64,000 nucleotides of DNA from positions 2,418,001 through 2,482,000 of the forward strand of contig NZ_CP047156.1 in the NCBI RefSeq assembly GCF_009834025.1, written 5' to 3'. The notes under the pieces were generated by a model, which saw nothing but the letters and a program-made list of their open reading frames with translations, was not told the DNA's origin and did no database searches. This document shows, piece after piece, positions 1-64,000 of the stretch (position 1 is the first letter of the stretch; the number at the start of each line of letters is the position of its first letter). The translations under genes and the position numbers were made by a program. This DNA comes from Epidermidibacterium keratini. Lineage in GTDB: Bacteria > Actinomycetota > Actinomycetes > Mycobacteriales > Antricoccaceae.

Positions 1-1
1 G

Positions 2-313
2 ACGCCGCGCATGCCCGAGGGTTTGCGTGGCCGCGGAGCCGAGAAGTCGTCTGGTGCCGCGAGCAGAAATATCGAGGCGGCTCGCCGTGCGCTTCGCGGC
101 TCGGTGTCCGGGCGTCCCGCTGTGTCTGCCGCGAACGCGCCAGCCCAGGCACCGCGCCCCCAGCGTCGGCGCAACGACGAGCGTACGCCGGCGGCGTCAA
201 TGGTCGGCGATCACGAGCTGTTCGAGGCTGAGGACGAGCGCCCCGATGTGCTGCGCGCTAAGGAAAGCGCTGGGCCAGTGAAGAAAGCCGGTCCGGCGTT
301 GGGGGCGAGCTAG
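2..313 (+). CDS. C-terminal end of a Pro-rich T7SS-type protein (5' end outside window)
   Basis: Only the last ~103 codons are present; the frame is open to the window edge and ends at TAG 311-313. The residues match, with few changes, the last ~103 residues of the full-length protein encoded at 1255-3153: both carry PEGLRGRGAEKSSGAASRN, ALRGSVSGRP, and the acidic end HELFEAEDERPDVLRAKESAG. It is therefore the end of a paralogue of that WXG/PPE-like protein, left of a duplicated segment. Function is unknown; association with type VII secretion is inferred from the eccE-like sequence that follows it and from the downstream cluster. The ATG at 11 is internal, not a start. Confidence 0.8.
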   Translation, partial: TPRMPEGLRGRGAEKSSGAASRNIEAARRALRGSVSGRPAVSAANAPAQAPRPQRRRNDERTPAASMVGDHELFEAEDERPDVLRAKESAGPVKKAGPALGAS

Positions 314-320
314 GGGTCGT

Positions 321-410
321 ATGGCCGAGTCGCAGTTCGCCCCACCGCGGGCTGCACTTCACGACTCGTGGGCTTGCCGCATGGTTAATGCTGAGCAAAA
401 GACCAGGTGA
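321..410 (+). pseudogene. Vestigial 5' end of eccE (29 codons)
   Basis: ATG 321 starts a 29-codon frame ending TGA 408-410. Its first residues, MAESQFA, and the DNA around them match the start of the intact eccE at 3160 (about 35 of the first 41 bases), and it lies 8 bases after the upstream paralogue just as the intact eccE lies 7 bases after its upstream gene. The similarity fades after about 12 codons. It looks like the remainder of a segmental duplication in which the second eccE copy was lost. It is unlikely to encode a working product. Confidence 0.65.
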
Positions 411-506
411 CCGGCTGACGGGAGCCAACCGCGCTGCTACCGTATCGAACCGAAGCTGGCACCCCGGTGTGATCTGACTGGCCAGAGATGAAAAGGACGT
501 CATTCC

Positions 507-1244
507 ATGCTTGATGACTCGCTCTTGTCGATGCTCGATGTGCAGCCTGCCGCACTCTTAACGTTCTCAGAGAACATCATGACCAAGGCGTCCGCCGCCT
601 CGTCGGGCATGACCACGACCGCGGAGTCGCTCGGCTCTGCGAAGTTTGGGTTCGCACCGGTGATGGCCGCGGATCCACTGACGCGCCGTTACGCAGACAC
701 CGTAGGGCAGTTGGCAAAATTCATGGAAGACGTGTCCAAGGGTACCGGTGCGTTCATGGTCGGCGCGCAGACGATCGCGGCGAACTACGTCATCTCAGAC
801 GACGCCGGTAAGGACGAGATGAACGACGTCCAGGCAGCGTTCGACATTAGCAACGTTCCCCCGGGCCAGCAGCTTTACTCACAGATGGTCGCCGAGGATG
901 CGCAGAAAGCCGCGGATGAGGTCGGCGCAATCGAACCCGTCCCACTGCCGACGCCAACCGATTCGTCGCCGAACGAAGAGGCGCCCCCTCCTGACACCCC
1001 CGGGGAACAGGCCGCCAAGAAGGCGGAAGAACTGCGCGAATTTGATACTGAGAAGAACGACGGTAACGGTTTCCGAATGGCCTATCCTTCCGAAGACGCG
1101 CCACTTGAGGTGCAGCTCGAGGCGAATAAAGCCACCGCGGACACTCAGTACCTCAACGTGGTGGACGACGAGGGCAACCCCAAGATTATCGAGAACCCGA
1201 TTTATGACGGTCCGGATTACGATCCCGGCTACAGCGGGGGGTAG
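507..1244 (+). CDS. EspC-like type VII secretion substrate
   Basis: 245 residues. The N-terminal ~95 residues are a predicted helical hairpin of the ESX EspC type (DUF2580-like): LDVQPAALLTFSENI, a turn region, then YADTVGQLAKFMEDVSKGTGAFMVGAQTIAANY. Directly after the second helix comes Y94-VIS-D98, which fits the general T7SS export signal YxxxD/E. Residues ~120-245 are acidic and Pro/Glu-rich with no recognisable fold and a Tyr/Asp/Gly-rich end. The start has an RBS-like AAAAGGA at 490-496. It lies 10 bases upstream of the WXG/PPE-like gene, so the two are probably co-transcribed and may be exported as partners, as EspC-EspA or PE-PPE pairs are. Family match is by pattern only. Confidence 0.7.
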   Translation: MLDDSLLSMLDVQPAALLTFSENIMTKASAASSGMTTTAESLGSAKFGFAPVMAADPLTRRYADTVGQLAKFMEDVSKGTGAFMVGAQTIAANYVISDDAGKDEMNDVQAAFDISNVPPGQQLYSQMVAEDAQKAADEVGAIEPVPLPTPTDSSPNEEAPPPDTPGEQAAKKAEELREFDTEKNDGNGFRMAYPSEDAPLEVQLEANKATADTQYLNVVDDEGNPKIIENPIYDGPDYDPGYSGG

Positions 1245-1254
1245 GTGGTGAGCG

Positions 1255-3153
1255 TTGACCGATCAAGATTGGGGTGCTCCGGCACCTAGCGCGGACAGCC
1301 GTTACGTGTCGGATGTTGCGGTGACCGACACTGATGGTTCGAGCGCCTATTGGGGACACATCGATCAGCACTTTGAGTTTGTGATGCGGGATGAGCCGGA
1401 ATCTGTCGGCGTGGCCGCTGATGCGTGGTTCGGCGTATTTCTTGCGTACTCGACCCTCGTAGGCGACATTCGCACCGAAGGTAATACTCTCCAGGCGAAA
1501 TGGAACTCTCCGACGGCTCAGCAGGAGTTTCTTTCGAAACTCGGCATGCTGACCTCAACGATCGATTCTTGGGCGGACCAAGCGCTCGCCAATTATCTCG
1601 CGTTGAACAACTTAAAATGGGCGATTACGTCTGCGCAGTCAGATATGACCGCGCTCTGGAACGAATTCTACGCGGAATATAAGGCCAAACAAGCCGAGGA
1701 CGCTGATAATGACTTTCTCGGATTCATGGACTTGGGCGATCTCGGCGATATCTATGTCGGGGAGCGGACGTCGAAGGTTGTTGCTGAATATTCAAATCGG
1801 TCGCGAAAAGAGGTTCTCGATCCGCTGAATGATGCGTATTCATCGACGTGGGCGAACCTTGATGGGTCGGTGGTCTACGCGGGGCCGAAAGACGCAATTA
1901 GCCCGGATTACCAAGCAATGCAAGATGCGCTGATGGCACAGATCCCGGGTCCTGGAGCACCTCCGGGCGCGCCGGGCGGCGCTGCGCCTGCGGCGCCGGG
2001 TGCAGCGGCTCCGGGCGCTCCACCGGCTGCTCCAGGCGCACCCCCAACTGCCCCTGGAGCACCACCTGCTGCGCCTCCGGGGCTCGGTTCGTGGATTAGT
2101 GGGCGACCAGCGCCGGTGGCTCCTGGTGCACCTGGTCAGTGGCAGGTCGGCTATGCGCGTCCGGCTCCGGCTGTTTTTGCGCCGGGGGCGACGGCACCTG
2201 CGGCTCCTGGTGCTGCGCCTAGCGCGTCTGCGGCGTCGGGCGCGGGGAATGCTGGTGCGGCGCCCGCTGCGCCTACCGTTCCGCCCGGCTTGGGTGGTGC
2301 GGCCGCGGCAGCTGCCGCAGCGGCCGCGCGATCGGGTTCTCCGCCCGCGGCCCCGGGCATGAAGGGTCCGGGCAGCGTGGGCGCGGCTCCCGCTGCCCCC
2401 GGTGCGATGGCACCTGGAAGCGCGGGGGGCGCGCCCGGAGCGCCGGGCATGTCGTCCCCAGGCGCTGGTTCGCGTCCAGGGGCACCCGGAATGGCACCGC
2501 CGGGAGGGAGTGCAAGCCCGCGCATGGGTGGCCCTGCCGCGCCCACGCTGCCCGGGCGCAACTCTCCGGCAGCCCCGAAAGCGCCTGGTGCGGGTATGCC
2601 CTCCCCGAATCTGCCTGGGCGGGGAAGTCCCGCGCGCCCGGCGGGTGCGGGCAATGGTCCTGGTGCTGGGGCTGGAGTGCCGCCTGCGCTTAAAGGCCGC
2701 GGGAATGGCGGACGTCCGGGTTCTCCGGCTTCGCCTGGGTCACCCGCCTCTGGTGCTGGTCGTCCGGTTCCGCGCTCACTGCGTGGCCGCTCGCTTAACG
2801 GACCCGCATCGGTCAAGGCTGGCTCTGCTTCGCCGGGGATGACGCCGCGCTTGCCTGAGGGTTTGCGTGGGCGCGGAGCTGAAAAGTCCTCGGGCGCCGC
2901 GAGCAGGAATATCGAGGCGGCGCGTCGGGCGCTCCGCGGCTCGGTGTCCGGGCGTCCTGCCGGATCGGCCGCCAACGCGCCAGCCGCTGTACCGCGCCCC
3001 AATCGTCGTCGCAACGACGAGCAGAAGCCGGTGGTGTCGATGGTGGGTGATCACGAGTTGTTCGAGGCTGAGGACGAGCGGCCCGATGTGCTGCGGGCTA
3101 AGGAAAGCGCCGGACCACTGAAGCAGGCTGGACCGGCACTGGGGGCGAGTTAA
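1255..3153 (+). CDS. WXG/PPE-like T7SS protein with long Pro/Ala/Gly-rich region
   Basis: 632 residues from TTG 1255, the first possible start after an in-frame stop at 1249; the GGGGGGTAGGTGG just upstream could serve as RBS. Residues ~30-225 are helical and resemble WXG100/PPE substrates, with W83-N-S in place of WXG in the sequence KWNSPTAQQEF. Residues ~230-520 are low complexity (Pro, Ala, Gly, Ser; APGAP-type repeats and a poly-Ala run). Towards the C-terminus a short motif L-x-G-R recurs (TLPGRN, NLPGRG, ALKGRG, SLRGRS, GLRGRG). The last ~103 residues form a conserved module shared with the partial paralogue at the left edge, ending in an acidic LFEAEDERPDVLR segment. Probably secreted or surface-exposed; exact role unknown. 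Confidence 0.65.
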   Translation: MTDQDWGAPAPSADSRYVSDVAVTDTDGSSAYWGHIDQHFEFVMRDEPESVGVAADAWFGVFLAYSTLVGDIRTEGNTLQAKWNSPTAQQEFLSKLGMLTSTIDSWADQALANYLALNNLKWAITSAQSDMTALWNEFYAEYKAKQAEDADNDFLGFMDLGDLGDIYVGERTSKVVAEYSNRSRKEVLDPLNDAYSSTWANLDGSVVYAGPKDAISPDYQAMQDALMAQIPGPGAPPGAPGGAAPAAPGAAAPGAPPAAPGAPPTAPGAPPAAPPGLGSWISGRPAPVAPGAPGQWQVGYARPAPAVFAPGATAPAAPGAAPSASAASGAGNAGAAPAAPTVPPGLGGAAAAAAAAAARSGSPPAAPGMKGPGSVGAAPAAPGAMAPGSAGGAPGAPGMSSPGAGSRPGAPGMAPPGGSASPRMGGPAAPTLPGRNSPAAPKAPGAGMPSPNLPGRGSPARPAGAGNGPGAGAGVPPALKGRGNGGRPGSPASPGSPASGAGRPVPRSLRGRSLNGPASVKAGSASPGMTPRLPEGLRGRGAEKSSGAASRNIEAARRALRGSVSGRPAGSAANAPAAVPRPNRRRNDEQKPVVSMVGDHELFEAEDERPDVLRAKESAGPLKQAGPALGAS

Positions 3154-3159
3154 CACCGC

Positions 3160-4689
3160 ATGGCCGAGTCGCAGTTCGCCCAACCGCAGGCTGCGCGTCC
3201 GCCCGCTGAGGCGGCCGCGCCGTCAACGACGGCACCAGCACCGCAGCCGGCCGCCGCACCATCTGTCCCACAGGCGGCCCAGCCGCCCGTGACAGCCGCG
3301 GCTGCTCCACCAGCCCCGGCAGCGACCAGGGCGCCGGTCGACCCCCATGTGCTCGGCGGGCGGCGAGAGGCTACCGAAACGACCGGCGCGGCAACCGGAC
3401 AAGGACGCGCCACCGAGTCGTCTATCGCCAAGCGCCGTGCGAAAGCGCGGGCCGCCGAACGGGAGACCCAGCGCGCAGCCCGGGCTGGCGCTACGGACCG
3501 CGACAGCGAACTCGCGCCGACGGCCCGCCCGGAGGAGTCGGTCGATAAGCCAATTGACCCGCCGGTCGCCGCCAAGACCTGGTCGTTGGGCGTTGTCGGG
3601 CTTGGGCAAGTCCTCACCTGGCAGCTCGCCGCCGTCGGAGTTCTGGCTGTCCACCGGCAGCCGCTCGCGATACTCATTCCAGTCGTCGCGGTGTGCGTCG
3701 TACTGCTGGTGCTGACCACGGTGCGAGTGCGGGGACGCTGGTTATACGAATGGGCAGGGATCTGGCTGCGCTATCAGCTTCGATCACGCACCGCCAAAGA
3801 GACTGCACCCAACGACACGATCCTCAGCGACACGGCTCGGCGTACGAGGCTCTCGCGCGTGGACATCGACGGTGTCAGCGCCGCGGTCGTCGCAAGTCCG
3901 CACGGCTACTCGATCGCGATCGACCCGATCATCGAAGAACGAACCCTGTTGGCCGGGCGGCTGCCGCAGCTACCCTCGCTGGGCGATCTGCTCCCGGGAA
4001 ACGACCCATCCGAGCCGGCGCTGTCCGTTCAGCAGCTGACGATGATCCTTCCCGCGCCGAACTCGCTGAACCGTGATGACGCCGCTGCGCAGAGCTACGC
4101 GGCGCTGGGTGCGAGTGCTATCCCTGCCCGAAGCCGCACCTGGGTCGTCGCCCAGGCCATGGTCACACCGGATACCCAAGGGTGGCCAGAGATCGAGGCG
4201 ACCTTGGTCAACGCCGCTCGACGCATCCAGCGTCGGCTCACCAAGGCCGGCTTCGCCCCGCGACTAGTCAGCGACCAACAGCTCGCGCGTGACGTGACCA
4301 CTCTCGTGCGCGCCGACGTCGCCGGGGATGTGCGTGCCTTGACCGAGGAGCGATGGGGGCACTGGTCAGCGGGCGGCGCGCTCAGCGCGACCTATGTGGT
4401 TGCCCGTTGGTCAGCCCCGAGCTCGGGAGCGCTCACCCAGCTGCTCGAGCAGCTCGACCGGCTTCCGACGATGGCGACCGCGATCGCGCTGTCGGCCCGT
4501 CGTGAGGGACCGTACATCGACGTACAGGCGGTCGTCCGAGTCACCGACCGTGACCCTGCCGCACTCGATGCCGCCGACCGCGGCGTACGCCGAATCGCCG
4601 ACGCCTCAGGGGTCCGGCTGCAGCGTCTCGACGGCGAGCACGCCCACGGCGTCCACGCGACGCTGCCGACCGGCGGGTTCGCGACGTGA
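3160..4689 (+). CDS. eccE: Type VII secretion protein EccE
   Basis: 509 residues. EccE is a membrane-core subunit of ESX secretion systems located at the periphery of the EccB-EccC-EccD complex. Residues 1-130 are an unusually long Ala/Pro-rich, partly charged N-terminal extension. Two membrane segments follow (~142-163 and ~168-188), then the family signature RGRWLYEWAGIWLRYQLR at ~191-208 and the ~300-residue cytosolic alpha/beta domain. The gene starts 7 bases after the WXG/PPE-like gene and its stop overlaps the next start in a GTGA arrangement, indicating one operon. The other core genes are not in the window. Identification rests on membrane topology, the signature and context. Confidence 0.85.
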   Translation: MAESQFAQPQAARPPAEAAAPSTTAPAPQPAAAPSVPQAAQPPVTAAAAPPAPAATRAPVDPHVLGGRREATETTGAATGQGRATESSIAKRRAKARAAERETQRAARAGATDRDSELAPTARPEESVDKPIDPPVAAKTWSLGVVGLGQVLTWQLAAVGVLAVHRQPLAILIPVVAVCVVLLVLTTVRVRGRWLYEWAGIWLRYQLRSRTAKETAPNDTILSDTARRTRLSRVDIDGVSAAVVASPHGYSIAIDPIIEERTLLAGRLPQLPSLGDLLPGNDPSEPALSVQQLTMILPAPNSLNRDDAAAQSYAALGASAIPARSRTWVVAQAMVTPDTQGWPEIEATLVNAARRIQRRLTKAGFAPRLVSDQQLARDVTTLVRADVAGDVRALTEERWGHWSAGGALSATYVVARWSAPSSGALTQLLEQLDRLPTMATAIALSARREGPYIDVQAVVRVTDRDPAALDAADRGVRRIADASGVRLQRLDGEHAHGVHATLPTGGFAT

Positions 4690-5402
4690 GCCTGCGAATC
4701 ACCAGGGACACCGTACGGCGCAGCCTTCTCATGCGCGCGCCCGACCGAGTCGCCATCTCGCGATCCAACGACGCGTGGGCCGATGAGATCCGGGTACCAA
4801 CGGTGCGCTCGGGACTGGTACTGGGCACTGACCGCAACGGTGAGCATGTCGTCGTCCCGTTCTTTGGCGCCGACCCGCGGGAGGTCGTTGCGGTTGGTGG
4901 AATCGCGCTCGCGAAGCTGCTGTGTTTCCGAGCGCTGGCGCTCGGAGCTCAGGTATGGGTGGAAACCCGGCGGTTCAGCGCCTGGGAAACATTCATCCGG
5001 ATGGCCGCAGGTTCCTCTGGTGCGATCCGGCTCGTCCACGACTTCCCCGAAGTCCAGATCGCCTCGGAAGCGCAGCCGAGTCTGGTGGTGATCGACTCCG
5101 ATGCCACCGTCGCCGAAGGCGAGCAGCTTGGGCGACCGTGGGTGACGATCCTGACCCTCTACAACCAGCTCAACCAGTGGAACTCAGCCGACCTGCCGCA
5201 CGCTGATTTGGCCATCTTCCAGAAGCTGTCGCCGGCCGAGGCAAAGATCGCCGCGTCGGTGCTGCGCCTTCCCGGCTCCGAAGGCATGTTCACTCAGATT
5301 CCGGACGACGTCATCACGATGACCCAGTTCGGAAAGGCGCGCGCCGCTCGGATCAATCAGACCGAGGCCGAGGCGTGGCTGCTGCGCGGGTTCAGCCGGT
5401 AG
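4686..5402 (+). CDS. T7SS-operon protein of unknown function
   Basis: 238 residues from GTG 4686, overlapping the eccE stop by 4 bases (GTGA). No signal peptide and no clear membrane segment. The centre reads GTDRNGEHVVVPFFGADPR followed by VVAVGGIALAKLLCFRALALGAQVWVET, which has the layout of a nucleotide-binding fold (beta-loop-helix-beta) but no intact Walker A; it could be a degenerate P-loop domain like those in EccC C-terminal repeats. A likely beta-strand PSLVVIDSD follows. I cannot name a family. Translational coupling suggests that it works with EccE, perhaps as a cytosolic accessory. It ends in an 11-base convergent overlap with the SseB-type gene. Confidence 0.6.
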   Translation: MSLRITRDTVRRSLLMRAPDRVAISRSNDAWADEIRVPTVRSGLVLGTDRNGEHVVVPFFGADPREVVAVGGIALAKLLCFRALALGAQVWVETRRFSAWETFIRMAAGSSGAIRLVHDFPEVQIASEAQPSLVVIDSDATVAEGEQLGRPWVTILTLYNQLNQWNSADLPHADLAIFQKLSPAEAKIAASVLRLPGSEGMFTQIPDDVITMTQFGKARAARINQTEAEAWLLRGFSR

Positions 5403-6729
5403 CCTCCTGCGGGAGCAGAATCGGTACGAAGTCGCTGCGGGTCGAACGCGCTTCATCGCGTGCAACCGTCGCGCGGTAGACCCCCTGGTCGTGGCGCTCC
5501 AATCCGAGCTGGTCGGCTTCAATGGCGTTATTGCCGAGATACTCAAGTACCAGCTTGTCGTCGAGCTCGATCACGACGACAAACGGCGCTGCGCGCCACG
5601 TGCACACGACTCGCTCGTAATGCAACGCCTCGCAGGCATCGAGAGGGACGGCGTCGACGAGCCCGCCCGATCCGTCACGCAGCTCGACCGTCGTGGCGCT
5701 CTCCTCGATGTGTACCGCTGCGGTGAAGTCGCCGCCTTGGTAGCGGGCCACGAACCGACCGCTGGACCGGGCCATGTCGCCGCGGCTTCGCAGTCCGGCG
5801 AGTTCAGTGGGCGTCAGGGGTGCGTCGGGGCCGTCATAGTCAGCGGCAGATCCGAACAGTTTCCATCTCGTCTGTCCGAGGTCCAGTACGCCGCGACGCT
5901 CCTGGCGACCATCCGAAGTCAGCTCCCACAGCTCAGCCGCGGCTGGCAGCGGTGCCCGCATGGCTTTAAACTCGCGGATCTGAAAGTCCCGGTTGCGCCC
6001 GAGCCCCAGCCCGACGTACGGCTCGTGTTCGACGATGCCCCCTGCGACCGCATCCCGCGCCTCCGGGGTCGTGCCGCCGTAGGACGGCGCGTAGAGGTCC
6101 AACGCGAGCGGGCGCCACCGCAGCGCGAACACCGATCCATTGTCGCGCAGGTGACTTGCCTGCTCGAGTGCGAGCGCTTCGAGTATCTGCCCTGCGGTGG
6201 CGTCGCCGAGGTCCTCGACGTCGGCGGCGAAGTGCACGTAACCGGACACGGTCCCGAGGTCGTTGTCGAGCAAGGCGTCGAGCTCGGCGAGGGTCAGCAC
6301 CTTCTGGAGCACCGGCGCAAATTTCGGGTCGGCCTTGGCGAAGTCCGAAAGCGACGGCGCGGCGACCCGGGCGACGGCGGCGGAATCGAGGTCAAACTGC
6401 ACCTCCAGGCCGGGATTCACCGCCAATCCCCACGTGTGATCCGGCCACCCGGCGGCGAGCTCGGCGAGGGTCGAGATGCGGGCATACCGCATGGCCCCGT
6501 CGGAAGCGGCCTGCATCGCCTCGATCGAGGTGAACGCGATCAGCCGCGTCCCGGTCTCGCCCTGGTACATAGGCCACCGATAGGGCTCGCGGCCCTCGTG
6601 CGCCTCACGCGAGGCCGGCAGCGCCACCTGGGTATGCCTCAGCAGGGACAGCGATCTATTGAGATCCCCTGCGGCGTACGCCGCGGTGAGGCGCTGCTCG
6701 AATTCGCTGGCAGGCGTCCACGTGATCAC
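5392..6729 (-). CDS. SseB-family protein
   Basis: The frame is open to 6825, but GTG 6729 (VITWTPASEFEQRL) is the likely start because the open frame would otherwise overlap the divergent gene at 6824; this gives 445 residues. The N-terminal part resembles the SseB N-terminal domain: a helix (FEQRLTAAYAAGDLNRSLSLLRHTQVALP), then YRWPMYQGETGTRLIAFTSIEAM and a strand with WGLAVNPGLEVQFDL. The rest (~200-445) includes WRPLALDLYAPSYGG and two beta-rich stretches and is not recognised. SseB-like proteins are common in actinobacterial T7SS loci, where their role is not established. No signal peptide is visible, so a cytosolic location is likely. Confidence 0.6.
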   Translation of the reverse strand: MITWTPASEFEQRLTAAYAAGDLNRSLSLLRHTQVALPASREAHEGREPYRWPMYQGETGTRLIAFTSIEAMQAASDGAMRYARISTLAELAAGWPDHTWGLAVNPGLEVQFDLDSAAVARVAAPSLSDFAKADPKFAPVLQKVLTLAELDALLDNDLGTVSGYVHFAADVEDLGDATAGQILEALALEQASHLRDNGSVFALRWRPLALDLYAPSYGGTTPEARDAVAGGIVEHEPYVGLGLGRNRDFQIREFKAMRAPLPAAAELWELTSDGRQERRGVLDLGQTRWKLFGSAADYDGPDAPLTPTELAGLRSRGDMARSSGRFVARYQGGDFTAAVHIEESATTVELRDGSGGLVDAVPLDACEALHYERVVCTWRAAPFVVVIELDDKLVLEYLGNNAIEADQLGLERHDQGVYRATVARDEARSTRSDFVPILLPQEATG

Positions 6730-6823
6730 GGAAACCGAGCCTACTTGACCGCCCCGGGCCCTTGGGGCGCCTGCGGTAGGGTGATCCACTGACCTCCCGG
6801 CACGCCTAACTCGTGATGGAGCC

Positions 6824-8509
6824 ATGCCTCGACTTCTGGAAGTTTCGAAGGACCGGTCGGGTGTCTATCCGACGCTCGCCGAAGCGATCGGCGATGCAGC
6901 TGACGGCGACACGATCCGTCTTGACCCCGGCGAGTACGTCGAATCGGTGACGATCGACGGGATGAGCCTGACCCTCGTCGGCAACGCCGGCGACGATGCC
7001 GAGACAGCTGTCCGGTTGTCCGGCGGAGACGGCTACGAGCCGACAATTCAGGCGCGAGGGACGACACTCGAGCTGCAGGACCTGACCATCACAGGCGGCC
7101 AGGGCGAGGCCCTCAAGGTCCAGCGAGGTCGACTCAAGGTCACCGGCTCGACGCTGCGCGCGGCACACGCGCCGGCGATCCGGCTGGCCGACGGCGTCGA
7201 GTTTGAGCTCTCCGACGTCGAGGTCGACGCGTCACAGTCCGGTGTCATGATCGAAGACGCCGACGGCACCCTCGAGAAGGTCACCGTCACCCGCTCCGCA
7301 GACGACGGGATCGTGGTGCGGGTCGGCGCCCGCCCGACCCTGCGAAACTGCACGATCTCTGGCTCCGGGCACCGAGGAATCTACATCTACGAGTCAGCGC
7401 GGCCGGTGCTCGAGGGCTGCGAGGTCACTGGATCGGGGGCGACCGGCGTACTCGTCGGCAGCCGCTGCATCGCCAAGCTCGTGCGCTGCCGAATCACCGA
7501 TAGCCGCGGCAACGGCGTCGAGTTCCAGGCCGGCTCAGAAGGTGAACTGACCAGCTGCACGGTCGAGAAGTCCGGCGGCACCGACGTCCAGATCGACGAC
7601 TCGGCATCGGTCACCCAGTCGGGAGGCGAGGCCGGCAAAGTCGGCGCGGCAGCGGCCGAAGTGAGCTCGGCCGACCCGGAGAAGGTCGAGAGCCTGCTTG
7701 CCGAGCTCGACCGCATGGTCGGGCTTGAGGGCGTGAAGGCCGAAGTCCGCTCGATCATCGACCAGATCCAGGTGAATGAGTGGCGCCGTCGGGCGGGGCT
7801 GAATGTCGACGGCATGAGCAACCACCTGATCTTTGCTGGCGCGCCAGGGACCGGCAAGACCACCGTGGGGCGGATCTATGGTCAGCTGTTGGCCGCGCTC
7901 GGCGTACTGCCCGGCGGTCCGCTGAAGGAAGTCTCGCGACGCGACCTGGTCGGGCAGTACATCGGCCACACGGCGGAGAAGACGGCGGCGGTATTCGACG
8001 AAGCGCGCGGTGGAGTCGTGTTCCTGGACGAGGCCTACACACTCACCCGCCAGGCCGGGTCCGGAAACGACTTCGGTCAGGAGGCGATCGACATGATCGT
8101 CAAGCTGATGGAGGACATGCGCAACGAGATCGCCGTCATCGCCGCTGGCTATACCAACGAGATGCGCGACTTCCTCGATGCGAACCCCGGCCTCGCGTCT
8201 CGCTTCGTCAAGTCCATCGAGTTCGAGAACTATTCGGCAGATGACCTGACCCTCATCATCAGCCGGATGATGGAGTCGGGCGACTACCGGCTTGGCGACG
8301 GCGCCGAGGACCTGCTGTGGCGACATTTCGCGAGCATCGATCGCGACGTGAACTTCGGCAACGCGCGAGACGCTCGCAAGCTGTTCGAGGAGCTGCGCAA
8401 GATCCAGTCGCAGCGGCTTCGCGGGCTCTCGGATCGACCATCAATGGATGACCTGATCACGATCACCGCTGAGGATGTCGAGATCGCGACTAAGGCGCGC
8501 TCGGCCTAG
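6824..8509 (+). CDS. Parallel beta-helix / CbxX-type AAA+ ATPase fusion (EccA-like)
   Basis: 561 residues. Residues ~10-265 form a right-handed parallel beta-helix of the pectate-lyase/NosD kind, with short repeats such as GDTIRLDPGEYVESVTIDG, LELQDLTITGG, PTLRNCTISGSGHRGIYI and PVLEGCEVTGSGATGVLV. Residues ~285-561 are an AAA+ module of the CbxX/CfqX group that includes ESX EccA: Walker A GAPGTGKT (339-346), Walker B VVFLDEA (398-404) and the arginine-finger region NPGLASRF (R460). EccA normally carries TPR repeats in front of this AAA+ domain; here the beta-helix takes that place. It is divergent from the SseB gene with ~94 bases between starts. Likely a cytosolic ATPase acting on secreted substrates or the ESX machine, by analogy with EccA. 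Confidence 0.8.
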   Translation: MPRLLEVSKDRSGVYPTLAEAIGDAADGDTIRLDPGEYVESVTIDGMSLTLVGNAGDDAETAVRLSGGDGYEPTIQARGTTLELQDLTITGGQGEALKVQRGRLKVTGSTLRAAHAPAIRLADGVEFELSDVEVDASQSGVMIEDADGTLEKVTVTRSADDGIVVRVGARPTLRNCTISGSGHRGIYIYESARPVLEGCEVTGSGATGVLVGSRCIAKLVRCRITDSRGNGVEFQAGSEGELTSCTVEKSGGTDVQIDDSASVTQSGGEAGKVGAAAAEVSSADPEKVESLLAELDRMVGLEGVKAEVRSIIDQIQVNEWRRRAGLNVDGMSNHLIFAGAPGTGKTTVGRIYGQLLAALGVLPGGPLKEVSRRDLVGQYIGHTAEKTAAVFDEARGGVVFLDEAYTLTRQAGSGNDFGQEAIDMIVKLMEDMRNEIAVIAAGYTNEMRDFLDANPGLASRFVKSIEFENYSADDLTLIISRMMESGDYRLGDGAEDLLWRHFASIDRDVNFGNARDARKLFEELRKIQSQRLRGLSDRPSMDDLITITAEDVEIATKARSA

Positions 8510-8967
8510 CGGGCCTCGATCGTCTCCAGGGACTCGGCGTACGACGCCTGGCGGGCCGTGAGCCGTCCCTGGGTGAGGGAATCGACATCCGGGCTACGCC
8601 GGGCCTCCTCCAGAGCGGCGACCGCGATCCGCAAACCCTCCGCCGTGCCGAGTCGAGCGCTCTGATCAGCGATGGCGGTCCAGTCGTCGACGTTGAGCAG
8701 TTCGGACGTGCCGAAGGGGTAGCCGAACATCGCCTTGTCGTTCCTCGGCGGACGCTTCGGAGTCTCGGTCACCGCGAACCGGAAGGTGTGCGGCTGTGAG
8801 CACTCTGCGCAGACCGTCGTGAGCTCCTCGATGAGATCGTCGCCGAGGTAGCAGAGCCGGCTTTCAGTCGTCCGGTCGCCGGGGCAGGCGCAGCCGTGTA
8901 GAGCGGCGTACGCGCGTGCCTCGAGCCTTGTGCGTGGTGCCGGCAGCACCTGTTCGGCGCTCGTCAT
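8506..8967 (-). CDS. Small Cys-containing protein of the T7SS locus, function unknown
   Basis: ATG 8967 (MTSAEQVLP) gives 153 residues; it overlaps the stop of the EspI-like gene in an ATGA, so the two are translationally coupled, and the longer open frame to 9108 lies inside that gene. Cysteines occur as CAC, then C-YLGDDLIEELTTVCAEC (two pairs ~25 residues apart), which could bind a metal as a zinc-ribbon-like element: LHGCACPGDRT then TTVCAECSQPHTFRFAV. A hydrophilic helical C-terminal half follows. I do not recognise a family. Convergent with the EccA-like gene, overlapping by 4 bases. Confidence 0.6.
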   Translation of the reverse strand: MTSAEQVLPAPRTRLEARAYAALHGCACPGDRTTESRLCYLGDDLIEELTTVCAECSQPHTFRFAVTETPKRPPRNDKAMFGYPFGTSELLNVDDWTAIADQSARLGTAEGLRIAVAALEEARRSPDVDSLTQGRLTARQASYAESLETIEAR

Positions 8968-10598
8968 TGCGCCGATGCGGCGGCCGACAACGCCAACGAA
9001 GCAAGCACGGCGCCGGCGCGCTGGGTCTCCTCGCTCAGGCTGTCGAGGTCGATGCGGCCGCCGGGCGCGATGTGTGGGTCGGCCGGGATCGACACGACCG
9101 CCTTGCACAGGCCGCGCAGCCGCTCACGGGCTTCGGCGATATCGATGACCGGCTGGTCGGGGACATTGCCGACGACCACGATCGTGCGTGCGGCAATCCC
9201 GCGGTTGTCGCTCGAGCCGAGCCACTGCAGCGCGTTGTGGGCCGACAGTATGCCGTCCATGCTGGCCGAGGTCGCGATGACCAGAGAGTGGCTCGCGGTC
9301 ACCACGCGGTCCATCAGCGATCCAGCCAGCCCGGTGCCGCAGTCGGTGACCGAGACGGGGAAGTAGCGGTAGAGGGCCCGGACGGCATCGACGTACGTCG
9401 ACTCGCTGAAAGCCGCGCTCTGCGCGGGATCGCGCCCGGACGGGACCACCCACACGCCATCGTCGGTCTGGCTGATCACACCTCGTAGGATTTCCAACGA
9501 GCCGGGGTCGCCCATGCGGGCGATGTCGTGCGCCGACGCGACCGGCGACACGCCGAGCCGCAGCAGCAGCGATCCGTAGGTCGTATCGGAGTCGAGCAGC
9601 AGTGTCGGCTCGCGACGCTGACGAGCGATGGTCCGCGCGATCAGGATCGACGAGGTCGTCTTGCCCACGCCGCCCTTGAGCCCGACGACGGCGATTCGAC
9701 GCGGGGCACGAAGGCGCAGATGGAAGTCGACCGCCGGCGGATTGTCGAGAGGAGTCGGCTTGCGCGATCCCCACCAGCCGCGCTTGGGCGTGGTGTGCAG
9801 GCCCGCGAGCCGGGGATCAAGATGCGGTGCCTGCGGGCGCATCGCGGCGGCCGACTCGAACTGGCTCTGGCGCACACCCGGCTCGGCGAATCCGGGGCGC
9901 TGAGTGGGGAACTGTCCGGATGACTCGACGGGAGTCGGCCCCGGCTCATCACGGAGCGCCGAATCGGAGTTCCACGCGGGTGCGTGAGGCGCGACCGGAC
10001 CCGTTACCGGCGGGCTGGCGCCTTGCGGGCGGGCTGGCGAAGACCCGTGTGGCAGCGCATGTGAGTCTGGGGTGCGAGCGGAGTCAGGAAATTGCCGTGC
10101 CTCCGATGGTGCGGGCGCCGCAGGCGCCGGCGGTGGCGCGCTGGCTGTCTCAGCACGTACCCCGTAAAGATCATTCGAGCCGCCGGGCATCTGTCCGGGT
10201 CGAGGCATAGCGGCTGCCGAGTGGTCGACGCCTGTCTGCGCCAGCTGCGGGCGGCTGGTCAGTGCAGACACATCACCGGGCGTATACCCCGAGGGTCCCG
10301 CGCCCGGCGATGGCTGCGGCGGAGCTGGACGAGGCGTTCCCTGGGGGGTGCCCGGACGGTGCGGCGTCGGGATTGGGCCAGTCTGAGGCGCTGACTGCGG
10401 GTCGGGTTGAGGAACGGCTGGAGCGTTACTACCGAGCCAGCTGCTCTGCAGGTGGCGAGAACGTTGACGCGCGCGCGAGTCGGGCGAGGAAGACTGATCT
10501 GCCACGTGGACTCTCTCGGACGGGGGCTCTGCGGGACTATTCGAACTCGGGGCATACGGCACCCGATTGGGACCGACCGTGCTCCTGAGACGTTCCAT
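8964..10598 (-). CDS. EspI-like ParA/MinD ATPase with Pro-rich N-terminus
   Basis: From ATG 10598 (MERLRSTVGPNRVPYAP) the product has 544 residues; the frame is open to 10820 but that part lies in another context and lacks an RBS. Residues ~1-280 are Pro/Ala/Gln/Ser-rich and probably disordered. Residues ~295-540 are a MinD/ParA P-loop ATPase with deviant Walker A KGGVGKTTS near residue 303, then LLLDSDTTYGSLLLRLG and VSVTDCGTGLAGS. This architecture matches ESX-1 EspI, which in mycobacteria links ESX secretion to cellular ATP; here that role is an inference. It lies downstream of the M23 peptidase gene on the same strand and is coupled to the small Cys protein. Confidence 0.75.
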   Translation of the reverse strand: MERLRSTVGPNRVPYAPSSNSPAEPPSERVHVADQSSSPDSRARQRSRHLQSSWLGSNAPAVPQPDPQSAPQTGPIPTPHRPGTPQGTPRPAPPQPSPGAGPSGYTPGDVSALTSRPQLAQTGVDHSAAAMPRPGQMPGGSNDLYGVRAETASAPPPAPAAPAPSEARQFPDSARTPDSHALPHGSSPARPQGASPPVTGPVAPHAPAWNSDSALRDEPGPTPVESSGQFPTQRPGFAEPGVRQSQFESAAAMRPQAPHLDPRLAGLHTTPKRGWWGSRKPTPLDNPPAVDFHLRLRAPRRIAVVGLKGGVGKTTSSILIARTIARQRREPTLLLDSDTTYGSLLLRLGVSPVASAHDIARMGDPGSLEILRGVISQTDDGVWVVPSGRDPAQSAAFSESTYVDAVRALYRYFPVSVTDCGTGLAGSLMDRVVTASHSLVIATSASMDGILSAHNALQWLGSSDNRGIAARTIVVVGNVPDQPVIDIAEARERLRGLCKAVVSIPADPHIAPGGRIDLDSLSEETQRAGAVLASLALSAAASAQ

Positions 10599-10670
10599 TG
10601 TCGTCGCTATGCCGTGCGACCCCAGAAACAATACGCCGCTGGGCCACCAGGCGCTCAACCGACCAAGATG

Positions 10671-10686
10671 GCCGGCCCTGGCCGGC
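10671..10686. terminator. GC-rich hairpin between M23 peptidase and EspI-like genes
   Basis: GCCGGC (10671-10676), loop CCTG, GCCGGC (10681-10686), located 25 bases beyond the stop of the M23 gene on the minus strand and 70 bases before the EspI-like start. No T-run follows on the minus strand, so termination is uncertain; it could equally be an attenuator or mRNA-end stabiliser. Confidence 0.3.
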
Positions 10687-10710
10687 TTTAAAGCCGTAGT
10701 GAGAAGTTCC

Positions 10711-11868
10711 CTACGGCATCGTGATGCCGCGCTCGTTGAGCCACGCCATCGGATCCATCCGCTGACCGTACGCCGTCTTCTGCACCTCGAAGTGCAGGTG
10801 CGGGCCGGTGGAGTAGCCACGGTTGCCGACCTCGGCGATCTGCTGGCCGGCGGTCACGGTCTGCCCGGTCTGCACGAAGTAGGCGTTGATGTGGCCATAG
10901 ACGGTCACGTCGCCGTTCGGGTGCTGCAGGTAGACCGCGAGCCCGAAGCCGGTCGCGGTGCCGGCGCGCAGCACCGTGCCGCTGCCGGCCGCATAGATCG
11001 GGGTCTGCATCGGCGCCGCGAGATCGAGTCCCTGATGCGTGGTGCCCCACCGCGGGCCGTACGTCGAGGTGAGGGTGGCGCCGTTGATCGGCTTCGCCCA
11101 GTCACCGGTGACCTGCCCGCTAGCCGCGTCCGGCGGAAGGGTCGAGGCGTACGCCGGGATGTCTCCGCCGCCACCGGTGCCGGTCTGCGCACCCTGCGCC
11201 TTGAGCGCGTCGAGCTGCTGCTGCGCGGTCGTGAGCTTGGCCTGCACGTCGGTCGAGACCTGCTGGGCCTCGACGACCTTCGCGTCGGCGTCGGCCGAGG
11301 CCTGGTCGGCAGCGGCCTTCGCAGCCTCCTGGTTGGCGACGGCCTGCACCATCTGGTTGACGTAGCCGGCCTGGTATTCCGAGACCTGCTGCATCATCGC
11401 GGACTTGTCGATGAAGTCCTGCGGGCCGTTGGAGGTCAGCAGCGACATCTGCTCCAGCGACAGCGGTCCCTGCTTGTACATGTCGGCGGCGACGTCGTAC
11501 GCCTTCGCCTTTGCCTCGTCGGCGGCAACCACCGAGGCGTCGTAGTCCTCGCCGGCCTTCTTGGCGGCTTCCTTGGCAACGCTGGCCTGGCCGGTGGCCT
11601 GGTTGGCGGCGTCGGCCGCGGCGAGCATCTCGGCGTTAAGCTTCTCGACCTGCGCCTGCAGCTCGGAGATCTGGCCGGAGGTGCCGCTGTTGCCAGCGTC
11701 GCCGGTCGCTGGTGCTCCGGACTCCGGCGAGCTGCTGCTCTGGCTGCTCCCGCTCTGTGAGCTCTCCGAGCCCGAGCTGGGGGCAGCGTTCGCGGTCGAC
11801 GGGGTGCCGAAGGCGACTGCGAGCGCGATGCTCGCGGCAGCAACGACAGACAGGTTGCGACGATGCAC
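10711..11868 (-). CDS. Secreted M23-family murein endopeptidase with coiled-coil stalk
   Basis: 385 residues from GTG 11868, with AAGGA ten bases upstream. Residues 1-28 are a signal peptide (basic start, SVVAAASIALAVAF, cleavage near ANA-A). A Ser/Gln-rich spacer leads to a long coiled coil (~60-215: ISELQAQVEKLNAEMLAAADAA and further heptads, second coil QASADADAKVVEAQQVSTDVQ). The C-terminal domain is peptidase M23/LytM: HQGLDLAAP supplies the first His and Asp, and YGHINAY and HLHFEV the others. The coiled-coil plus LytM layout is that of divisome-linked enzymes or activators such as EnvC-like proteins and RipA-neighbouring hydrolases. It is preceded by two putative MtrA-type boxes. Confidence 0.88.
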   Translation of the reverse strand: MHRRNLSVVAAASIALAVAFGTPSTANAAPSSGSESSQSGSSQSSSSPESGAPATGDAGNSGTSGQISELQAQVEKLNAEMLAAADAANQATGQASVAKEAAKKAGEDYDASVVAADEAKAKAYDVAADMYKQGPLSLEQMSLLTSNGPQDFIDKSAMMQQVSEYQAGYVNQMVQAVANQEAAKAAADQASADADAKVVEAQQVSTDVQAKLTTAQQQLDALKAQGAQTGTGGGGDIPAYASTLPPDAASGQVTGDWAKPINGATLTSTYGPRWGTTHQGLDLAAPMQTPIYAAGSGTVLRAGTATGFGLAVYLQHPNGDVTVYGHINAYFVQTGQTVTAGQQIAEVGNRGYSTGPHLHFEVQKTAYGQRMDPMAWLNERGITMP

Positions 11869-11921
11869 GAGGTGAAAATCCTTAGTAATTAGACGTCAAC
11901 GGCCGATGACGGCGACACACG

Positions 11922-11937
11922 ATAACGGACAGGTAAC
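11922..11937 (-). promoter_or_regulatory. Putative MtrA-type response-regulator box, site 1
   Basis: Direct repeat ATAAC-GGACAG-GTAAC on the plus strand, 11-bp period, 54-69 bases upstream of the M23 peptidase start. The 11-bp spaced TAAC pair is typical of OmpR-family regulators; MtrA of actinomycetes is reported to use GTAAC-like direct repeats and to control cell-wall hydrolase genes. Nearly repeated at 12046-12061. Confidence 0.4.
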
Positions 11938-12045
11938 CGTCCTGACATTCTCCACCCTTCGTGTGTGCTCACGGGCCGTTTATCCACAGGCGGCGGGAGA
12001 GCGCCGACCTCAGGACCAGGCAAACGCCGTTACTGATCACGATCG

Positions 12046-12061
12046 GTAACGAACAGATAAC
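12046..12061 (-). promoter_or_regulatory. Putative MtrA-type response-regulator box, site 2
   Basis: GTAAC-GAACAG-ATAAC, identical to site 1 at 13 of 16 positions including most of the spacer, 124 bases further upstream in the same orientation. An inverted CGTTAC at 12028-12033 pairs with GTAACG at 12046-12051. The gene start it would serve is at 11868. Confidence 0.4.
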
Positions 12062-12183
12062 TACGGTAGCGCGCATTGCTCGATCGCGATACCCGCTAGT
12101 GGCGTTCCTAACATCTAGGTGACTGGCCGGTAGCCAATGCACTAATGACTGCCAGGCGGCCCCTCGCGTGCCCGCCCCCTCCC

Positions 12184-12273
12184 ACCTGCGGTGGGTTTTA
12201 CCCCGCTATTGCCCCGTTATCGGGGCAAAACCCACCGCGCGTGGGGGTTATCGGGGCAAAACCCACCGCAGGT
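12184..12273. repeat. ACCTGCGGTGG hairpin element, copy 1 (compound)
   Basis: Left arm ACCTGCGGTGGGTTTTACCCCG pairs with the right end of the element (one mismatch over 22 bases). Inside lies a second hairpin GCCCCG-TTAT-CGGGGC and a direct duplication of the right arm (TTATCGGGGCAAAACCCACC occurs twice). It sits between divergent genes (M23 peptidase and fbiC), so it is not a terminator in the usual sense. Related elements are at 47691 and 63358. The rest of the 11869-12345 gap shows only the two boxes above. Confidence 0.7.
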
Positions 12274-12345
12274 CACCGGCGTACTCGAGGCAGTACGCCG
12301 GTCCCGGCGCGGGTTGCGACGTGATGGTCGGCATACGATCGGCGC

Positions 12346-14943
12346 ATGACTACCCCCGCACCGTCCGAGTCGGCCATGCGGCGGGCGCTCGCCCGAGTCG
12401 AGCGCGGCGTCAGCATCGACCCCGGCGAGGCCGCGGTCCTGATCCACGCGCGCGGCGCCGATCTCGAGCGATTGTGTACGGCGGCGGGCCGGGTGCGCGA
12501 CAGCGGACTGGAGGCAGCCGGCCGCCCGGGAGTCATCACCTACTCCAAGAAGGTCTTCATCCCGGTCACCCGGCTGTGCCGCGACCGCTGCCACTACTGC
12601 ACCTTCGCCACGACGCCGCGGCGGGTGGAATCGGCGTACCTCTCCCCGGATGAGATCGTGCAGATCGCCCGCGACGGCGCGGCCGCCGGCTGCAAAGAGG
12701 CACTGTTTACTCTTGGCGACCGCCCGGAGGATCGTTGGGAGGCGGCCCGCGAGTGGCTGGATGCCGCCGGCTACCCCGACACCTTGTCTTATGTGCGCGC
12801 GATGGCGATCCGCGTGCTCGAGGAGACCGGACTGCTGCCGCACCTCAACCCCGGCGTCATGTCGTGGGACGAGCTGCAGCGACTGCGCCCGGTCGCGCCG
12901 TCTATGGGCATGATGCTCGAGACGACGTCCCGCCGGCTCTACGAGACGCCCGGGGAGGCGCACTACGCCTCCCCTGACAAGGACCCCGACGTACGCCTGC
13001 GTGTCCTCGAAGACGCCGGGCGTCTCAACATCCCGTTCACCAGTGGCCTTCTCATCGGCATCGGAGAGACGGTCGAAGAGCGGATCGACTCGATCTTCGC
13101 GCTGCGCAAGGTGGCCCGCACCTACGGCGGCATCCAAGAGGTCATCATCCAGAACTTCCGGGCCAAGCCCGACACGGCGATGCGCAGTACGCCGGACGCC
13201 GACCTGGAGGAGTTCGCCGCGACCATCGCGCTGACTCGCGTCGTACTCGGCCCAAAGATGCGCCTGCAGGCCCCGCCCAACCTCGCACCTCACCATCAGG
13301 CGCTGCTGCTGCGGGCCGGCATCGACGACTGGGGTGGCGTATCGCCGCTCACGCCGGACCACGTCAACCCTGAGTACCCGTGGCCGCAGCTCGACCGGCT
13401 CGCCTCCCAGACCGCCGACGGCGGCTTCGAGCTGCGCGAGCGGCTGACCATCTATCCCGAATACATCGCGCGGCGCGAGTCGTGGCTGGACCCGCGTCTT
13501 GCCGCGCACGTCGACGCGTTGGCGTTGCCGTCCGGACTGGCTGACCCCGAGGCGCGTCCGACCGGACGCCCGTGGCAGGAGGTGGCGGCGGGGCTCTCCT
13601 CCAGCGGTCGGGTCGATCTGCACTCGGAGATCGACACCGATGGCCGCACCGACGACCGGCGTACCGACTTTGACGGCGTGTACGGCGACTGGGCCGAGAT
13701 CGGCGAAGCCGCTGGGCCGCAGGCGGTCCACGCGCAACCCACCTCGTCCCGGATCCGGCCGGAGTTTGCGGCCGCGCTCGCCGAGGCCGAGTCCAAGACG
13801 TCGTCGATGTCGGACTCTGCGGCCGCCGTACTCTTCGATGCCCACGACGGCGCCGAGGTCGAGGCGCTGGCCGCACTCGCCGATGCGTTGCGGCGCGAGG
13901 CGGTCGGCGACGACGTCACCTACGTCGTCAACCGCAACATCAACTTCACCAATGTCTGCTACACCGGCTGCCGCTTCTGCGCGTTTGCGCAGCGCCGTAC
14001 TGATGCCGATGCCTACACGCTCTCGCTGGACCAGGTCGCCGACCGCGCGGCGCAGGCGTGGGACGTCGGGGCCACCGAGGTGTGCATGCAGGGCGGGATC
14101 CATCCGGACCTGCCTGGTACGGCGTACTTCGACATCGCGCGCGCGGTGAAGGAGCGCGTGCCCGACATGCACGTGCACGCGTTCTCGCCGATGGAGGTCG
14201 TCAACGGGGCGGCGCGCACCAACCTCTCTATTACCGACTGGCTCAGCGCCGCTTCCGAGGCTGGCGTCGACTCGTTTCCCGGGACTGCCGCGGAGATCCT
14301 CGACGACGAGGTGCGGTGGGTGCTGACGAAGGGCAAACTGCCTACGGCGTCGTGGATCGAGGTCATCCAAACCGCTCATCGGCTCGGGCTGCCGACGACC
14401 TCGACGATGATGTACGGGCACGTCGACCACGCGGGGCACTGGCTCGCGCACCTGCGGCTGATCGGGCGGATGCAGGACGAGACGGGTGGCTTCAGCGAGT
14501 TCGTGCTGCTGCCGTTCGTGCACAACTCTTCACCTATATATCTAGCGGGCATCGCGCGGCCGGGTCCCACGGCGCTGGAGAACCGCATCGTGCACGCCAT
14601 GTCGCGCATCTTGCTCGACGGCAAGATCAAGAACATCCAGACATCGTGGGTGAAGACGACCGAGGCGCACGTGCGGGCTCATCTGGCCGGCGGCGTCAAT
14701 GACATCGGCGGCACGCTGATGGAGGAGACGATCAGCCGGATGGCCGGCTCGGAGAGCGGCAGCTATCGCACAATCGCTGACCTGGAAGCGATCGCGGCGT
14801 CCGCTGGCCGACCTGCACGCCAGCGCACCACCGAGTACGGCGAAGTGGATGCCTCGCGGCGAGCCGCGGCGGTGAAGTCCGGGGGAGTGCTGCCGGCAGA
14901 CCTGCTGCGCGCCATCCCCATCGCCGGCGCCGTCTCCTCCTAA
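12346..14943 (+). CDS. fbiC: Bifunctional FO synthase (CofG-CofH fusion)
   Basis: 865 residues. It makes 7,8-didemethyl-8-hydroxy-5-deazariboflavin (FO), the flavin-like core of coenzyme F420, from tyrosine and the pyrimidine 5-amino-6-ribitylamino-uracil using two radical-SAM halves. The N-terminal half (CofG-like) has the cluster motif C78-RDR-C82-HY-C85; the C-terminal half (CofH-like) has C538-YTG-C542-RF-C545. Length and fused order are those of mycobacterial FbiC. The gene stands alone between the divergent M23 gene and a repeat block; no other F420 gene is visible. An internal linker of ~60 residues (~430-490) rich in acidic residues joins the halves. The cell should therefore make F420. 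Confidence 0.97.
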
Positions 14944-14949
14944 CCGGCG

Positions 14950-15311
14950 CCCCCTCCGCCGGCCGGGCGGGTCTCGACAACCGGGCCTCGCCCTTGGGGG
15001 CTCGGCCCTGCTCGACCACCGAGTTACCTGCGGTCCCGCTTGGGTCGAGCAGGCGCGAGGTACGAGCGCCTGTTGCCGAGACCTAGAGATCACCTCCGCC
15101 GGCCGGGCGGGGTCTCGACAACCGGTCCTCGCCCTTGGGGGCTCGGCCCTGCTCGACCATCGAGATAGTGGACGGCCGCCTTCTTCGGTGATCGAGCAGT
15201 GAGGGAGCGCTAGCGACTGAGCGGTTGTCGAGATCACGTCCGCCGGCCGGGAGTGGTCTCGACAACCGAGGAACGAGCGCCGGTTGTCGAGACCTAGAAA
15301 CCACTGCGCCG
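14950..15311. repeat. REP-like CTCGACAACCGG repeat block, locus A
   Basis: Three to four degenerate units with GTCTCGACAACCGG, CTCGCCCTTGGGGGCTCGGCCCTGCTCGACCA and the opposed GAGCGGTTGTCGAGATC. Opposed arms can pair into long hairpins. Open frames across it are repeat-derived and not genes. It lies between fbiC and the arc operon. The remaining 15312-15570 is AT-richer and presumably holds the arc promoter; I see an imperfect AGGAG/CTCCT hairpin at ~15467-15486 and no clear ArgR box. Confidence 0.8.
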
Positions 15312-15570
15312 GCCGAGAAGACACTAAGGGTAGACCGACCGGTATACGCGGAGCAATCGTTGAAGTTTCGTCTATATAGATGGAATCTCATAGCAGTTTA
15401 AAGTTTGAGTGTGGTCGACGAGACGATGAAATCTCACGATGTGAAACGTATGATTGAGGTGAAATCAGGAGGCAGCGAAGGCTCCTGAAAACTCTCGAGC
15501 AGAGTTGTCAGCACCGATTTCCTTAGTCCGCGGCGGAGATCCCGTCGCGTGATCTACAGGGGGTCACCAC

Positions 15571-17049
15571 ATGCTCACCGAAGAGGCTGACGGCCCGCGC
15601 CCCGCTGCTGGCGCCGCCCCTCCCGCCAAGCTCTCCCTCATCGCGCTGACCGCGCTCGTTGTGGGGTCGATGATCGGCGGTGGCATCTTCGCCCTGCCCT
15701 CCCAGATGGCCGAGGCCGCTGCGCCCGGCCCCCTGATCATCGGCTGGCTGATCACCGGTGTGGGCATGTTGATGCTGGCGTTCGTCTTCCAGACGCTGGC
15801 CAAGCGCAAGCCGGATGTCGAGGGCGGCGTCTACGGCTACGCCCGCGCTGGCTTCGGTAACTACATCGGGTTTACCTCTGCCTGGGGCTACTGGCTTTCG
15901 GCGTTCATCGGCAACGTCGGATACCTCGTCCTGCTCTTCGCGACGCTCGGCTACTTCTTCCCGGTCTTCTCAGATAGCGGAACGGCGATCGCCAGCCTCA
16001 TCGGCGCCTCGATCCTGCTGTGGATCGTGCACTTCGTCATCATGCGTGGCGTTCAGGAGGCGGCATTCGTCAACACCGTCGTCACCATCGCCAAGATCGT
16101 CCCGCTGGTCACCTTCATCGGGATCCTCGCCTTCGCGTTCAAGGCCGACCTCTTTACCTTCGACTTCTGGGGCACCTCCTCCGAGATCAACGGCGCGCCG
16201 TTGGGCAGCACCATGGACCAGATCAAAAACATGATGCTGGTGACGGTCTGGGTCTTCATCGGAATCGAAGGCGCGTCGATCTATGGCAGCCGTGCCAAGA
16301 AGCGTTCGGACGTCGGTCGCGCGACTGTGCTCGGGTTTGTCGCCGTACTCGCCCTGCTGCTGCTGGTCAACCTGCTGTCGTACGCCGCCATGGCACGCGT
16401 CGACATCGCGCAGCTGCCTGACCCATCTACCGCCGGCGTACTCGCCCATGTAGTGGGTCCGTGGGGTGCCGGGTTCATCTCGGTGGGGCTGATCCTCTCG
16501 CTACTCGGCGCGCTCGTGTCCTGGTTCCTGCTCTGTGCGGAGATCCTGCGCGCACCAGCGGTCGACGGGGTGCTGCCACGATTTCTCGCCAGCCAAAACG
16601 CCGGCGGCACCCCGACTGGCGCGATGTGGCTGACCACCGGCGCGACCCAGCTCATGCTGATCTACTCCGCGCTCAACGAGTCCGGTTACAAGGCGCTGAT
16701 CCTGCTTGCCTCGTCGCTGATCTTGCTGCCCTACCTGTGGTCTGCGCTCTACCAGGTCATCCTGACCGCGCGCGGCGAGGGCGACCAGCAAGAGACCGGC
16801 CGCGGCAAGGACCTCGTCATCGGCGCGATCGCACTTATCTATGCGATCTGGCTGGTGTACGCCGGCGGCCTGGGCTACGTGCTCCTGGCTGCAGTGTTCT
16901 ACCTCGTCGGCACCGTCCTTTATGTCTGGGCACGCCGAGAAAACAAGGCACAGATCTTCACCCGCTTCGAGGTGGTGGTGTTCGTCGTGATCATCGCCCT
17001 CTCGATCTGGGCAGTCATCGCCCTCGCCAACGGGACCATCACCGTCTAG
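15571..17049 (+). CDS. arcD: Arginine:ornithine antiporter
   Basis: 492 residues, about 12 membrane segments, APC superfamily, basic amino acid antiporter group. The first segment contains the substrate-site signature GSMIGGGIFALPSQMA, and the second is followed by KRKPDVEGGVYGYARAGFGNYIGF, as in ArcD proteins. It exchanges external arginine for internal ornithine without energy cost, feeding the arginine deiminase pathway encoded directly downstream. RBS AGGGGG at 15559-15564, 7 bases before ATG. First gene of the arcDABC operon; the gap to arcA is 78 bases. Confidence 0.92.
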   Translation: MLTEEADGPRPAAGAAPPAKLSLIALTALVVGSMIGGGIFALPSQMAEAAAPGPLIIGWLITGVGMLMLAFVFQTLAKRKPDVEGGVYGYARAGFGNYIGFTSAWGYWLSAFIGNVGYLVLLFATLGYFFPVFSDSGTAIASLIGASILLWIVHFVIMRGVQEAAFVNTVVTIAKIVPLVTFIGILAFAFKADLFTFDFWGTSSEINGAPLGSTMDQIKNMMLVTVWVFIGIEGASIYGSRAKKRSDVGRATVLGFVAVLALLLLVNLLSYAAMARVDIAQLPDPSTAGVLAHVVGPWGAGFISVGLILSLLGALVSWFLLCAEILRAPAVDGVLPRFLASQNAGGTPTGAMWLTTGATQLMLIYSALNESGYKALILLASSLILLPYLWSALYQVILTARGEGDQQETGRGKDLVIGAIALIYAIWLVYAGGLGYVLLAAVFYLVGTVLYVWARRENKAQIFTRFEVVVFVVIIALSIWAVIALANGTITV

Positions 17050-17127
17050 GCACCCACTTGTCTCGCGACCGTTCGCGAAACAGCACGACCCTCCACCACG
17101 ACTGACGACTAAGGAGTCGATCTCGTC

Positions 17128-18375
17128 ATGCCACAAACCAAACCAGGCGTCTACTCAGAGGCCGGCAAGCTGCACAAGGTCATGGTCTGCTCACCCGGAC
17201 TAGCCCACCTCCGGCTGACCCCGGACACCGCCGCGGAGCTGCTGTACGACGATGTGCTGTGGGTAGCGCAGGCTAAGCGCGACCACTTCGACTTCTGCGC
17301 CAAGATGCGCGAGCGTGACATCGAAGTCGTTGACCTGCAGGACATGTTGGCCGCCACCTTGAACAACCCGATCGCACGGGACTGGGTGCTCGAGCACAAG
17401 CTCACCCCCGACAACGTGGGTATCGGTCTCGTCGATGAGGTGGGGGACTGGCTGGCCAGCCTGCCGTCGACCGAGCTTGCGGAGTACCTCATCGGCGGCG
17501 TCGCCTATCCGGACCTGCCGGCCGACTTCCGCGGCCCGTTCGTCGAGGCCTACCACGATGTCTTCGCCGGTCCAGGCTTCATCATCCCGCCGCTGCCCAA
17601 CACCCAGTTCATGCGTGACAACTCGTCGTGGATCTTCAACGGCGTCACGCTCAACCCGATGTACTGGCCGGCGCGTCGGCAGGAGACGTTGCTGACCTCT
17701 GCGGTCTACCGGTTCCACCCGGACTTCGCCGGCGCCGACTTCCCCGTGTGGTTCGGCGATCCGGATGTCGACCACGGCATGGCCACCCTCGAAGGCGGCG
17801 ATGTGATGCCGCTCGGCAAGGGCATTGTGCTCATCGGGATGGGCGAGCGCTCATCGCGCCAGGCGATCACCCAGGTCGCGCGCAGCCTGTTCAAGGCCGA
17901 GGCCGCCGAGCAGGTCATCGTCGCGGGACTTCCAAAGACCCGAGCCGCAATGCATCTCGACACCGTCTTCACCTTCTGCGACCGTGATCTGGTGACCGCG
18001 TTTGCGCCGGTAGTCGATGAGATCGTGCCGTTCTCGCTGCGCCCGGACGACTCCCAGCCATCGGGGCTGAGCATCACGCACGAGACCAAGCCGCTCATCG
18101 AGACCCTCGGCAATGCACTCGGGGTCAACCTGCGCGTGGTCAACACCGGAGGCGACTACTACGGCGCAGAGCGCGAGCAGTGGGACGACGGCAACAACGT
18201 CATCGCGCTCGAGCCGGGCGTTGTCGTGGGCTACGACCGCAACACCGCGACCAACACCCAGCTGCGCAAGGCTGGCGTCGAGGTCATCACCATCGTCGGT
18301 GGCGAGCTCGGCCGTGGGCGTGGCGGTGGCCGGTGCATGACCTGCCCGATCGTCCGAGATCCCCTCGACTACTGA
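17128..18375 (+). CDS. arcA: Arginine deiminase
   Basis: 415 residues. It hydrolyses arginine to citrulline and ammonia, first enzymatic step of the ADI pathway, in the cytosol. Visible family landmarks are [12 protein letters not shown] (active-site Asp/Asn region), [24 protein letters not shown] (catalytic His/Asp region) and the C-terminal [19 protein letters not shown], in which C406 corresponds to the nucleophile. Length is typical. RBS AAGGAG is 9 bases upstream of the ATG. It lies 50 bases upstream of arcB. Confidence 0.96.
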
Positions 18376-18425
18376 TCCGACGTACCCAACAACCTCAACA
18401 ACCTTTACAAGACAAGGAAACTTTC

Positions 18426-19427
18426 ATGCCTTACAACAGCCGACAGAGCATCCTCTCGCTGCTGAACCACTCGCCGCGCGACCTGCAGTACCTGCTCGAT
18501 CTCGGTCGTGACCTCAAGCGCGCCAAGTACGCCGGATACGAGCAGCCCAAGCTGACCGGCAAGAACATCGCGCTGATCTTCGAGAAGACCTCCACCCGCA
18601 CACGATGCGCGTTCGAGGTCGCGGCGTACGACCAGGGTGCCCACGTCACCTACATCGACCCGAGCTCCTCGCAGATCGGGCACAAGGAGTCGATGAAGGA
18701 CACCGCTCGCGTGCTCGGGCGGATGTATGACGCGATCGAGTACCGCGGGTCGGCGCAGCAGAACGTCGAGGATCTCGAGGAGTACGCCGGCGTGCCGGTC
18801 TACAACGGCCTGACCGACGAGTTCCACCCGACGCAGATGCTCGCCGATGTCATGACGATGCTGGAGCACTCCGATAAGCCGCTGCACGAGATCTCGTTTG
18901 TGTTCGTCGGCGACGGGCGCAATAACGTCGCGAACTCGCTGCTGATGATCGGCGCGAAGCTAGGCATGGACGTGCGAATTGGCGCGCCTAAGGAGCTGCA
19001 GCCGGAGGAGTCGCTGGTGGAGCAGTGCCAGAAGTTCGCCGGCGAGTCCGGCGCGCGGATCACGATCACCGACGATCCGAAGGCGGCGGTCAAGGATGTC
19101 GACTTCGTCTACACCGATGTATGGGTCTCGATGGGCGAGCCGATCGAGAGCTGGGGCGAGCGGATCAAGGCGCTGCTGCCGTTCCAGGTCAACAGCGAGC
19201 TGATGGCCGCGACGGGCAATCCGCGCGTGAAGTTCATGCACTGCCTGCCGGCCTTCCACAACAGCGAGACCAAGGTCGGCAAGCAGATCGCCGAGCAGTA
19301 CCCGGATCTCAAGGACGGCATTGAGGTAACTGAGGAGGTCTTCGAGGGCCCGGCCAACATCTCCTTCGAGCAGGCCGAAAACCGGATGCACTCCATCAAG
19401 GCCATCCTCGTCGCGACGCTCGGTTAG
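18426..19427 (+). CDS. arcB: Ornithine carbamoyltransferase (catabolic)
   Basis: 333 residues from ATG 18426 ([10 protein letters not shown]), with AAGGAAA 5 bases before; the open frame extends further upstream but overlaps arcA. In this operon it runs phosphorolysis of citrulline to ornithine and carbamoyl phosphate. Motifs: carbamoyl-phosphate loop STRTR (56-60), HPTQ in [11 protein letters not shown], and the ornithine loop [12 protein letters not shown]. Its position between arcA and arcC argues for the catabolic form rather than biosynthetic ArgF, though sequence alone does not prove direction. Confidence 0.94.
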
Positions 19428-19436
19428 GAGATATAG

Positions 19437-20342
19437 ATGAGAATCGTGATTGCCCTTGGAGGCAACGCGCTCCTGCGTCGCGGCGAGCCGATGACGTTCG
19501 AGAACCAGCGCGCCAACGTGATCACCGCCGTACGCCGGATCGCCGAGATCGTGCCAGGCAACGACATCGTCATCGCGCACGGCAACGGCCCGCAGGTCGG
19601 ACTGCTGGCTTTGCAGTCGGCGGCGTACACCGATGTGGCACCGTACCCGCTGGATGTGCTCGGTGCGCAGACTGAGGCGATGATCGGCTATCTCATCGAG
19701 CAGGAGCTGGGAAACCTGATCCCGCAGGAGAAGCACATCGCCACGCTGCTCACCATGGTGGAGGTCAACCGGGACGACCCGGCGTTCAAGACTCCCACCA
19801 AACCGATCGGCCCGGTGTACGACGAGGCGCAGGCGCGAGAGCTGTCGGCAGAGAAGGGGTGGGCCATTGCGCCGGACGGCGACAAGTTCCGCCGCGTCGT
19901 CGCAAGCCCTGTGCCGCAGCGCATCTTCGAGATCGATGCGATCCGGACCCTGTCTGACGCGGGCACGATCGTGGTGTGCGCCGGCGGGGGCGGAATCCCG
20001 ACGATGCGCGAGCCTGACGGCTCACTGCGTGGCGTCGAGGCGGTGATCGACAAGGACCTCTGCTCGGCCAAGCTGGCTGAGGACCTTGATGCCGACCTGC
20101 TGATCATCGCGACGGACGTCGACGGTGTCTACGAGGGCTGGGGCACCACGGGCCAGCGCCGGATCGCCTCGGCGAGTCCGGGAGAGCTGGAGCAGATGGG
20201 ATTTGCGGCCGGCTCCATGGGCCCGAAGGTCATGGCAGCCTCCGGATTCGCCGAGCGCACCGGCAACCGCGCGATGATCGGCTCGCTCGACGACATCGCC
20301 GAGCTCGTCGCCGGCACAGCCGGCACCGCCGTCACGAAGTAG
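19437..20342 (+). CDS. arcC: Carbamate kinase
   Basis: 301 residues. It transfers the phosphate of carbamoyl phosphate to ADP, yielding ATP, ammonia and CO2, the energy-yielding last step of the ADI pathway. Amino-acid-kinase fold: N-terminal [31 protein letters not shown], then [11 protein letters not shown] and [28 protein letters not shown]. Length is usual. It starts 9 bases after arcB with AGGAG in the gap. Last gene of the operon; a repeat block follows. Confidence 0.96.
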
Positions 20343-20368
20343 CCCCGCCGGGCGCGCCTGCCCGTAAC

Positions 20369-20945
20369 GGTGGTCGAGCAGTGAGGGAGCGTTAGCGACC
20401 GAGCGGTTGTCGAGATCGCGGCCACCCGCCGGGTGTGGTCTCGACAACCGGTGCTCGTTCCTCGCACCTGCTCGACCACCGAGCGAGGACGACTGCCTTC
20501 TTCGGTGATCGAGCAGTTGTCGAGATCACGTCCGCCGCCCGGGTGTGGTCTCGACAACCGGTGCTCGTTCCTCGCACCTGCTCGACCACCGAGAAAGTGG
20601 ACGGCCGCCTTCTTCGGTGGTCGAGCAGTGAGGGAGCGCTAGCGACTGAGCGGTTGTCGAGATCGCGGCCACCCGCCGGGTGTGGTCTCGACAACCGGTG
20701 CTCGTTCCTCGCACCTGCTCGACCACCGAGCGAGGACGACTGCCTTCTTCGGTGATCGAGCAGTTGTCGAGATCACGTCCGCCGCCCGGGTGTGGTCTCG
20801 ACAACCGGTGCTCGTTCCTCGCACCTGCTCGACCACCGAGAAAGTGGACGGCCGCCTTCTTCGGTGGTCGAGCAGTGAGGGAGCGCTAGCGACTGAGCGG
20901 TTGTCGAGATCACGTCCGCCGCCCGGGTGTGGTCTCGACGCCGGC
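20369..20945. repeat. REP-like repeat block, locus B, with 247-bp tandem repeat
   Basis: Two full near-identical 247-bp units (about 20371-20617 and 20618-20864) and a partial third. Each unit contains GGTGGTCGAGCAGTGAGGGAG, GAGCGGTTGTCGAGATC, and twice GTGTGGTCTCGACAACCGG with CGTTCCTCGCACCTGCTCGA. Plus- and minus-strand open frames recur at exactly 247-bp steps, showing that they are by-products of the repeat. It sits between the convergent arcC and oxidoreductase genes. Confidence 0.85.
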
Positions 20946-20960
20946 GGTGAGCAGCTGGCG

Positions 20961-21848
20961 CTATGGGAGCAGGAGCCAGCGTCCGCGGTTTCCGCCGGCC
21001 GCGACCTTGTCGTACGCCGTACCCGCCTCGCTCAACGGAAACGTCCCGGCGATGCGCGGCTGCAACCGTCCCGAGGCTGACAGCTCCAGTGCGCGCTTCA
21101 ACTGGGATTGATCGGCTGCCACCTGGACAGCCTGCGTCTCGATCCCGCGTTCGGTTGCTGGGACAGAGGCCGGGAGTACGCCGACGAAATCGCCGCCGTT
21201 TGACACCGCTGCTAGCGCTTTCTCTTGCAGCGCAGCGGCATCAAGCACTGCGTCGTACGCCGCACCGTCCAGGGAAGTGACAAACTCATCCGCCCCGGTT
21301 GCTCGCACGAACTCCTCGTCGCCGGCTCGCGCAAGACCGATGACCTTCCACCCGGCGTCCGCCGCGAGCGCGAGTGCGTAACCGCCGACCGCGCCAGCGG
21401 CTCCGGTAATCAGTAGCCGTCGGCCCGAGGGCTCGCCGAGCAGCGTGAGTGCCTGCATGGCGGTGAGCGCGTTCAGCGGGACCGATGCGGTCTGCTGCAC
21501 CGTCAGCCCGGCCGGGATCGCCGCAACCGCAGGCCGATCGGCGACGACGTACTCGGCCTGTGCGCGGGTAGCGCTCGGGAGGTCGGTGTCGATCCCTGCG
21601 ACAAGATCGCCTTCCTTCAGGTCGTCGACCCCGTCTCCAACCGCATCGACCCGCCCGGCGAAGTCCCAGCCGTTGCCCACGACCGTCCACGACGGATCCC
21701 AAAACACACCCGAGGACACCATCACGTCCACCGGGTTGACTGCCGCCGCTTCGACCGCGACTCGCACCTGGCCTGGTCCTGGCTCGCGGCGCTCCACCTC
21801 TTCGATCGCGACTTCACCTGCGCCGGCGCGTACCTGTGCTGCCTTCAT
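20961..21848 (-). CDS. Medium-chain dehydrogenase/quinone oxidoreductase family protein
   Basis: 295 residues from ATG 21848 (MKAAQVRAG) with AAGGAG 7 bases upstream; the longer frame to 21959 would overlap the promoter region. GroES-like N-terminal domain with VNPVDVMVSSG, then a Rossmann domain with LLITGAAGAVGGYALALA. It lacks the zinc-ligand pattern, as in zinc-independent quinone oxidoreductases (Qor type), which reduce quinones with NADPH. It is divergent from an HxlR-type regulator, a standard arrangement in which the regulator senses electrophiles or quinones and controls the reductase. Confidence 0.85.
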   Translation of the reverse strand: MKAAQVRAGAGEVAIEEVERREPGPGQVRVAVEAAAVNPVDVMVSSGVFWDPSWTVVGNGWDFAGRVDAVGDGVDDLKEGDLVAGIDTDLPSATRAQAEYVVADRPAVAAIPAGLTVQQTASVPLNALTAMQALTLLGEPSGRRLLITGAAGAVGGYALALAADAGWKVIGLARAGDEEFVRATGADEFVTSLDGAAYDAVLDAAALQEKALAAVSNGGDFVGVLPASVPATERGIETQAVQVAADQSQLKRALELSASGRLQPRIAGTFPLSEAGTAYDKVAAGGNRGRWLLLP

Positions 21849-21912
21849 GCCCACTCCTTGTCGTTGTCGTCGGACGTGGTCAACAATGCGCCTGTTACTC
21901 TCTATTGGTAAG

Positions 21913-21932
21913 TAGGCACCTGAAAGTGCGTA
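21913..21932. promoter_or_regulatory. Candidate operator of the HxlR regulator
   Basis: Imperfect inverted repeat TAGGCAC-N6-GTGCGTA (6 of 7 paired) in the 101-bp gap between the divergent oxidoreductase and HxlR genes, 17 bases upstream of the HxlR start. A second weaker inverted pair, TTAC-N9-GTAA, lies at 21895-21911. Confidence 0.35.
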
Positions 21933-21949
21933 ACTGACCGGGGTGGAGC

Positions 21950-22348
21950 ATGGCGACAAAGACGGCTGCGCAGCAGCGACAGCTAGCGAAGGCAGAGTTC
22001 GATGCGTATCTCGCGCAGTGCCCGAGTCGCAGGCTGCTTGATCGCGTGTCGGACAAGTGGGTCACGCTGATCATCTGCGCGCTACGCGATGGCGAGCTGC
22101 GGTTCTCGGAACTGGCCCGCCAGATCGCCGGAGTCAGCCAGAAGATGCTGACACAGACCCTTCGCACCCTCGAGCGTGACGGGCTTGTCGCGCGGCGCGT
22201 GACCGCCAGCGTCCCGGTGCGGGTCGATTATTCGCTGACACCGTTGGGAAGTTCGCTGCTCGGACCGATCGAACTGATGAAGGACTGGGCCGAGCAGCAC
22301 ATGCCCGACGTGGATGCGGCCCGCGCGGAGTACGACGCCCGCGGCTGA
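21950..22348 (+). CDS. HxlR-family transcriptional regulator (QorR-like)
   Basis: 132 residues, winged helix-turn-helix of the HxlR/DUF24 type: CPSRRLLDRVSDKWVTLIICALRDGELRFSELARQIAGVSQKMLTQTLRTLERDGLV. C24, just before the first helix, is in the place of the redox-sensing cysteine used by QorR/YodB-type members. It probably represses the divergent quinone oxidoreductase and itself until the cysteine reacts with diamide, quinones or other electrophiles; this is inference from family and arrangement. Confidence 0.85.
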   Translation: MATKTAAQQRQLAKAEFDAYLAQCPSRRLLDRVSDKWVTLIICALRDGELRFSELARQIAGVSQKMLTQTLRTLERDGLVARRVTASVPVRVDYSLTPLGSSLLGPIELMKDWAEQHMPDVDAARAEYDARG

Positions 22349-22370
22349 GTTATCGCCCGGGCCAAGAACT

Positions 22371-22510
22371 CGGTGATCGAGCAGTGAGGGAGCGTTAGCG
22401 ACTGAGCGGTTGTCGAGATCCCCTCCGCCGCCCGGGAGTGGTCTCGACAACCGGGCCTCGCCCTAGGGGGCTCGGCCCTGCTCGACCACCGAGAACGCGC
22501 GACCACCGAG
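22371..22510. repeat. REP-like repeat, locus C
   Basis: One unit with GGTGATCGAGCAGTGAGGGAG, GAGCGGTTGTCGAGATC, GTGGTCTCGACAACCGGGC and CCTGCTCGACCACCGAG, plus a partial copy. It lies between the HxlR gene and the tRNA-Gly terminator. From 22511 to 22593 I see nothing. Confidence 0.75.
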
Positions 22511-22593
22511 CGAGGGACCAATGGAGCGGGTGACGGGATCCGTCGTCGCTCGTACCTCGCGACTCCTCCCGATTCCCGGCTCAGCCAACCGAA

Positions 22594-22640
22594 CTGACAA
22601 GTCCCGCACCCTCGCAAGCTCGGGCACGGGACTTCTCAGT
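22594..22640 (-). terminator. Hairpin downstream of tRNA-Gly
   Basis: Arms ACTGACAAGTCCCGCACCC and GGGCACGGGACTTCTCAGT pair with small bulges, immediately 3' of the tRNA on the minus strand. No strong T-run, as is common in high-GC actinobacterial terminators. Confidence 0.5.
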
Positions 22641-22642
22641 TG

Positions 22643-22713
22643 AGCGGGTGACGGGAATCGAACCCGCACTGTCAGCTTGGGAAGCTGAAGTTCTACCATT
22701 GAACTACACCCGC
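22643..22713 (-). tRNA. tRNA-Gly (anticodon CCC)
   Basis: Read on the minus strand it folds as a cloverleaf: acceptor GCGGGTG/CACCCGC, anticodon stem TCAGC/GCTGA with loop TTCCCAA (anticodon CCC, reading GGG), T-arm GGGTTCGATTCCC, discriminator T. The 3' CCA is not encoded (CAA follows). 71 bases. No integrase or attachment-site duplication is seen beside it. Confidence 0.95.
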
Positions 22714-22741
22714 AAGGTGCAGCGAAAATACTACCGCAGCC

Positions 22742-23632
22742 CTACTTGGCGGGGGCTCCGGGCAGGAAGCCGGAGTCGATGACCTTCTTTACGAATGGCC
22801 GCGCCGCAGCGAAAATTTCGTCCGCGTCGGTGACGCCGACGAAGATGCTCGCCGCCGCGTCGTCGGTCTCATCTTCGATCTTCTTGTAGAGGTCCGCACC
22901 GGCAGCGGTGAGCTTCTGGTTGTCGCCGTCGATCTCCACCAGCCCGCGATCGCGCAGCGATTCGGCAGCGCCCATCCACTCCTCGTCGCTCCACCGCCGC
23001 GACTTCTGGGTCTGCGCGCGGCCCATCCGCGAGGCCTTCACCTTCGGGTCCGGATGAGTGGCCTCGTGGAAGACGAGAGCCTCGACCGGCTCCAGGCCGT
23101 TGACGTCGAGGGCGTTGACGTGCCCATCGCCACGCCACTCGCGGAACGTCGTCATCGCCTGCCACAGGGCGACATGCGGCTTGTCGGAGACCGGGAGCGC
23201 GAGGTTGGCCGCACCCAGCGGCCGGCCCGCGCGCTTTCCCTTCTGCAGCAGCGCATTCAGCTGGTCGACCAGTCGCACCAGCGCGTCGCTCTGCGCGTCC
23301 TCACCGAGCAGCTCTGAGAGCGTCTTGTCGGCGATGTCCTCGCGCGCCGCGATCAGGTCGGCGACGTCGTACTTCTCCAGCGCCGTGCCCCAGCCTTCTT
23401 CAACAACGCTGGGATTCCAGTTATAGAAGGCCGCGGTGACGACCGCGGCGTTTGTGTTGCCCAGCGGCGCACCGCGGAATCCGAAGTAGCTCGGCGCAAA
23501 CGACAGGCCCATCGACTTCGACGTCTCACGGACGGCGGGCGCGAAGTAGGCGATCAGGTGCAGCGGCTCGAAGGTCTGGTAGGCGAGGCGGGCGTAGCCA
23601 CGCTCACGCTCACTGTGCCGGAACTCGGACAT
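22742..23632 (-). CDS. SCO6745-family protein (winged-helix-like)
   Basis: 296 residues. Pattern agrees with the actinobacterial SCO6745/SalK-type family: a start with ARLAYQTFEPLHLIAYFAP, then SYFGFRGAPLGNTNAAVVTAAFYNWNP, a middle HVALWQAMTTFREWRGDGHVNAL and a C-terminal winged-helix-like segment (WSDEEWMGAAESLRDRGLVEIDGDNQKLTAAG). The family has no established function that I can state with confidence; members are cytosolic. RBS AAGGAG precedes the ATG. The gene lies 39 bases downstream of the Nudix-kinase fusion gene and could share its transcript. Confidence 0.65.
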   Translation of the reverse strand: MSEFRHSERERGYARLAYQTFEPLHLIAYFAPAVRETSKSMGLSFAPSYFGFRGAPLGNTNAAVVTAAFYNWNPSVVEEGWGTALEKYDVADLIAAREDIADKTLSELLGEDAQSDALVRLVDQLNALLQKGKRAGRPLGAANLALPVSDKPHVALWQAMTTFREWRGDGHVNALDVNGLEPVEALVFHEATHPDPKVKASRMGRAQTQKSRRWSDEEWMGAAESLRDRGLVEIDGDNQKLTAAGADLYKKIEDETDDAAASIFVGVTDADEIFAAARPFVKKVIDSGFLPGAPAK

Positions 23633-23671
23633 GGGGCTCCTTACGACGGGAAGGTGCGACTTGTGGCGAGC

Positions 23672-24835
23672 CTAACTGGTCGTCGCGTCCAGATGCGAGG
23701 CGATAGCCGGAGCATGCTCGGCGAGTACGCCGAGCCGGCCGCGGGTGCGCTCCGGCTCACCGACCGCGGCGAGGTTTTGCATGCCGACATCCCCACGCGC
23801 GATGCCGGCGGCGATTCGCTCGGTAGCGGTCGTCATCCGACGGCGCGCGGCCTCCAGCAGGTCGACCGCGTCGACATCGCCGTACGCCGATGCCAGTAAC
23901 CGCAGGCGTTCCGCGGCTCGCGGCGGGTCAATGTCGCGATAGAGAGGTACGGCGGTCCAGGCCAGGAACGCCAGATCGTCCATCGGGTCACCCGGCCCTG
24001 CCATGTCCCAGTCAAAGAGTCCTGCGGCACGGTCGTCGTTAAAAGCCCAGTTATAGACGCCGGGGTCGTTGTGGCAGATGACCTCGCCGGGTCCGAGTGC
24101 GCGTACGCCGTACCGCCACTGCAGCTCTCCTTGTGGTCGGTAGGTCGCCATCGCGTCGTGGATCGTCCGAAGCATCGCGCCGCACGACTCGACCTCGGCA
24201 TCGGTGAGCGTCTGGTCGTCCGGGCGGACCGTAGTTCCTTCGATATAGCTGAGAACTTCGCGTCCACGTGCGTCTACGCCGAGAAGCCTCGGCACGCCGG
24301 CGGTGTCGTCGAGATGCCGCAGTAGTCCGTGTACGGCGGGACTCCACGGGCCGGTAGGGCGGCGTACCGTCTCGCCGATCCGCGTCGCGCCACCGGTGGC
24401 GCCGCCAGGCATCGCCTCGCCGTCGAGCAACAGCTCGCGCAGCTCGGGCAAGAACGCCCGGTCCTGCTCGAGCCAGTCGAGATCGTCGAGCTCTTCCGGC
24501 GCGACCCAGGCGAGGGCGAGATGCTCGCGCGCCTCCGGTACGCCGTCCTCGAGGATGCGCGCGGTGACGGCGATGAGGTCGAGGCCCTCGCGGATGGCAA
24601 CCGCGCCGCTGAGGTTGCCGGTGACCTCGATCGAGACACCCAGCTCTTCGGCGATCTCGCGCACCGCGCCCTGTTCGGGTGACTCACCGGGGCTGAGCTT
24701 GCCGCCGGGCAGCTCCCAGCGTCCGGCGTACTCGTCAGGGTAGGAACGCTGCGCCGCGAGGACCGTCCCGTGCCGGATGAGCGCGACCGCCACGACGTGC
24801 GCGGACGAATCGGGCGAGGGCATGGCGGCCACCAT
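23672..24835 (-). CDS. Nudix hydrolase / APH-type phosphotransferase fusion
   Basis: 387 residues; ATG 24835 or M5 may be the start. Residues ~10-135 are a Nudix domain with the full box G45-x5-E51-x7-RE-x2-EE-x-G, most like MutT (8-oxo-dGTP or related nucleotide hydrolysis). Residues ~150-387 are a protein-kinase-like phosphotransferase of the APH/choline kinase type: HRD-like [13 protein letters not shown] and DFG-like [13 protein letters not shown], preceded by [19 protein letters not shown]. The frame is continuous through both. Separate proteins are the usual form; the substrate of the fused enzyme is unknown. Divergent from dcd, another nucleotide-pool gene, with 47 bases between starts. 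Confidence 0.8.
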
Positions 24836-24882
24836 ACCGGGGCCCCGGTGAGCGTTCGCGGCGTTGTTCTAGGCTCGTCTGC

Positions 24883-25464
24883 ATGCTGCTGAGCGACCGT
24901 GACCTGCGTGCCCGTATCGAGGACGGCGGGTTGGGCATTGACCCGTTCGACGACGCGCTCATCCAGCCGTCCAGTGTCGACGTACGGCTCGACCGGTTCT
25001 TCCGGGTCTTCAACAACCAGCAGTACACCCACATCGACCCGGCGCAGCAGCAAGACGACCTCACCAGCCCGGTCGAGGTGCCCGATGACCAGCCGTTTGT
25101 GCTGCACCCGGGTGAGTTTGTGCTCGGCTCGACGCTCGAGGTGATCTCGCTGGCCGACGATCTCGCCGGGCGGCTGGAGGGCAAGTCGAGCCTTGGGCGC
25201 CTCGGACTGCTGACGCACTCGACCGCCGGCTTCATCGACCCCGGCTTCTCCGGGCACATCACCCTCGAGCTGTCCAACATGGCCAACCTGCCGATCACGC
25301 TGTGGCCGGGGATGAAGATCGGGCAACTGTGCGTGTTTGGCCTGTCGACGCCCGCCGAGCACCCCTACGGCTCAGAGGTCTACGGCTCGCGCTACCAGGG
25401 TCAGCGCGGCCCGACACCGTCGCGATCATTCCGCAACTGGCGAGTCTGGCCCACCCGAGACTGA
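24883..25464 (+). CDS. dcd: dCTP deaminase (probably dUMP-forming)
   Basis: 193 residues. Converts dCTP to dUTP and, in the bifunctional actinobacterial type, onward to dUMP for dTMP synthesis. Trimeric dUTPase-like fold with [45 protein letters not shown] (nucleotide site and catalytic region) and [10 protein letters not shown], then [13 protein letters not shown]. Length fits. The ATG follows a very short upstream region and no RBS is obvious, so the mRNA may be leaderless. Confidence 0.95.
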
Positions 25465-25470
25465 CCGCGC

Positions 25471-26904
25471 CTAGGCCGGTTTAGTGCGGGGAGCCTCGGC
25501 ACCTGCAGTCTCTCGATTGCGCAGGCGCGCGTCGACTTCTTCGATAGTCCTGTTCTTCGTCTCGTCGCCGAAGAATAGGATCGCCAACCCAGCGAGGAAA
25601 TACCAGGCCGCGAAGTAGATGAAGGCTGGTGTTAACGCACTGGGGTTCGGCGCCGGAGCGAAGATGTTGGTGCTGCCGATGACCCAGGCGAGCCCGAGTG
25701 GCCCAATTACCTTCCCGATCCCACCGATTCCATACGCTGAACCCATGCCGGTAGTGCGCAGATCGGCGGGCCACACTTCGGCCGAGTAGGGGCCGATGGT
25801 GGCGAATCCGCCTTCATGCAGCAGATTCGAGATCATCAGCATCACGATGAACGCGGATACGGCGCCGATCATCGCGTGTCCGGTCAGGCCGGTCAGGATG
25901 ATGGTGGTGGCAGCTCCAAACGTGCACAACAGGCCGGTCTTGCGCCGGCCAATCCGCTCGGACAGAAAGCTCACGAGGATGCGACCAACCAACGCCGCGC
26001 ACGATACGAAAATCATGTAATACGCCGCCGTCGGCGCATCGACAACGAGAATCGCCGCGATGAGTGCGGGTGACCACAGCGATAGCCCGTAGTAGCCGGT
26101 CTGAACGCCGATGTTCGCACCCCAGGAGGCGATGAGACTCCGCGGATACTTGAAGATCGCCCGGAATGGGACTGCAGGCTCTGCGGTGCCGGTGACCTGT
26201 GTCGGGATGGTCGCGGGGTCGCGTTCGAGCGCCCACCCCACCGCACGAGCCGCCTCTTCGGTACGGCCGTTTCTGAGCAACCACCGCGGCGACTCAGGAA
26301 TCCAGGTGCGGATCAGCAGCACGAAGACACTGAGACCGGCGCAGATAAGGAACAGTGCTCGCCAACCGATGACCGGGACCAGGGTCTTGACCAGGATCGA
26401 GCCCAGGATTATTCCGATGGGTACGGCCGCCGTGACCAGGCCCGAGATCAGGCCGCGTTTGTTCGACGGCACGAACTCCTGAACAAGGGGCAGGTCAACC
26501 ACGTAGAGTCCTCCGGCGCCGAGGCCGATAATGAACCGGAAGATGCCGAGATACCACGGGCCCGCGGACGGTGAGTCCGGTGTCCAAATGAGCGCGAGCG
26601 TCCCTAAGGTGAACACCGTGATGGTCGTGAGGAAGATCTTGCGGCGACCTAGGACATCGGCGAGGCGACCGAACACGAATCCGCCAACGATCGCCCCGAG
26701 GCCAGACGACATCAAGATGTAGGCGCCGCCCTGTGCGGTCAACTCCCACGGGCCGGAGACGATCGCAACTATGAACCCGATCAGGAAGAAGTCCAAAAAC
26801 TCCAGGATGAGCCCAAAGGTGGCTGCTGCGACCAGCTTGTGCTGGTTCCTGGTGAGCCGCGTCTGCTGATCAAGCAGATCGATCATCTGAGCGTGCATCG
26901 TCAT
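25471..26904 (-). CDS. MFS transporter, sugar-porter/aromatic-acid type
   Basis: About 477 residues; starts at ATG 26904 or 26898 are equally possible (GTG 26907 also opens the frame). Twelve membrane segments with the MFS signatures FGRLADVLGRRKIF after segment 2 and SERIGRRKTG after segment 8, and IPESPRWLLRNGR after segment 6, as in the sugar porter family and its organic-acid members. Likely proton symporter for the compound degraded by the divergent cyclase/SDR genes. It overlaps nothing; the stop is 6 bases from the end of dcd (convergent). The promoter carries two identical palindromes. Confidence 0.9.
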   Translation of the reverse strand: MTMHAQMIDLLDQQTRLTRNQHKLVAAATFGLILEFLDFFLIGFIVAIVSGPWELTAQGGAYILMSSGLGAIVGGFVFGRLADVLGRRKIFLTTITVFTLGTLALIWTPDSPSAGPWYLGIFRFIIGLGAGGLYVVDLPLVQEFVPSNKRGLISGLVTAAVPIGIILGSILVKTLVPVIGWRALFLICAGLSVFVLLIRTWIPESPRWLLRNGRTEEAARAVGWALERDPATIPTQVTGTAEPAVPFRAIFKYPRSLIASWGANIGVQTGYYGLSLWSPALIAAILVVDAPTAAYYMIFVSCAALVGRILVSFLSERIGRRKTGLLCTFGAATTIILTGLTGHAMIGAVSAFIVMLMISNLLHEGGFATIGPYSAEVWPADLRTTGMGSAYGIGGIGKVIGPLGLAWVIGSTNIFAPAPNPSALTPAFIYFAAWYFLAGLAILFFGDETKNRTIEEVDARLRNRETAGAEAPRTKPA

Positions 26905-26968
26905 CACACATTCCGGCTAGATGGCTGGGTGAGCCGACTGTGGCAGTGGGGAGTGAAGGCCCACATCT

Positions 26969-26982
26969 TGACTACGTAGTCA
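26969..26982. promoter_or_regulatory. LacI-type operator, site 1
   Basis: Perfect 14-bp palindrome TGACTACGTAGTCA with central CG, as usual for LacI-family operators. It lies 65 bases upstream of the transporter gene. Flanks read CATCT-[site]-CAAG; the inverse arrangement occurs at site 2. Confidence 0.75.
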
Positions 26983-27000
26983 CAAGATGATCCACTTTCG

Positions 27001-27014
27001 TGACTACGTAGTCA
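27001..27014. promoter_or_regulatory. LacI-type operator, site 2
   Basis: Second perfect TGACTACGTAGTCA, centre-to-centre 32 bp from site 1 (three helical turns), 43 bases upstream of the cyclase gene. Flanking bases extend the match so that the two sites are mirror images (GTGACTACGTAGTCAAGAT on opposite strands), each facing its own gene. Confidence 0.75.
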
Positions 27015-27056
27015 AGATCGGTTCATTCAACGTCACGAAGTAGGAGGAGTCAAGAT

Positions 27057-27761
27057 ATGGCTGGAAAGTTCGAGCTAGTCGATCTCTCGCAGGACATTTA
27101 TCAGGGGATGAAGGTCTATCCAGGTCACCTGAAGACCGTCGTGTTTGAGCACACCAACCACGAGGAGACGGTGAGCAAGTTCGAGGGAGGCATGTCCTAC
27201 CAGACGATGGGGATCATCCTCAATGACAATGGGCCGACCCATGTCGACTCCTTCTCGCATCTTGACCCGGACCCGGATGCGGAACCCATCGACAAGATGC
27301 CGTTGGAGCTTTTCTACGGACCGGCAAAGTGTCTAGATATATCGCACGTTCCGCCGCGAACCGATGTCACTCCGGCGGATCTCGATCAAGCCGAAAAGGC
27401 CTCCGGGACACCCATCAATGCTGGCGACATTGTGCTCTTCTACACGGGCACTTGGAACAAGTTCGGAGGCACCGCCCAGTACCTCTCGGAGTTCGCGGGG
27501 CTCGGTGCCGAAGCATCAGAGTGGATCGTCGATCGAAAGATCAAGACCTTCGGAGTTGACAGCCCCACGCCAGACAACCCGACGAGCACCTCGTATCCCT
27601 GCCATATGATGTGCCGGCGCGAGCACATTACCCATTACGAGAATCTCGCGAACCTCGACAAGATGGTCGGAAAGTCGTTTACTTTCGTCGGATTGCCGCT
27701 GAAGGTGGTGGGTGCTCACGGCGGCCCGACTCGTGCGGCGGCGATCCTCGAAAACGCATGA
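27057..27761 (+). CDS. Cyclase-family metal-dependent hydrolase
   Basis: 234 residues, family of kynurenine formamidase, isatin hydrolase and polyketide cyclase-like enzymes. Metal-binding signature near residue 59: NGPTHVDSFSH, with H62, D64 and H68 as probable ligands (usual form HxGTHxDxPxH, so the Pro is replaced). Further support: GDIVLFYTGTW and TFGVDSPTPD. It probably opens a lactam, amide or lactone ring by hydrolysis. RBS AGGAGGAG at 27042-27049. First gene of a cyclase-LacI-SDR operon. Confidence 0.85.
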   Translation: MAGKFELVDLSQDIYQGMKVYPGHLKTVVFEHTNHEETVSKFEGGMSYQTMGIILNDNGPTHVDSFSHLDPDPDAEPIDKMPLELFYGPAKCLDISHVPPRTDVTPADLDQAEKASGTPINAGDIVLFYTGTWNKFGGTAQYLSEFAGLGAEASEWIVDRKIKTFGVDSPTPDNPTSTSYPCHMMCRREHITHYENLANLDKMVGKSFTFVGLPLKVVGAHGGPTRAAAILENA

Positions 27762-27781
27762 ACGAAGGAGGCGCGGCCTGC

Positions 27782-28822
27782 GTGGCAACCAGCCGAGACA
27801 TCGCTGAGGCAGCTGGGGTATCACAGTCGACGGTGTCTCGCGTGCTTCGTGGTGACACGCGTGTTGGTGCCGATGCTCGAGAGCGCGTCCTAGAGGCGAG
27901 TCGCGCGGCCGGATACTCGCCGAACTTGCTGGCGCGGTCGATGCGCACGCAACGCACAGGTTGCATAAGCCTCGTCATCGCGGACATCACCAATCCCTTG
28001 TTCGGACAGATCGTCCGATCGGTCGAGCGGGCGCTAGCGGAGCGAGGCCTGACGCTTGTGTTGTGGGACGAAGACGCACGCGACACCAACGCGATGGAAG
28101 ATGTTCGGTTGAGCCTGGTCGACGGCATCATCATGGCAGCAGCGCTGCCGGGATCGCGGGTGCTGGACGCTGCGTTACGCAATCGAGTACCGATGGTGCT
28201 CATCAATCGGACCCTTGACGATCTGGAGGCCGACGCCGTATTGAGTGAGGACTATCGGGGTGGATTTCTGGCTGCACAGTACTTAGTTGCATGCGGCAGA
28301 AAGCGAATCGGCGCGCTGAGTGGACCTGACGGTGCGACCAACTCACGTGATCGCGCTCGAGGATTTCGAGATGGTTTGGCTGCGTCTGGGACGGGGCTAC
28401 CCCCGACCCTCGATCGTACGGGGGAGATCACTCACGAAGCTGGGCGCCAGGCATTACACGCGATGGTGCGCGATGATCCTGATCTGGACGCGGTCTTCTG
28501 CATTAGCGATCTGATTGCCCTCGGTGTAGTCGACGGTGCGAAGGAGCTGGGGCGTGACGTTCCGGCGGATCTGTTCGTGATGGGCTACAACGATATCGAC
28601 ATGGCCTCCTGGGCCAGCTACTCGTTGTCGACGTTCAGTCATCCGATCGATCAGATGGCAAGTGAGGCGCTCAATCTGCTCACTAGGCGGATCGCGCATC
28701 CGAACTCACGAGCGACCGTGGTGCGGTTACCTAATCGGCTGATTATTCGCGACTCAACTAACCAGGTCCCATTCCCCGGGCCCATGAGTACCGACGAGCT
28801 GCCTGACCTGGAAGGAGAGTGA
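27782..28822 (+). CDS. LacI-family transcriptional regulator
   Basis: 346 residues from GTG 27782, chosen because GGAGG lies 9 bases upstream and the LacI HTH begins at once: TSRDIAEAAGVSQSTVSRVLRG, then hinge SRAAGYSPNLLARSMRTQRTG and a periplasmic-binding-protein-like effector domain (IADITNPLFGQIVRSVERAL, FVMGYNDIDMASWASYSLSTF). ATG 27758, overlapping the cyclase stop, is the alternative. It probably represses the divergent transporter and cyclase promoters through the two TGACTACGTAGTCA sites and is released by a pathway metabolite. Confidence 0.92.
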   Translation: MATSRDIAEAAGVSQSTVSRVLRGDTRVGADARERVLEASRAAGYSPNLLARSMRTQRTGCISLVIADITNPLFGQIVRSVERALAERGLTLVLWDEDARDTNAMEDVRLSLVDGIIMAAALPGSRVLDAALRNRVPMVLINRTLDDLEADAVLSEDYRGGFLAAQYLVACGRKRIGALSGPDGATNSRDRARGFRDGLAASGTGLPPTLDRTGEITHEAGRQALHAMVRDDPDLDAVFCISDLIALGVVDGAKELGRDVPADLFVMGYNDIDMASWASYSLSTFSHPIDQMASEALNLLTRRIAHPNSRATVVRLPNRLIIRDSTNQVPFPGPMSTDELPDLEGE

Positions 28823-28824
28823 CG

Positions 28825-29589
28825 ATGCTTCAGGGACGCACCGCACTTGTCACCGGTGCTGGTAACGGAATCGGTCGAGCGGTATCGCTTGACCTGGCTC
28901 GCCATGGAGTGAGGGTCATCGGTACCGGTCGAACCGATGAATCCTTGCAGCAGACACGCGAGATTCTGCTGCGCGAAGGGCTCGATATGGACATCCGCGT
29001 CTGCGATGGCGCGTCAGCGGTCGAGGTCGAGACACTGCGTCATGATCTTGCCAACGAACGGGTGAGCATTTTGGTGAACAACGCCGGGGTCGCCGGTCCC
29101 GTCGCGGCGCTGACCGAGGTCGAGGTCGAGGACTGGGACGCCACATTTGCCAACAACGTGCGCGCCGTCTTCCTCATGTGTAAGGCGTTCATTCCCGGAA
29201 TGGTCGCGAATCGACTGGGGGATGTGGTGAACATTGCGAGCGTGAGTGGGAAACGCCCGCTGCCTAACCGCACGCCGTATTGCGCATCGAAGATGGCGGT
29301 GATTGGCCTCAGCACGACCCTCGCATGGGAGGTCGGTGAGTTCGGCGTCAAGGTAAACTCGCTGTCACCGGGCCCTGTTGACGGTCCGCGAATTCGGTCC
29401 GTGCTGTCTGCGGCAGCTGAACGGACGGGCGGCAGTTACGAGGACGCGGCGGAGTCGTTTCTTTCGCGCACCGCGATGCATCGGATGTTGAGCGAGGAGG
29501 AGGTCGCTGCCGGGGTGCGGATGGTCATCGAGACCGATGGATTGACGGCCGCTGACCTCGATCTCTCAGCTGGCATGGTGGCGCGCTAA
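28825..29589 (+). CDS. SDR-family NAD(P)-dependent oxidoreductase
   Basis: 254 residues from ATG 28825 (MLQGRTALVTGAG), with GGAAGGAGAG 7 bases upstream; GTG 28819 is a less likely start. Cofactor loop TGAGNGIG (10-17), NNAG (in SILVNNAGVAG), catalytic Ser in NIASVSG and Y152-CASK. It is a reductase or dehydrogenase for a hydroxy/keto substrate. It starts 2 bases after the LacI stop and is thus the last gene of the LacI-controlled operon. Confidence 0.9.
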   Translation: MLQGRTALVTGAGNGIGRAVSLDLARHGVRVIGTGRTDESLQQTREILLREGLDMDIRVCDGASAVEVETLRHDLANERVSILVNNAGVAGPVAALTEVEVEDWDATFANNVRAVFLMCKAFIPGMVANRLGDVVNIASVSGKRPLPNRTPYCASKMAVIGLSTTLAWEVGEFGVKVNSLSPGPVDGPRIRSVLSAAAERTGGSYEDAAESFLSRTAMHRMLSEEEVAAGVRMVIETDGLTAADLDLSAGMVAR

Positions 29590-29625
29590 GTCACTGCGTG
29601 CCCCGTCGGTCGCGGCGGCGCGCCC

Positions 29626-30171
29626 CTAGGTCGGGTTGCCGTCCCGGTCGACGCGCTCGGCCGCCCCGTGCATCTCGAGCCGGCCGGTGTAGGCCTTCCA
29701 GTTGTACTGAATCTGCTCGCGCTCGGCGTCGTTGGTCTCGCGAACGACCTTCGCCGGCGCGCCAAGAACCATTGAGTTCGGTGGGATCTTCGTCCCCTGG
29801 GTGACAAGGGCACCGGCGCCGATGATCGAGCCGGATCCGATCTCCGCGCCGTTCATCACGGTGCTGCTCATCCCGACGAGTACGTCGTCGTAGATGGTGC
29901 AGCCGTGCAGCACGACGTTGTGCCCGACCGATACGCGCTCGCCAATGGTCAGCGGGAAGTTGGGGTCGGCGTGCAGCGCGCAGCAGTCCTGGATGTTGCT
30001 TTGAGCGCCGAGTGTGATGGGGGCGGTGTCGCCACGGATCACCGCGCAGTGCCACAGCGACGAGTCGGGGCCCATCGTCACGTTGCCCACGACGGCGGCG
30101 GTCGGCGCGACGAACGCGCTCGGGTCGATCTGCGGGGTGCCTGCCTCGATGCGGTAGATGTTCTCAGCCAT
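29626..30171 (-). CDS. Gamma-carbonic anhydrase-like hexapeptide protein
   Basis: 181 residues from ATG 30171 (MAENIYRIEAG); the open frame to 31920 is a shadow of the repeat-rich gene upstream. Left-handed beta-helix hexapeptide repeats (VVGNVTMGPDSSLWHCAVIRGD). Three metal ligands fit gamma-carbonic anhydrases: H67 in LHAD, H84 in GHNVV and H89 in LHGC. It may catalyse CO2/bicarbonate exchange or be a YrdA/PaaY-type protein. It lies downstream of the EtfD-like gene, beyond a strong palindrome. Confidence 0.88.
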   Translation of the reverse strand: MAENIYRIEAGTPQIDPSAFVAPTAAVVGNVTMGPDSSLWHCAVIRGDTAPITLGAQSNIQDCCALHADPNFPLTIGERVSVGHNVVLHGCTIYDDVLVGMSSTVMNGAEIGSGSIIGAGALVTQGTKIPPNSMVLGAPAKVVRETNDAEREQIQYNWKAYTGRLEMHGAAERVDRDGNPT

Positions 30172-30240
30172 AGAGCGATTCTGCCGTGTCAGGCGGCGGC
30201 TCGCGATGGCGGCCCGCAGGAGCGCGAACCAATTCCGCAT

Positions 30241-30286
30241 ACCAGAGGGCCCCTCGCGCAGATATCTGCGCGAGGGGCCCTCTGGT
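30241..30286 (-). terminator. 46-bp perfect palindrome, terminator of the EtfD-like gene
   Basis: Bases 30241-30286 are a perfect inverted repeat with 23-bp arms (ACCAGAGGGCCCCTCGCGCA and complement, centre GATATC) and effectively no loop. It starts 13 bases after the stop of the EtfD-like gene on the minus strand. GGTTTT follows it on the plus strand. Probably a bidirectional terminator or mRNA 3'-end structure. Confidence 0.7.
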
Positions 30287-30298
30287 GTGCGGTTTTGG

Positions 30299-33200
30299 CT
30301 ACTGGCTGGACTCGTCGCCCTTGACCTCGTCGGGGTCGGTCGCGTCGGCCTTGCTCGGACCCGAGCTGTAGCTGAAGCCCGGGTCGAACCCGCTCGGTAC
30401 GGCGAACTCGTCGGCAGCCACCGGAGTAGAAGCGCGGCTGGGCGCTCCGTTGCCCCCGTCGGCCGACGGCGCGCCCGCCGTATCCGCCTGTGGTGCCGCG
30501 GCCTCGGGTGCATCAGCGGTGGGCGCGGCTGCGTCCGGAGCTTCCTGCGGGGGAGCAGCCGTCTCCGAAGCCTCCTGTGCGGGAGCAACCTCGGTAGCCG
30601 ACGCCGCAGTCGCATCGGCCTGCGGTGCCGCGGTGGCGGCTTCCGGCTCCGCGTCGACAGGTGCTGACTCGGCTGGAGCTGGCTCGGCCGGTGCCGAGTC
30701 CGCGGGTGTCGACGGGCTGGGTGCTGCTGGTTCCGCAGCGGCTTCGGCTGTCGAGGCAGCGGGTGCTGCTTCTTCGGCCTTGGCCTCGTCGGGTTCGGTG
30801 ATGTCGGCCTTGCTCGGTCCGGAGCTGTAGCTGAAGCCTGGGTCGAACCCGCCTGGTGCGGCGAACTCGTCCGCCGCAACTGGCGCACTCGCCGCCGGAG
30901 CCGACGTGGTGCTCGTCGCTTCTGCCGGCGCTGCAGGCTCGGTCTTCTGCTCCTGCGCCGGAGCAGCAGCAGGTGCGGATGCCTCAGCGGTCGACGCGTC
31001 AGCCTGAGCCGCCTCAGCTGGAGCCGCGTCCGCCGTAGCCGTGTCGCTCGTGGCCGGAGCCGGTTCCGCTGCAGCTTCGGCGGTCGAGGCAGCCGGAGCC
31101 GCTTCTTCGGCCTTGGCCTCATCGGGTTCGGTGACGTCGGCTTTGCTCGGTCCGGAGCTGTAGCTGAAGCCCGGATCGAAACCGGTCGGCGCCGATGCCG
31201 GCTCGGCAGCGGCCGCTGGCTCGGCCTTCGCCGATGCCGTCGTCGTCGATTCTGCAGTCGCAGTGTCGGCGTCAGTCGTGGCCGAATCGCTCGCGGCCGG
31301 GGCCGATGCCGCTGCGGCTTCGGCGGTTGACGCAGCGGGTGCTGCTTCTTCGGCCTTGGCCTCGTCGGGCTCGGTGACGTCAGCCTTCGACGGTCCCGAG
31401 CTGTAGCTGAAGCCGGGGTTGAACCCTGCCGGAGCCGACTCGGTCGAGGCATCGGCGGCAGACGCATCGCCAGCGGCAGCCTCAGCCGTCGAGGCGGCCG
31501 GGGCGGCCTCCTCAGCCTTGGCCGCGTCGGGTTCGGTGACGTCGGCCTTCGACGGTCCCGAGCTGTAGCTGAACCCAGCGCCCGGACCACTCGAATCCGT
31601 GGCGGTCGAGTCTGCAGCCGAGTCCGCGCCGGCCGATGACGGCCCTGAGCTGTAGCTGAACCCACCACCACTCGACTCGGCTTCCTTGGTCTCGGCCGGG
31701 TCGGTGGTATCGGCCTTCGACGGTCCGGAGCTGTAGCTGAACCCACCCGATGCCGGAGCCGCTGGCTCCTCGGCCTCAGGCTCGGCCTCCGTCGTACTCG
31801 CCGCACCGCTGGAGTAGCTGAATCCACCCGAGCCAGCATCCGAAGACGCGCCGCCGCCGGAGCTGTAGCTGAACCCGCCGGAGCCAGAATCTGATGACCC
31901 ACCGGAATCAGACGAACCACCGGAGGAGTAGCTAAAGCCGGACGCCGCCTCCTTGGCCTCGAACTCGGCCTCGGGGGACTTCGGCGGTGCTGCCGTCGCG
32001 GTCGAGGCCGACGCCGAAGCGCCAGCAGGCTCGGGCTCGGCGGCGGGAGCCTCTACTGTCTCGGGCTCAGCGACCGCGGTTGCCGTCGCACCGGCCGCCG
32101 AGATCGCCGCAAGCCCAGCGGAGATCGCCGCCGTCGAGTACGCCGGAGTACCCACGCGGGCGCCGATCTCGGCCTTCGGCCTGGCCTCGGCACCCTTCAT
32201 CGAACGCATCAGGATCTGCGAGACGTCCAGGACCTCGACCGACTCGGGGACCTCGCCGGCCTGCTTCTTGGCAGTGACGGCATCGCTGAGCATCGTGATG
32301 CAGAACGGGCAGGCGGTCGAGACGATGTCCGGGTTGAGCGACATCGCCTCGTCGACGCGTTCGACGTTGATCCGCTTGCCGATCCGCTCTTCCATCCACA
32401 TGCGCGCACCGCCGGCGCCACAGCAGAAGCCGCGGTCCTTACAACGGTGCATCTCCTCGGTCTTGATGCCGGGTACGCCGGACAGCACCTCGCGTGGCGG
32501 GGTGTAGACCTTGTTGTGGCGGCCGAGATAGCACGGGTCGTGGTAGGTGACCAGGCCCTCGACCGGGGTGACCGGCGTCAGGCGGCCGCTCTCGACCAGG
32601 TGCCCGAGCAGCTGGGTGTGGTGCACGACCTCGTAGTGCCCGCCGACCTGCGGGTACTCGTTCGCGAGAGAGTTAAAGCAGTGCGGGCAGGTTGCGACGA
32701 TCTTGCGGGTGCCCTCGGCGCGGTTCTCGAAGACGCCGTTGAGGACCTCGACGTTCTGCTGGGCGAGGCCCTGGAAGACCAGCTCGTTGCCGAGGCGCCG
32801 TGCGGGATCGCCGGTGCAGGTCTCGCCGGAGCCGAGTACGCCGAACGAGACGCCAGCCAGATCCAGCAGCTCGGCGACGGCGCGGGTGACCTTCTTGGAG
32901 CGGTCTTCGAGCGCGCCGGCGCAGCCGACCCAGAACAGGTACTCGACGTCGTCGGGGATCTCGCCCTCGATCTTGCGGACCTCGAAGTCCAGCCCGTTCG
33001 TCCAGTCGTCGCGGGCGCTCGCGGCCATGCCCCACGGGTTGCCCTTGTTTTCCAGGTTCTTGAGCATGACGCCGGCCTCGGACGGGAACGCCGACTCGAT
33101 CAGCACCTGGTAGCGGCGCATGTCGATGATGTGGTCGACGTGCTCGATGTCAACCGGGCACTGCTCGACGCACGCACCGCACGTTGTACACGACCAGAGC

Positions 33201-34378
33201 ACGTCCGGGTCGATGACGCCGCCCTCTTCGTGCGTGCCGATCAGCGGGCGTTCCGCAGCGGCCATCGCCAGTGCGTCGACGTGGGCGAGCGCGGCCGGGT
33301 CGCCGAGCTCCTCGCCGGCCATGTCCTTGCCGCCCCCGGCAGCGAGGTAGGGCGCCTTGTCCCACAGGTTGTCGCGCAGGCCCATGATGAGCAGCTTCGG
33401 GCTCAGCGGCTTGGCGGTGTTCCACGCCGGGCACTGCGACTGGCAGCGGCCGCACTCGGTGCAGGTCGCGAAGTCGAGCATGCCCTTCCAGCTGAACTGC
33501 TCGACCTGGCTGACGCCGAACTGGTCTTCGTCGGGGTCGGCCTCCTCGAGGTCGAGAGGCTTGCCGCCGGACATCATCGGCTGCAGCGGGCCGAGCGAGA
33601 CCTGCCCGTCGGGGTAGCGGCGGAAGAAGATGTTGAAGAACGCCAGGAAGCGGTGCCACGCCACACCCATCGAGGTGTTCAGCGAGATGACGATCATCCA
33701 GGCGAAGGAGATGATGACCTCGGCGAAGGCGAACAGCGTGATCATGACCAGCGCGGCGCTGGTGCTGATGCCGATCGAGGCGAGCAGGTTGCCGAGTCCG
33801 TAGGCGGTGGGGGCGGCCCACGCGGGGTAGGAGTCGAGGCCGGCGGTGTACTTCAGCGACCGCAAGAACAGGTGGCAGAGCAGTACGCCGAGGATGGTGA
33901 GCTCGACGTAGTAGGCCTGCCAGAAGGTCGATCCGGCAAACCGGCTCTTGCGGACCGCGGACCGCGGGTGGTTCTTCTGGCGGATCACGATGAGCGCGAT
34001 GATCGCGACCAGGCCGACGACGTCGATGATCTCGGTGAAGATGCCCCAGAGCCACCAGGTCCCGAAGAACGGCATGTGCCACTCGGGGTTCAGCACCTCA
34101 CCGACGGCCTGAGCCAGCGTGAGTACGCCGATTATGAAGCCCACGAAGATAAACCAGTGCATCGCCCCGACAAGGCTCCACTTGAGCATGCGGGTGTGCC
34201 CGACCGTCTCCTTCAGCCAGGTGACGGTGCGCTGGCCGGGAAGCGTGGTGCGGGTGGGGTCCGGCGTACCGAGCCGAACCGTCTTATAGATCGTCCCGAT
34301 CGCCTTGACGAACAGGGTCACCGCGACGCCGATGAGCGCCAGGGAAAGTGCGAAGAGAATCCAGTTGAGAACGCTCAT
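30299..34378 (-). CDS. etfD: EtfD-like membrane Fe-S oxidoreductase with long FSYSSG-repeat tail
   Basis: 1359 residues. Residues ~1-260 hold about six membrane segments of the NarI-like type; then two [4Fe-4S] ferredoxin motifs (CTECGRCQSQCP and CTTCGACVEQCP) and two CCG-type domains (CPHCFNSL, YHDPCYLGRHN, FCCGAGGARMW, CPFCITM). This is the layout of mycobacterial Rv0338c/EtfD, which passes electrons from electron-transfer flavoprotein of fatty-acid oxidation to menaquinone. From ~750 on the protein is a low-complexity Ala/Pro/Glu/Ser tail with ten FSYSSG motifs, six of them in the longer form FSYSSGPSKAD-x-T/D-P, several followed by EAKAEEAAPAASTAEAAA. The tail is far longer than in relatives I know. 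RBS GAGAGGA precedes the ATG. Confidence 0.85.
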   Translation of the reverse strand: MSVLNWILFALSLALIGVAVTLFVKAIGTIYKTVRLGTPDPTRTTLPGQRTVTWLKETVGHTRMLKWSLVGAMHWFIFVGFIIGVLTLAQAVGEVLNPEWHMPFFGTWWLWGIFTEIIDVVGLVAIIALIVIRQKNHPRSAVRKSRFAGSTFWQAYYVELTILGVLLCHLFLRSLKYTAGLDSYPAWAAPTAYGLGNLLASIGISTSAALVMITLFAFAEVIISFAWMIVISLNTSMGVAWHRFLAFFNIFFRRYPDGQVSLGPLQPMMSGGKPLDLEEADPDEDQFGVSQVEQFSWKGMLDFATCTECGRCQSQCPAWNTAKPLSPKLLIMGLRDNLWDKAPYLAAGGGKDMAGEELGDPAALAHVDALAMAAAERPLIGTHEEGGVIDPDVLWSCTTCGACVEQCPVDIEHVDHIIDMRRYQVLIESAFPSEAGVMLKNLENKGNPWGMAASARDDWTNGLDFEVRKIEGEIPDDVEYLFWVGCAGALEDRSKKVTRAVAELLDLAGVSFGVLGSGETCTGDPARRLGNELVFQGLAQQNVEVLNGVFENRAEGTRKIVATCPHCFNSLANEYPQVGGHYEVVHHTQLLGHLVESGRLTPVTPVEGLVTYHDPCYLGRHNKVYTPPREVLSGVPGIKTEEMHRCKDRGFCCGAGGARMWMEERIGKRINVERVDEAMSLNPDIVSTACPFCITMLSDAVTAKKQAGEVPESVEVLDVSQILMRSMKGAEARPKAEIGARVGTPAYSTAAISAGLAAISAAGATATAVAEPETVEAPAAEPEPAGASASASTATAAPPKSPEAEFEAKEAASGFSYSSGGSSDSGGSSDSGSGGFSYSSGGGASSDAGSGGFSYSSGAASTTEAEPEAEEPAAPASGGFSYSSGPSKADTTDPAETKEAESSGGGFSYSSGPSSAGADSAADSTATDSSGPGAGFSYSSGPSKADVTEPDAAKAEEAAPAASTAEAAAGDASAADASTESAPAGFNPGFSYSSGPSKADVTEPDEAKAEEAAPAASTAEAAAASAPAASDSATTDADTATAESTTTASAKAEPAAAAEPASAPTGFDPGFSYSSGPSKADVTEPDEAKAEEAAPAASTAEAAAEPAPATSDTATADAAPAEAAQADASTAEASAPAAAPAQEQKTEPAAPAEATSTTSAPAASAPVAADEFAAPGGFDPGFSYSSGPSKADITEPDEAKAEEAAPAASTAEAAAEPAAPSPSTPADSAPAEPAPAESAPVDAEPEAATAAPQADATAASATEVAPAQEASETAAPPQEAPDAAAPTADAPEAAAPQADTAGAPSADGGNGAPSRASTPVAADEFAVPSGFDPGFSYSSGPSKADATDPDEVKGDESSQ

Positions 34379-34482
34379 CTATATTCCTCTCGGGGGCATC
34401 CTCTCGATGCTACCGGAGCGAAGTGCTGCCGATTTCCCCGACCGAACCGGGTTCAACTTGCCCGCTCGATAGGGTCTGGATC

Positions 34483-35115
34483 ATGTCTGACGGATCGTCG
34501 TACGACGACGACTATTACGCCTTCTCGCGGCCCGAGGCGGGCATCAAGAACAAGGTCGACACGCTGCGCGATGACCTCATCCGGCGCCAGGTGCTGCGCC
34601 GCGTCAGCGGCGGCCGGCTGCTGGATGTGGGCTGCGGTATCGGGCTTTTCTTGCAGACGATGAGCCCGCCATTTGAGCAGTGGGGCATGGATCTGTCGGA
34701 GTACGCCGTGGCGCAGTGCCGCGAGCGGCTGCCCCAGGCGCACCTTGAGGTCGCCTCGCTGTCGGACGGAATCCCATTTGACGAGCAGTTCGACGTCATC
34801 TCGGCGATCAACATCTTCGAGCACCTTGACCGCCCGCTCGACGCGGCGCGGGTGGTCCGCGCCAGTCTGCGCCCCGGAGGCCTGCTGGTCGCCCACCTGC
34901 CGACGATCGGAAATCCCGTGCAGGCCAGGCTGTATCGCGGCTCCTACGACCAAGATCCCACCCATATCTACCGTCCGAGCGGTTCGGCGTTCAGCGCGCT
35001 GGTCGAGTCGGCCGGGTTTCGCACGGTCTGGTCGGCGTACGCGCCGTTCATCGGCGGGATCTGGCGCTGGGTGCCCGCGCATCCGGCGTTTCTCGCGATC
35101 TTCGAGGCCCGCTGA
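34483..35115 (+). CDS. Class I SAM-dependent methyltransferase
   Basis: 210 residues from ATG 34483 (MSDGSSYDDDYYAFSRPEAG). SAM-binding motif I LLDVGCGIGLF, acidic residue after the second strand in WGMDLSEYAV, and FDVISAINIFEHLDRPLDAARVVRASLRPGGLLVAHLP, typical of the Methyltransf_11/23 group. Substrate unknown. Its stop TGA overlaps the next ATG by one base, so it forms an operon with the quinone oxidoreductase gene. Confidence 0.88.
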   Translation: MSDGSSYDDDYYAFSRPEAGIKNKVDTLRDDLIRRQVLRRVSGGRLLDVGCGIGLFLQTMSPPFEQWGMDLSEYAVAQCRERLPQAHLEVASLSDGIPFDEQFDVISAINIFEHLDRPLDAARVVRASLRPGGLLVAHLPTIGNPVQARLYRGSYDQDPTHIYRPSGSAFSALVESAGFRTVWSAYAPFIGGIWRWVPAHPAFLAIFEAR

Positions 35116-36089
35116 TGCGCCGGTGGGAGGTCGGAGAGCTCGGTGACCCGCCGTCGGTCGCGCGGCTGGTCGAGGTGGCCGAGCCGTCGCGCGGGGCGGG
35201 GCGTGCGCTGGTGCGGATCGAGGCCGCGTGCATCGGTTTTCCGGACTACCTGATGATGCAGGGGCTCTATCACGACAAACCCGAGCTGCCGTTCGGGATT
35301 GCCGGGGAGGCCGCCGGCACCGTGGTCGATAGCGACATCAATGGCATCGAGGTGGGGGAGCGGCGGCTGGTGCTCGCCGATGCCAAGGGTGCCGGGCTAC
35401 TGACCGATCTGGTGAGCTCAGACGCCGACCATCTGCTGCCGATCCCGGCTGACATGCCGCCGGAGCACGCGGCGACCTTGTTTGCGGCGTACCAGACGTC
35501 GTACGTCGGGCTATTCCGTCGCGCCCGGCTTGAGGCCGGGGAGACGGTGCTGATCCACGGTGCGACCGGCGGGGTGGGCATGGCTGCCGTGCAGCTCGCC
35601 AAGGCGGCCGGCGCGTTTGTGATCGCGGTTGTGGGTGGGCCGCAGAAGGTCGATGCCGCAAGGGATTTTGGTGCCGACGAGGTCATCGACCACCGCACGG
35701 CCGACTTCGTCGAGCGCGTGCGCGAGCTGACCGATGGTCGCGGTGTGGACGTCGCTTACGACCCCGTGGGCGGCGAGGTGTTTGATGCGACTCGCCGGGT
35801 GATGGCGGTCGAGGGCCGGCTGCTGGTGGTCGGGTTTGCCGGCGGGACGATCCCCTCGGCACCGGCCAACCACGCGCTGCTGAAGAACTACAGCGTCGTC
35901 GGCTTCCGGATGCGTCCGTTCCGCGAGGATCTCGCGTACCGCGACGAGGTGCACGAGCAGCTCCTGCAGTGGTACGCCGAGGGCAAGATCCGCCCGCGCG
36001 TGCACGTGTTTGAGTTCGAAGAACTTCCGGAGGCGCTCACCGAGATCGGCACCCGCCAAGTCATCGGCCGCGTAGTCCTCCGCACCTGA
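35115..36089 (+). CDS. NADPH:quinone oxidoreductase-family protein
   Basis: 324 residues, zinc-independent medium-chain dehydrogenase/reductase. GroES-like domain with ACIGFPDYLMMQGLY and PFGIAGEAAGTVV, then Rossmann nucleotide site VLIHGATGGVGMAAVQLAKAAGA and DVAYDPVGGEVFDATRRVMA. Similar to QorA and to actinobacterial enoyl reductases. Translationally coupled to the methyltransferase; the joint pathway is unknown. A repeat block follows. Confidence 0.87.
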   Translation: MRRWEVGELGDPPSVARLVEVAEPSRGAGRALVRIEAACIGFPDYLMMQGLYHDKPELPFGIAGEAAGTVVDSDINGIEVGERRLVLADAKGAGLLTDLVSSDADHLLPIPADMPPEHAATLFAAYQTSYVGLFRRARLEAGETVLIHGATGGVGMAAVQLAKAAGAFVIAVVGGPQKVDAARDFGADEVIDHRTADFVERVRELTDGRGVDVAYDPVGGEVFDATRRVMAVEGRLLVVGFAGGTIPSAPANHALLKNYSVVGFRMRPFREDLAYRDEVHEQLLQWYAEGKIRPRVHVFEFEELPEALTEIGTRQVIGRVVLRT

Positions 36090-36645
36090 GTGGTCTCGAC
36101 AACCGGGGCTCGCCTAGCGGCTCGCCCCTGCTCGACCACCGATCCGCGGTGATCGAGCAGCGAGGGAGCGTTAGCGACTGAGCGGTTGTCGAGATCACTT
36201 CCGCCGGCCGGGTGCGGTGTGGTGGTCTCGAGGTCTCGACAACCGGGGCTCGCCCCTGCTCAACCACCGCGTACTCGGTGATCGAGCAGCGAGGGAGCGT
36301 TAGCGACTGAGCGGTTGTCGAGATCACGTTCCGCCGGCCGGGTGCGGTGTGGTGGTCTCGAGGTCTCGACAACCGGGCTCGTACCTCGCCCTGCTCGACC
36401 ACCGCGTATATCGGTGATCGAGCAGCGAGGGAGCGTTAGCGACTGAGCGGTTGTCGAGATCACGTTCCGCCGGCCGGGTGCAGTGTGGTGGTCTCGAGGT
36501 CTCGACAACCGGGGCTCGCCCCTGCTCGACCACCGCGTATATCGGTGATCGAGCAGCGAGGGAGCGTTAGCGACTGAGCGGTTGTCGAGATCACTTCCGC
36601 GACGGGCTCGCCTAGCGGCTCGCCCCTGCTCGACCACCGAGGGCG
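36088..36645. repeat. REP-like repeat block, locus D (four tandem units)
   Basis: Four units beginning GATCGAGCAGCGAGGGAGCG at about 36151, 36280, 36416 and 36547 (steps of 129, 136 and 131 bases), each with TTAGCGACTGAGCGGTTGTC and GTCTCGAGGTCTCGACAACC and CCTGCTCGACCACCG. Arms are mutually complementary. Open frames here are repeat artefacts. It fills nearly all of the 36090-36722 gap. Confidence 0.85.
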
Positions 36646-36722
36646 GCGGCTTAGCAGCACGCTCGTACGAAAACAAGGTCGACTACGAGCGGTTTCGCGG
36701 GCTGACCTGCCATGCTGAGTCC

Positions 36723-37946
36723 ATGGCTGACCAGATCGCCGAGCTGCGACCGCTGCCCGGACGCGGCGACGTACCCACCTTGACGGCGTACGCCGACGGG
36801 CGACTGACCGCGAGCGTGCCCGACGAGGGCACCACTGAGTTCCGGATCGGCCCCGATGGAGTCGTCGTGCTCGCCGCCTACGTCACCGAGGTTCCGGCGC
36901 CCCGCAGAAGTCCCGGCCAGCGGCGGCTCTACCGCATGGGCTGGCACCTCATGGACGCGAACCGCAGACCGGTGGCGTGGCTGGGAAACCTCGAGCGCGA
37001 CCTCTACGGCACTGACGACCTCAACGCATTCGCCGCCGACGCAGGGCTCGCGGTCGCCGACCGCGGCGCCGTGCCCTACTCGCAGCTGCTCAGCGAGGAT
37101 TCGAAGAAGATCGGCCCCGGCACGAGCAAGCTCACCGCGTTCGTTGCGCCAGCCTCCCAGTGGGCACTCGCCGGAACGGTTCTCGCCGGCATCTTTCTCT
37201 GTTTTGGCTGGTTCGTGCCCGATGGTCCGGCACTAGGGATCGGCCTTGGGATGTTTCTCGGCATATTCGTCGGTCCCGCGTTCTTGCCTCTCCTTGGCAT
37301 CCTGCTGGCGGTGCATCGCGAGAACCGCTGGTATGCAAAGCATCCGGCCGCCGTCTTGCGCAGCGCGGACCGCGCTCCTGGGCTGACGGTTACCGCGTCG
37401 TCCCGCGAGGTGCTGGTCGCGGACCTCTTCAAGACGAAGTCCGCGAGTCGGTCGGGGCGGGTGCAACTCGTGCCGTACGACACTACGCAGACCGATCCAG
37501 AGCGGTGGTCCACGCGCGGGCTCGTCGTCCAGGCGAGCTCATCGCGGTCAATCGACATTCCGGCGGTCTTTGACCCTACCGAGCTGCAGGCGTTCTCCAA
37601 CAAGACCGGGATCCCGGTCGGGCCGCTGCAGACCGACCCGGCCAAGCTGCCGGGTCGAGAGAAGGCCAAGGTCGATGAGGTCCGCCTGAAGCTGGCGCGC
37701 CGGTTCGGTCGAGTTCACTGGCTCGCCTTGCTGCTGTGGATCCTCGTCCCGATCGCGCTCGTGCTCGCCGTACTCGGCCTGGTGAAGGTGCTGCCGATCG
37801 CGATGTCGTACTGCCTCGTGATGATCGGTTACGCCGTCGCGATTCCGAGCGCGTGGGGGATGGCGCAGAACCAGCTCAATGCCAGCGCGCTGCACCCGGA
37901 CCAGATCCAACCTCCGCAGCCGGCACCGCAGCGCCGGCGCAACTGA
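36723..37946 (+). CDS. Membrane protein of unknown function
   Basis: 407 residues from ATG 36723 (MADQIAELRPLPG); the upstream open frame lies in repeats. Two membrane segments around residues 140-200 (WALAGTVLAGIFLCFGWFV, LGIGLGMFLGIFVGPAFLPLLGILLAV), then a soluble part, then two more near 335-385 (WLALLLWILVPIALVLAVLGLV, SYCLVMIGYAVAIPSAWGM). The N-terminal 130 residues and the central part look like beta-rich cytosolic domains. I do not recognise a family. It is followed 14 bases later by map. Confidence 0.55.
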   Translation: MADQIAELRPLPGRGDVPTLTAYADGRLTASVPDEGTTEFRIGPDGVVVLAAYVTEVPAPRRSPGQRRLYRMGWHLMDANRRPVAWLGNLERDLYGTDDLNAFAADAGLAVADRGAVPYSQLLSEDSKKIGPGTSKLTAFVAPASQWALAGTVLAGIFLCFGWFVPDGPALGIGLGMFLGIFVGPAFLPLLGILLAVHRENRWYAKHPAAVLRSADRAPGLTVTASSREVLVADLFKTKSASRSGRVQLVPYDTTQTDPERWSTRGLVVQASSSRSIDIPAVFDPTELQAFSNKTGIPVGPLQTDPAKLPGREKAKVDEVRLKLARRFGRVHWLALLLWILVPIALVLAVLGLVKVLPIAMSYCLVMIGYAVAIPSAWGMAQNQLNASALHPDQIQPPQPAPQRRRN

Positions 37947-37960
37947 GGCAAACTAGTGCG

Positions 37961-38734
37961 GTGATCGAGTACCTCAGCCCCAAAGAGATCGAGCAGATGC
38001 GCCCGGCCGGCGCGTTTGTCGCCGACGTGTTGTCGACGCTGCAGCGAGAAGTCACGGTCGGCACCAACCTGCTGGAGATCGACGAGCGCGCGCACGAGAT
38101 GATCCGCGAGCGCGGCGCCGTCTCCTGCTACATCGACTACCACCCGTCGTTCGGCGCGCGCCCGTTCGGCAAGGTCATCTGCACCTCGGTCAACGACGCC
38201 GTACTGCATGGACTCCCGCACGACTACAAGCTGCGCGACGGCGACCTGTTGAGCCTGGACTTCGCGGTCTCGGTCGACGGCTGGGTGTGCGACTCGGCGG
38301 TGAGCTTCACGGTGGGTACGCCGAAGCCCGGCGACCAGCAGCTGATCGACATCACCGCGCGGGCGCTGGATGCGGCGATCGAGCAGGCGCAGGCCGGCAA
38401 CCGGGTCGGCGACCTCTCGGCTGCGATTGGCGGCGTACTGCGCGGCGCGGGGTACGCCGTCAACACCGACTTCGGCGGGCACGGCGTGGGCAGCACGATG
38501 CACGGCGACCCGCACGTTCCTAACGATGGACGCGCCGGACGCGGCATGAAGCTGACCCCCGGCTTGGTCATCGCGATCGAGCCGTGGGTGATGGCCGGAA
38601 CCGACCAGCTGGTCATGGATCCGGATGGCTGGACGCTGCGCAGCGCCGACCAGTCGCGTACGGCGCACAGTGAGCACACGGTCGCGATCACCGAAGACGG
38701 CCCGATTGTGATGACGGCACGCGGCTCGCGCTAA
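37961..38734 (+). CDS. map: Type I methionine aminopeptidase
   Basis: 257 residues from GTG 37961. Removes the initiator methionine from nascent proteins. All metal and catalytic residues of the E. coli enzyme have counterparts: H83 (LHGLP), D100 and D111 (LDFAVSVDGWVCDSAVSF), H174 (GGHGVG), E207 (IEPW) and E238 (SEHT). No N-terminal SH3-binding extension. Start chosen because the protein then has the usual length; the open frame upstream overlaps the membrane-protein gene. Probably a second map paralogue, as actinobacteria often have another copy by rpmJ/infA; not testable here. Confidence 0.93.
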   Translation: MIEYLSPKEIEQMRPAGAFVADVLSTLQREVTVGTNLLEIDERAHEMIRERGAVSCYIDYHPSFGARPFGKVICTSVNDAVLHGLPHDYKLRDGDLLSLDFAVSVDGWVCDSAVSFTVGTPKPGDQQLIDITARALDAAIEQAQAGNRVGDLSAAIGGVLRGAGYAVNTDFGGHGVGSTMHGDPHVPNDGRAGRGMKLTPGLVIAIEPWVMAGTDQLVMDPDGWTLRSADQSRTAHSEHTVAITEDGPIVMTARGSR

Positions 38735-38752
38735 GAGCGCTGTCGGCTGGCG

Positions 38753-38890
38753 GAAGTGGTTTCGACGGACGGTCCTCGCCCTAGCGGGCTCGGACCTGCG
38801 GGGCCACCGAGAGGGCGGGATCGCACGTATATCGGTGATCGAGCAGCGAGGGAGCGTTAGCGACTGAGCGGTTGTCGAGATCACTGGTGG
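38753..38890. repeat. REP-like repeat, locus E (degenerate)
   Basis: One decayed unit: GTCCTCGCCCTAGCGGGCTC and GATCGAGCAGCGAGGGAGCG with TTAGCGACTGAGCGGTTGTC, located between map and an MFS gene. From 38891 to 38981 nothing else is seen. Confidence 0.7.
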
Positions 38891-38981
38891 ATCGGACGGT
38901 CCTCGCTAGGGCCGTGGTCGCCTCACGCCGTGCAAGCGGGCGAGAACTTAGCGTTGCGAAGGATCGGGTAAGAATGAGGGC

Positions 38982-40208
38982 GTGCCTCACGCCGCCGAAA
39001 CCCACCAGCCCTCGAAGGGCGAGCTGCGGCGCATCCTGATCGCGATCTGTACGACGCAGATCGTCAGCTGGGGAGTCCTCTACTACGCGTTCCCCGTCAT
39101 GCTCGATGCGATCACCGCCGACACCGGGTGGTCGGCGACGAGTGCCTCGGCGGCGTTCTCGACGGGCTTGATCGTCTCGGCGCTGATCGGCGTACCCACC
39201 GGCTGGCTGCTGGAGCGCTACGGTCCGCGCGTGGTGATGACGGCAGGCTCGGCGCTCGCGGCGCCCTGTGCCGTGCTGATCGCGCTGGCGCCCAACATCG
39301 CGGTCTTCACGATCGGCTGGCTGCTCGCCGGACTCGCGATGGCCGCCACGCTCTATACCGCTGCGTTCACCGCGATCACGAGCTGGTTTGGCGCGCAGCG
39401 GCTGCGCGGGATCACTATGGTCACCCTCGTCGGGGGACTGTCCTCAACGGTTTTTGCACCGATAACCAGCTTCCTCATGGACCACCTCACCTGGCGCGAG
39501 ACCTTCCTCGTGCTGGCCGGCGTACTCGCCGTCATCACCATCCCGACGCACTGGTTTGGGCTGGCGCTGCCGTGGCGTCCGGTCACCCGCCACAGCAGCC
39601 AAGTCGACGTGCGGTCGGTGGTGCGCACGGTGCGCTTCGGCGGGTTCGCGCTCGGCATGGCGGTGATGATCTTCTGCGGGTTCGCCGCGGCTATGCTGAT
39701 CGTGGCGCTGTCGATCGAGCGCGGCTACTCGCGGACGTTCGGCGCCGTACTGCTCGGACTGGTCGGCGTCGGACTCGTCATCGGGCGCGGCAGCTATGTG
39801 CGCCTCGCCGGCCGGCTGCCGGTGCGCACGCGGATCCCGGTGGTCTACATCTGTACGATTACGGCGATTGTGCTGCTTGCCGTCGTGTCGGGGCCGGTCG
39901 GTCTACTCGCCGTGATCGCGACCCTGCTCGGCATGACGCGCGGAGCTGGCACGTTGCTTCAGGCGAGCTTCGTCGCCGACATGTGGGGGACCGAGCGGTA
40001 CGGCGCACTCAACGGCATCTTCTCCGCCCCGATGACGATCGGGATGGCGCTGGCGCCCTTCGGCGGTACGGCGATCGCCGAGGCCGTCGGCGGCTACAGC
40101 CAGATGATGCTCGTGCTCGCGGGCATTGGCGTGATCACGCTCGTGGCGATGATGCTCTTGGCGCGTGGGATGACCGAGCACTCGAGCGTTACTTCTTCGC
40201 CAGGCTGA
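38982..40208 (+). CDS. MFS permease
   Basis: 408 residues from GTG 38982, 12 predicted membrane segments. N-terminal half with GLIVSALIGVPTGWLLERYGPRVVMTAGSAL (A-motif-like loop), C-terminal half GGTAIAEAVGGYSQMMLVLAG. The overall pattern recalls the oxalate/formate or monocarboxylate (OFA/MCT-like) MFS groups, but substrate cannot be told from sequence. The 3' end overlaps the convergent membrane-anchored protein gene by 20 bases. Confidence 0.82.
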   Translation: MPHAAETHQPSKGELRRILIAICTTQIVSWGVLYYAFPVMLDAITADTGWSATSASAAFSTGLIVSALIGVPTGWLLERYGPRVVMTAGSALAAPCAVLIALAPNIAVFTIGWLLAGLAMAATLYTAAFTAITSWFGAQRLRGITMVTLVGGLSSTVFAPITSFLMDHLTWRETFLVLAGVLAVITIPTHWFGLALPWRPVTRHSSQVDVRSVVRTVRFGGFALGMAVMIFCGFAAAMLIVALSIERGYSRTFGAVLLGLVGVGLVIGRGSYVRLAGRLPVRTRIPVVYICTITAIVLLAVVSGPVGLLAVIATLLGMTRGAGTLLQASFVADMWGTERYGALNGIFSAPMTIGMALAPFGGTAIAEAVGGYSQMMLVLAGIGVITLVAMMLLARGMTEHSSVTSSPG

Positions 40209-41061
40209 GGTCCTCTTCGATCTTCATGTTGTCGTTGGGTCCGCAGCTGCCGTTGTCGGCCGTCTTCATCTGCCCGGTCAGCTCGTCGCTGCCATCCTCA
40301 CGCGAGATGGTGATCTCCACCGTGACCGTCTGGACGCTGTTATCGCTGCACTGGAACGGTGAGTCGTAGGTCGCCGACCAGGTGTCGCCGTCGAGCGTGA
40401 GATCGAACTTGTCGTTGTTGTAGAGGTCGGAGATGGCGAGTACGCAGTCGCTCTCCTCGGAGCAGGTTTCGGCGTTGATTTCCCAGGTGTGCGGGTTCCA
40501 CCGCTCGTCACCCTCACCGACATCGTCGCCGTCGCTGTTGGTCAACGAGCCGACGCCGCTGAGCTTCGTGATCGTCGAGGTGACCTCCCATTGGCCACCC
40601 ATGCTCTCGCCCGGGCTCGGCTCCGGCGCCTGGCTCGTCGTCGTGTCACCGCCGCCGTCACCACCGCCGCCCCCGGCCTCGGTGTCATCGCCGGAGTTGA
40701 TCGCCAGGATGATGACCGCGACCGCGATGCCGGCAAGCGCGACGAGGGCGCCGCCGATGAGCCACCACTGCTTGTTCTTCTTCGGCGGCTCGTTCCAACT
40801 GCCGCCGTCAAACCCTGGTCCCGGCGGTGCGTCGTACCCGCCGTAGGCCGGCTGGGCCTCGTACGCCGCTGTGGGCGGACGGGCCCCGTAGGGATCGGTG
40901 GGCGGCGGAGCGCCGTACGGATCGGTGGGCGGCGGAGCGCCGTAGCCGTTGGTCGGCGGTCCGGCGTACTGGCCGGGGACGTAGTTGTCGCCCGTGGGCG
41001 GTCCGCCGTAGGGGTCACGATAGGGATCAGGAGGTCCAGAAGGGTACGGCGGGTTCGTCAT
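40189..41061 (-). CDS. Membrane-anchored protein, paralogue B of a tandem pair
   Basis: 290 residues. Residues 1-100 are a cytosolic Pro/Tyr/Gly-rich segment with a tandem motif DPYGAPPPT; one membrane helix follows (WWLIGGALVALAGIAVAVIILAI), a Gly/Thr linker, then ~130 exported residues with GGQWEVTSTITKLSG, four or more cysteines (TCSEESDCVLAI, FQCSD, GSCGPND) and the end IEEDLSLAKK. The exported domain is shared with the gene upstream (41069-42064). Function unknown; the layout is that of actinobacterial cell-envelope sensors or lipid/ligand-binding proteins. Probably one operon: 7 bases between the two genes. Confidence 0.6.
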   Translation of the reverse strand: MTNPPYPSGPPDPYRDPYGGPPTGDNYVPGQYAGPPTNGYGAPPPTDPYGAPPPTDPYGARPPTAAYEAQPAYGGYDAPPGPGFDGGSWNEPPKKNKQWWLIGGALVALAGIAVAVIILAINSGDDTEAGGGGGDGGGDTTTSQAPEPSPGESMGGQWEVTSTITKLSGVGSLTNSDGDDVGEGDERWNPHTWEINAETCSEESDCVLAISDLYNNDKFDLTLDGDTWSATYDSPFQCSDNSVQTVTVEITISREDGSDELTGQMKTADNGSCGPNDNMKIEEDLSLAKK

Positions 41062-41068
41062 CGTCAGC

Positions 41069-42064
41069 TCACTGCTTTTCGAGGATCAGATCTTCTTCGA
41101 TGGAGACTGGCGAGCCGCCGCAGGGGCCGCTGCCGCTGGTGCTCATCGTGCCGGTGAGCACCTCCGAGTCCTTCAGCTCGATCTCGATGGTTACGTCGAT
41201 GGGGTCGGTGGTGCTGTCTTCGCAGGTGATGTCGATGGTGGTCTCACCGACCCACGAATTACCGGAGACGTCGAGGGTGAAGGTGGTGAGGTAGTTCATG
41301 TCGGTCACCGTCGTCGAGCACTCGCTGCCGCCGGTGCAGTACGGCGTGATGACGTTCCAGTCGTGCGGACCGTCGCTCCAGCTCGAGTCGCCCTCGACCA
41401 GCGGTGCGCCGGAGTAGCCGTCGGTGAGGTCGCCGGAGATATAGGTGATGGTCGACGTGACGGTCCAGGTGCCCCCGAACGTCGTGACCGCGGCGTCGGT
41501 CTCCGGATCGGCGTCGTTGCCGCCGGTGCACTCGATCGTCTCGCCGGTCTGCGGGTCGACCTTGAGGCCGTACTCACCGTCCTCGCACGTGGCGGAGGAG
41601 CCCGCGTTGTCCCCGCCGCCGTTGCCGCCCCCGCCGGACGCCTCTTTCTTATCGTCCTTGCCGAGTACGACGATGAGCACCGTCGCGATGATCGCCACGA
41701 CTGCCAGCACCGCGCCGCCGATGATCCACGGCGTCTTGCTCTTCTTGGGTGGCTCGCCCCAGGGCGCCCCCGGACCACCAGGTCCACCAGGTCCGCCAGG
41801 TCCGCCAGGTCCGCCGGGTCCGCCGGGTCCGGGGTAGCCCGCCGCGCCATATCCCGACTGCTGCTCGTAGCCGCCGTACTGCTGCTGAGCGAAGCCGCCC
41901 TGCGTGGGCTGCGGGCCGTATCCGGGCTGATAGCCACCGGCCTGCGGGTCCGGCTGCTGCGCGGGGTACTGCCCGGACTGCGGAAGGTAGGAGTCACCGG
42001 AGGAACCGCCGCCGTACGGCGTGGGCTGTGACGGATCTGAGGGGTTGGGTGGAGGAGTGGTCAT
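41069..42064 (-). CDS. Membrane-anchored protein, paralogue A of a tandem pair
   Basis: 331 residues. Cytosolic N-terminus rich in Pro, Gln, Gly and Tyr with a collagen-like (GPG)n run (~77-97), a basic stop PPKKSKT, a membrane helix (WIIGGAVLAVVAIIATVLIVVLG), a Gly-rich linker and an exported domain with GGTWTVTSTITYISGDL, paired cysteines (YCTGGSECSTTV) and the end SIEEDLILEKQ. The same C-terminal domain recurs in the downstream gene, showing tandem duplication. An extra insertion (TCEDGEYGLKVDPQTGETIEC) precedes the shared domain. No named family recognised. Confidence 0.6.
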   Translation of the reverse strand: MTTPPPNPSDPSQPTPYGGGSSGDSYLPQSGQYPAQQPDPQAGGYQPGYGPQPTQGGFAQQQYGGYEQQSGYGAAGYPGPGGPGGPGGPGGPGGPGGPGAPWGEPPKKSKTPWIIGGAVLAVVAIIATVLIVVLGKDDKKEASGGGGNGGGDNAGSSATCEDGEYGLKVDPQTGETIECTGGNDADPETDAAVTTFGGTWTVTSTITYISGDLTDGYSGAPLVEGDSSWSDGPHDWNVITPYCTGGSECSTTVTDMNYLTTFTLDVSGNSWVGETTIDITCEDSTTDPIDVTIEIELKDSEVLTGTMSTSGSGPCGGSPVSIEEDLILEKQ

Positions 42065-42382
42065 CGGTACATCCAGCGAGGAAGGGCGGCGTACGCCGTC
42101 GTTATGGTCTACGTGAAGTCGCGCTGCTCAGACTGGCGGGACGCTGGCGGGGTTCCGGGCCACCTGAGTTGGGCAGACTCTAACGCAGTTCTCACACATC
42201 TCAGCGCGGGCAGCCGCGCGTGCACCAAACCGTAATGAGATGGCTACCGGGGACTTCTCTGCTGATCAACCCGTGCACGCCTGCGCCGCGCGTCCCGGCG
42301 AAAGCGACGCCGGTCACACCGGCTGCAAATTTTCGTCGGTCGGGAATTACCCGGCGGGTGGCCCCGTTGGACCTTTTGTAAA
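42065..42382. other. Gene-free stretch upstream of the dnaK operon
   Basis: No credible gene. It should hold the promoter of the paralogue pair (leftward) and part of the dnaK promoter (rightward). A small hairpin GCCGGT-CAC-ACCGGC at 42309-42323 is followed by AAATTTT and could be a short terminator or chance. Confidence 0.4.
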
Positions 42383-42403
42383 GTTGAGCAAGAACGACTC
42401 AAG
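42383..42403. promoter_or_regulatory. HAIR box (HspR operator) of the dnaK operon
   Basis: GTTGAGC-N7-ACTCAAG, matching the HspR-associated inverted repeat CTTGAGT-N7-ACTCAAG with two changes in the left arm. It lies ~100 bases upstream of dnaK. A second half-site GACTCAA follows at 42418-42424, next to the inverted pair GTCTTCG/CGAAGAC. Confidence 0.85.
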
Positions 42404-42501
42404 TCTTCGAACGAAGACGACTCAATGACCACGAACTAGACACATTCAGTCCTGGGCCGCGCCGCGGCCCGCCGTAGCACCGAAACACTAGGAGAGCACA
42501 C

Positions 42502-44364
<1,863 letters not shown>

Positions 44365-44375
44365 CTCCGTTGAGT

Positions 44376-44405
44376 CGGTGGCCGCGCCAGCTGGTGCGGC
44401 CACCG
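44376..44405 (+). promoter_or_regulatory. Hairpin between dnaK and grpE
   Basis: Perfect 10-bp stem CGGTGGCCGC / GCGGCCACCG with a 10-base loop in the 92-bp gap after dnaK. No T-run. It may act as an attenuator or mRNA-end stabiliser that keeps dnaK mRNA above that of grpE. Confidence 0.5.
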
Positions 44406-44456
44406 GCTTGGGAGTCACCGTCGTCCGGTGCCGCATAGCGGCGCGAGAGGAAGAAG

Positions 44457-45062
44457 ATGACTGAGCAGAACGACAAGCCAGCCGAGCGTGAAGACGAGCC
44501 GATCGTGATCCGCGACAAGCGTCGCGTGGGCTCGGACGGTCCGCCGCAGACGCTGGAGGAGGCCCTGGCCAACGCTGGGCCGGCCCCGAAGGAGCCGGCA
44601 GCGCCGTCGCAGGACTCGGCCGGCAACGCCGAGACCGAGCGGCTCGCGCAGGAGCTCGCCGATCGCACGAGCGATCTGCAGCGGGTCACCGCTGAATATG
44701 CCAACTACCGCAAGCGCTCGGACCGCGAGCGTGAGGCGCTCGTGCCGATGGCGCAGGCGGCGCTGATCGCCAAGCTGCTGCCGGTGCTCGATGACATCGA
44801 CCGCGCCGACGAGCACGGCGATCTCACCGGTGGGTTCAAGAATGTCGCGGACTCACTGCGCCAGGCGCTCACCCAGACCGGGCTCGAGCAGTTCGGCGCT
44901 GAGGGCGATGCGTTTGACCCGCAGATCCACCAGGCCGTCGCGCACAACCCATCGAAGGATGTCGATGCTCCGGTCGTGGGTGCGGTCATGCGCAAGGGCT
45001 ACCGCCACGGCGACCGCGTCCTGCGCGAGGCCATGGTCGCGGTCACCACCCCGGAAGACTGA
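44457..45062 (+). CDS. grpE: Nucleotide exchange factor GrpE
   Basis: 201 residues. Releases ADP from DnaK. Acidic N-terminal tail, long helix (ELADRTSDLQRVTAEYANYRKRSDREREALVPMAQ) for dimerisation, then the beta-domain with QFGAEGDAFDPQIHQAV and VGAVMRKGYRHGDRVLREAMVAV, the family signature. RBS GAGGAAGA. Second gene of the operon. Confidence 0.97.
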   Translation: MTEQNDKPAEREDEPIVIRDKRRVGSDGPPQTLEEALANAGPAPKEPAAPSQDSAGNAETERLAQELADRTSDLQRVTAEYANYRKRSDREREALVPMAQAALIAKLLPVLDDIDRADEHGDLTGGFKNVADSLRQALTQTGLEQFGAEGDAFDPQIHQAVAHNPSKDVDAPVVGAVMRKGYRHGDRVLREAMVAVTTPED

Positions 45063-45105
45063 ATATCTACACACTTCGATCTGACTCGATGGAGGGAGGC
45101 GCCCA

Positions 45106-46116
45106 GTGAGCCAGAAGGACTATTTCGAGAAGGACTACTACGCCGCGCTGGGCGTGTCCAAGGACGCGAGCGCGAGCGAGATCAAGAAGGCCTACCGCAA
45201 GCTCGCCAGCGAGCTGCACCCGGATAAGAACCCGGGCGACAAGGCCGCCGAGACCCGCTTCAAAGAGGTCTCCGAGGCGTACGGCGTACTCGGCAACGCC
45301 AAGAACAAGGCCGAGTACGACGAGGCGCAGCGGCTGGCCGCGAGCGGCTTCAGCTCCTCCGGCGGATTCCCCGGCGGCGGCTTCGGTGGGGGATACCCCG
45401 GCGGCGGCTACCCCGGTGGCTACTCGCAGACGTTCAACGCCGAGGACCTAGGCGACCTCTTCGGTCGCGCGGGGCGCGGCGGGCGAGGCGGTGCTGGCGG
45501 TCCGAACATCGACGACCTGCTTGGCGGGTTGTTCGGCGGCGGCGCCGCTGGCCCGGGCTATGCCCAGCCCCCGGAGAAGGGCGCCGATACCGACGCGTCG
45601 GTGTCGCTGAGCTTCGACGACGCGATCAACGGCGTGAGCCTGCCGCTGCGGATGAGCGGACCAAACGGCACCCGCAACCTGACCGTCAACGTTCCCGCGG
45701 GAATCAACGACGGGCAGCGGTTCCGCGTCAAGGGCAAGGGCCAGCCCGGCTTCAATGGGGGACCGGCCGGCGATTTGATGGTGCGCGTGCACATCGACCC
45801 GCACCCGGTCTTCGATCGCGACGGCAACAACCTGACCGTGACCGTGCCGATCTCCTTCCCGGAGGCGGCGCTGGGCGCGACGATCAAGGTGCCGACGCTC
45901 GAGAAGCCGGTATCGATCAAGATCCCCGCGGGCACGACCAACGGACGCAAGTTCCGCGCGAAGGGCAAGGGCGTGACCACGCCTAAGGGCACCGGCGATC
46001 TGATCGTGACGGTGGAGGTCGCCGTACCGGCCAACATGTCCGGCGATGCCCAGGACGCACTGAAGGCGTACGCCGATCTGCAGTCGGGCAACCCGCGCGA
46101 ACATCTGGGTGTGTAA
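45106..46116 (+). CDS. dnaJ: DnaJ-family co-chaperone lacking the zinc-finger domain
   Basis: 336 residues from GTG 45106 (RBS GGAGGGAGG). J domain with HPD at 38-40 (LHPDKNPGD), a Gly/Phe-rich region (~90-150), then directly the two C-terminal beta-sandwich domains (GTRNLTVNVPAGINDGQRFRVKGKG, ISFPEAALGATIKVPTLE). The four CxxCxGxG repeats of class I DnaJ are absent; I see no cysteine at all. It is therefore a class II (CbpA-like) J protein although it occupies the dnaJ1 place of the operon, where a zinc-finger protein is usual. Stimulates DnaK ATPase. Confidence 0.93.
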   Translation: MSQKDYFEKDYYAALGVSKDASASEIKKAYRKLASELHPDKNPGDKAAETRFKEVSEAYGVLGNAKNKAEYDEAQRLAASGFSSSGGFPGGGFGGGYPGGGYPGGYSQTFNAEDLGDLFGRAGRGGRGGAGGPNIDDLLGGLFGGGAAGPGYAQPPEKGADTDASVSLSFDDAINGVSLPLRMSGPNGTRNLTVNVPAGINDGQRFRVKGKGQPGFNGGPAGDLMVRVHIDPHPVFDRDGNNLTVTVPISFPEAALGATIKVPTLEKPVSIKIPAGTTNGRKFRAKGKGVTTPKGTGDLIVTVEVAVPANMSGDAQDALKAYADLQSGNPREHLGV

Positions 46117-46119
46117 GCG

Positions 46120-46566
46120 ATGGCTACCAAGAGACGACCGCGCCTGACCGAGGTGCCCCCGGTTGAGCATGTCGCCGAGGACGCGCCGGTGTTCGTGATC
46201 TCGATAGCGGCGGAGCTCGCCGGGATGCATCCGCAGACGCTGCGCCAGTACGACCGAGTCGGGCTGGTGACGCCAGGGCGCACTGCCGGCGGCGGGCGCC
46301 GCTACTCGGCCCGCGACGTCGCGCTGCTGCGCATGGTGCAGCGACTGTCGCAGGACGAAGGCATCAACCTCGCCGGCATCAAGCGGATCATCGACCTGGA
46401 AAACCAGGTCGACGCGCTGCGCAGCCGCATCGATGAGCTGCTGGTCGAGATGGCGGAGATGCAGATGCGCGCGACGGCCGCCGAGGCCGCCGTACACGCC
46501 TCGTATCGACGCGAGATCGTCCCGTTCAAGTCGATGTCGATCGTGCCGTGGAAGGACTTCCGCTAG
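46120..46566 (+). CDS. hspR: Heat-shock repressor HspR (MerR family)
   Basis: 148 residues, starting 3 bases after dnaJ. MerR-type winged helix: VFVISIAAELAGMHPQTLRQYDRVGLVTPGRTAGGGRRYSARDVALLRMVQRL, followed by a coiled coil (ENQVDALRSRIDELLVEMAEMQM). It represses dnaK and clpB through HAIR boxes, with DnaK as co-repressor in other actinobacteria. HAIR boxes are present at 42383 and 63465, so the circuit is autoregulatory in this window. Confidence 0.95.
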   Translation: MATKRRPRLTEVPPVEHVAEDAPVFVISIAAELAGMHPQTLRQYDRVGLVTPGRTAGGGRRYSARDVALLRMVQRLSQDEGINLAGIKRIIDLENQVDALRSRIDELLVEMAEMQMRATAAEAAVHASYRREIVPFKSMSIVPWKDFR

Positions 46567-46576
46567 CTCGCCTCAG

Positions 46577-46616
46577 ATGGAGCGTTGGTTGCAATAGACA
46601 GCAACCAACGCTCCAT
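46577..46616 (+). terminator. Terminator of the dnaK-grpE-dnaJ-hspR operon
   Basis: Perfect 16-bp stem ATGGAGCGTTGGTTGC / GCAACCAACGCTCCAT with an 8-base loop, 10 bases after the hspR stop, followed by TCTGCTTT. Confidence 0.88.
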
Positions 46617-46670
46617 TCTGCTTTGCTGCCCCCAGAATCGGCGTACTCGCGGATCTTGTAGGTTCGCCCG

Positions 46671-47684
46671 ATGAGCGTGACGACACCAGGTCAGCCCGGC
46701 AAAGTCGCAGTACGCCGCGCGGTGCGCCATCCGCGCGAGATCCTCTGCCTCGTCATCGTGATCGCGTTGACGGTCGGCGCCATGGTGCTGGCCGGGTTCG
46801 AGTTCACCCGCGCGATCGTCGCGGCGGAGGTGCCCAACACGTACGTCGTACTGCTGGTCGCCGCTCCGATCGTCGTGTGGTTTGGCCGCGGTCAGCTCTA
46901 TGCCATGCAGCGTCTGAACGGCATCGAGATCTCACCGCGGCAGTTCCCCGAGGCGTACGCCGAAGTCGAACGCGCATCGCGCGACTACGGCCTCTCGTTC
47001 GTCCCCGACGCGTACGTCGTCTCCGGCAACGGCGTCATCAACGCGGCCGCGTCGGGTCATGGCTTCCGCAGATACATCTTCATCAACAGCGATCTCTTCG
47101 AGGTCGGCGGCCGGGCGCGTAACCCCGATGCGCTGCGTTTCATCGTCGGGCACGAGGTCGGGCACATCGCGGCGGGGCACGCGAGCTACTGGCGCCAGCT
47201 CTTCACCATCACGATGGGCTTCGTGCCGATCATCGGGTCGGTGCTCAGCCGCGCCCAGGAGTACACGGCCGATAACTACGGCTACCGGCTGCGACCACAG
47301 GGTGCGCAGGGCGCGATGGCGACGCTCGCCGGCGGGAAGTACCTCAACACGGCCATCGAGATGAACGAGTACTCCGACCGCGCCGGCCGCGAGAAGGGGT
47401 TCTTTGTCTGGGTCGTCAACGCGATGTCCAGCCACCCCGTGCTGATCTGGCGCTCCTACGCGCTGCGTGACCGCCGCGCCCCTGGGCGATTGCTGTGGCG
47501 CCCGCGGCCGGCAATCGTCGCGCTCGCGCCGCCGGTCGCGCCGTCCGACATCGCCAGCCCCGCGCTGGTCACTGCGGCGCTGCCGGTCGTCACTGAGCCC
47601 CCGCAGCTGCTCCCGCCGCAGCGCGGCCCGCAGCTCCCGCCGCCGGCTGGGCCGCACGTACCTCCGCCGCCGATCCGCGAGTAG
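46671..47684 (+). CDS. Membrane-bound M48-family metalloprotease
   Basis: 337 residues. Two membrane segments near 24-42 and 57-72, then the protease domain with H161-E-V-G-H165 (FIVGHEVGHIAAGH) and the third-ligand region RAQEYTADNYG. It resembles HtpX/YfgC-like M48 peptidases with the active site in the cytosol or on the membrane face. The C-terminal ~60 residues are Pro-rich. It stands directly after the heat-shock operon and, like HtpX, may take part in membrane-protein quality control; no HAIR box is seen in front of it. Confidence 0.85.
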   Translation: MSVTTPGQPGKVAVRRAVRHPREILCLVIVIALTVGAMVLAGFEFTRAIVAAEVPNTYVVLLVAAPIVVWFGRGQLYAMQRLNGIEISPRQFPEAYAEVERASRDYGLSFVPDAYVVSGNGVINAAASGHGFRRYIFINSDLFEVGGRARNPDALRFIVGHEVGHIAAGHASYWRQLFTITMGFVPIIGSVLSRAQEYTADNYGYRLRPQGAQGAMATLAGGKYLNTAIEMNEYSDRAGREKGFFVWVVNAMSSHPVLIWRSYALRDRRAPGRLLWRPRPAIVALAPPVAPSDIASPALVTAALPVVTEPPQLLPPQRGPQLPPPAGPHVPPPPIRE

Positions 47685-47690
47685 CCCTCG

Positions 47691-47748
47691 ACCTGCGGTG
47701 GGTTTTGGAGGTCTCTGGGCGTCACAAACCTCAAATATCCACCGCGGA
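47691..47748. repeat. ACCTGCGGTGG hairpin element, copy 2
   Basis: Left arm ACCTGCGGTGGGTTTTGGAG, right arm complementary in two blocks (ACCTC and CCACCGC). Shares ACCTGCGGTGGGTTTT with copy 1 (12184) and ACCTGCGGTGG with copy 3 (63358). Begins 7 bases after the M48 protease stop, so it could double as a terminator. Confidence 0.6.
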
Positions 47749-47828
47749 ACGCGATGGCGTGGGCTCCAGGGTTCGCTAAGGGCGAGCAAGAATGGAGTCG
47801 CCCCGTGTCGGTGCCGTCTCCTACAGTC

Positions 47829-48815
47829 GTGAGCGTGACCATTGCAATTGAGGCGCTCGGCCTGGTGAAACGCTTCGGCGCCTTCATCGCCGTCGATGAC
47901 GTCAGTTTCCAAGTCCCCCAAGGCAGCGTTCTCGGCATGCTCGGGCCCAACGGCGCGGGCAAGACGACCACGGTGCGCATGATGACCACCCTCAGCGAGC
48001 CGACCTCCGGTACCGCCCGGGTCGCCGGGTTCGACGTACGCGACAACCCCGACGGCGTACGCCGCTCCATGGGCCTGACTGGGCAGGCCGCCACCGTCGA
48101 CGAGCTGCTGTCGGGTCGGCAAAACCTGCAGCTCATCGGCGAGCTTTACGGACTGCCGATCAAGCGGGTGCGCGAGCTGGCCGACGAGCTGCTCGCTCGG
48201 TTCTCGCTGAGCGAGGCCGCCGACAAGATGGTCAAGGAGTACTCCGGCGGCATGCGGCGCCGGCTCGACCTCGCCGTCAGCCTGATCGCGGCGCCGCCGG
48301 TGCTGTTTCTCGACGAGCCGACGACCGGGCTTGACCCGCGCAGCCGTAGTGAGTTGTGGGAGGTGCTGCGCCGCCTGGTGCGCGAGGGTACGACGCTGCT
48401 GCTGACCACCCAGTACCTCGAAGAAGCCGACCAGCTCGCCGACAACATCGTGGTGATCGACCACGGCAAGGTGATCGAGCAGGGTACGCCGCTGCAGCTC
48501 AAGGACCGCTCCGGCGCGGCCAGCCTGGTGGTCACCGTCTCCGAAGGCGCGCGGCTCGGCGAGGCCGAGCAGATCCTGCGCCGGTTTGTCCCTGACGTGC
48601 ACGTCGATGAGGCCGCCCGTCAGCTCACCGCCCCCGCGGAGGGTCTTGGCCCGATGATGCGCGCCGCACAGGCCTACGAAGAGGTCGACATGGAGCTCGA
48701 CGACATCGGGCTGAAGCGACCGAGCCTGGACGACGTGTTCTTGAACCTGACCGGCCACCGCGCCGAAGAGCCTCGCGACGACGAGGTAATGGAGCCCGAG
48801 GAGGCCCCGGCATGA
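47829..48815 (+). CDS. ABC exporter ATP-binding protein (DrrA-like)
   Basis: About 328 residues from GTG 47829 (VSVTIAIEALGLVKRFG); GTG 47835 or upstream ATG 47754 are alternatives since no RBS is clear. Walker A GPNGAGKTT, Q-loop TGQAATVDELLSGRQNL (Gln in GQAATVDE), signature YSGGMRRRLDLA, Walker B VLFLDEPTTGLD and H-loop replaced by Q in LLLTTQYLEEADQ, as in DrrA proteins. The C-terminal ~90 residues match the daunorubicin-resistance-type extension (PSLDDVFLNLTGH). Overlaps the permease start in ATGA. Exports a drug, lipid or polysaccharide. Confidence 0.92.
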   Translation: MSVTIAIEALGLVKRFGAFIAVDDVSFQVPQGSVLGMLGPNGAGKTTTVRMMTTLSEPTSGTARVAGFDVRDNPDGVRRSMGLTGQAATVDELLSGRQNLQLIGELYGLPIKRVRELADELLARFSLSEAADKMVKEYSGGMRRRLDLAVSLIAAPPVLFLDEPTTGLDPRSRSELWEVLRRLVREGTTLLLTTQYLEEADQLADNIVVIDHGKVIEQGTPLQLKDRSGAASLVVTVSEGARLGEAEQILRRFVPDVHVDEAARQLTAPAEGLGPMMRAAQAYEEVDMELDDIGLKRPSLDDVFLNLTGHRAEEPRDDEVMEPEEAPA

Positions 48816-49672
48816 CCGCCACCGAAACAGCCGCACCCCAGCACGATGCGGCGCGCGCGCAGACGCCAACCGGAGCGAGCTATGGGCGCCAGGTCCGTTC
48901 GCTGGTACGCCGCAACCTCATCCACATCAAGCGACAGCCCGAGATGCTCTCGGACGTCACGATCCAGCCGATCATGTTCGTGCTGCTGTTTGCGTTCGTC
49001 TTCGGCGGCTCGATCGCCACGACCAGCGAGGCCGGCTACCGCGAGTGGCTGCTGCCGGGAATCATGGGCCAGACGATGGCCTTCGCCTCGTTCATCGTGG
49101 CGCTCGGGCTCAACAACGACCTGCAAAAGGGCATCATCGATCGTTTTCGATCCTTGCCCATGGCCAAGAGCTCGGTCCTCGTCGCGCGCAGCATCTCCTC
49201 GCTGATGCACTCCTCGATCGGCATCCTGGTAATGGCCCTGACCGGCCTCATCGTCGGCTGGCGGATCCGCGGCAGCATCGGCGACGCCATCCTGGCATTC
49301 GGGCTGCTGTTGCTGTTCGGTTTCGCGATGATCTGGATCGGCATCCTCGTCGGCTCGTCGATGCGCTCGGTCGAGGCGGTCAACGGCGTCATGTTCTCGA
49401 CGATGTTCCCGATCACCTTCCTGGCCAACACGTTTGCGCCGACCGAAAACATGCCGTCGTGGCTGCGCACGATCGCCGAGTGGAACCCGATCTCCTCGCT
49501 CGTGCAGTCACTGCGCCAGCTGTGGGGCAACGATGGCGGCGTACCCGTCCCGGACGGGGCTTCGTGGCCGCTGCACCACCCGATCCTGGTCTCGGCCGGA
49601 TGGTCGCTGCTGCTGGCCGCGATCTTTGCCCCGCTGGCGATCCGCGCCTACACCAAGCGCACCACTGACTAG
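48812..49672 (+). CDS. ABC-2 type exporter permease (DrrB-like)
   Basis: 286 residues, six membrane segments. N-terminal YGRQVRSLVRRNLIHIKRQPEMLSDVTIQPIMFVLLFAFVFGG and MGQTMAFASFIVALGLNNDLQKGIIDRFRSLPMAKSSVLVAR are typical of DrrB/ABC-2 permeases. It forms the transporter with the ATPase gene upstream, to which it is translationally coupled. Substrate unknown. Confidence 0.92.
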   Translation: MTATETAAPQHDAARAQTPTGASYGRQVRSLVRRNLIHIKRQPEMLSDVTIQPIMFVLLFAFVFGGSIATTSEAGYREWLLPGIMGQTMAFASFIVALGLNNDLQKGIIDRFRSLPMAKSSVLVARSISSLMHSSIGILVMALTGLIVGWRIRGSIGDAILAFGLLLLFGFAMIWIGILVGSSMRSVEAVNGVMFSTMFPITFLANTFAPTENMPSWLRTIAEWNPISSLVQSLRQLWGNDGGVPVPDGASWPLHHPILVSAGWSLLLAAIFAPLAIRAYTKRTTD

Positions 49673-49686
49673 GTGTTTCGGGCGCG

Positions 49687-50547
49687 GTGTCGTTGAGGGC
49701 TCGCATGGCTGACCATCGTGACGTCGCGCTCGCTGACGGGCGCGTTGTCACGGTGTATCGGGCCGGCGTCGACGATCCCGCGGCTCCGGCGCTGGTGATG
49801 CACTACGGCACTCCGCACACCGGCCGGCATCCGGCGCGGATCGCAGAGCTGGCAGGCGAGCGTGGGCTCCAGCTTGTCGCGGTGACGCGGGCCGGGTACG
49901 GCGCTACGGCTCGCCGGGTGGGACGCACGGTCGCCGATAGCGCGCGGGACACCGTCGACGCGCTGGATCAGCTCGGGATCTCACAGGTGGCGGTTGCCGG
50001 TTACTCCGGCGGCGGGCCGCACGCGTTGGCGCATGCCGCTCTGCTGGGGGAGCGAGTCGCTGACGTCGCGACCTTCGCCAGTCCGGCGCCGTACGACGGT
50101 TCTGAAGCCTGGTTTGGTGGGATGGCCGCGGACGGCGGCGGCCTGCGGCCCGCTGCCGAAGGCCGGGCAGTCCGCGAGGAACACCAGCGCACCGCCAAGT
50201 TTGACCCGGCGAGCTTCACCGACGCCGACTGGGCCGCGCTCGCGGGACCCTGGGCCGGAATCGGCGAGGACGCCCAAGCCGCGAACGCCGCGGGCAGCGA
50301 CGACGGCGAGATCGATGACGACCTGGCCTTCGTCGCTCCGTGGGGCGTCGAGATCGAGCAGATCACCGCGCGGGTCACCTTGTTTCACGGCGGCGACGAC
50401 CGCATCGTCCCGTCGCATCACGCCGACCTGCTCGCCGGGGCGCTTTCCGCGGCCGACTTGCGACACGTCGCGGGTTCCGGGCACGTCGCGATCCTCGACG
50501 AGCTGCCGGGCTGGATGGGCGAGGTTGCTGCCGGACTGCGGAGCTGA
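49687..50547 (+). CDS. Alpha/beta-hydrolase-fold enzyme
   Basis: 286 residues from GTG 49687, or 280 from ATG 49705 (MADHRDVALADGR). Nucleophile elbow GYSGGGPH, oxyanion-region HYGTPHTGRHPA, catalytic acid in GGDDRIVP and His in VAGSGHVAIL. Substrate unknown. It follows the ABC exporter by 14 bases and may be co-transcribed. Confidence 0.83.
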   Translation: MSLRARMADHRDVALADGRVVTVYRAGVDDPAAPALVMHYGTPHTGRHPARIAELAGERGLQLVAVTRAGYGATARRVGRTVADSARDTVDALDQLGISQVAVAGYSGGGPHALAHAALLGERVADVATFASPAPYDGSEAWFGGMAADGGGLRPAAEGRAVREEHQRTAKFDPASFTDADWAALAGPWAGIGEDAQAANAAGSDDGEIDDDLAFVAPWGVEIEQITARVTLFHGGDDRIVPSHHADLLAGALSAADLRHVAGSGHVAILDELPGWMGEVAAGLRS

Positions 50548-50765
50548 TCTCGACAACCGGCGTTCGTTCCTCACGCCTGCTCGATCACCGCGAGGAGCGT
50601 TCCTTCACGCCTGCTCGATTTCGGCGCGGGGTGTGAAACCCGGCAGTGTGGTGGTCACGAAGTAGCCGGGCGGTCGCGACCCCTTCTCGGTGGTCGAGCA
50701 GGGCGAGGTACGAGCCCGGTTGTCGAGACCTCGAGACCTCGAGACCTCGAGACCCCGAGACCTAT
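50546..50765. repeat. REP-like repeat, locus F, with 8-bp microrepeats
   Basis: Degenerate unit: GATCTCGACAACCGGCGTTC, CCTGCTCGAT, GGTGGTCGAGCAGGGCGAGG and CGGTTGTCGAGACC, ending in five tandem copies of CGAGACCT (50724-50763, one copy CGAGACCC). It separates the hydrolase gene from the glycerophosphodiesterase gene. Confidence 0.7.
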
Positions 50766-50822
50766 CACCGATGGTTCCCTCAGCGTCATCGGGAGTTCAA
50801 CCAGCCTTGCTGAGGTGAGAAC

Positions 50823-51974
50823 ATGGATTCTCACCAGAACATCACGCCGCGCGCCGGGTTCGGCGTCGCGACCATCCTGATCGCGGTGCTGCTGACCGCG
50901 GTGCAGCTCGCGGCTCCGGCCAGCGCTGCGCCACCAGCGGGGAAGGGCAAGAACGAGACCGTGCAACCGCTCGTCATCGGCCACCGAGGTGCCTCCGGCT
51001 ACCGGCCCGAGCACACCCTCGCCTCCTACGAGCTCGCTGCCCGCATGGGTGCCGACTACATCGAGCCCGACCTCGTCGCGACCAAGGACGGCGTACTCGT
51101 CGCCCGCCACGAAAACGAGATCAGCGGTACGACGGACGTGGCCGAGCGCCCCGAGTTCGCCGACCGCCAGACCACCAAGACGATCGACGGCAAGCCGATC
51201 ACCGGCTGGTTCACCGAGGACTTCACCCTGGCCGAGCTGAAGACGCTGCGCGCGAAGGAGCGCCTGCCGCAGGTGCGCCAGGAAAACACCGTCTACGACG
51301 GCAAGTACGAGGTACCGACGTTTGCCGAGATCCTCGAGCTGCGGGCCTCGCTGAGCAAGGAGCTGGGCCGCGAGATCGGCGTCTACCCCGAGACCAAGCA
51401 CCCGACGTACTTCCAGTCGATCGGCCTGCCGCTCGAGCCGGCCCTCGTCTCGGCGTTGAAGGATGCCGGGCTCAACAAGGCCAAGTCGCCGGTGTTCGTG
51501 CAGTCGTTTGAGCTGACCAACCTGCAGCAGCTGCGCACCGAGCTCGGCCTGAAGACCAAGACGGTGTTCCTGACCGGTGCCAGCGGCGCGCCGTACGACC
51601 TGGTCGCCGCCGGTGACCCGCGCACGTACGCCGACCTGCTGACCGCCGACGGCCTTGCCGCGATGAGCTCGTTTGTCGACGGGATCGGTCCGGAGAAGTC
51701 GCAGGTGATCCCGCGCAATCCCGACGGCACGCTCGGCACCCCGACCGCGCTCGTCGACACCGCCCACGCGGCCGGGCTCACGGTGCACCCCTACACCTTC
51801 CGCGCCGAAAACCAGTTCCTGCCGGTGGACTACCGCACCGGTGCCAACCCGAACGACTATGGGCAGATCATCGAGGAGATGAAGGCCTATCTGGCGACCG
51901 GGATCGACGGGCTCTTCACCGACCAGCCCGACATCGGCGTCGTCGCGGTCAAGGAGTACGTCGCCGGGCAGTAA
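50823..51974 (+). CDS. Secreted glycerophosphodiester phosphodiesterase
   Basis: 383 residues. Signal peptide ~1-39 (GVATILIAVLLTAVQLAAPASA-A). GDPD TIM-barrel: HRGASGYRPEHTLASYELAARMGADYIEPDL carries the catalytic His-Arg, Glu and metal ligands, ARHENEISGTTDVA the second His, and long insertion DRQTTKTIDGKPITGWFTEDFTL as in periplasmic GlpQ. Later motifs YPETKHP and TDQPDIGV. It hydrolyses glycerophosphodiesters or teichoic-acid-like polymers outside the cell, supplying glycerol-3-phosphate. Confidence 0.93.
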   Translation: MDSHQNITPRAGFGVATILIAVLLTAVQLAAPASAAPPAGKGKNETVQPLVIGHRGASGYRPEHTLASYELAARMGADYIEPDLVATKDGVLVARHENEISGTTDVAERPEFADRQTTKTIDGKPITGWFTEDFTLAELKTLRAKERLPQVRQENTVYDGKYEVPTFAEILELRASLSKELGREIGVYPETKHPTYFQSIGLPLEPALVSALKDAGLNKAKSPVFVQSFELTNLQQLRTELGLKTKTVFLTGASGAPYDLVAAGDPRTYADLLTADGLAAMSSFVDGIGPEKSQVIPRNPDGTLGTPTALVDTAHAAGLTVHPYTFRAENQFLPVDYRTGANPNDYGQIIEEMKAYLATGIDGLFTDQPDIGVVAVKEYVAGQ

Positions 51975-52024
51975 CCGCAATATTGGAGACGATGCATACC
52001 GCCACGGACGCGTACCGTGGCGGT

Positions 52025-52297
52025 ATGTGTCGCAATATCAAGGTTTTGCACAACTTCGCCCCGCCGGCGTACGACGATGAGATCGAGGCCGCCGCGCTGC
52101 AGTACGTCCGCAAGGTGAGCGGTGCGACCAAGCCGTCGCAGGCCAACCAAGCGGCCTTCGACGACGCGGTTCGGGAGGTCGCGGCGGCCACCGCCAAGCT
52201 GCTGGACTCACTGGTCACCACGGCCCCGCCGAAGAACCGTGAAGAAGAGGCGGCAAAGGCCAAGGAACGCAGCCAGAAGCGCTTCGCCTCCGCCTAA
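52025..52297 (+). CDS. DUF2277-family protein
   Basis: 90 residues from ATG 52025. The start MCRNIKVLHNFAPPAYDDEIEAAALQYVRKVSG is the hallmark of DUF2277 proteins, which always begin with MCRNI; upstream ATG 51983 would add 14 unrelated residues. A highly charged C-terminal helix (KNREEEAAKAKERSQKRF) is usual. Function of the family is unknown. Confidence 0.9.
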   Translation: MCRNIKVLHNFAPPAYDDEIEAAALQYVRKVSGATKPSQANQAAFDDAVREVAAATAKLLDSLVTTAPPKNREEEAAKAKERSQKRFASA

Positions 52298-52306
52298 GGC
52301 GTCCGC

Positions 52307-53893
52307 CTAACGCCCCGCGTCGCCGAGCCGCCGCAGCACCGTGCGGGTCACCTGCTCGACGAACCAGTCCTGGTGGATCAGGCCCGCCACCCACTCGCAC
52401 ACGCCGGCGTTGAACACGGTTCCTTTGCCGCGGCTGAAGGTGGCCATCATCGCCGAGCCGTAGCCCGGTCGGGGTCGGCCACGCCCATCGAGCTCGTGCG
52501 GGCGGAACGTCGCCGCGCCGTCGAAGTCCTCGACGTCGCCGAGCGGGACCGTGCCGTCCCACCTGTCGACCTCGGCCTGGATGGCCGGACCCATCGCGAT
52601 GATCTCTAGATCAGCCGGCGCGTCGTCGGTGCCAGTCGCAAACGGCAGACCCCCGGCAAACGTGTAGTCGACCCCATCGACCTCGAAGGTCGCCACCCGC
52701 GACGGGGCCCCGCCGAGCAGGTCTCCGTAGTAGAGATCCGAGCCTTCCAGCGCCCAATGCTCCGGCCGGTAGATGACCAGCCCGCCATGACCGCGAGGCG
52801 AGGCCGTGCCGAAGCCGGCGTACACGCCGTTGAGCCCGCGCAATCCAAACGTCGTCGCAGAGGGATAGCCGGTCACCGGGTTGTCCCACGAGGTAGTCGT
52901 GAGCTCCTGCTGCGGCGTGCCGAACACCGGGTCCTTCTCCGGCGCTTTGAAACAGGTCTGGATGCCATCGGCGATCCGCACCTGCCACGTGAAGTTGCCG
53001 GCGAAGCGGGCCACATTGCCTCCGCCGTCGACGAACGCATCGACCGTGCGGCGCATCTGCGCCGACCAGTACTCGTCGTGGCCGACAACGACCAGGCAGC
53101 GGTAGCCATCGAGGACTGTCGGGTCTTCATGGAGATCCATCTGGGTCAGGTAGTCCAGCGTGATGCCTTCGCGTTCGGCCCAGACCGCAAACGGCCGCTC
53201 GTACGTCGCCCAGAATGCATCGGCGTGGTGGCGCGAGAAGCCGCGTAGCCGAGCCCACTCCCACACCTCATAACGCGGATGTTCGAACGGCCCGAGGGGA
53301 GTCTCCAAGCGACTGCGCGGGGCGCCATCCGGCTTGCGCAGGATGCCTCGAGCGATCGGCCGGCGCACTGCGGAGTACGGAGACGGTACGTCGACCAGCG
53401 GATCGTCGCCGAGTCCGCGGTAGTGGTTGGCCCCGCCCCAGTCGTTGTAGGCCAGCAGCGTCGAGGTGGTGAGCAGGAAGGCGTACGGCGACTGTGGCCG
53501 CGGAGCGCGCACGACGAAGAAGTGTTCGCGCTCCCACCGGTCGCGACCGGTGCCGGCGGTGATGATGACGAGGTATAGCCCGCTCTGGCAGTCCGGATCC
53601 ACCTCAAGGGTCGTCAGCAGCGGCCAGTCGCACCCACGCGCGTAGGCGTCATCGGGCGTCGGCGCCCACTGGGCGGCGAGCTCCTGCTTAAGCACGAGCT
53701 CAGGGCGTGCGCCGTCGCGAACTACCCGCAGCGTGACCGTTTCGGTGCTGGCGATGCCATGCACCTGCACGTGCTCGCCGGGTAGATAGCTGAACTTATC
53801 GGTGTAGCACCAGGCTTCCGGGCCGGCTGGCTGGGTGGAGGGCCGTTCTGGATACCAGTCGGGTGCGTTCCACGCCTTGGGTGTCGCCGCCAT
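52307..53893 (-). CDS. N,N-dimethylformamidase large-subunit-like protein
   Basis: 528 residues from ATG 53893 (MAATPKAWNAPDWYPERPST). It matches the pattern of the dimethylformamidase beta-subunit-like family: WCYTDKFSYLPGEHVQVH (N-terminal beta-sandwich), YNDWGGANHYRG, YLTQMDLHEDPTVLDGYRCLVVVGHDEYWSAQMRRTVDAFVDGGGNVARFAGN, and DPVFGTPQQELTTTSWDNP. In DMFase the mononuclear iron is held by two Tyr and one Glu; I see Tyr and Glu residues in HDEYWS and nearby but cannot assign ligands. It probably hydrolyses an amide. Its ATG overlaps the stop of the DUF3830 gene (ATGA), so the two are translated together and may form a complex. Confidence 0.8.
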   Translation of the reverse strand: MAATPKAWNAPDWYPERPSTQPAGPEAWCYTDKFSYLPGEHVQVHGIASTETVTLRVVRDGARPELVLKQELAAQWAPTPDDAYARGCDWPLLTTLEVDPDCQSGLYLVIITAGTGRDRWEREHFFVVRAPRPQSPYAFLLTTSTLLAYNDWGGANHYRGLGDDPLVDVPSPYSAVRRPIARGILRKPDGAPRSRLETPLGPFEHPRYEVWEWARLRGFSRHHADAFWATYERPFAVWAEREGITLDYLTQMDLHEDPTVLDGYRCLVVVGHDEYWSAQMRRTVDAFVDGGGNVARFAGNFTWQVRIADGIQTCFKAPEKDPVFGTPQQELTTTSWDNPVTGYPSATTFGLRGLNGVYAGFGTASPRGHGGLVIYRPEHWALEGSDLYYGDLLGGAPSRVATFEVDGVDYTFAGGLPFATGTDDAPADLEIIAMGPAIQAEVDRWDGTVPLGDVEDFDGAATFRPHELDGRGRPRPGYGSAMMATFSRGKGTVFNAGVCEWVAGLIHQDWFVEQVTRTVLRRLGDAGR

Positions 53894-54393
53894 CAGGAGG
53901 TCTCTTCCGGTGTTCCGCGGGAGATCTCGATTCTCGTGCGTCCCTCGTCGAGCGTGGCACGACAGGCTTTCGCAAACTCCTCGAAGCCAGTCGTGACGCG
54001 TCCGACCACCGAGCCGACGATGCCGTCTTCCCAGAAGTGGCGCAGGTCGACCTCGTCGTACATGAACGCCAGCTCGTAGAGCGCCGCCTGGTGACCGCTC
54101 AGGCGATCCTCGGCGAGTGCGGCGAACCGGTGCGGCTCTGCCCCGAAGAACATGACGTCGCCGACCTTGGGGCGCATCGTCTGGTTTTGCGGTGCCGGGG
54201 GGCGGCCTTCTGCTGGCAGGAAGCAAAACACCTCATGGCCGTCGAAGCACGCGTGCGACGTGTGGGTCGCGACAGGCTCGGCGATCACGCCCCACACCCA
54301 CGCGACCACGTCCGGTGCTGCATTCCAGGCCAGCTCGACCTCGGCCTGGACGTCGTAGTCGGGCAGACCGACCTTCATCGTTGGGTGCCCCAC
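53893..54393 (-). CDS. DUF3830-family protein (cyclophilin-like fold)
   Basis: 166 residues from GTG 54393, with AGGAGGAGG 6 bases upstream. Features: AWNAAPDVVAWVWGVIAEPVATHTSHACFDGHEVFCFLP and GDVMFFGAEPHRF, as in DUF3830 proteins with a small beta-barrel. Function unestablished. Coupling to the dimethylformamidase-like gene suggests that it may act as its small subunit or partner; the known DMFase small subunit is of similar size but I cannot claim homology. It lies behind a 20-bp TetR-type operator at 54440-54459. Confidence 0.7.
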   Translation of the reverse strand: MGHPTMKVGLPDYDVQAEVELAWNAAPDVVAWVWGVIAEPVATHTSHACFDGHEVFCFLPAEGRPPAPQNQTMRPKVGDVMFFGAEPHRFAALAEDRLSGHQAALYELAFMYDEVDLRHFWEDGIVGSVVGRVTTGFEEFAKACRATLDEGRTRIEISRGTPEETS

Positions 54394-54439
54394 CCGTCCT
54401 CCTCCTGCGTTGCGGGTTGAGGCACGAGTCTCGCATATT

Positions 54440-54459
54440 TATCTATCAATCGATAGATA
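54440..54459. promoter_or_regulatory. TetR-type operator, site 1 (DUF3830 operon)
   Basis: Perfect inverted repeat TATCTATC-AATC-GATAGATA, 47 bases upstream of the DUF3830 start and just 5 bases beyond the tetR stop. Related sites lie at 55336 (16 of 20 identical) and 55272 (14 of 20). Confidence 0.75.
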
Positions 54460-54464
54460 CCTGC

Positions 54465-55214
54465 TTAGGGTTGCGCGGCGACGACCCACGGTGCGGGTGT
54501 CTGCGCGCTCCACAGCTGGTCGGCCAGCGCGGTGGCCCGGGCGCGGTTGCGGGCGTTCAGCGAGCGGAATCCGCAGAACCGAAAGCACGCATCGGCAAAC
54601 TCGACCGGCGCCACCTGCTCTTCGAAACCGTCGATGCGCATTCCGACGAGCAGCCCGGCCATGCGATGGGGCGCGGCAACCGGCAGCACGCCTTCGACTC
54701 CCTGGCGCGCAGCGCAGGCGGCCGCAAGCTTGGCGTACAGGCGCAACACCGTCGCGAACTGCTCGCGCCACTTTGCCGCGATCTCGGTGCGCGCCTCGGG
54801 GAGGCGGACGACGGTGCCGAGGCTCGCCGGAAGCAGACTCACGTGTCGGCAGTCAGCTTGAAAGAGCGCGTGCAGGCGCACGTCGTCGGCGGCGTCCTCG
54901 ACTGCGAGTGCCTGTGCCACCGCAATGATGGGAGCGCTTAGCTCAGTGAGAAGGGCGTTGAAGATCGCCGGCTTGGTGGGGAAGTAGTGGTAGAGCGAAG
55001 CCTGCTGCAAACCTGCTGCCTCGGCGATCTGGCGAGTCGAGGTCCCCGCGTATCCCTGGACGCTCAGTAGCCGTGATGCGGCGAGCAGAATCTCGCCCTC
55101 GGGTCCGAGCTGGGGGTGTCTGCTGGCTACCAGGCGCGGACGTCCCACGCTGCGTTTTGCCGGCCGTGGGGCGGACTTGTCATCTTCGGTCACCGGATTA
55201 CGCCGCTTGCTCAC
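54465..55214 (-). CDS. TetR-family transcriptional regulator
   Basis: 249 residues from GTG 55214. HTH in ILLAASRLLSVQGYAGTSTRQIAEAAGLQQASLYHYFPTKPAIFNALL, preceded by a basic N-terminal extension (AKRSVGRPRLVASRHP). The ligand domain has no recognisable signature. It lies between two gene sets (APC permease/ligase, divergent; DUF3830/DMFase-like, downstream) whose promoters share a palindrome, so it is probably their common repressor. Confidence 0.92.
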   Translation of the reverse strand: MSKRRNPVTEDDKSAPRPAKRSVGRPRLVASRHPQLGPEGEILLAASRLLSVQGYAGTSTRQIAEAAGLQQASLYHYFPTKPAIFNALLTELSAPIIAVAQALAVEDAADDVRLHALFQADCRHVSLLPASLGTVVRLPEARTEIAAKWREQFATVLRLYAKLAAACAARQGVEGVLPVAAPHRMAGLLVGMRIDGFEEQVAPVEFADACFRFCGFRSLNARNRARATALADQLWSAQTPAPWVVAAQP

Positions 55215-55271
55215 GAGCCCACTGTGTCACGCGCCGCGGATACGGCGAGCGCGTCGGGTGCGTGTCCCTTA

Positions 55272-55291
55272 TTTCAATCAATTGACAGTTT
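55272..55291. promoter_or_regulatory. TetR-type operator, site 3 (weaker)
   Basis: TTTCAATCAATTGACAGTTT, 14 of 20 bases as in site 1 (core ATCAAT-y-GA-y-AG). It lies 58 bases upstream of tetR, suitable for autoregulation. Confidence 0.4.
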
Positions 55292-55335
55292 TCTCTGTAC
55301 CAGACGCCGTCGTCCGTCTACTGTCACTCTGCAAA

Positions 55336-55355
55336 TACCAATCAGTCGATAGGTA
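55336..55355. promoter_or_regulatory. TetR-type operator, site 2 (APC permease operon)
   Basis: TACCAATCAGTCGATAGGTA, identical to site 1 at 16 of 20 positions, 22 bases upstream of the permease ATG. Confidence 0.65.
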
Positions 55356-55377
55356 TAGGCGCAGACGGGACCCCACC

Positions 55378-56889
55378 ATGGACCGAACCAGTGCACTCAC
55401 CTCATCCGGGCCTGACCAAAGGCCCGAGGGACAGCTGCGAAGCGGATCGGTCACGACCGCGCATCTGATCTTCTTCGTGGTCTCGGCGGCAGCCCCGCTC
55501 ACCGTGATGGCCGGCTTTGCGCCATTGGCGTTCATGCTCGGAGGCCAGAGCTCGCCGGTCGGCTATCTCGTCGCGGGCGTTACCTATCTCATCTTCGCCG
55601 TCGGCTTCACCACCATGAGCCGATACGTCCGCAACGCCGGAGCTTTCTACGCCTACATCACGCACGGGCTCGGCCGCATCGTCGGCGCGGGTGCCGCCGT
55701 ACTCGCCTACGTCGGCTACGTGCTCGCCGAGATCGGATTTGCCGCCGCTGCGGGACTTTTTGCCTCCACCACCTTGCAGAGCCTCGCTGGAATCACGGTG
55801 GGCTGGATCCCGTGTGCGGTCTTCCTCCTGCTGCTCGTCACGCTCGTGTCGTGGAGCCGAGTCGACGTCGGCGCGCGCGTGCTCGCGGTCCTGCTGATCT
55901 GCGAAGTCACGATCCTCGTCGTACTGTGCGTCGCGATTCTGATCAGCGGTACGCCGGAGGGTCTGACGCTCGAAGGGTTCAACCCGGCGACGTGGTCGCC
56001 CGGCGCGATGGCCTCGCTCTTCGTCATCACGTTCATGGTGTACGTCGGCTTCGAGCAGACCGCCGTCTACTCCGAGGAAGCCAAGGACCCCCGGCGGACG
56101 ATTCCGCGAGCGACCTATCTGGCGGTGGCCATCCTCGCCGTCATCTACTCCTTCGTGTCGTGGGCGCTGCTGATGGCGATCGGGCCGAGCAACCTCGCTG
56201 CTGCGTTGGAAGGCGACCACGCGACGCTGGTCTTCTCACTATCGCAGCAGTACGCCGGCACGGCGCTGACTCAGGTGATGGAAGTCCTGATGGTCACCAG
56301 CATCTTCGCCGGCGTACTCGCCGTGCACAACGCCGGCTCTCGCTACCTGTTTGCCCTTGGGCGCGAAGGCCTGCTGCCCAAGATCCTGTCGCATACCCGT
56401 GAGCGCACCTCGAGCCCAGGCGTTGCCGTCATCGTGCATGCGGTTCTGGTCATGGTGCCGATGCTCGTGCTGGCGTTTGCCGGGCTCGACCCCTACTCGC
56501 AGATCGTGATCTGGACAAACACGCCGGGTCTTGTGTCCGTGCTGCTGCTTCAGCTGCTCACCTCCGTGGCGGTGATCAGCTACTTTGCCCGCAACCCGCG
56601 AGGCGAACGCAGCTGGAACCGGCTCGTCGCTCCGGCGATCGCGAGCGTGCTGCTCTGCATCGTGATCTTCCTCGTCTGCTCGCAGATGGACTTGCTCACC
56701 GGGCTCAGCCTTGCCGGCAACCTCGCCATCTGCGTGCCGCTGCTGTTGGCGTTCCTCACCGGTGTCGCGTTCGCACTGCGACTACGCGCGACGCGTCCGG
56801 ACGACTACGCGTGCCTCGGCGCTCGTGGCCCGCAAGCCACGGGCCATGAGGACACCAAACCCAAGACCGATGCACAGGGAGACCATTGA
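55378..56889 (+). CDS. APC-family amino acid/amine permease
   Basis: 503 residues from ATG 55378; the open frame starts upstream but runs through the operator. About 12-14 membrane segments: FFVVSAAAPLTVMAGFAPLAFM, then YFARNPRGERSWNRLVAPAIASVL near the C-terminus; YVGFEQTAVYSEEAKDPRRTIPRATY is the typical APC consensus (GFE...A EE..nP.r.iPra). Imports an amino acid, amine or related amide. Its stop overlaps the ligase start (TGATG), so they are translated together. Confidence 0.9.
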   Translation: MDRTSALTSSGPDQRPEGQLRSGSVTTAHLIFFVVSAAAPLTVMAGFAPLAFMLGGQSSPVGYLVAGVTYLIFAVGFTTMSRYVRNAGAFYAYITHGLGRIVGAGAAVLAYVGYVLAEIGFAAAAGLFASTTLQSLAGITVGWIPCAVFLLLLVTLVSWSRVDVGARVLAVLLICEVTILVVLCVAILISGTPEGLTLEGFNPATWSPGAMASLFVITFMVYVGFEQTAVYSEEAKDPRRTIPRATYLAVAILAVIYSFVSWALLMAIGPSNLAAALEGDHATLVFSLSQQYAGTALTQVMEVLMVTSIFAGVLAVHNAGSRYLFALGREGLLPKILSHTRERTSSPGVAVIVHAVLVMVPMLVLAFAGLDPYSQIVIWTNTPGLVSVLLLQLLTSVAVISYFARNPRGERSWNRLVAPAIASVLLCIVIFLVCSQMDLLTGLSLAGNLAICVPLLLAFLTGVAFALRLRATRPDDYACLGARGPQATGHEDTKPKTDAQGDH

Positions 56890-58448
56890 TGACCACCACG
56901 TCGACACCACGCTTTCGCAGCCCACTGCACCTGCTGGAGCAGTCGGTGCAGAGGTTCGCCGACAAGCCAGCGCTGGTGACGTCGACACGCACGCTGACCT
57001 ACCGCGACCTCGATACGGAGGCGTCGCGCGTCGCCGCTGCGCTGCTCGCTGGTCCGGTCGATGCCGGCGACACGGTGTCGATCTACGCGCAGAATCGCTG
57101 GGAGTGGCTCGTGGCCTACCACTCGGCGCTCCGTGCCGGCGCGGTCGTCAACCCGGTCAACGTGATGCTGACGCCGGCCGAGCTCGGTTTCGTGGTGCAG
57201 GACTGCGGTGCCACGGCGATCTTCACCAGCGCCGACAAGGCAGATGAGGTGCTGACCGCGCTTGCGGACCTGCCACACGAGTGCGCGGTCATCGTCTTCG
57301 ACGAGGCACCCGACGGCGCGATCGCCTTCACGGATCTGTTGTCGTACGCCGGAGCTGGCGCACCGGTCATCGAGGCGGACCCGAAGAGCCCGAGCACCAT
57401 CGGCTACACCTCGGGCACGACCGGGCATCCGAAGGGCGCCGTACAAAGCCACGAGGCGGTCTTCTTGAACTGCGCCCTGACAGCGACGATGCACGCTCGC
57501 ACGAGCGATGACGTCGTCGTGACCGCGCTGCCGGTGCCGCACGTCTACGGCAACGTCGCCGTGCACAGCACACTTCTGGTCGGAGGCACCGTGGTGCTGA
57601 TGGAGCGCTTTGAAGCGGCCGCGGCGTTGGGGCTGATCAAGCAGCACCGCGCGACGATGTTCGAGGGTGTCCCGGCGATGTACTCGATGCTGCTCGCCGA
57701 GCTGGCCGCCAGCTCAAGCGAGCTTGACTCGCTGACGCGCTGCACGGTCGGCGGCCAGACGATCTCCGGCGCGACCATCGATAAGTGGGAGTCGATGAGC
57801 GGCGCCCCGCTCATCGAGCTGTGGGGCATGACCGAGCTGTCCGGGCTCGGCACCACCCACTCGGCGCACGTCCCACCCGTCGGCGGCTCGATCGGGGTGT
57901 CGCTGCCGGGCCTCGAAGTGCGGGTCAGTGACCTCGAGGATCCGACCCGATCGGCGCCGGCCGGGACCGCGGGCGAGCTCATGGTGCGTGGTCCGCTGGT
58001 CATGCTCGGCTACCACGGCAACCCTGAGGCGACCGCCGAGGCGATCGAGCCCGATGGCTGGTTGCACACCGGCGATATCGCGACTCAGGACACGTCGGGT
58101 TACGTCTATGTCGTGGACCGGCGCAAGGACATGATCATCACCGGTGGCTTCAACGTCTACCCGGCTGAGATCGAGCGGGTCATCTCGGCCCATCCCGATG
58201 TTGCTCTCGTCGCGGTGGGGCCCGTGCCGGATGCGGTGAAGGGCGAGCTCGCGTGCGCCTATGTCGTTGCGACTCCCGGAGCCACACCGACAGCCGAGGA
58301 CCTGATGGAGTACGCCGCCCGGTCGCTGGCTGCCTATAAGCGACCGCGCATGATCCGGTTTGTCGACGCGCTGCCGACGACCTCCACAGGCAAGATCATG
58401 CGCCGCGAGCTCATTCGCATCGACGCCGGACCCGACGCAGACGCGTGA
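56889..58448 (+). CDS. AMP-forming acyl-CoA synthetase
   Basis: 519 residues. ANL superfamily: P-loop GYTSGTTGHPKG with Y173, ELWGMTELSG (A5), GWLHTGDIATQD (A7), VVDRRKDMIITGGFNVYPAEIE (A8) and catalytic Lys in TSTGKIMRREL (A10). It activates a carboxylic acid to its CoA thioester with ATP. Similar to the long/medium-chain and benzoate-like acyl-CoA ligases; substrate unknown. Co-translated with the permease, so it may activate a carboxylate derived from the imported substrate. Confidence 0.93.
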   Translation: MTTTSTPRFRSPLHLLEQSVQRFADKPALVTSTRTLTYRDLDTEASRVAAALLAGPVDAGDTVSIYAQNRWEWLVAYHSALRAGAVVNPVNVMLTPAELGFVVQDCGATAIFTSADKADEVLTALADLPHECAVIVFDEAPDGAIAFTDLLSYAGAGAPVIEADPKSPSTIGYTSGTTGHPKGAVQSHEAVFLNCALTATMHARTSDDVVVTALPVPHVYGNVAVHSTLLVGGTVVLMERFEAAAALGLIKQHRATMFEGVPAMYSMLLAELAASSSELDSLTRCTVGGQTISGATIDKWESMSGAPLIELWGMTELSGLGTTHSAHVPPVGGSIGVSLPGLEVRVSDLEDPTRSAPAGTAGELMVRGPLVMLGYHGNPEATAEAIEPDGWLHTGDIATQDTSGYVYVVDRRKDMIITGGFNVYPAEIERVISAHPDVALVAVGPVPDAVKGELACAYVVATPGATPTAEDLMEYAARSLAAYKRPRMIRFVDALPTTSTGKIMRRELIRIDAGPDADA

Positions 58449-58452
58449 AGGT

Positions 58453-59238
58453 CTAGCTGTCGCTGGCCAAGCCCTGAAGCATCGTCGCGGTGTTGTGATG
58501 ATGGGTGCGCAGCCACTCCGGCGCGCCTGCAAGCCGTGGATCAGCGCTCGGCCGTCCGGCGGTGAGGTCGTCGAGGTAACGCAGGTCGGCGCTGATGCGG
58601 CGGCGTAATGCAGGTCCGTCGCCGATGCCGCCGTGCCCGGGCACGACCACCTGGACCTGGTCGGCAAGGTCTGCGAAGAGCTCGAGCCCGTGCGCGTAGT
58701 CATCGACCGGGGACTCGGTGTCCAGATCCAGGATCGGCACCTCGATGTCGGAGAGCATGTCGCCGGCGACGAGTACGCCGCTGCCGGGCAAGAAGACCGC
58801 ACTGTGGCCTGCAGCATGACCGTCGTGCACGGTGACCACGGCCGCCGGGCCGTCCCACGGGATCTCGTCGGTCTGCAGGGTGACGAGATCGGTGCACCAC
58901 GCGACGTCGACCTCAAGGCCCGACTCGGCTGCCTCCGCGGCATTGGCGGCCGCGTGTCGCTGAGCTAGCGTGATGGTGGCGGCGGATGCGTATCGCGGTG
59001 CATCTCCCAGCGCCGGGCGCCACAGGACGTGGTCCCAGTGCCAATGCGTAGCAAACCCCGCGCGGATCGCACGGCCCCAGCCACGGAGAGTCGCCGCCAT
59101 GGCGTCGATCTGCGTGACGCTGATGGCTGGGTCGATCACGAGTGCGCCGTCCGAGCCGTCGAGTACGACGGTCGTCGTCGTGGAGTAGTCATGGGTGGCC
59201 ACCAGCACGCCTGGCGCTACCTCGACGAATTCACTCAT
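58453..59238 (-). CDS. Metallo-beta-lactamase-fold hydrolase
   Basis: 261 residues from ATG 59238 (MSEFVEVAPGVLVATHDYS). Zinc motif THWHWDH (H65, H67, D69, H70), then GHSAVFL, VAGDMLSDIEVPIL and VVVPGHGGIGDG with the further ligands. Glyoxalase-II/lactonase-like. It converges on the ligase gene with a 4-base gap. A half-site GATAGATA (59241-59248) lies just upstream of its start, hinting at the same TetR control; this is weak. Confidence 0.88.
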   Translation of the reverse strand: MSEFVEVAPGVLVATHDYSTTTTVVLDGSDGALVIDPAISVTQIDAMAATLRGWGRAIRAGFATHWHWDHVLWRPALGDAPRYASAATITLAQRHAAANAAEAAESGLEVDVAWCTDLVTLQTDEIPWDGPAAVVTVHDGHAAGHSAVFLPGSGVLVAGDMLSDIEVPILDLDTESPVDDYAHGLELFADLADQVQVVVPGHGGIGDGPALRRRISADLRYLDDLTAGRPSADPRLAGAPEWLRTHHHNTATMLQGLASDS

Positions 59239-59275
59239 GCGATAGATACTAGGTCGCACGGGCGCCCAGCGACAG

Positions 59276-59761
59276 CTACACGTTGAGCGCGCCGAGCACC
59301 CACGCCCCAGCGGCGAGGGCGGCAGCGGTGAACTCGATGAGCACACCGAGCAGTACGCCGCGCAACGCAGCCTTCGTCGCCGTCCACGCCTGTGCGCGAG
59401 CGCGGACTCGGCGCAGCTCGGCCAGATAGATCCCCAGCACGAAACCGATCGGTGCGCCGATCACCGGGATGACGAAGAACCCAGCGATGCCGAGCGCGAT
59501 AGCGAAGAACATCGATACTCGCGACGCGCCCGCCCCGCTCGTCGTCCGCGCCGGGATGACGTACTTCAGGGCGGTTCCGGCAGCGCACAGCAACGCGACG
59601 ATCGCGAAGGTGACCCAGTGCCCGGCGGTGGCGCCATCGGCGATCGCCCACCACAGCGCGGCACCGACGATGAGCAACATCCCTGGCAGAAAAGGGATCA
59701 GTACGCCGATCAGCCCCGCCAGGACGAGCAGCCCGACGACGACGTGGCCGGCCTCGGTCAT
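59276..59761 (-). CDS. DUF456-family membrane protein
   Basis: 161 residues, four membrane segments with the family pattern: VVGLLVLAGLIGVLIPFLPGMLLIVGAALWWAI, then GAGASRVSMFFAIALGIAGFFVIPVIGAPIGFVLGIYLAEL and C-terminal helix FTAAALAAGAWVLGAL. Function unknown. Starts 3 bases after the pirin stop, so it is probably in the same operon. Confidence 0.88.
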   Translation of the reverse strand: MTEAGHVVVGLLVLAGLIGVLIPFLPGMLLIVGAALWWAIADGATAGHWVTFAIVALLCAAGTALKYVIPARTTSGAGASRVSMFFAIALGIAGFFVIPVIGAPIGFVLGIYLAELRRVRARAQAWTATKAALRGVLLGVLIEFTAAALAAGAWVLGALNV

Positions 59762-59764
59762 GGC

Positions 59765-60751
59765 TCAGACCTTGCCGCGGCGACCGCGGGCGCGCAGCGT
59801 GCCGCCCGGGAGTGCAGGCGCCGGCAGCCGGTCGACCTTGCCGACGTACCCCTCGACCTCGCCGAACCGCTCGCTCTCGGCCTGCCACTGCTCGCGCGCC
59901 TTCTCGATGTCCTCGTGCGTGCGGCCGACGAAGTTCCACCACATCACGATCTCCTCCTCGAACGGCGGGCCGCCCAGCAGCACCAGCCGCGCGCCGTCCT
60001 CACCGGCGACCAGCTCGAGGGAGGACGGACCGGTCTCGCGGCAGGCGAGGTCGGCCTTGTGCAGGGCGATTCCGTCGAGCTCGACCGATCCGGTGTCCAG
60101 CAGTACGCCGTACTCGAAGTCCTCCCGAAGGTCCAGGCGCAGCCGGGCGTGTGGGCCGAGGCGCAGCTCGGCGCCGAGAAGGGGAGTGTGCGTGAGCACC
60201 GGTGACGATGTCCCGGCTAGCTCGCCGAGGAAGACCAGTGCGTGTGCCTCGCCGGCCTGCGTCGGTAGCGAGATGAGCTCGGGCGCGAAGTGCTCGAACG
60301 CGCGCGGTGCCTCGCGGGCCTCTTCCGGAAGCGCGACCCACAGCTGCACGCCGTGCAGCGTCGTCGTACTCGGCGTCGATACTTCTGAGTGACAAATGCC
60401 GTGCCCACCGGTCATCAGGTTGACCTCGCCCGGCAGCACCATGCCGTGGTTGCCGCCGCTGTCGCGGTGCTCGATCTCGCCTTCGAACAGCCACGAGACG
60501 GTCTGCAGCCCGGTGTGCGGATGCGGCGCGACGTCCATGCCGCCGGTCGAGGCGACATCGTCGGGGCCGTAATGGTCAGCGAAGCACCACGCGCCGACGA
60601 ACGAGCGGTCGCGATGCGGCAGGGTCCGGCGTACTGTCATCGCCCGCGGCCCGCCGAGGGGTACGTCGCGGCCCTGCAGCACCTGCCAGCCGTCCATGTC
60701 AGCGTTTGGTTCGGCGGTCAGCTCACTGGGGTGGGTCTCGGTGTTGCTCAT
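59765..60751 (-). CDS. Pirin-family protein
   Basis: 328 residues from ATG 60751 (MSNTETHPSELT), with GGAGG 7 bases upstream; ATG 60787 is less likely. Two cupin domains; metal-site signature ADHYGPDD and VAPHPHTGLQTVSWLFEGEIEHRDSGG with GHGICHSE, as in quercetinase-like pirins. Possible dioxygenase or redox-responsive cofactor; role here unknown. Confidence 0.92.
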   Translation of the reverse strand: MSNTETHPSELTAEPNADMDGWQVLQGRDVPLGGPRAMTVRRTLPHRDRSFVGAWCFADHYGPDDVASTGGMDVAPHPHTGLQTVSWLFEGEIEHRDSGGNHGMVLPGEVNLMTGGHGICHSEVSTPSTTTLHGVQLWVALPEEAREAPRAFEHFAPELISLPTQAGEAHALVFLGELAGTSSPVLTHTPLLGAELRLGPHARLRLDLREDFEYGVLLDTGSVELDGIALHKADLACRETGPSSLELVAGEDGARLVLLGGPPFEEEIVMWWNFVGRTHEDIEKAREQWQAESERFGEVEGYVGKVDRLPAPALPGGTLRARGRRGKV

Positions 60752-60815
60752 GGCGGCCTCCGGTGCTCGCATGGGTGCTTCGGGCAAGATACCTCGCCTT
60801 GGTCGAGCCCGGCGC

Positions 60816-61343
60816 CTACTCCGGGTCGGGACGAATCGCCGCAGCCACCAACGTCAAGACGGCGCCGATCCCGATGACCAACGATGCCGGCGAGAAGTTG
60901 CTGACCCGCGGCGACCACTGCTCGGCAAGCAGGAGCACGAGCAGCCAGGCGCTGCTGCTTCCGGCCAGCAGGATCCCCGCCGCGACCCGCGTGACGAACC
61001 GCGCGCGCTCGGTGTTTGACGATGCGTACACGAGCATCGAGATCAGCGTGACCGCGGTGCAGAGCACGAAGATGCCCATGAGAACGCCGACGACCATCGC
61101 CTCGGACTCGTACGGTCCACCGCCGCTGTCTGGCAGCGCGATCACCGAGCGCACCAGCGAGATTGACGAGTCTTCGTCCGGGTCCGGGTCGGCCGCCATG
61201 AGGTAGGGAAGGAACGGGCCAGCGATGAGCGCTGCCGACGCGAGAATCGCGGTGGTCCGAAAAAGCAGCTGTTCCAGGCGCAGCAGCCGTGCCGCGAGAA
61301 GCCGGTTCTCGGTGCGCAGCGCCCTCAGCTGGTCGTCTTCCAT
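60816..61343 (-). CDS. Membrane protein of unknown function
   Basis: 175 residues. N-terminal short coiled coil (DDQLRALRTENRLLAARLLRLEQLL), four membrane segments (TTAILASAALIAGPFLPYL, VVGVLMGIFVLCTAVTLISMLVY, VAAGILLAGSSSAWLLVLLLA, LVIGIGAVLTLVAAAI) and an acidic loop after the first. No family recognised. Confidence 0.6.
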   Translation of the reverse strand: MEDDQLRALRTENRLLAARLLRLEQLLFRTTAILASAALIAGPFLPYLMAADPDPDEDSSISLVRSVIALPDSGGGPYESEAMVVGVLMGIFVLCTAVTLISMLVYASSNTERARFVTRVAAGILLAGSSSAWLLVLLLAEQWSPRVSNFSPASLVIGIGAVLTLVAAAIRPDPE

Positions 61344-61443
61344 GCCGACAGCCTAGAGCGTGCCCGTCACTGACGAATATGCCGAAACCGCAGGTGGCGG
61401 TACGGTGCGGGGAGTCCATCCACATGTGCGGTGAGGGGTGCCG

Positions 61444-63321
61444 ATGAGCGAGACCGTCCACCACGACGACGCCGATCACGGCGCCCGGGCAAGCGGTGAG
61501 GAGTATGACTTCGTCGTCGTCGGCTCGGGCGCCGGCGGCGGCCCGCTCGCGGCCAACCTCGCGCTCGGCGGCCACTCGGTGCTGCTGCTCGAAGCCGGCA
61601 GCGAGCACGACTGCCCCTACTACGAAGTGCCGGTCATGCAGGCCTACGCCAGCGAGGATCCCGACCTGCGCTGGGACTTCTTCGTGCGGCACTGGGACGA
61701 CGACACCCAGCAGCTGCGCGATGAGAAGTACGTCGCCGAGCAGGGCGGCGTGCTCTATCCGCGCGGCAGCACCATCGGCGGGAGCACAGCGGTCAGCGCG
61801 ATGATCACCATCTACCCGCACGCGGAGGACTGGCAGTCGCTGGCCGAGCTCACCGGGGATGACAGCTGGGCTCCCGAGCGCATGCGCGAGCTCTTCACCC
61901 GCCTGGAGTCCTGGCGCGGCGTCGATGCCGAGCCGCTGCCCGGCGATGACGAGGCAACGCGCGATGCCAAAGCCGAGCACGGACACGACGGCTGGTTGGG
62001 TACGACGCGCGCCAATCCGAAGGTCGGCGGGCGCGAACAGATGTTCCTGGACATCATCGGCGCGATGGAGCAGACCGCACGCGACCGCTTCGGCATCGCC
62101 GAGGAGATCTCGCTGCCGCGCGACCCGAACGCCGCCGACACCCCACAGGACTTCGAGGGCATGACCTTCATCCCGGTCGCCGTCCGCGGCGGTCACCGCA
62201 ACGGCAGCCGCGAACGCGTGGTCGACGTCGCCGGCCGCGCCGACCTCACGGTGCGCACCGACGCGCTCGCGACCAAGGTGTTGATCGAAGACGGACGCGC
62301 CGTCGGAGTCGAGTACCTCAGCGGCCCACGGTTGTACGCCGCGGCGCCGCCGTCCTCGAACACCCCGGCCGATCCCCAGCGGCACACGGTTCGCGCACGC
62401 AAGGAGGTCATTCTCGCCGGCGGCGCCTACAACACTCCGCAGCTGCTGATGCTGTCCGGAATCGGGCCGCGCGGCGAGCTCGAACGGCACGGCATCGGCG
62501 TACTCGTCGACTCGCCTGGGGTCGGCGCCAACCTGCACGACCGTTACGAGGTCTCGCTCGTCTGGGACCTCAATCGAAACTATCCGATATTCGATGGTGT
62601 CGAGCTCGATATTCCGAAGGATCTCGACAACCCCGACCGGCTTTTTGCCGAGTGGGAGAGCGACGGCGATGGGCCCTACGCGACGAACGGCTCGCTCGCT
62701 GCGATCGTCGCCAAGTCGAGTGTGGCCGGCGATGCCGACGACCTCATCGTGTTTTCGCTACCTATCGATTTTCATGGATATTATCCGGGCTATGCCAAGG
62801 ATGGCTCGGTCGCGCACAACCGGATGACGATCGTCGTACTCAAGGCGCACACCCACAACCGGGCGGGTTCGGTCACGCTGCGATCGGCCGATCCGCGCGA
62901 CGTACCCGATATCGCGTTTCGCTACTTCGACGAGGGTTCGCCGGGATTTGATGATGATCTGCAGGGAGTGGTCGACGGCATGCACATCGCCCGCGACGTC
63001 GCCTCGCGCCTTGGCCAATATGAACCGACGCCTCGGGTGCCCGCGGCGGACGTCGAGGGCGATGAGCAGCTGCGGGAGTTCGTGCGCAACGAGGCGTGGG
63101 GCCATCACGCGTGTGGCACCGCGAAGATCGGCCGCGACGACGACCCGAACGCCGTACTCGACGGCGACTTCAACGTGCGCGGCGTCGAGGGGCTGCGGGT
63201 CGTGGATGCGAGCGTCTTCCCCGACATTCCGGGATTCTTCATCGCCTCGGCGGTCTACCTCGTCGCCGAGAAGGCCAGCGACGTCATCCTCGCGCAGTAC
63301 GCCGCCGATGAGCGCGACTGA
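61444..63321 (+). CDS. GMC-family FAD-dependent oxidoreductase
   Basis: 625 residues from ATG 61444 (MSETVHHDD); GTG 61438 also possible. FAD-binding GxGxxG in YDFVVVGSGAGGGPLAANLALGG, GMC signature 1 in YPRGSTIGGSTAVSAMI, signature 2 GGAYNTPQLLMLSGIG, and the C-terminal catalytic region WGHHACGTAKIG with DASVFPDIPGFFIASAVY. Oxidises a primary alcohol (choline dehydrogenase/cholesterol oxidase-like). Substrate unknown; no obvious partner genes. Confidence 0.92.
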   Translation: MSETVHHDDADHGARASGEEYDFVVVGSGAGGGPLAANLALGGHSVLLLEAGSEHDCPYYEVPVMQAYASEDPDLRWDFFVRHWDDDTQQLRDEKYVAEQGGVLYPRGSTIGGSTAVSAMITIYPHAEDWQSLAELTGDDSWAPERMRELFTRLESWRGVDAEPLPGDDEATRDAKAEHGHDGWLGTTRANPKVGGREQMFLDIIGAMEQTARDRFGIAEEISLPRDPNAADTPQDFEGMTFIPVAVRGGHRNGSRERVVDVAGRADLTVRTDALATKVLIEDGRAVGVEYLSGPRLYAAAPPSSNTPADPQRHTVRARKEVILAGGAYNTPQLLMLSGIGPRGELERHGIGVLVDSPGVGANLHDRYEVSLVWDLNRNYPIFDGVELDIPKDLDNPDRLFAEWESDGDGPYATNGSLAAIVAKSSVAGDADDLIVFSLPIDFHGYYPGYAKDGSVAHNRMTIVVLKAHTHNRAGSVTLRSADPRDVPDIAFRYFDEGSPGFDDDLQGVVDGMHIARDVASRLGQYEPTPRVPAADVEGDEQLREFVRNEAWGHHACGTAKIGRDDDPNAVLDGDFNVRGVEGLRVVDASVFPDIPGFFIASAVYLVAEKASDVILAQYAADERD

Positions 63322-63357
63322 CCGTCTTATCCACAGCGAGCCGCGCCTCCCGAGACG

Positions 63358-63416
63358 ACCTGCGGTGGAACCTCTCACGCTACGGACGCGATAGCGCTAG
63401 AGGTTCCACCGCAGGT
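63358..63416. repeat. ACCTGCGGTGG hairpin element, copy 3
   Basis: Perfect 18-bp inverted repeat ACCTGCGGTGGAACCTCT / AGAGGTTCCACCGCAGGT with a 23-base centre that contains AGCGCT. It starts 36 bases after the GMC stop. Same ACCTGCGGTGG tip as copies 1 and 2. Confidence 0.7.
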
Positions 63417-63464
63417 GGGTATACCCGGCTGGCAGCGAGGCGCGGGACACAGCAAAAACCTCAA

Positions 63465-63485
63465 GTTGAGCGGAATACACTCAAC
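63465..63485. promoter_or_regulatory. HAIR box (HspR operator) of clpB
   Basis: GTTGAGC-N7-ACTCAAC, the same 7-7-7 layout and same left arm as the dnaK HAIR; ~92 bases upstream of clpB. Confidence 0.8.
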
Positions 63486-63577
63486 TTTGGCGCGTTGCAT
63501 CTATATAGGTGCCACCGAGCACCGCTGATGATCTGGACTTTTGACTTTGAACTCCGCGACGACGAGGAGATGCGTAC

Positions 63578-64000
63578 ATGGACGAACAGAAATTCACCAC
63601 TAAATCTTCAGAGGCCCTTGCTGCCGCGCAGCGACTGGCCACCGAGCGGGGCAACCCGCAGCTTGAGCCTGCCCACGTGCTGGTCGCGCTGATCGAGCCG
63701 AGCGACGGCATCGCGCGTCCGCTGCTGGATGCTGTTGGTGCCGACGTTCAGCAGGTGCTGACCGCCGCGCAGGCCGAGGTCGGCCGGCTGCCAAGCGCCA
63801 GCGGCGCGACGACCGCCGCTCCGCAGGCCAGCCGCGACCTACTCGGCGTACTCAACGCCGCGACCAAGCTCGCGAGCAGCCTGAACGACGAATACATCTC
63901 GACCGAGCACCTGCTGGTCGGCATCGCGCAGGCCGGGGGACCGGCACGCGCCCCGCTGACCGACAACGGCGCGACCCCGGACGCGTTGATCAACGCCTTC
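63578..64000 (+). CDS. clpB: Chaperone ClpB, N-terminal part (runs off window)
   Basis: 141 codons present. MDEQKFTTKSSEALAAAQRLATERGNPQLEPAHVLVALIE and LGVLNAATKLASSLNDEYISTEHLLVGIA are the two Clp-N repeats of ClpB, the disaggregase that works with DnaK. RBS GAGGAG 9 bases upstream. A HAIR box in the promoter ties it to HspR. The AAA+ modules lie beyond the window. Confidence 0.94.
   Translation, partial: MDEQKFTTKSSEALAAAQRLATERGNPQLEPAHVLVALIEPSDGIARPLLDAVGADVQQVLTAAQAEVGRLPSASGATTAAPQASRDLLGVLNAATKLASSLNDEYISTEHLLVGIAQAGGPARAPLTDNGATPDALINAF

Follow-up and report, generated by a model that had tools for sequence, protein, structure and literature searches.

The window, by which we mean the whole 64-kb stretch of DNA analysed, lies within a complete 4.02-Mb actinobacterial genome. 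Between 52307 and 59248, the minus strand carries genes for a DMFA2_C hydrolase, a DUF3830 protein and a TetR-family regulator, the plus strand carries an APC permease and an AMP-dependent ligase, and a minus-strand gene for a metallo-beta-lactamase-fold hydrolase (MBL) follows. A Pfam search backs these gene calls with DMFA2_C, DUF3830, TetR_N, AA_permease, AMP-binding and Lactamase_B, and the GC content of the cluster does not set it apart. The genes and predicted sites are these:

52307..53890, minus strand: DMFA2_C-family hydrolase, ~527 aa, a short relative of the dimethylformamidase (DMFase) large subunit (PF20254, E 3.7e-60)
53893..54393, minus strand: DUF3830 protein, probably of cyclophilin-like fold (PF12903)
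54440..54459, plus strand: operator 1 (predicted), exact AmtR box CTAT-CAATCG-ATAG, 47 bp upstream of the DUF3830 start
54465..55214, minus strand: AmtR-like TetR-family regulator, 249 aa (TetR_N; AmtR structures the best match)
55272..55291, plus strand: probable operator 3, degenerate, TTTCAATCAATTGACAGTTT, in the tetR promoter, 58 bp upstream of the tetR start
55336..55355, plus strand: operator 2 (predicted), AmtR box with one core mismatch, CAAT-CAGTCG-ATAG, ending 23 bp before the permease ATG
55378..56889, plus strand: APC-family amino-acid-type permease (PF13520/PF00324)
56889..58448, plus strand: AMP-dependent acyl-CoA ligase (PF00501/PF13193)
58453..59238, minus strand: MBL, regulon membership uncertain (PF00753)
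59241..59248, plus strand: operator half-site GATAGATA by the MBL start codon, 2 bp upstream of the start

The spacing points to two probable operons: DUF3830 with the hydrolase, their genes 2 bp apart, and the permease with the ligase, whose genes share 1 bp.

Predicted operators

The first-pass annotation of this DNA had proposed a TetR regulon with two 20-bp operators matching at 16 of 20 bases and a weaker third copy in the tetR promoter. The two sites, 54440-54459 and 55336-55355, are indeed identical at 16/20 bases, and 100 dinucleotide shuffles of the window gave no match with 3 or fewer mismatches to either of them. Pattern matching over the 4.02-Mb genome with TATCTATC-N4-GATAGATA at up to 3 mismatches finds sites 1 and 2 only, plus a reading of site 1 shifted by 4 bp. 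The AmtR box has been given as tttCTATN6AtAGat/aA (PMC2723105), and PMC8864220 cites TAtCTGTCa-n2-cGACAGATAT as a further form from actinobacteria. Against the core CTAT-N6-ATAG, site 1 is exact, site 2 has one mismatch, and site 3 has two. The third copy is present at 55272-55291 with 14/20 bases shared with site 1 and 13/20 with site 2, and is probably a degenerate operator in the tetR promoter. A scan for the sigma-70 consensus gave no promoter matches and decides nothing.

One might attribute the matching palindromes to chance, or to some other regulator, given that a reversed-pattern control at 3 or fewer mismatches yields 2 matches per strand in the genome. Because of that control, the 3-mismatch criterion alone is weak, and the position of the sites in the two promoters flanking tetR has to be counted with it. 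A stricter pattern, however, leaves sites 1 and 2 as the only matches in the whole genome, with no control matches, and the palindromes adjoin the only AmtR-like gene, include an exact AmtR box and recur as the same palindrome at homologous loci. We regard a chance origin or a foreign regulator as very improbable.

The 8-mer GATAGRTA occurs 3 times on the plus strand of the window, at site 1, at site 2 and at 59241-59248. The last is the half-site that the annotation had placed before the MBL gene; it is there, and no second half-site is present beside it. For a regulator that acts as a dimer, a pair of half-sites would be the expected requirement. The MBL gene, which has a DUF456 gene 37 bp upstream on the same strand, was dropped as an assured regulon member because it has a half-site only, and its membership is uncertain. 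Elsewhere in the window, at 62759-62778, TACCTATCGATTTTCATGGA is a lone half-site inside an ORF resembling, on inspection by eye, a GMC-type oxidoreductase, and is probably there by chance.

The regulator and its homologues

In a PDB sequence search with the TetR protein, the six best matches are AmtR, with E from 5.6e-22 to 8e-18, and the next family follows at 7.6e-9. The depositors name 5e57, 5mqq and 6gy3 as AmtR, and 5dxz, 5dy0 and 5dy1 as TetR family only; in 5dxz, the residues of the recognition helix agree exactly with the AmtR numbering given in PMC2723105. Gln53, Ser55 and Tyr57, which contact DNA in C. glutamicum AmtR (PMC2723105), are conserved in the alignment as Q53, S55 and Y57, and the positions of Tyr58 and His59 differ, as they do in several AmtR-like homologues. 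A tree places the window protein among the AmtR-like sequences (97/92), at the end of a long branch; two distant paralogues are placed there as well. The sequence comparisons indicate that the regulator is probably AmtR-type and, given the long branch, a possible rather than an assured orthologue of AmtR.

Whether the same signal accompanies related regulators was asked with a matrix built from the two window sites only, so that the discovery scan made no use of the published AmtR motif. Among 19 loci of TetR homologues (33-42% identical, some of them sharing one genus), TTTCTRTC-N4-GAYAGAAA was found beside tetR in nearly all. Rescored against that consensus, 14/19 loci have a site with at most 1 mismatch and 17/19 one with at most 3, versus 0/37 controls, a comparison that is descriptive because the consensus was derived from the same 19 loci. 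The neighbours of these other AmtR-like genes include the urea-carboxylase-system permease (TIGR03428), UAAP1, UAAP2, urea-carboxylase-type proteins and allophanate hydrolase; an association of AmtR with urea-carboxylase-type genes has been reported earlier (PMC4222082). A second AmtR-like group in the same order (L105, L106, L108, L111, L117) has AmtR-like boxes and sits beside dipeptide-type ABC transporter genes, not urea carboxylase; the family model was checked in L105 only.

In its own genome, the regulator appears to be local to the cluster, because that genome has no urea carboxylase above the model cut-off, no urease alpha subunit and no second AmtR-like gene (the best paralogue scores E 1e-8), and because four genomes of the same family have neither this regulator nor DUF3830. 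The lack of both urea enzymes is also why we dropped the idea that this genome handles urea as an end product.

Against a local role one could hold that the regulator reports general nitrogen status, which would make the module a scavenging set for nitrogen starvation and not a substrate-induced pathway. C. glutamicum AmtR has been proposed to be released by the adenylylated PII protein GlnK (PMC8864220), and the window's genome has one PII protein gene. The boxes, however, occur only at this cluster; general nitrogen genes lack them, as fits a regulator with a local role, and in M. smegmatis AmtR has a minor role, with GlnR as the main regulator (PMC4222082). We think a nitrogen-status sensor unlikely here.

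The hydrolase, DUF3830 and the conserved module

A profile of 13 hydrolase homologues matches chains of the DMFase large subunit and of N-acetyl-(R)-beta-phenylalanine acylase, with E from 4e-22 to 1e-20. Three DMFase residues that take part in iron binding or are indispensable to the reaction, Tyr399, His519 and Glu521 (PMC7686228), have Tyr148, His271 and Glu273 as their aligned counterparts in the hydrolase, and these counterparts are invariant in 13/13 homologues. In DMFase, Tyr399 and Glu521 are iron ligands, His519 is catalytic and Tyr440 is the third iron ligand; no equivalent of Tyr440 was found in the hydrolase, the position falling in an unaligned stretch of the profile alignment. 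The hydrolase is probably iron-dependent. A single-sequence fold of it was discarded at pLDDT 36.

The DMFase large subunit (Paracoccus, PDB 6lvb) and the acylase (PDB 8i5a, 8huy) share with the hydrolase PF20254 and the Y399, H519 and E521 positions. The matching segments of the profile skip DMFase chain residues 41-338, and the pentraxin-fold domain II of the three-domain large subunit covers residues 74-337, so the hydrolase, ~250 residues shorter, lacks the domain II region. We rejected its identification as a dimethylformamidase for that reason and call it a family relative only. DMFase also needs a ~15 kDa small subunit for activity, whereas none of that type was identified here, and a DUF3830 or cupin gene adjoins the hydrolase instead.

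The distance from DMFase and the missing domain II region leave some room for a different bond, for example in a lactone, ureido or guanidino compound, and the Novosphingobium cluster described below adjoins a urea-carboxylase/allophanate-hydrolase operon. Yet the two characterised structural relatives that were found both bear the name of an amide hydrolase, and the key positions are invariant, so we consider cleavage of some other bond distinctly unlikely. That the module imports and hydrolyses an amide is a reasonable inference from family membership, the conserved DMFase residues and the amide hydrolases that flank DUF3830 elsewhere.

The DUF3830 protein is 60% identical to a Novosphingobium protein and 59% to one from Thermoleophilia; a search of genome contigs found only one relative. 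Its best match by sequence is 3kop, which is cyclophilin-like, and a fold predicted from two sequences (pLDDT 66) also matches 3kop best, at E 0.027. A cyclophilin-like fold is probable for DUF3830, with weak support from the fold prediction. Elsewhere, DUF3830 genes adjoin amide hydrolases in 6/8 inspected loci (amidase-signature 5, M20 peptidase 1), loci that are not fully independent because they were drawn from four families only. DUF3830 belongs to a different family from the DMFase small subunit, and by analogy only may play a partner role. Three DUF3830-like stretches lie side by side within ~1 kb at G138:C1:6101604-6102570 (within L076), and such three-fold stretches occur in several genomes of one genus (G138, G158, G178, G196, G222, G240).

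How much of the cluster travels together is seen best on plasmid pLA3 of Novosphingobium pentaromativorans US6-1, where an APC permease (59% identical over 467 aa), a DMFA2_C hydrolase (52%), an MBL and DUF3830 (60%) form one same-strand run beside a divergent tetR. The run continues into a succinate-semialdehyde dehydrogenase in place of the ligase, with the urea-carboxylase/allophanate-hydrolase operon nearby, and its TetR and its MBL differ from those of the window. Because they recur together there, permease, hydrolase and DUF3830 constitute a cross-phylum module. Inverted-repeat and matrix scans found no AmtR-like operator in the Novosphingobium and Thermoleophilia loci. In G280, however, the closest hydrolase (61%) accompanies an AmtR-like TetR gene, and a perfect AmtR box, CTATCGACCGATAG, lies in the divergent promoter before a run of ABC-transporter-like genes (by eye), a cupin and the hydrolase; judged from sequence, a predicted AmtR box has here become linked to the hydrolase a second time, independently.

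The ligase and the MBL are linked to the module less firmly than the other three. The ligase matches only generic long/medium-chain ligase models, below their cut-offs; the nearest Novosphingobium ligase is beyond the operon and 28% identical, and the window MBL is only weakly similar to the Novosphingobium MBL, so that orthology is not clear. The pathway could then be limited to the three proteins whose conservation in Novosphingobium is strong (permease, hydrolase and DUF3830), with ligase and MBL as neighbours that have other roles; Rhodococcus has closer relatives of the ligase, in gene neighbourhoods unrelated to this one, and the MBL gene has its half-site only. On the other hand, the ligase overlaps the permease behind operator 2, and CoA-activating genes occur at other hydrolase loci, a CoA-transferase in Dinoroseobacter and Shinella and, in L067 and L068, a ligase of ~35% identity close to the cluster. 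A three-protein pathway is to our minds a possible but unlikely account.

Other hydrolase loci vary around the core. An APC permease gene is near the hydrolase gene in L065-L070, and in several of these an 838-849 aa CehA/McbA-type metallohydrolase lies between or beside the two (NCBIfam-confirmed in L070 only), possibly as part of a larger module. At L064:10841-11206 and L068:8613-8993, where DUF3830 is absent, a small Cupin_3 gene overlaps the hydrolase gene and may play the same partner role. At L044:6454-8934 and L045:6468-8948 (Dinoroseobacter, Shinella), a long CoA-transferase family III protein, Pfam-checked in L045 only, precedes the hydrolase. The permease has a 41% identical relative adjoining a primary-amine oxidase in Agrobacterium fabrum (L135:6977-10447).

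Proposed pathway and comparison with known systems

The interpretation that we find fairly likely is that the regulator is an AmtR-type local repressor of a small amide-catabolism module. The TetR protein would bind the AmtR boxes in the DUF3830-hydrolase and permease-ligase promoters, and probably in its own, keeping the module off until a signal releases it from DNA and both operons come on. The APC permease would take up a nitrogen compound of amino-acid-like or amide type. The amide bond of this compound would then be cleaved by the hydrolase of the DMFase superfamily, which probably depends on iron and may be helped by DUF3830, and the CoA ligase would probably activate the freed acid. 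Several findings speak against this account: the long branch of the regulator, the four same-family genomes that have neither it nor DUF3830, the different TetR and the lack of an AmtR box in the Novosphingobium cluster, the absence of a close ligase from the operon there, and the missing Tyr440 equivalent. The sites, the AmtR similarity, the homologous operators, the conserved catalytic residues and the conserved module come from computation, and we infer the repression, the iron, the class of substrate, the role of DUF3830 and the ligase step.

Of the scheme of import, hydrolysis and CoA activation in the first-pass annotation, the first two steps are reasonable from family and residues, and the ligase step is where the Novosphingobium comparison falls short. 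Its suggestion to look for co-conservation is answered in part, by permease, hydrolase and DUF3830 together on pLA3 but with no close ligase in the operon and no clearly orthologous MBL, and its TetR regulon with shared operators is well supported by sequence and sharpened to AmtR-type by the box, the PDB matches and the homologous loci. It had known of no pathway with this gene set, and none was found in the literature searched, which covered few of the subscription journals. That same literature had no mention of DUF3830 and no paper naming AmtR together with dimethylformamidase. The regulated gene set appears undescribed.

A stronger version, which we hold to be rather improbable, has a regulator of AmtR type leaving nitrogen control to govern an undescribed amide pathway. 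At the core of that pathway would stand an enzyme of two parts, with DUF3830 as the partner subunit of a short, iron-dependent, DMFase-like hydrolase; if true, this would give DUF3830 a function. Quite apart from that version, the cluster connects a transporter and a regulator with DUF3830 and with a hardly characterised branch of an unusual family of iron amide hydrolases, and the function of DUF3830 and of this branch becomes testable. Because the regulator has a known DNA signal and is tied to DUF3830, the hydrolase and a transporter, the inducer and substrate can be looked for with simple screens for induction and growth.

Regulator and DNA signal both belong to a known kind and are not new. 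Like AmtR of C. glutamicum and the AmtR-like regulators of M. smegmatis and S. avermitilis, the regulator belongs to the TetR family, shares the AmtR box and keeps the key DNA-contact residues, and its best structural matches are AmtR. Compared with known AmtR, its regulon is apparently confined to one cluster, in a genome without a urea carboxylase above cut-off, and its own promoter holds a probable operator, whereas C. glutamicum AmtR is not autoregulated (PMC2723105). With the AmtR-linked urea carboxylase/UAAP/allophanate hydrolase operons (PMC4222082), the cluster shares an AmtR-like TetR, the same palindrome and an amino-acid-type permease, but its enzymes are others and presumably so is its substrate. 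With this cluster, AmtR-type control would reach beyond the metabolism of ammonium, urea and creatinine.
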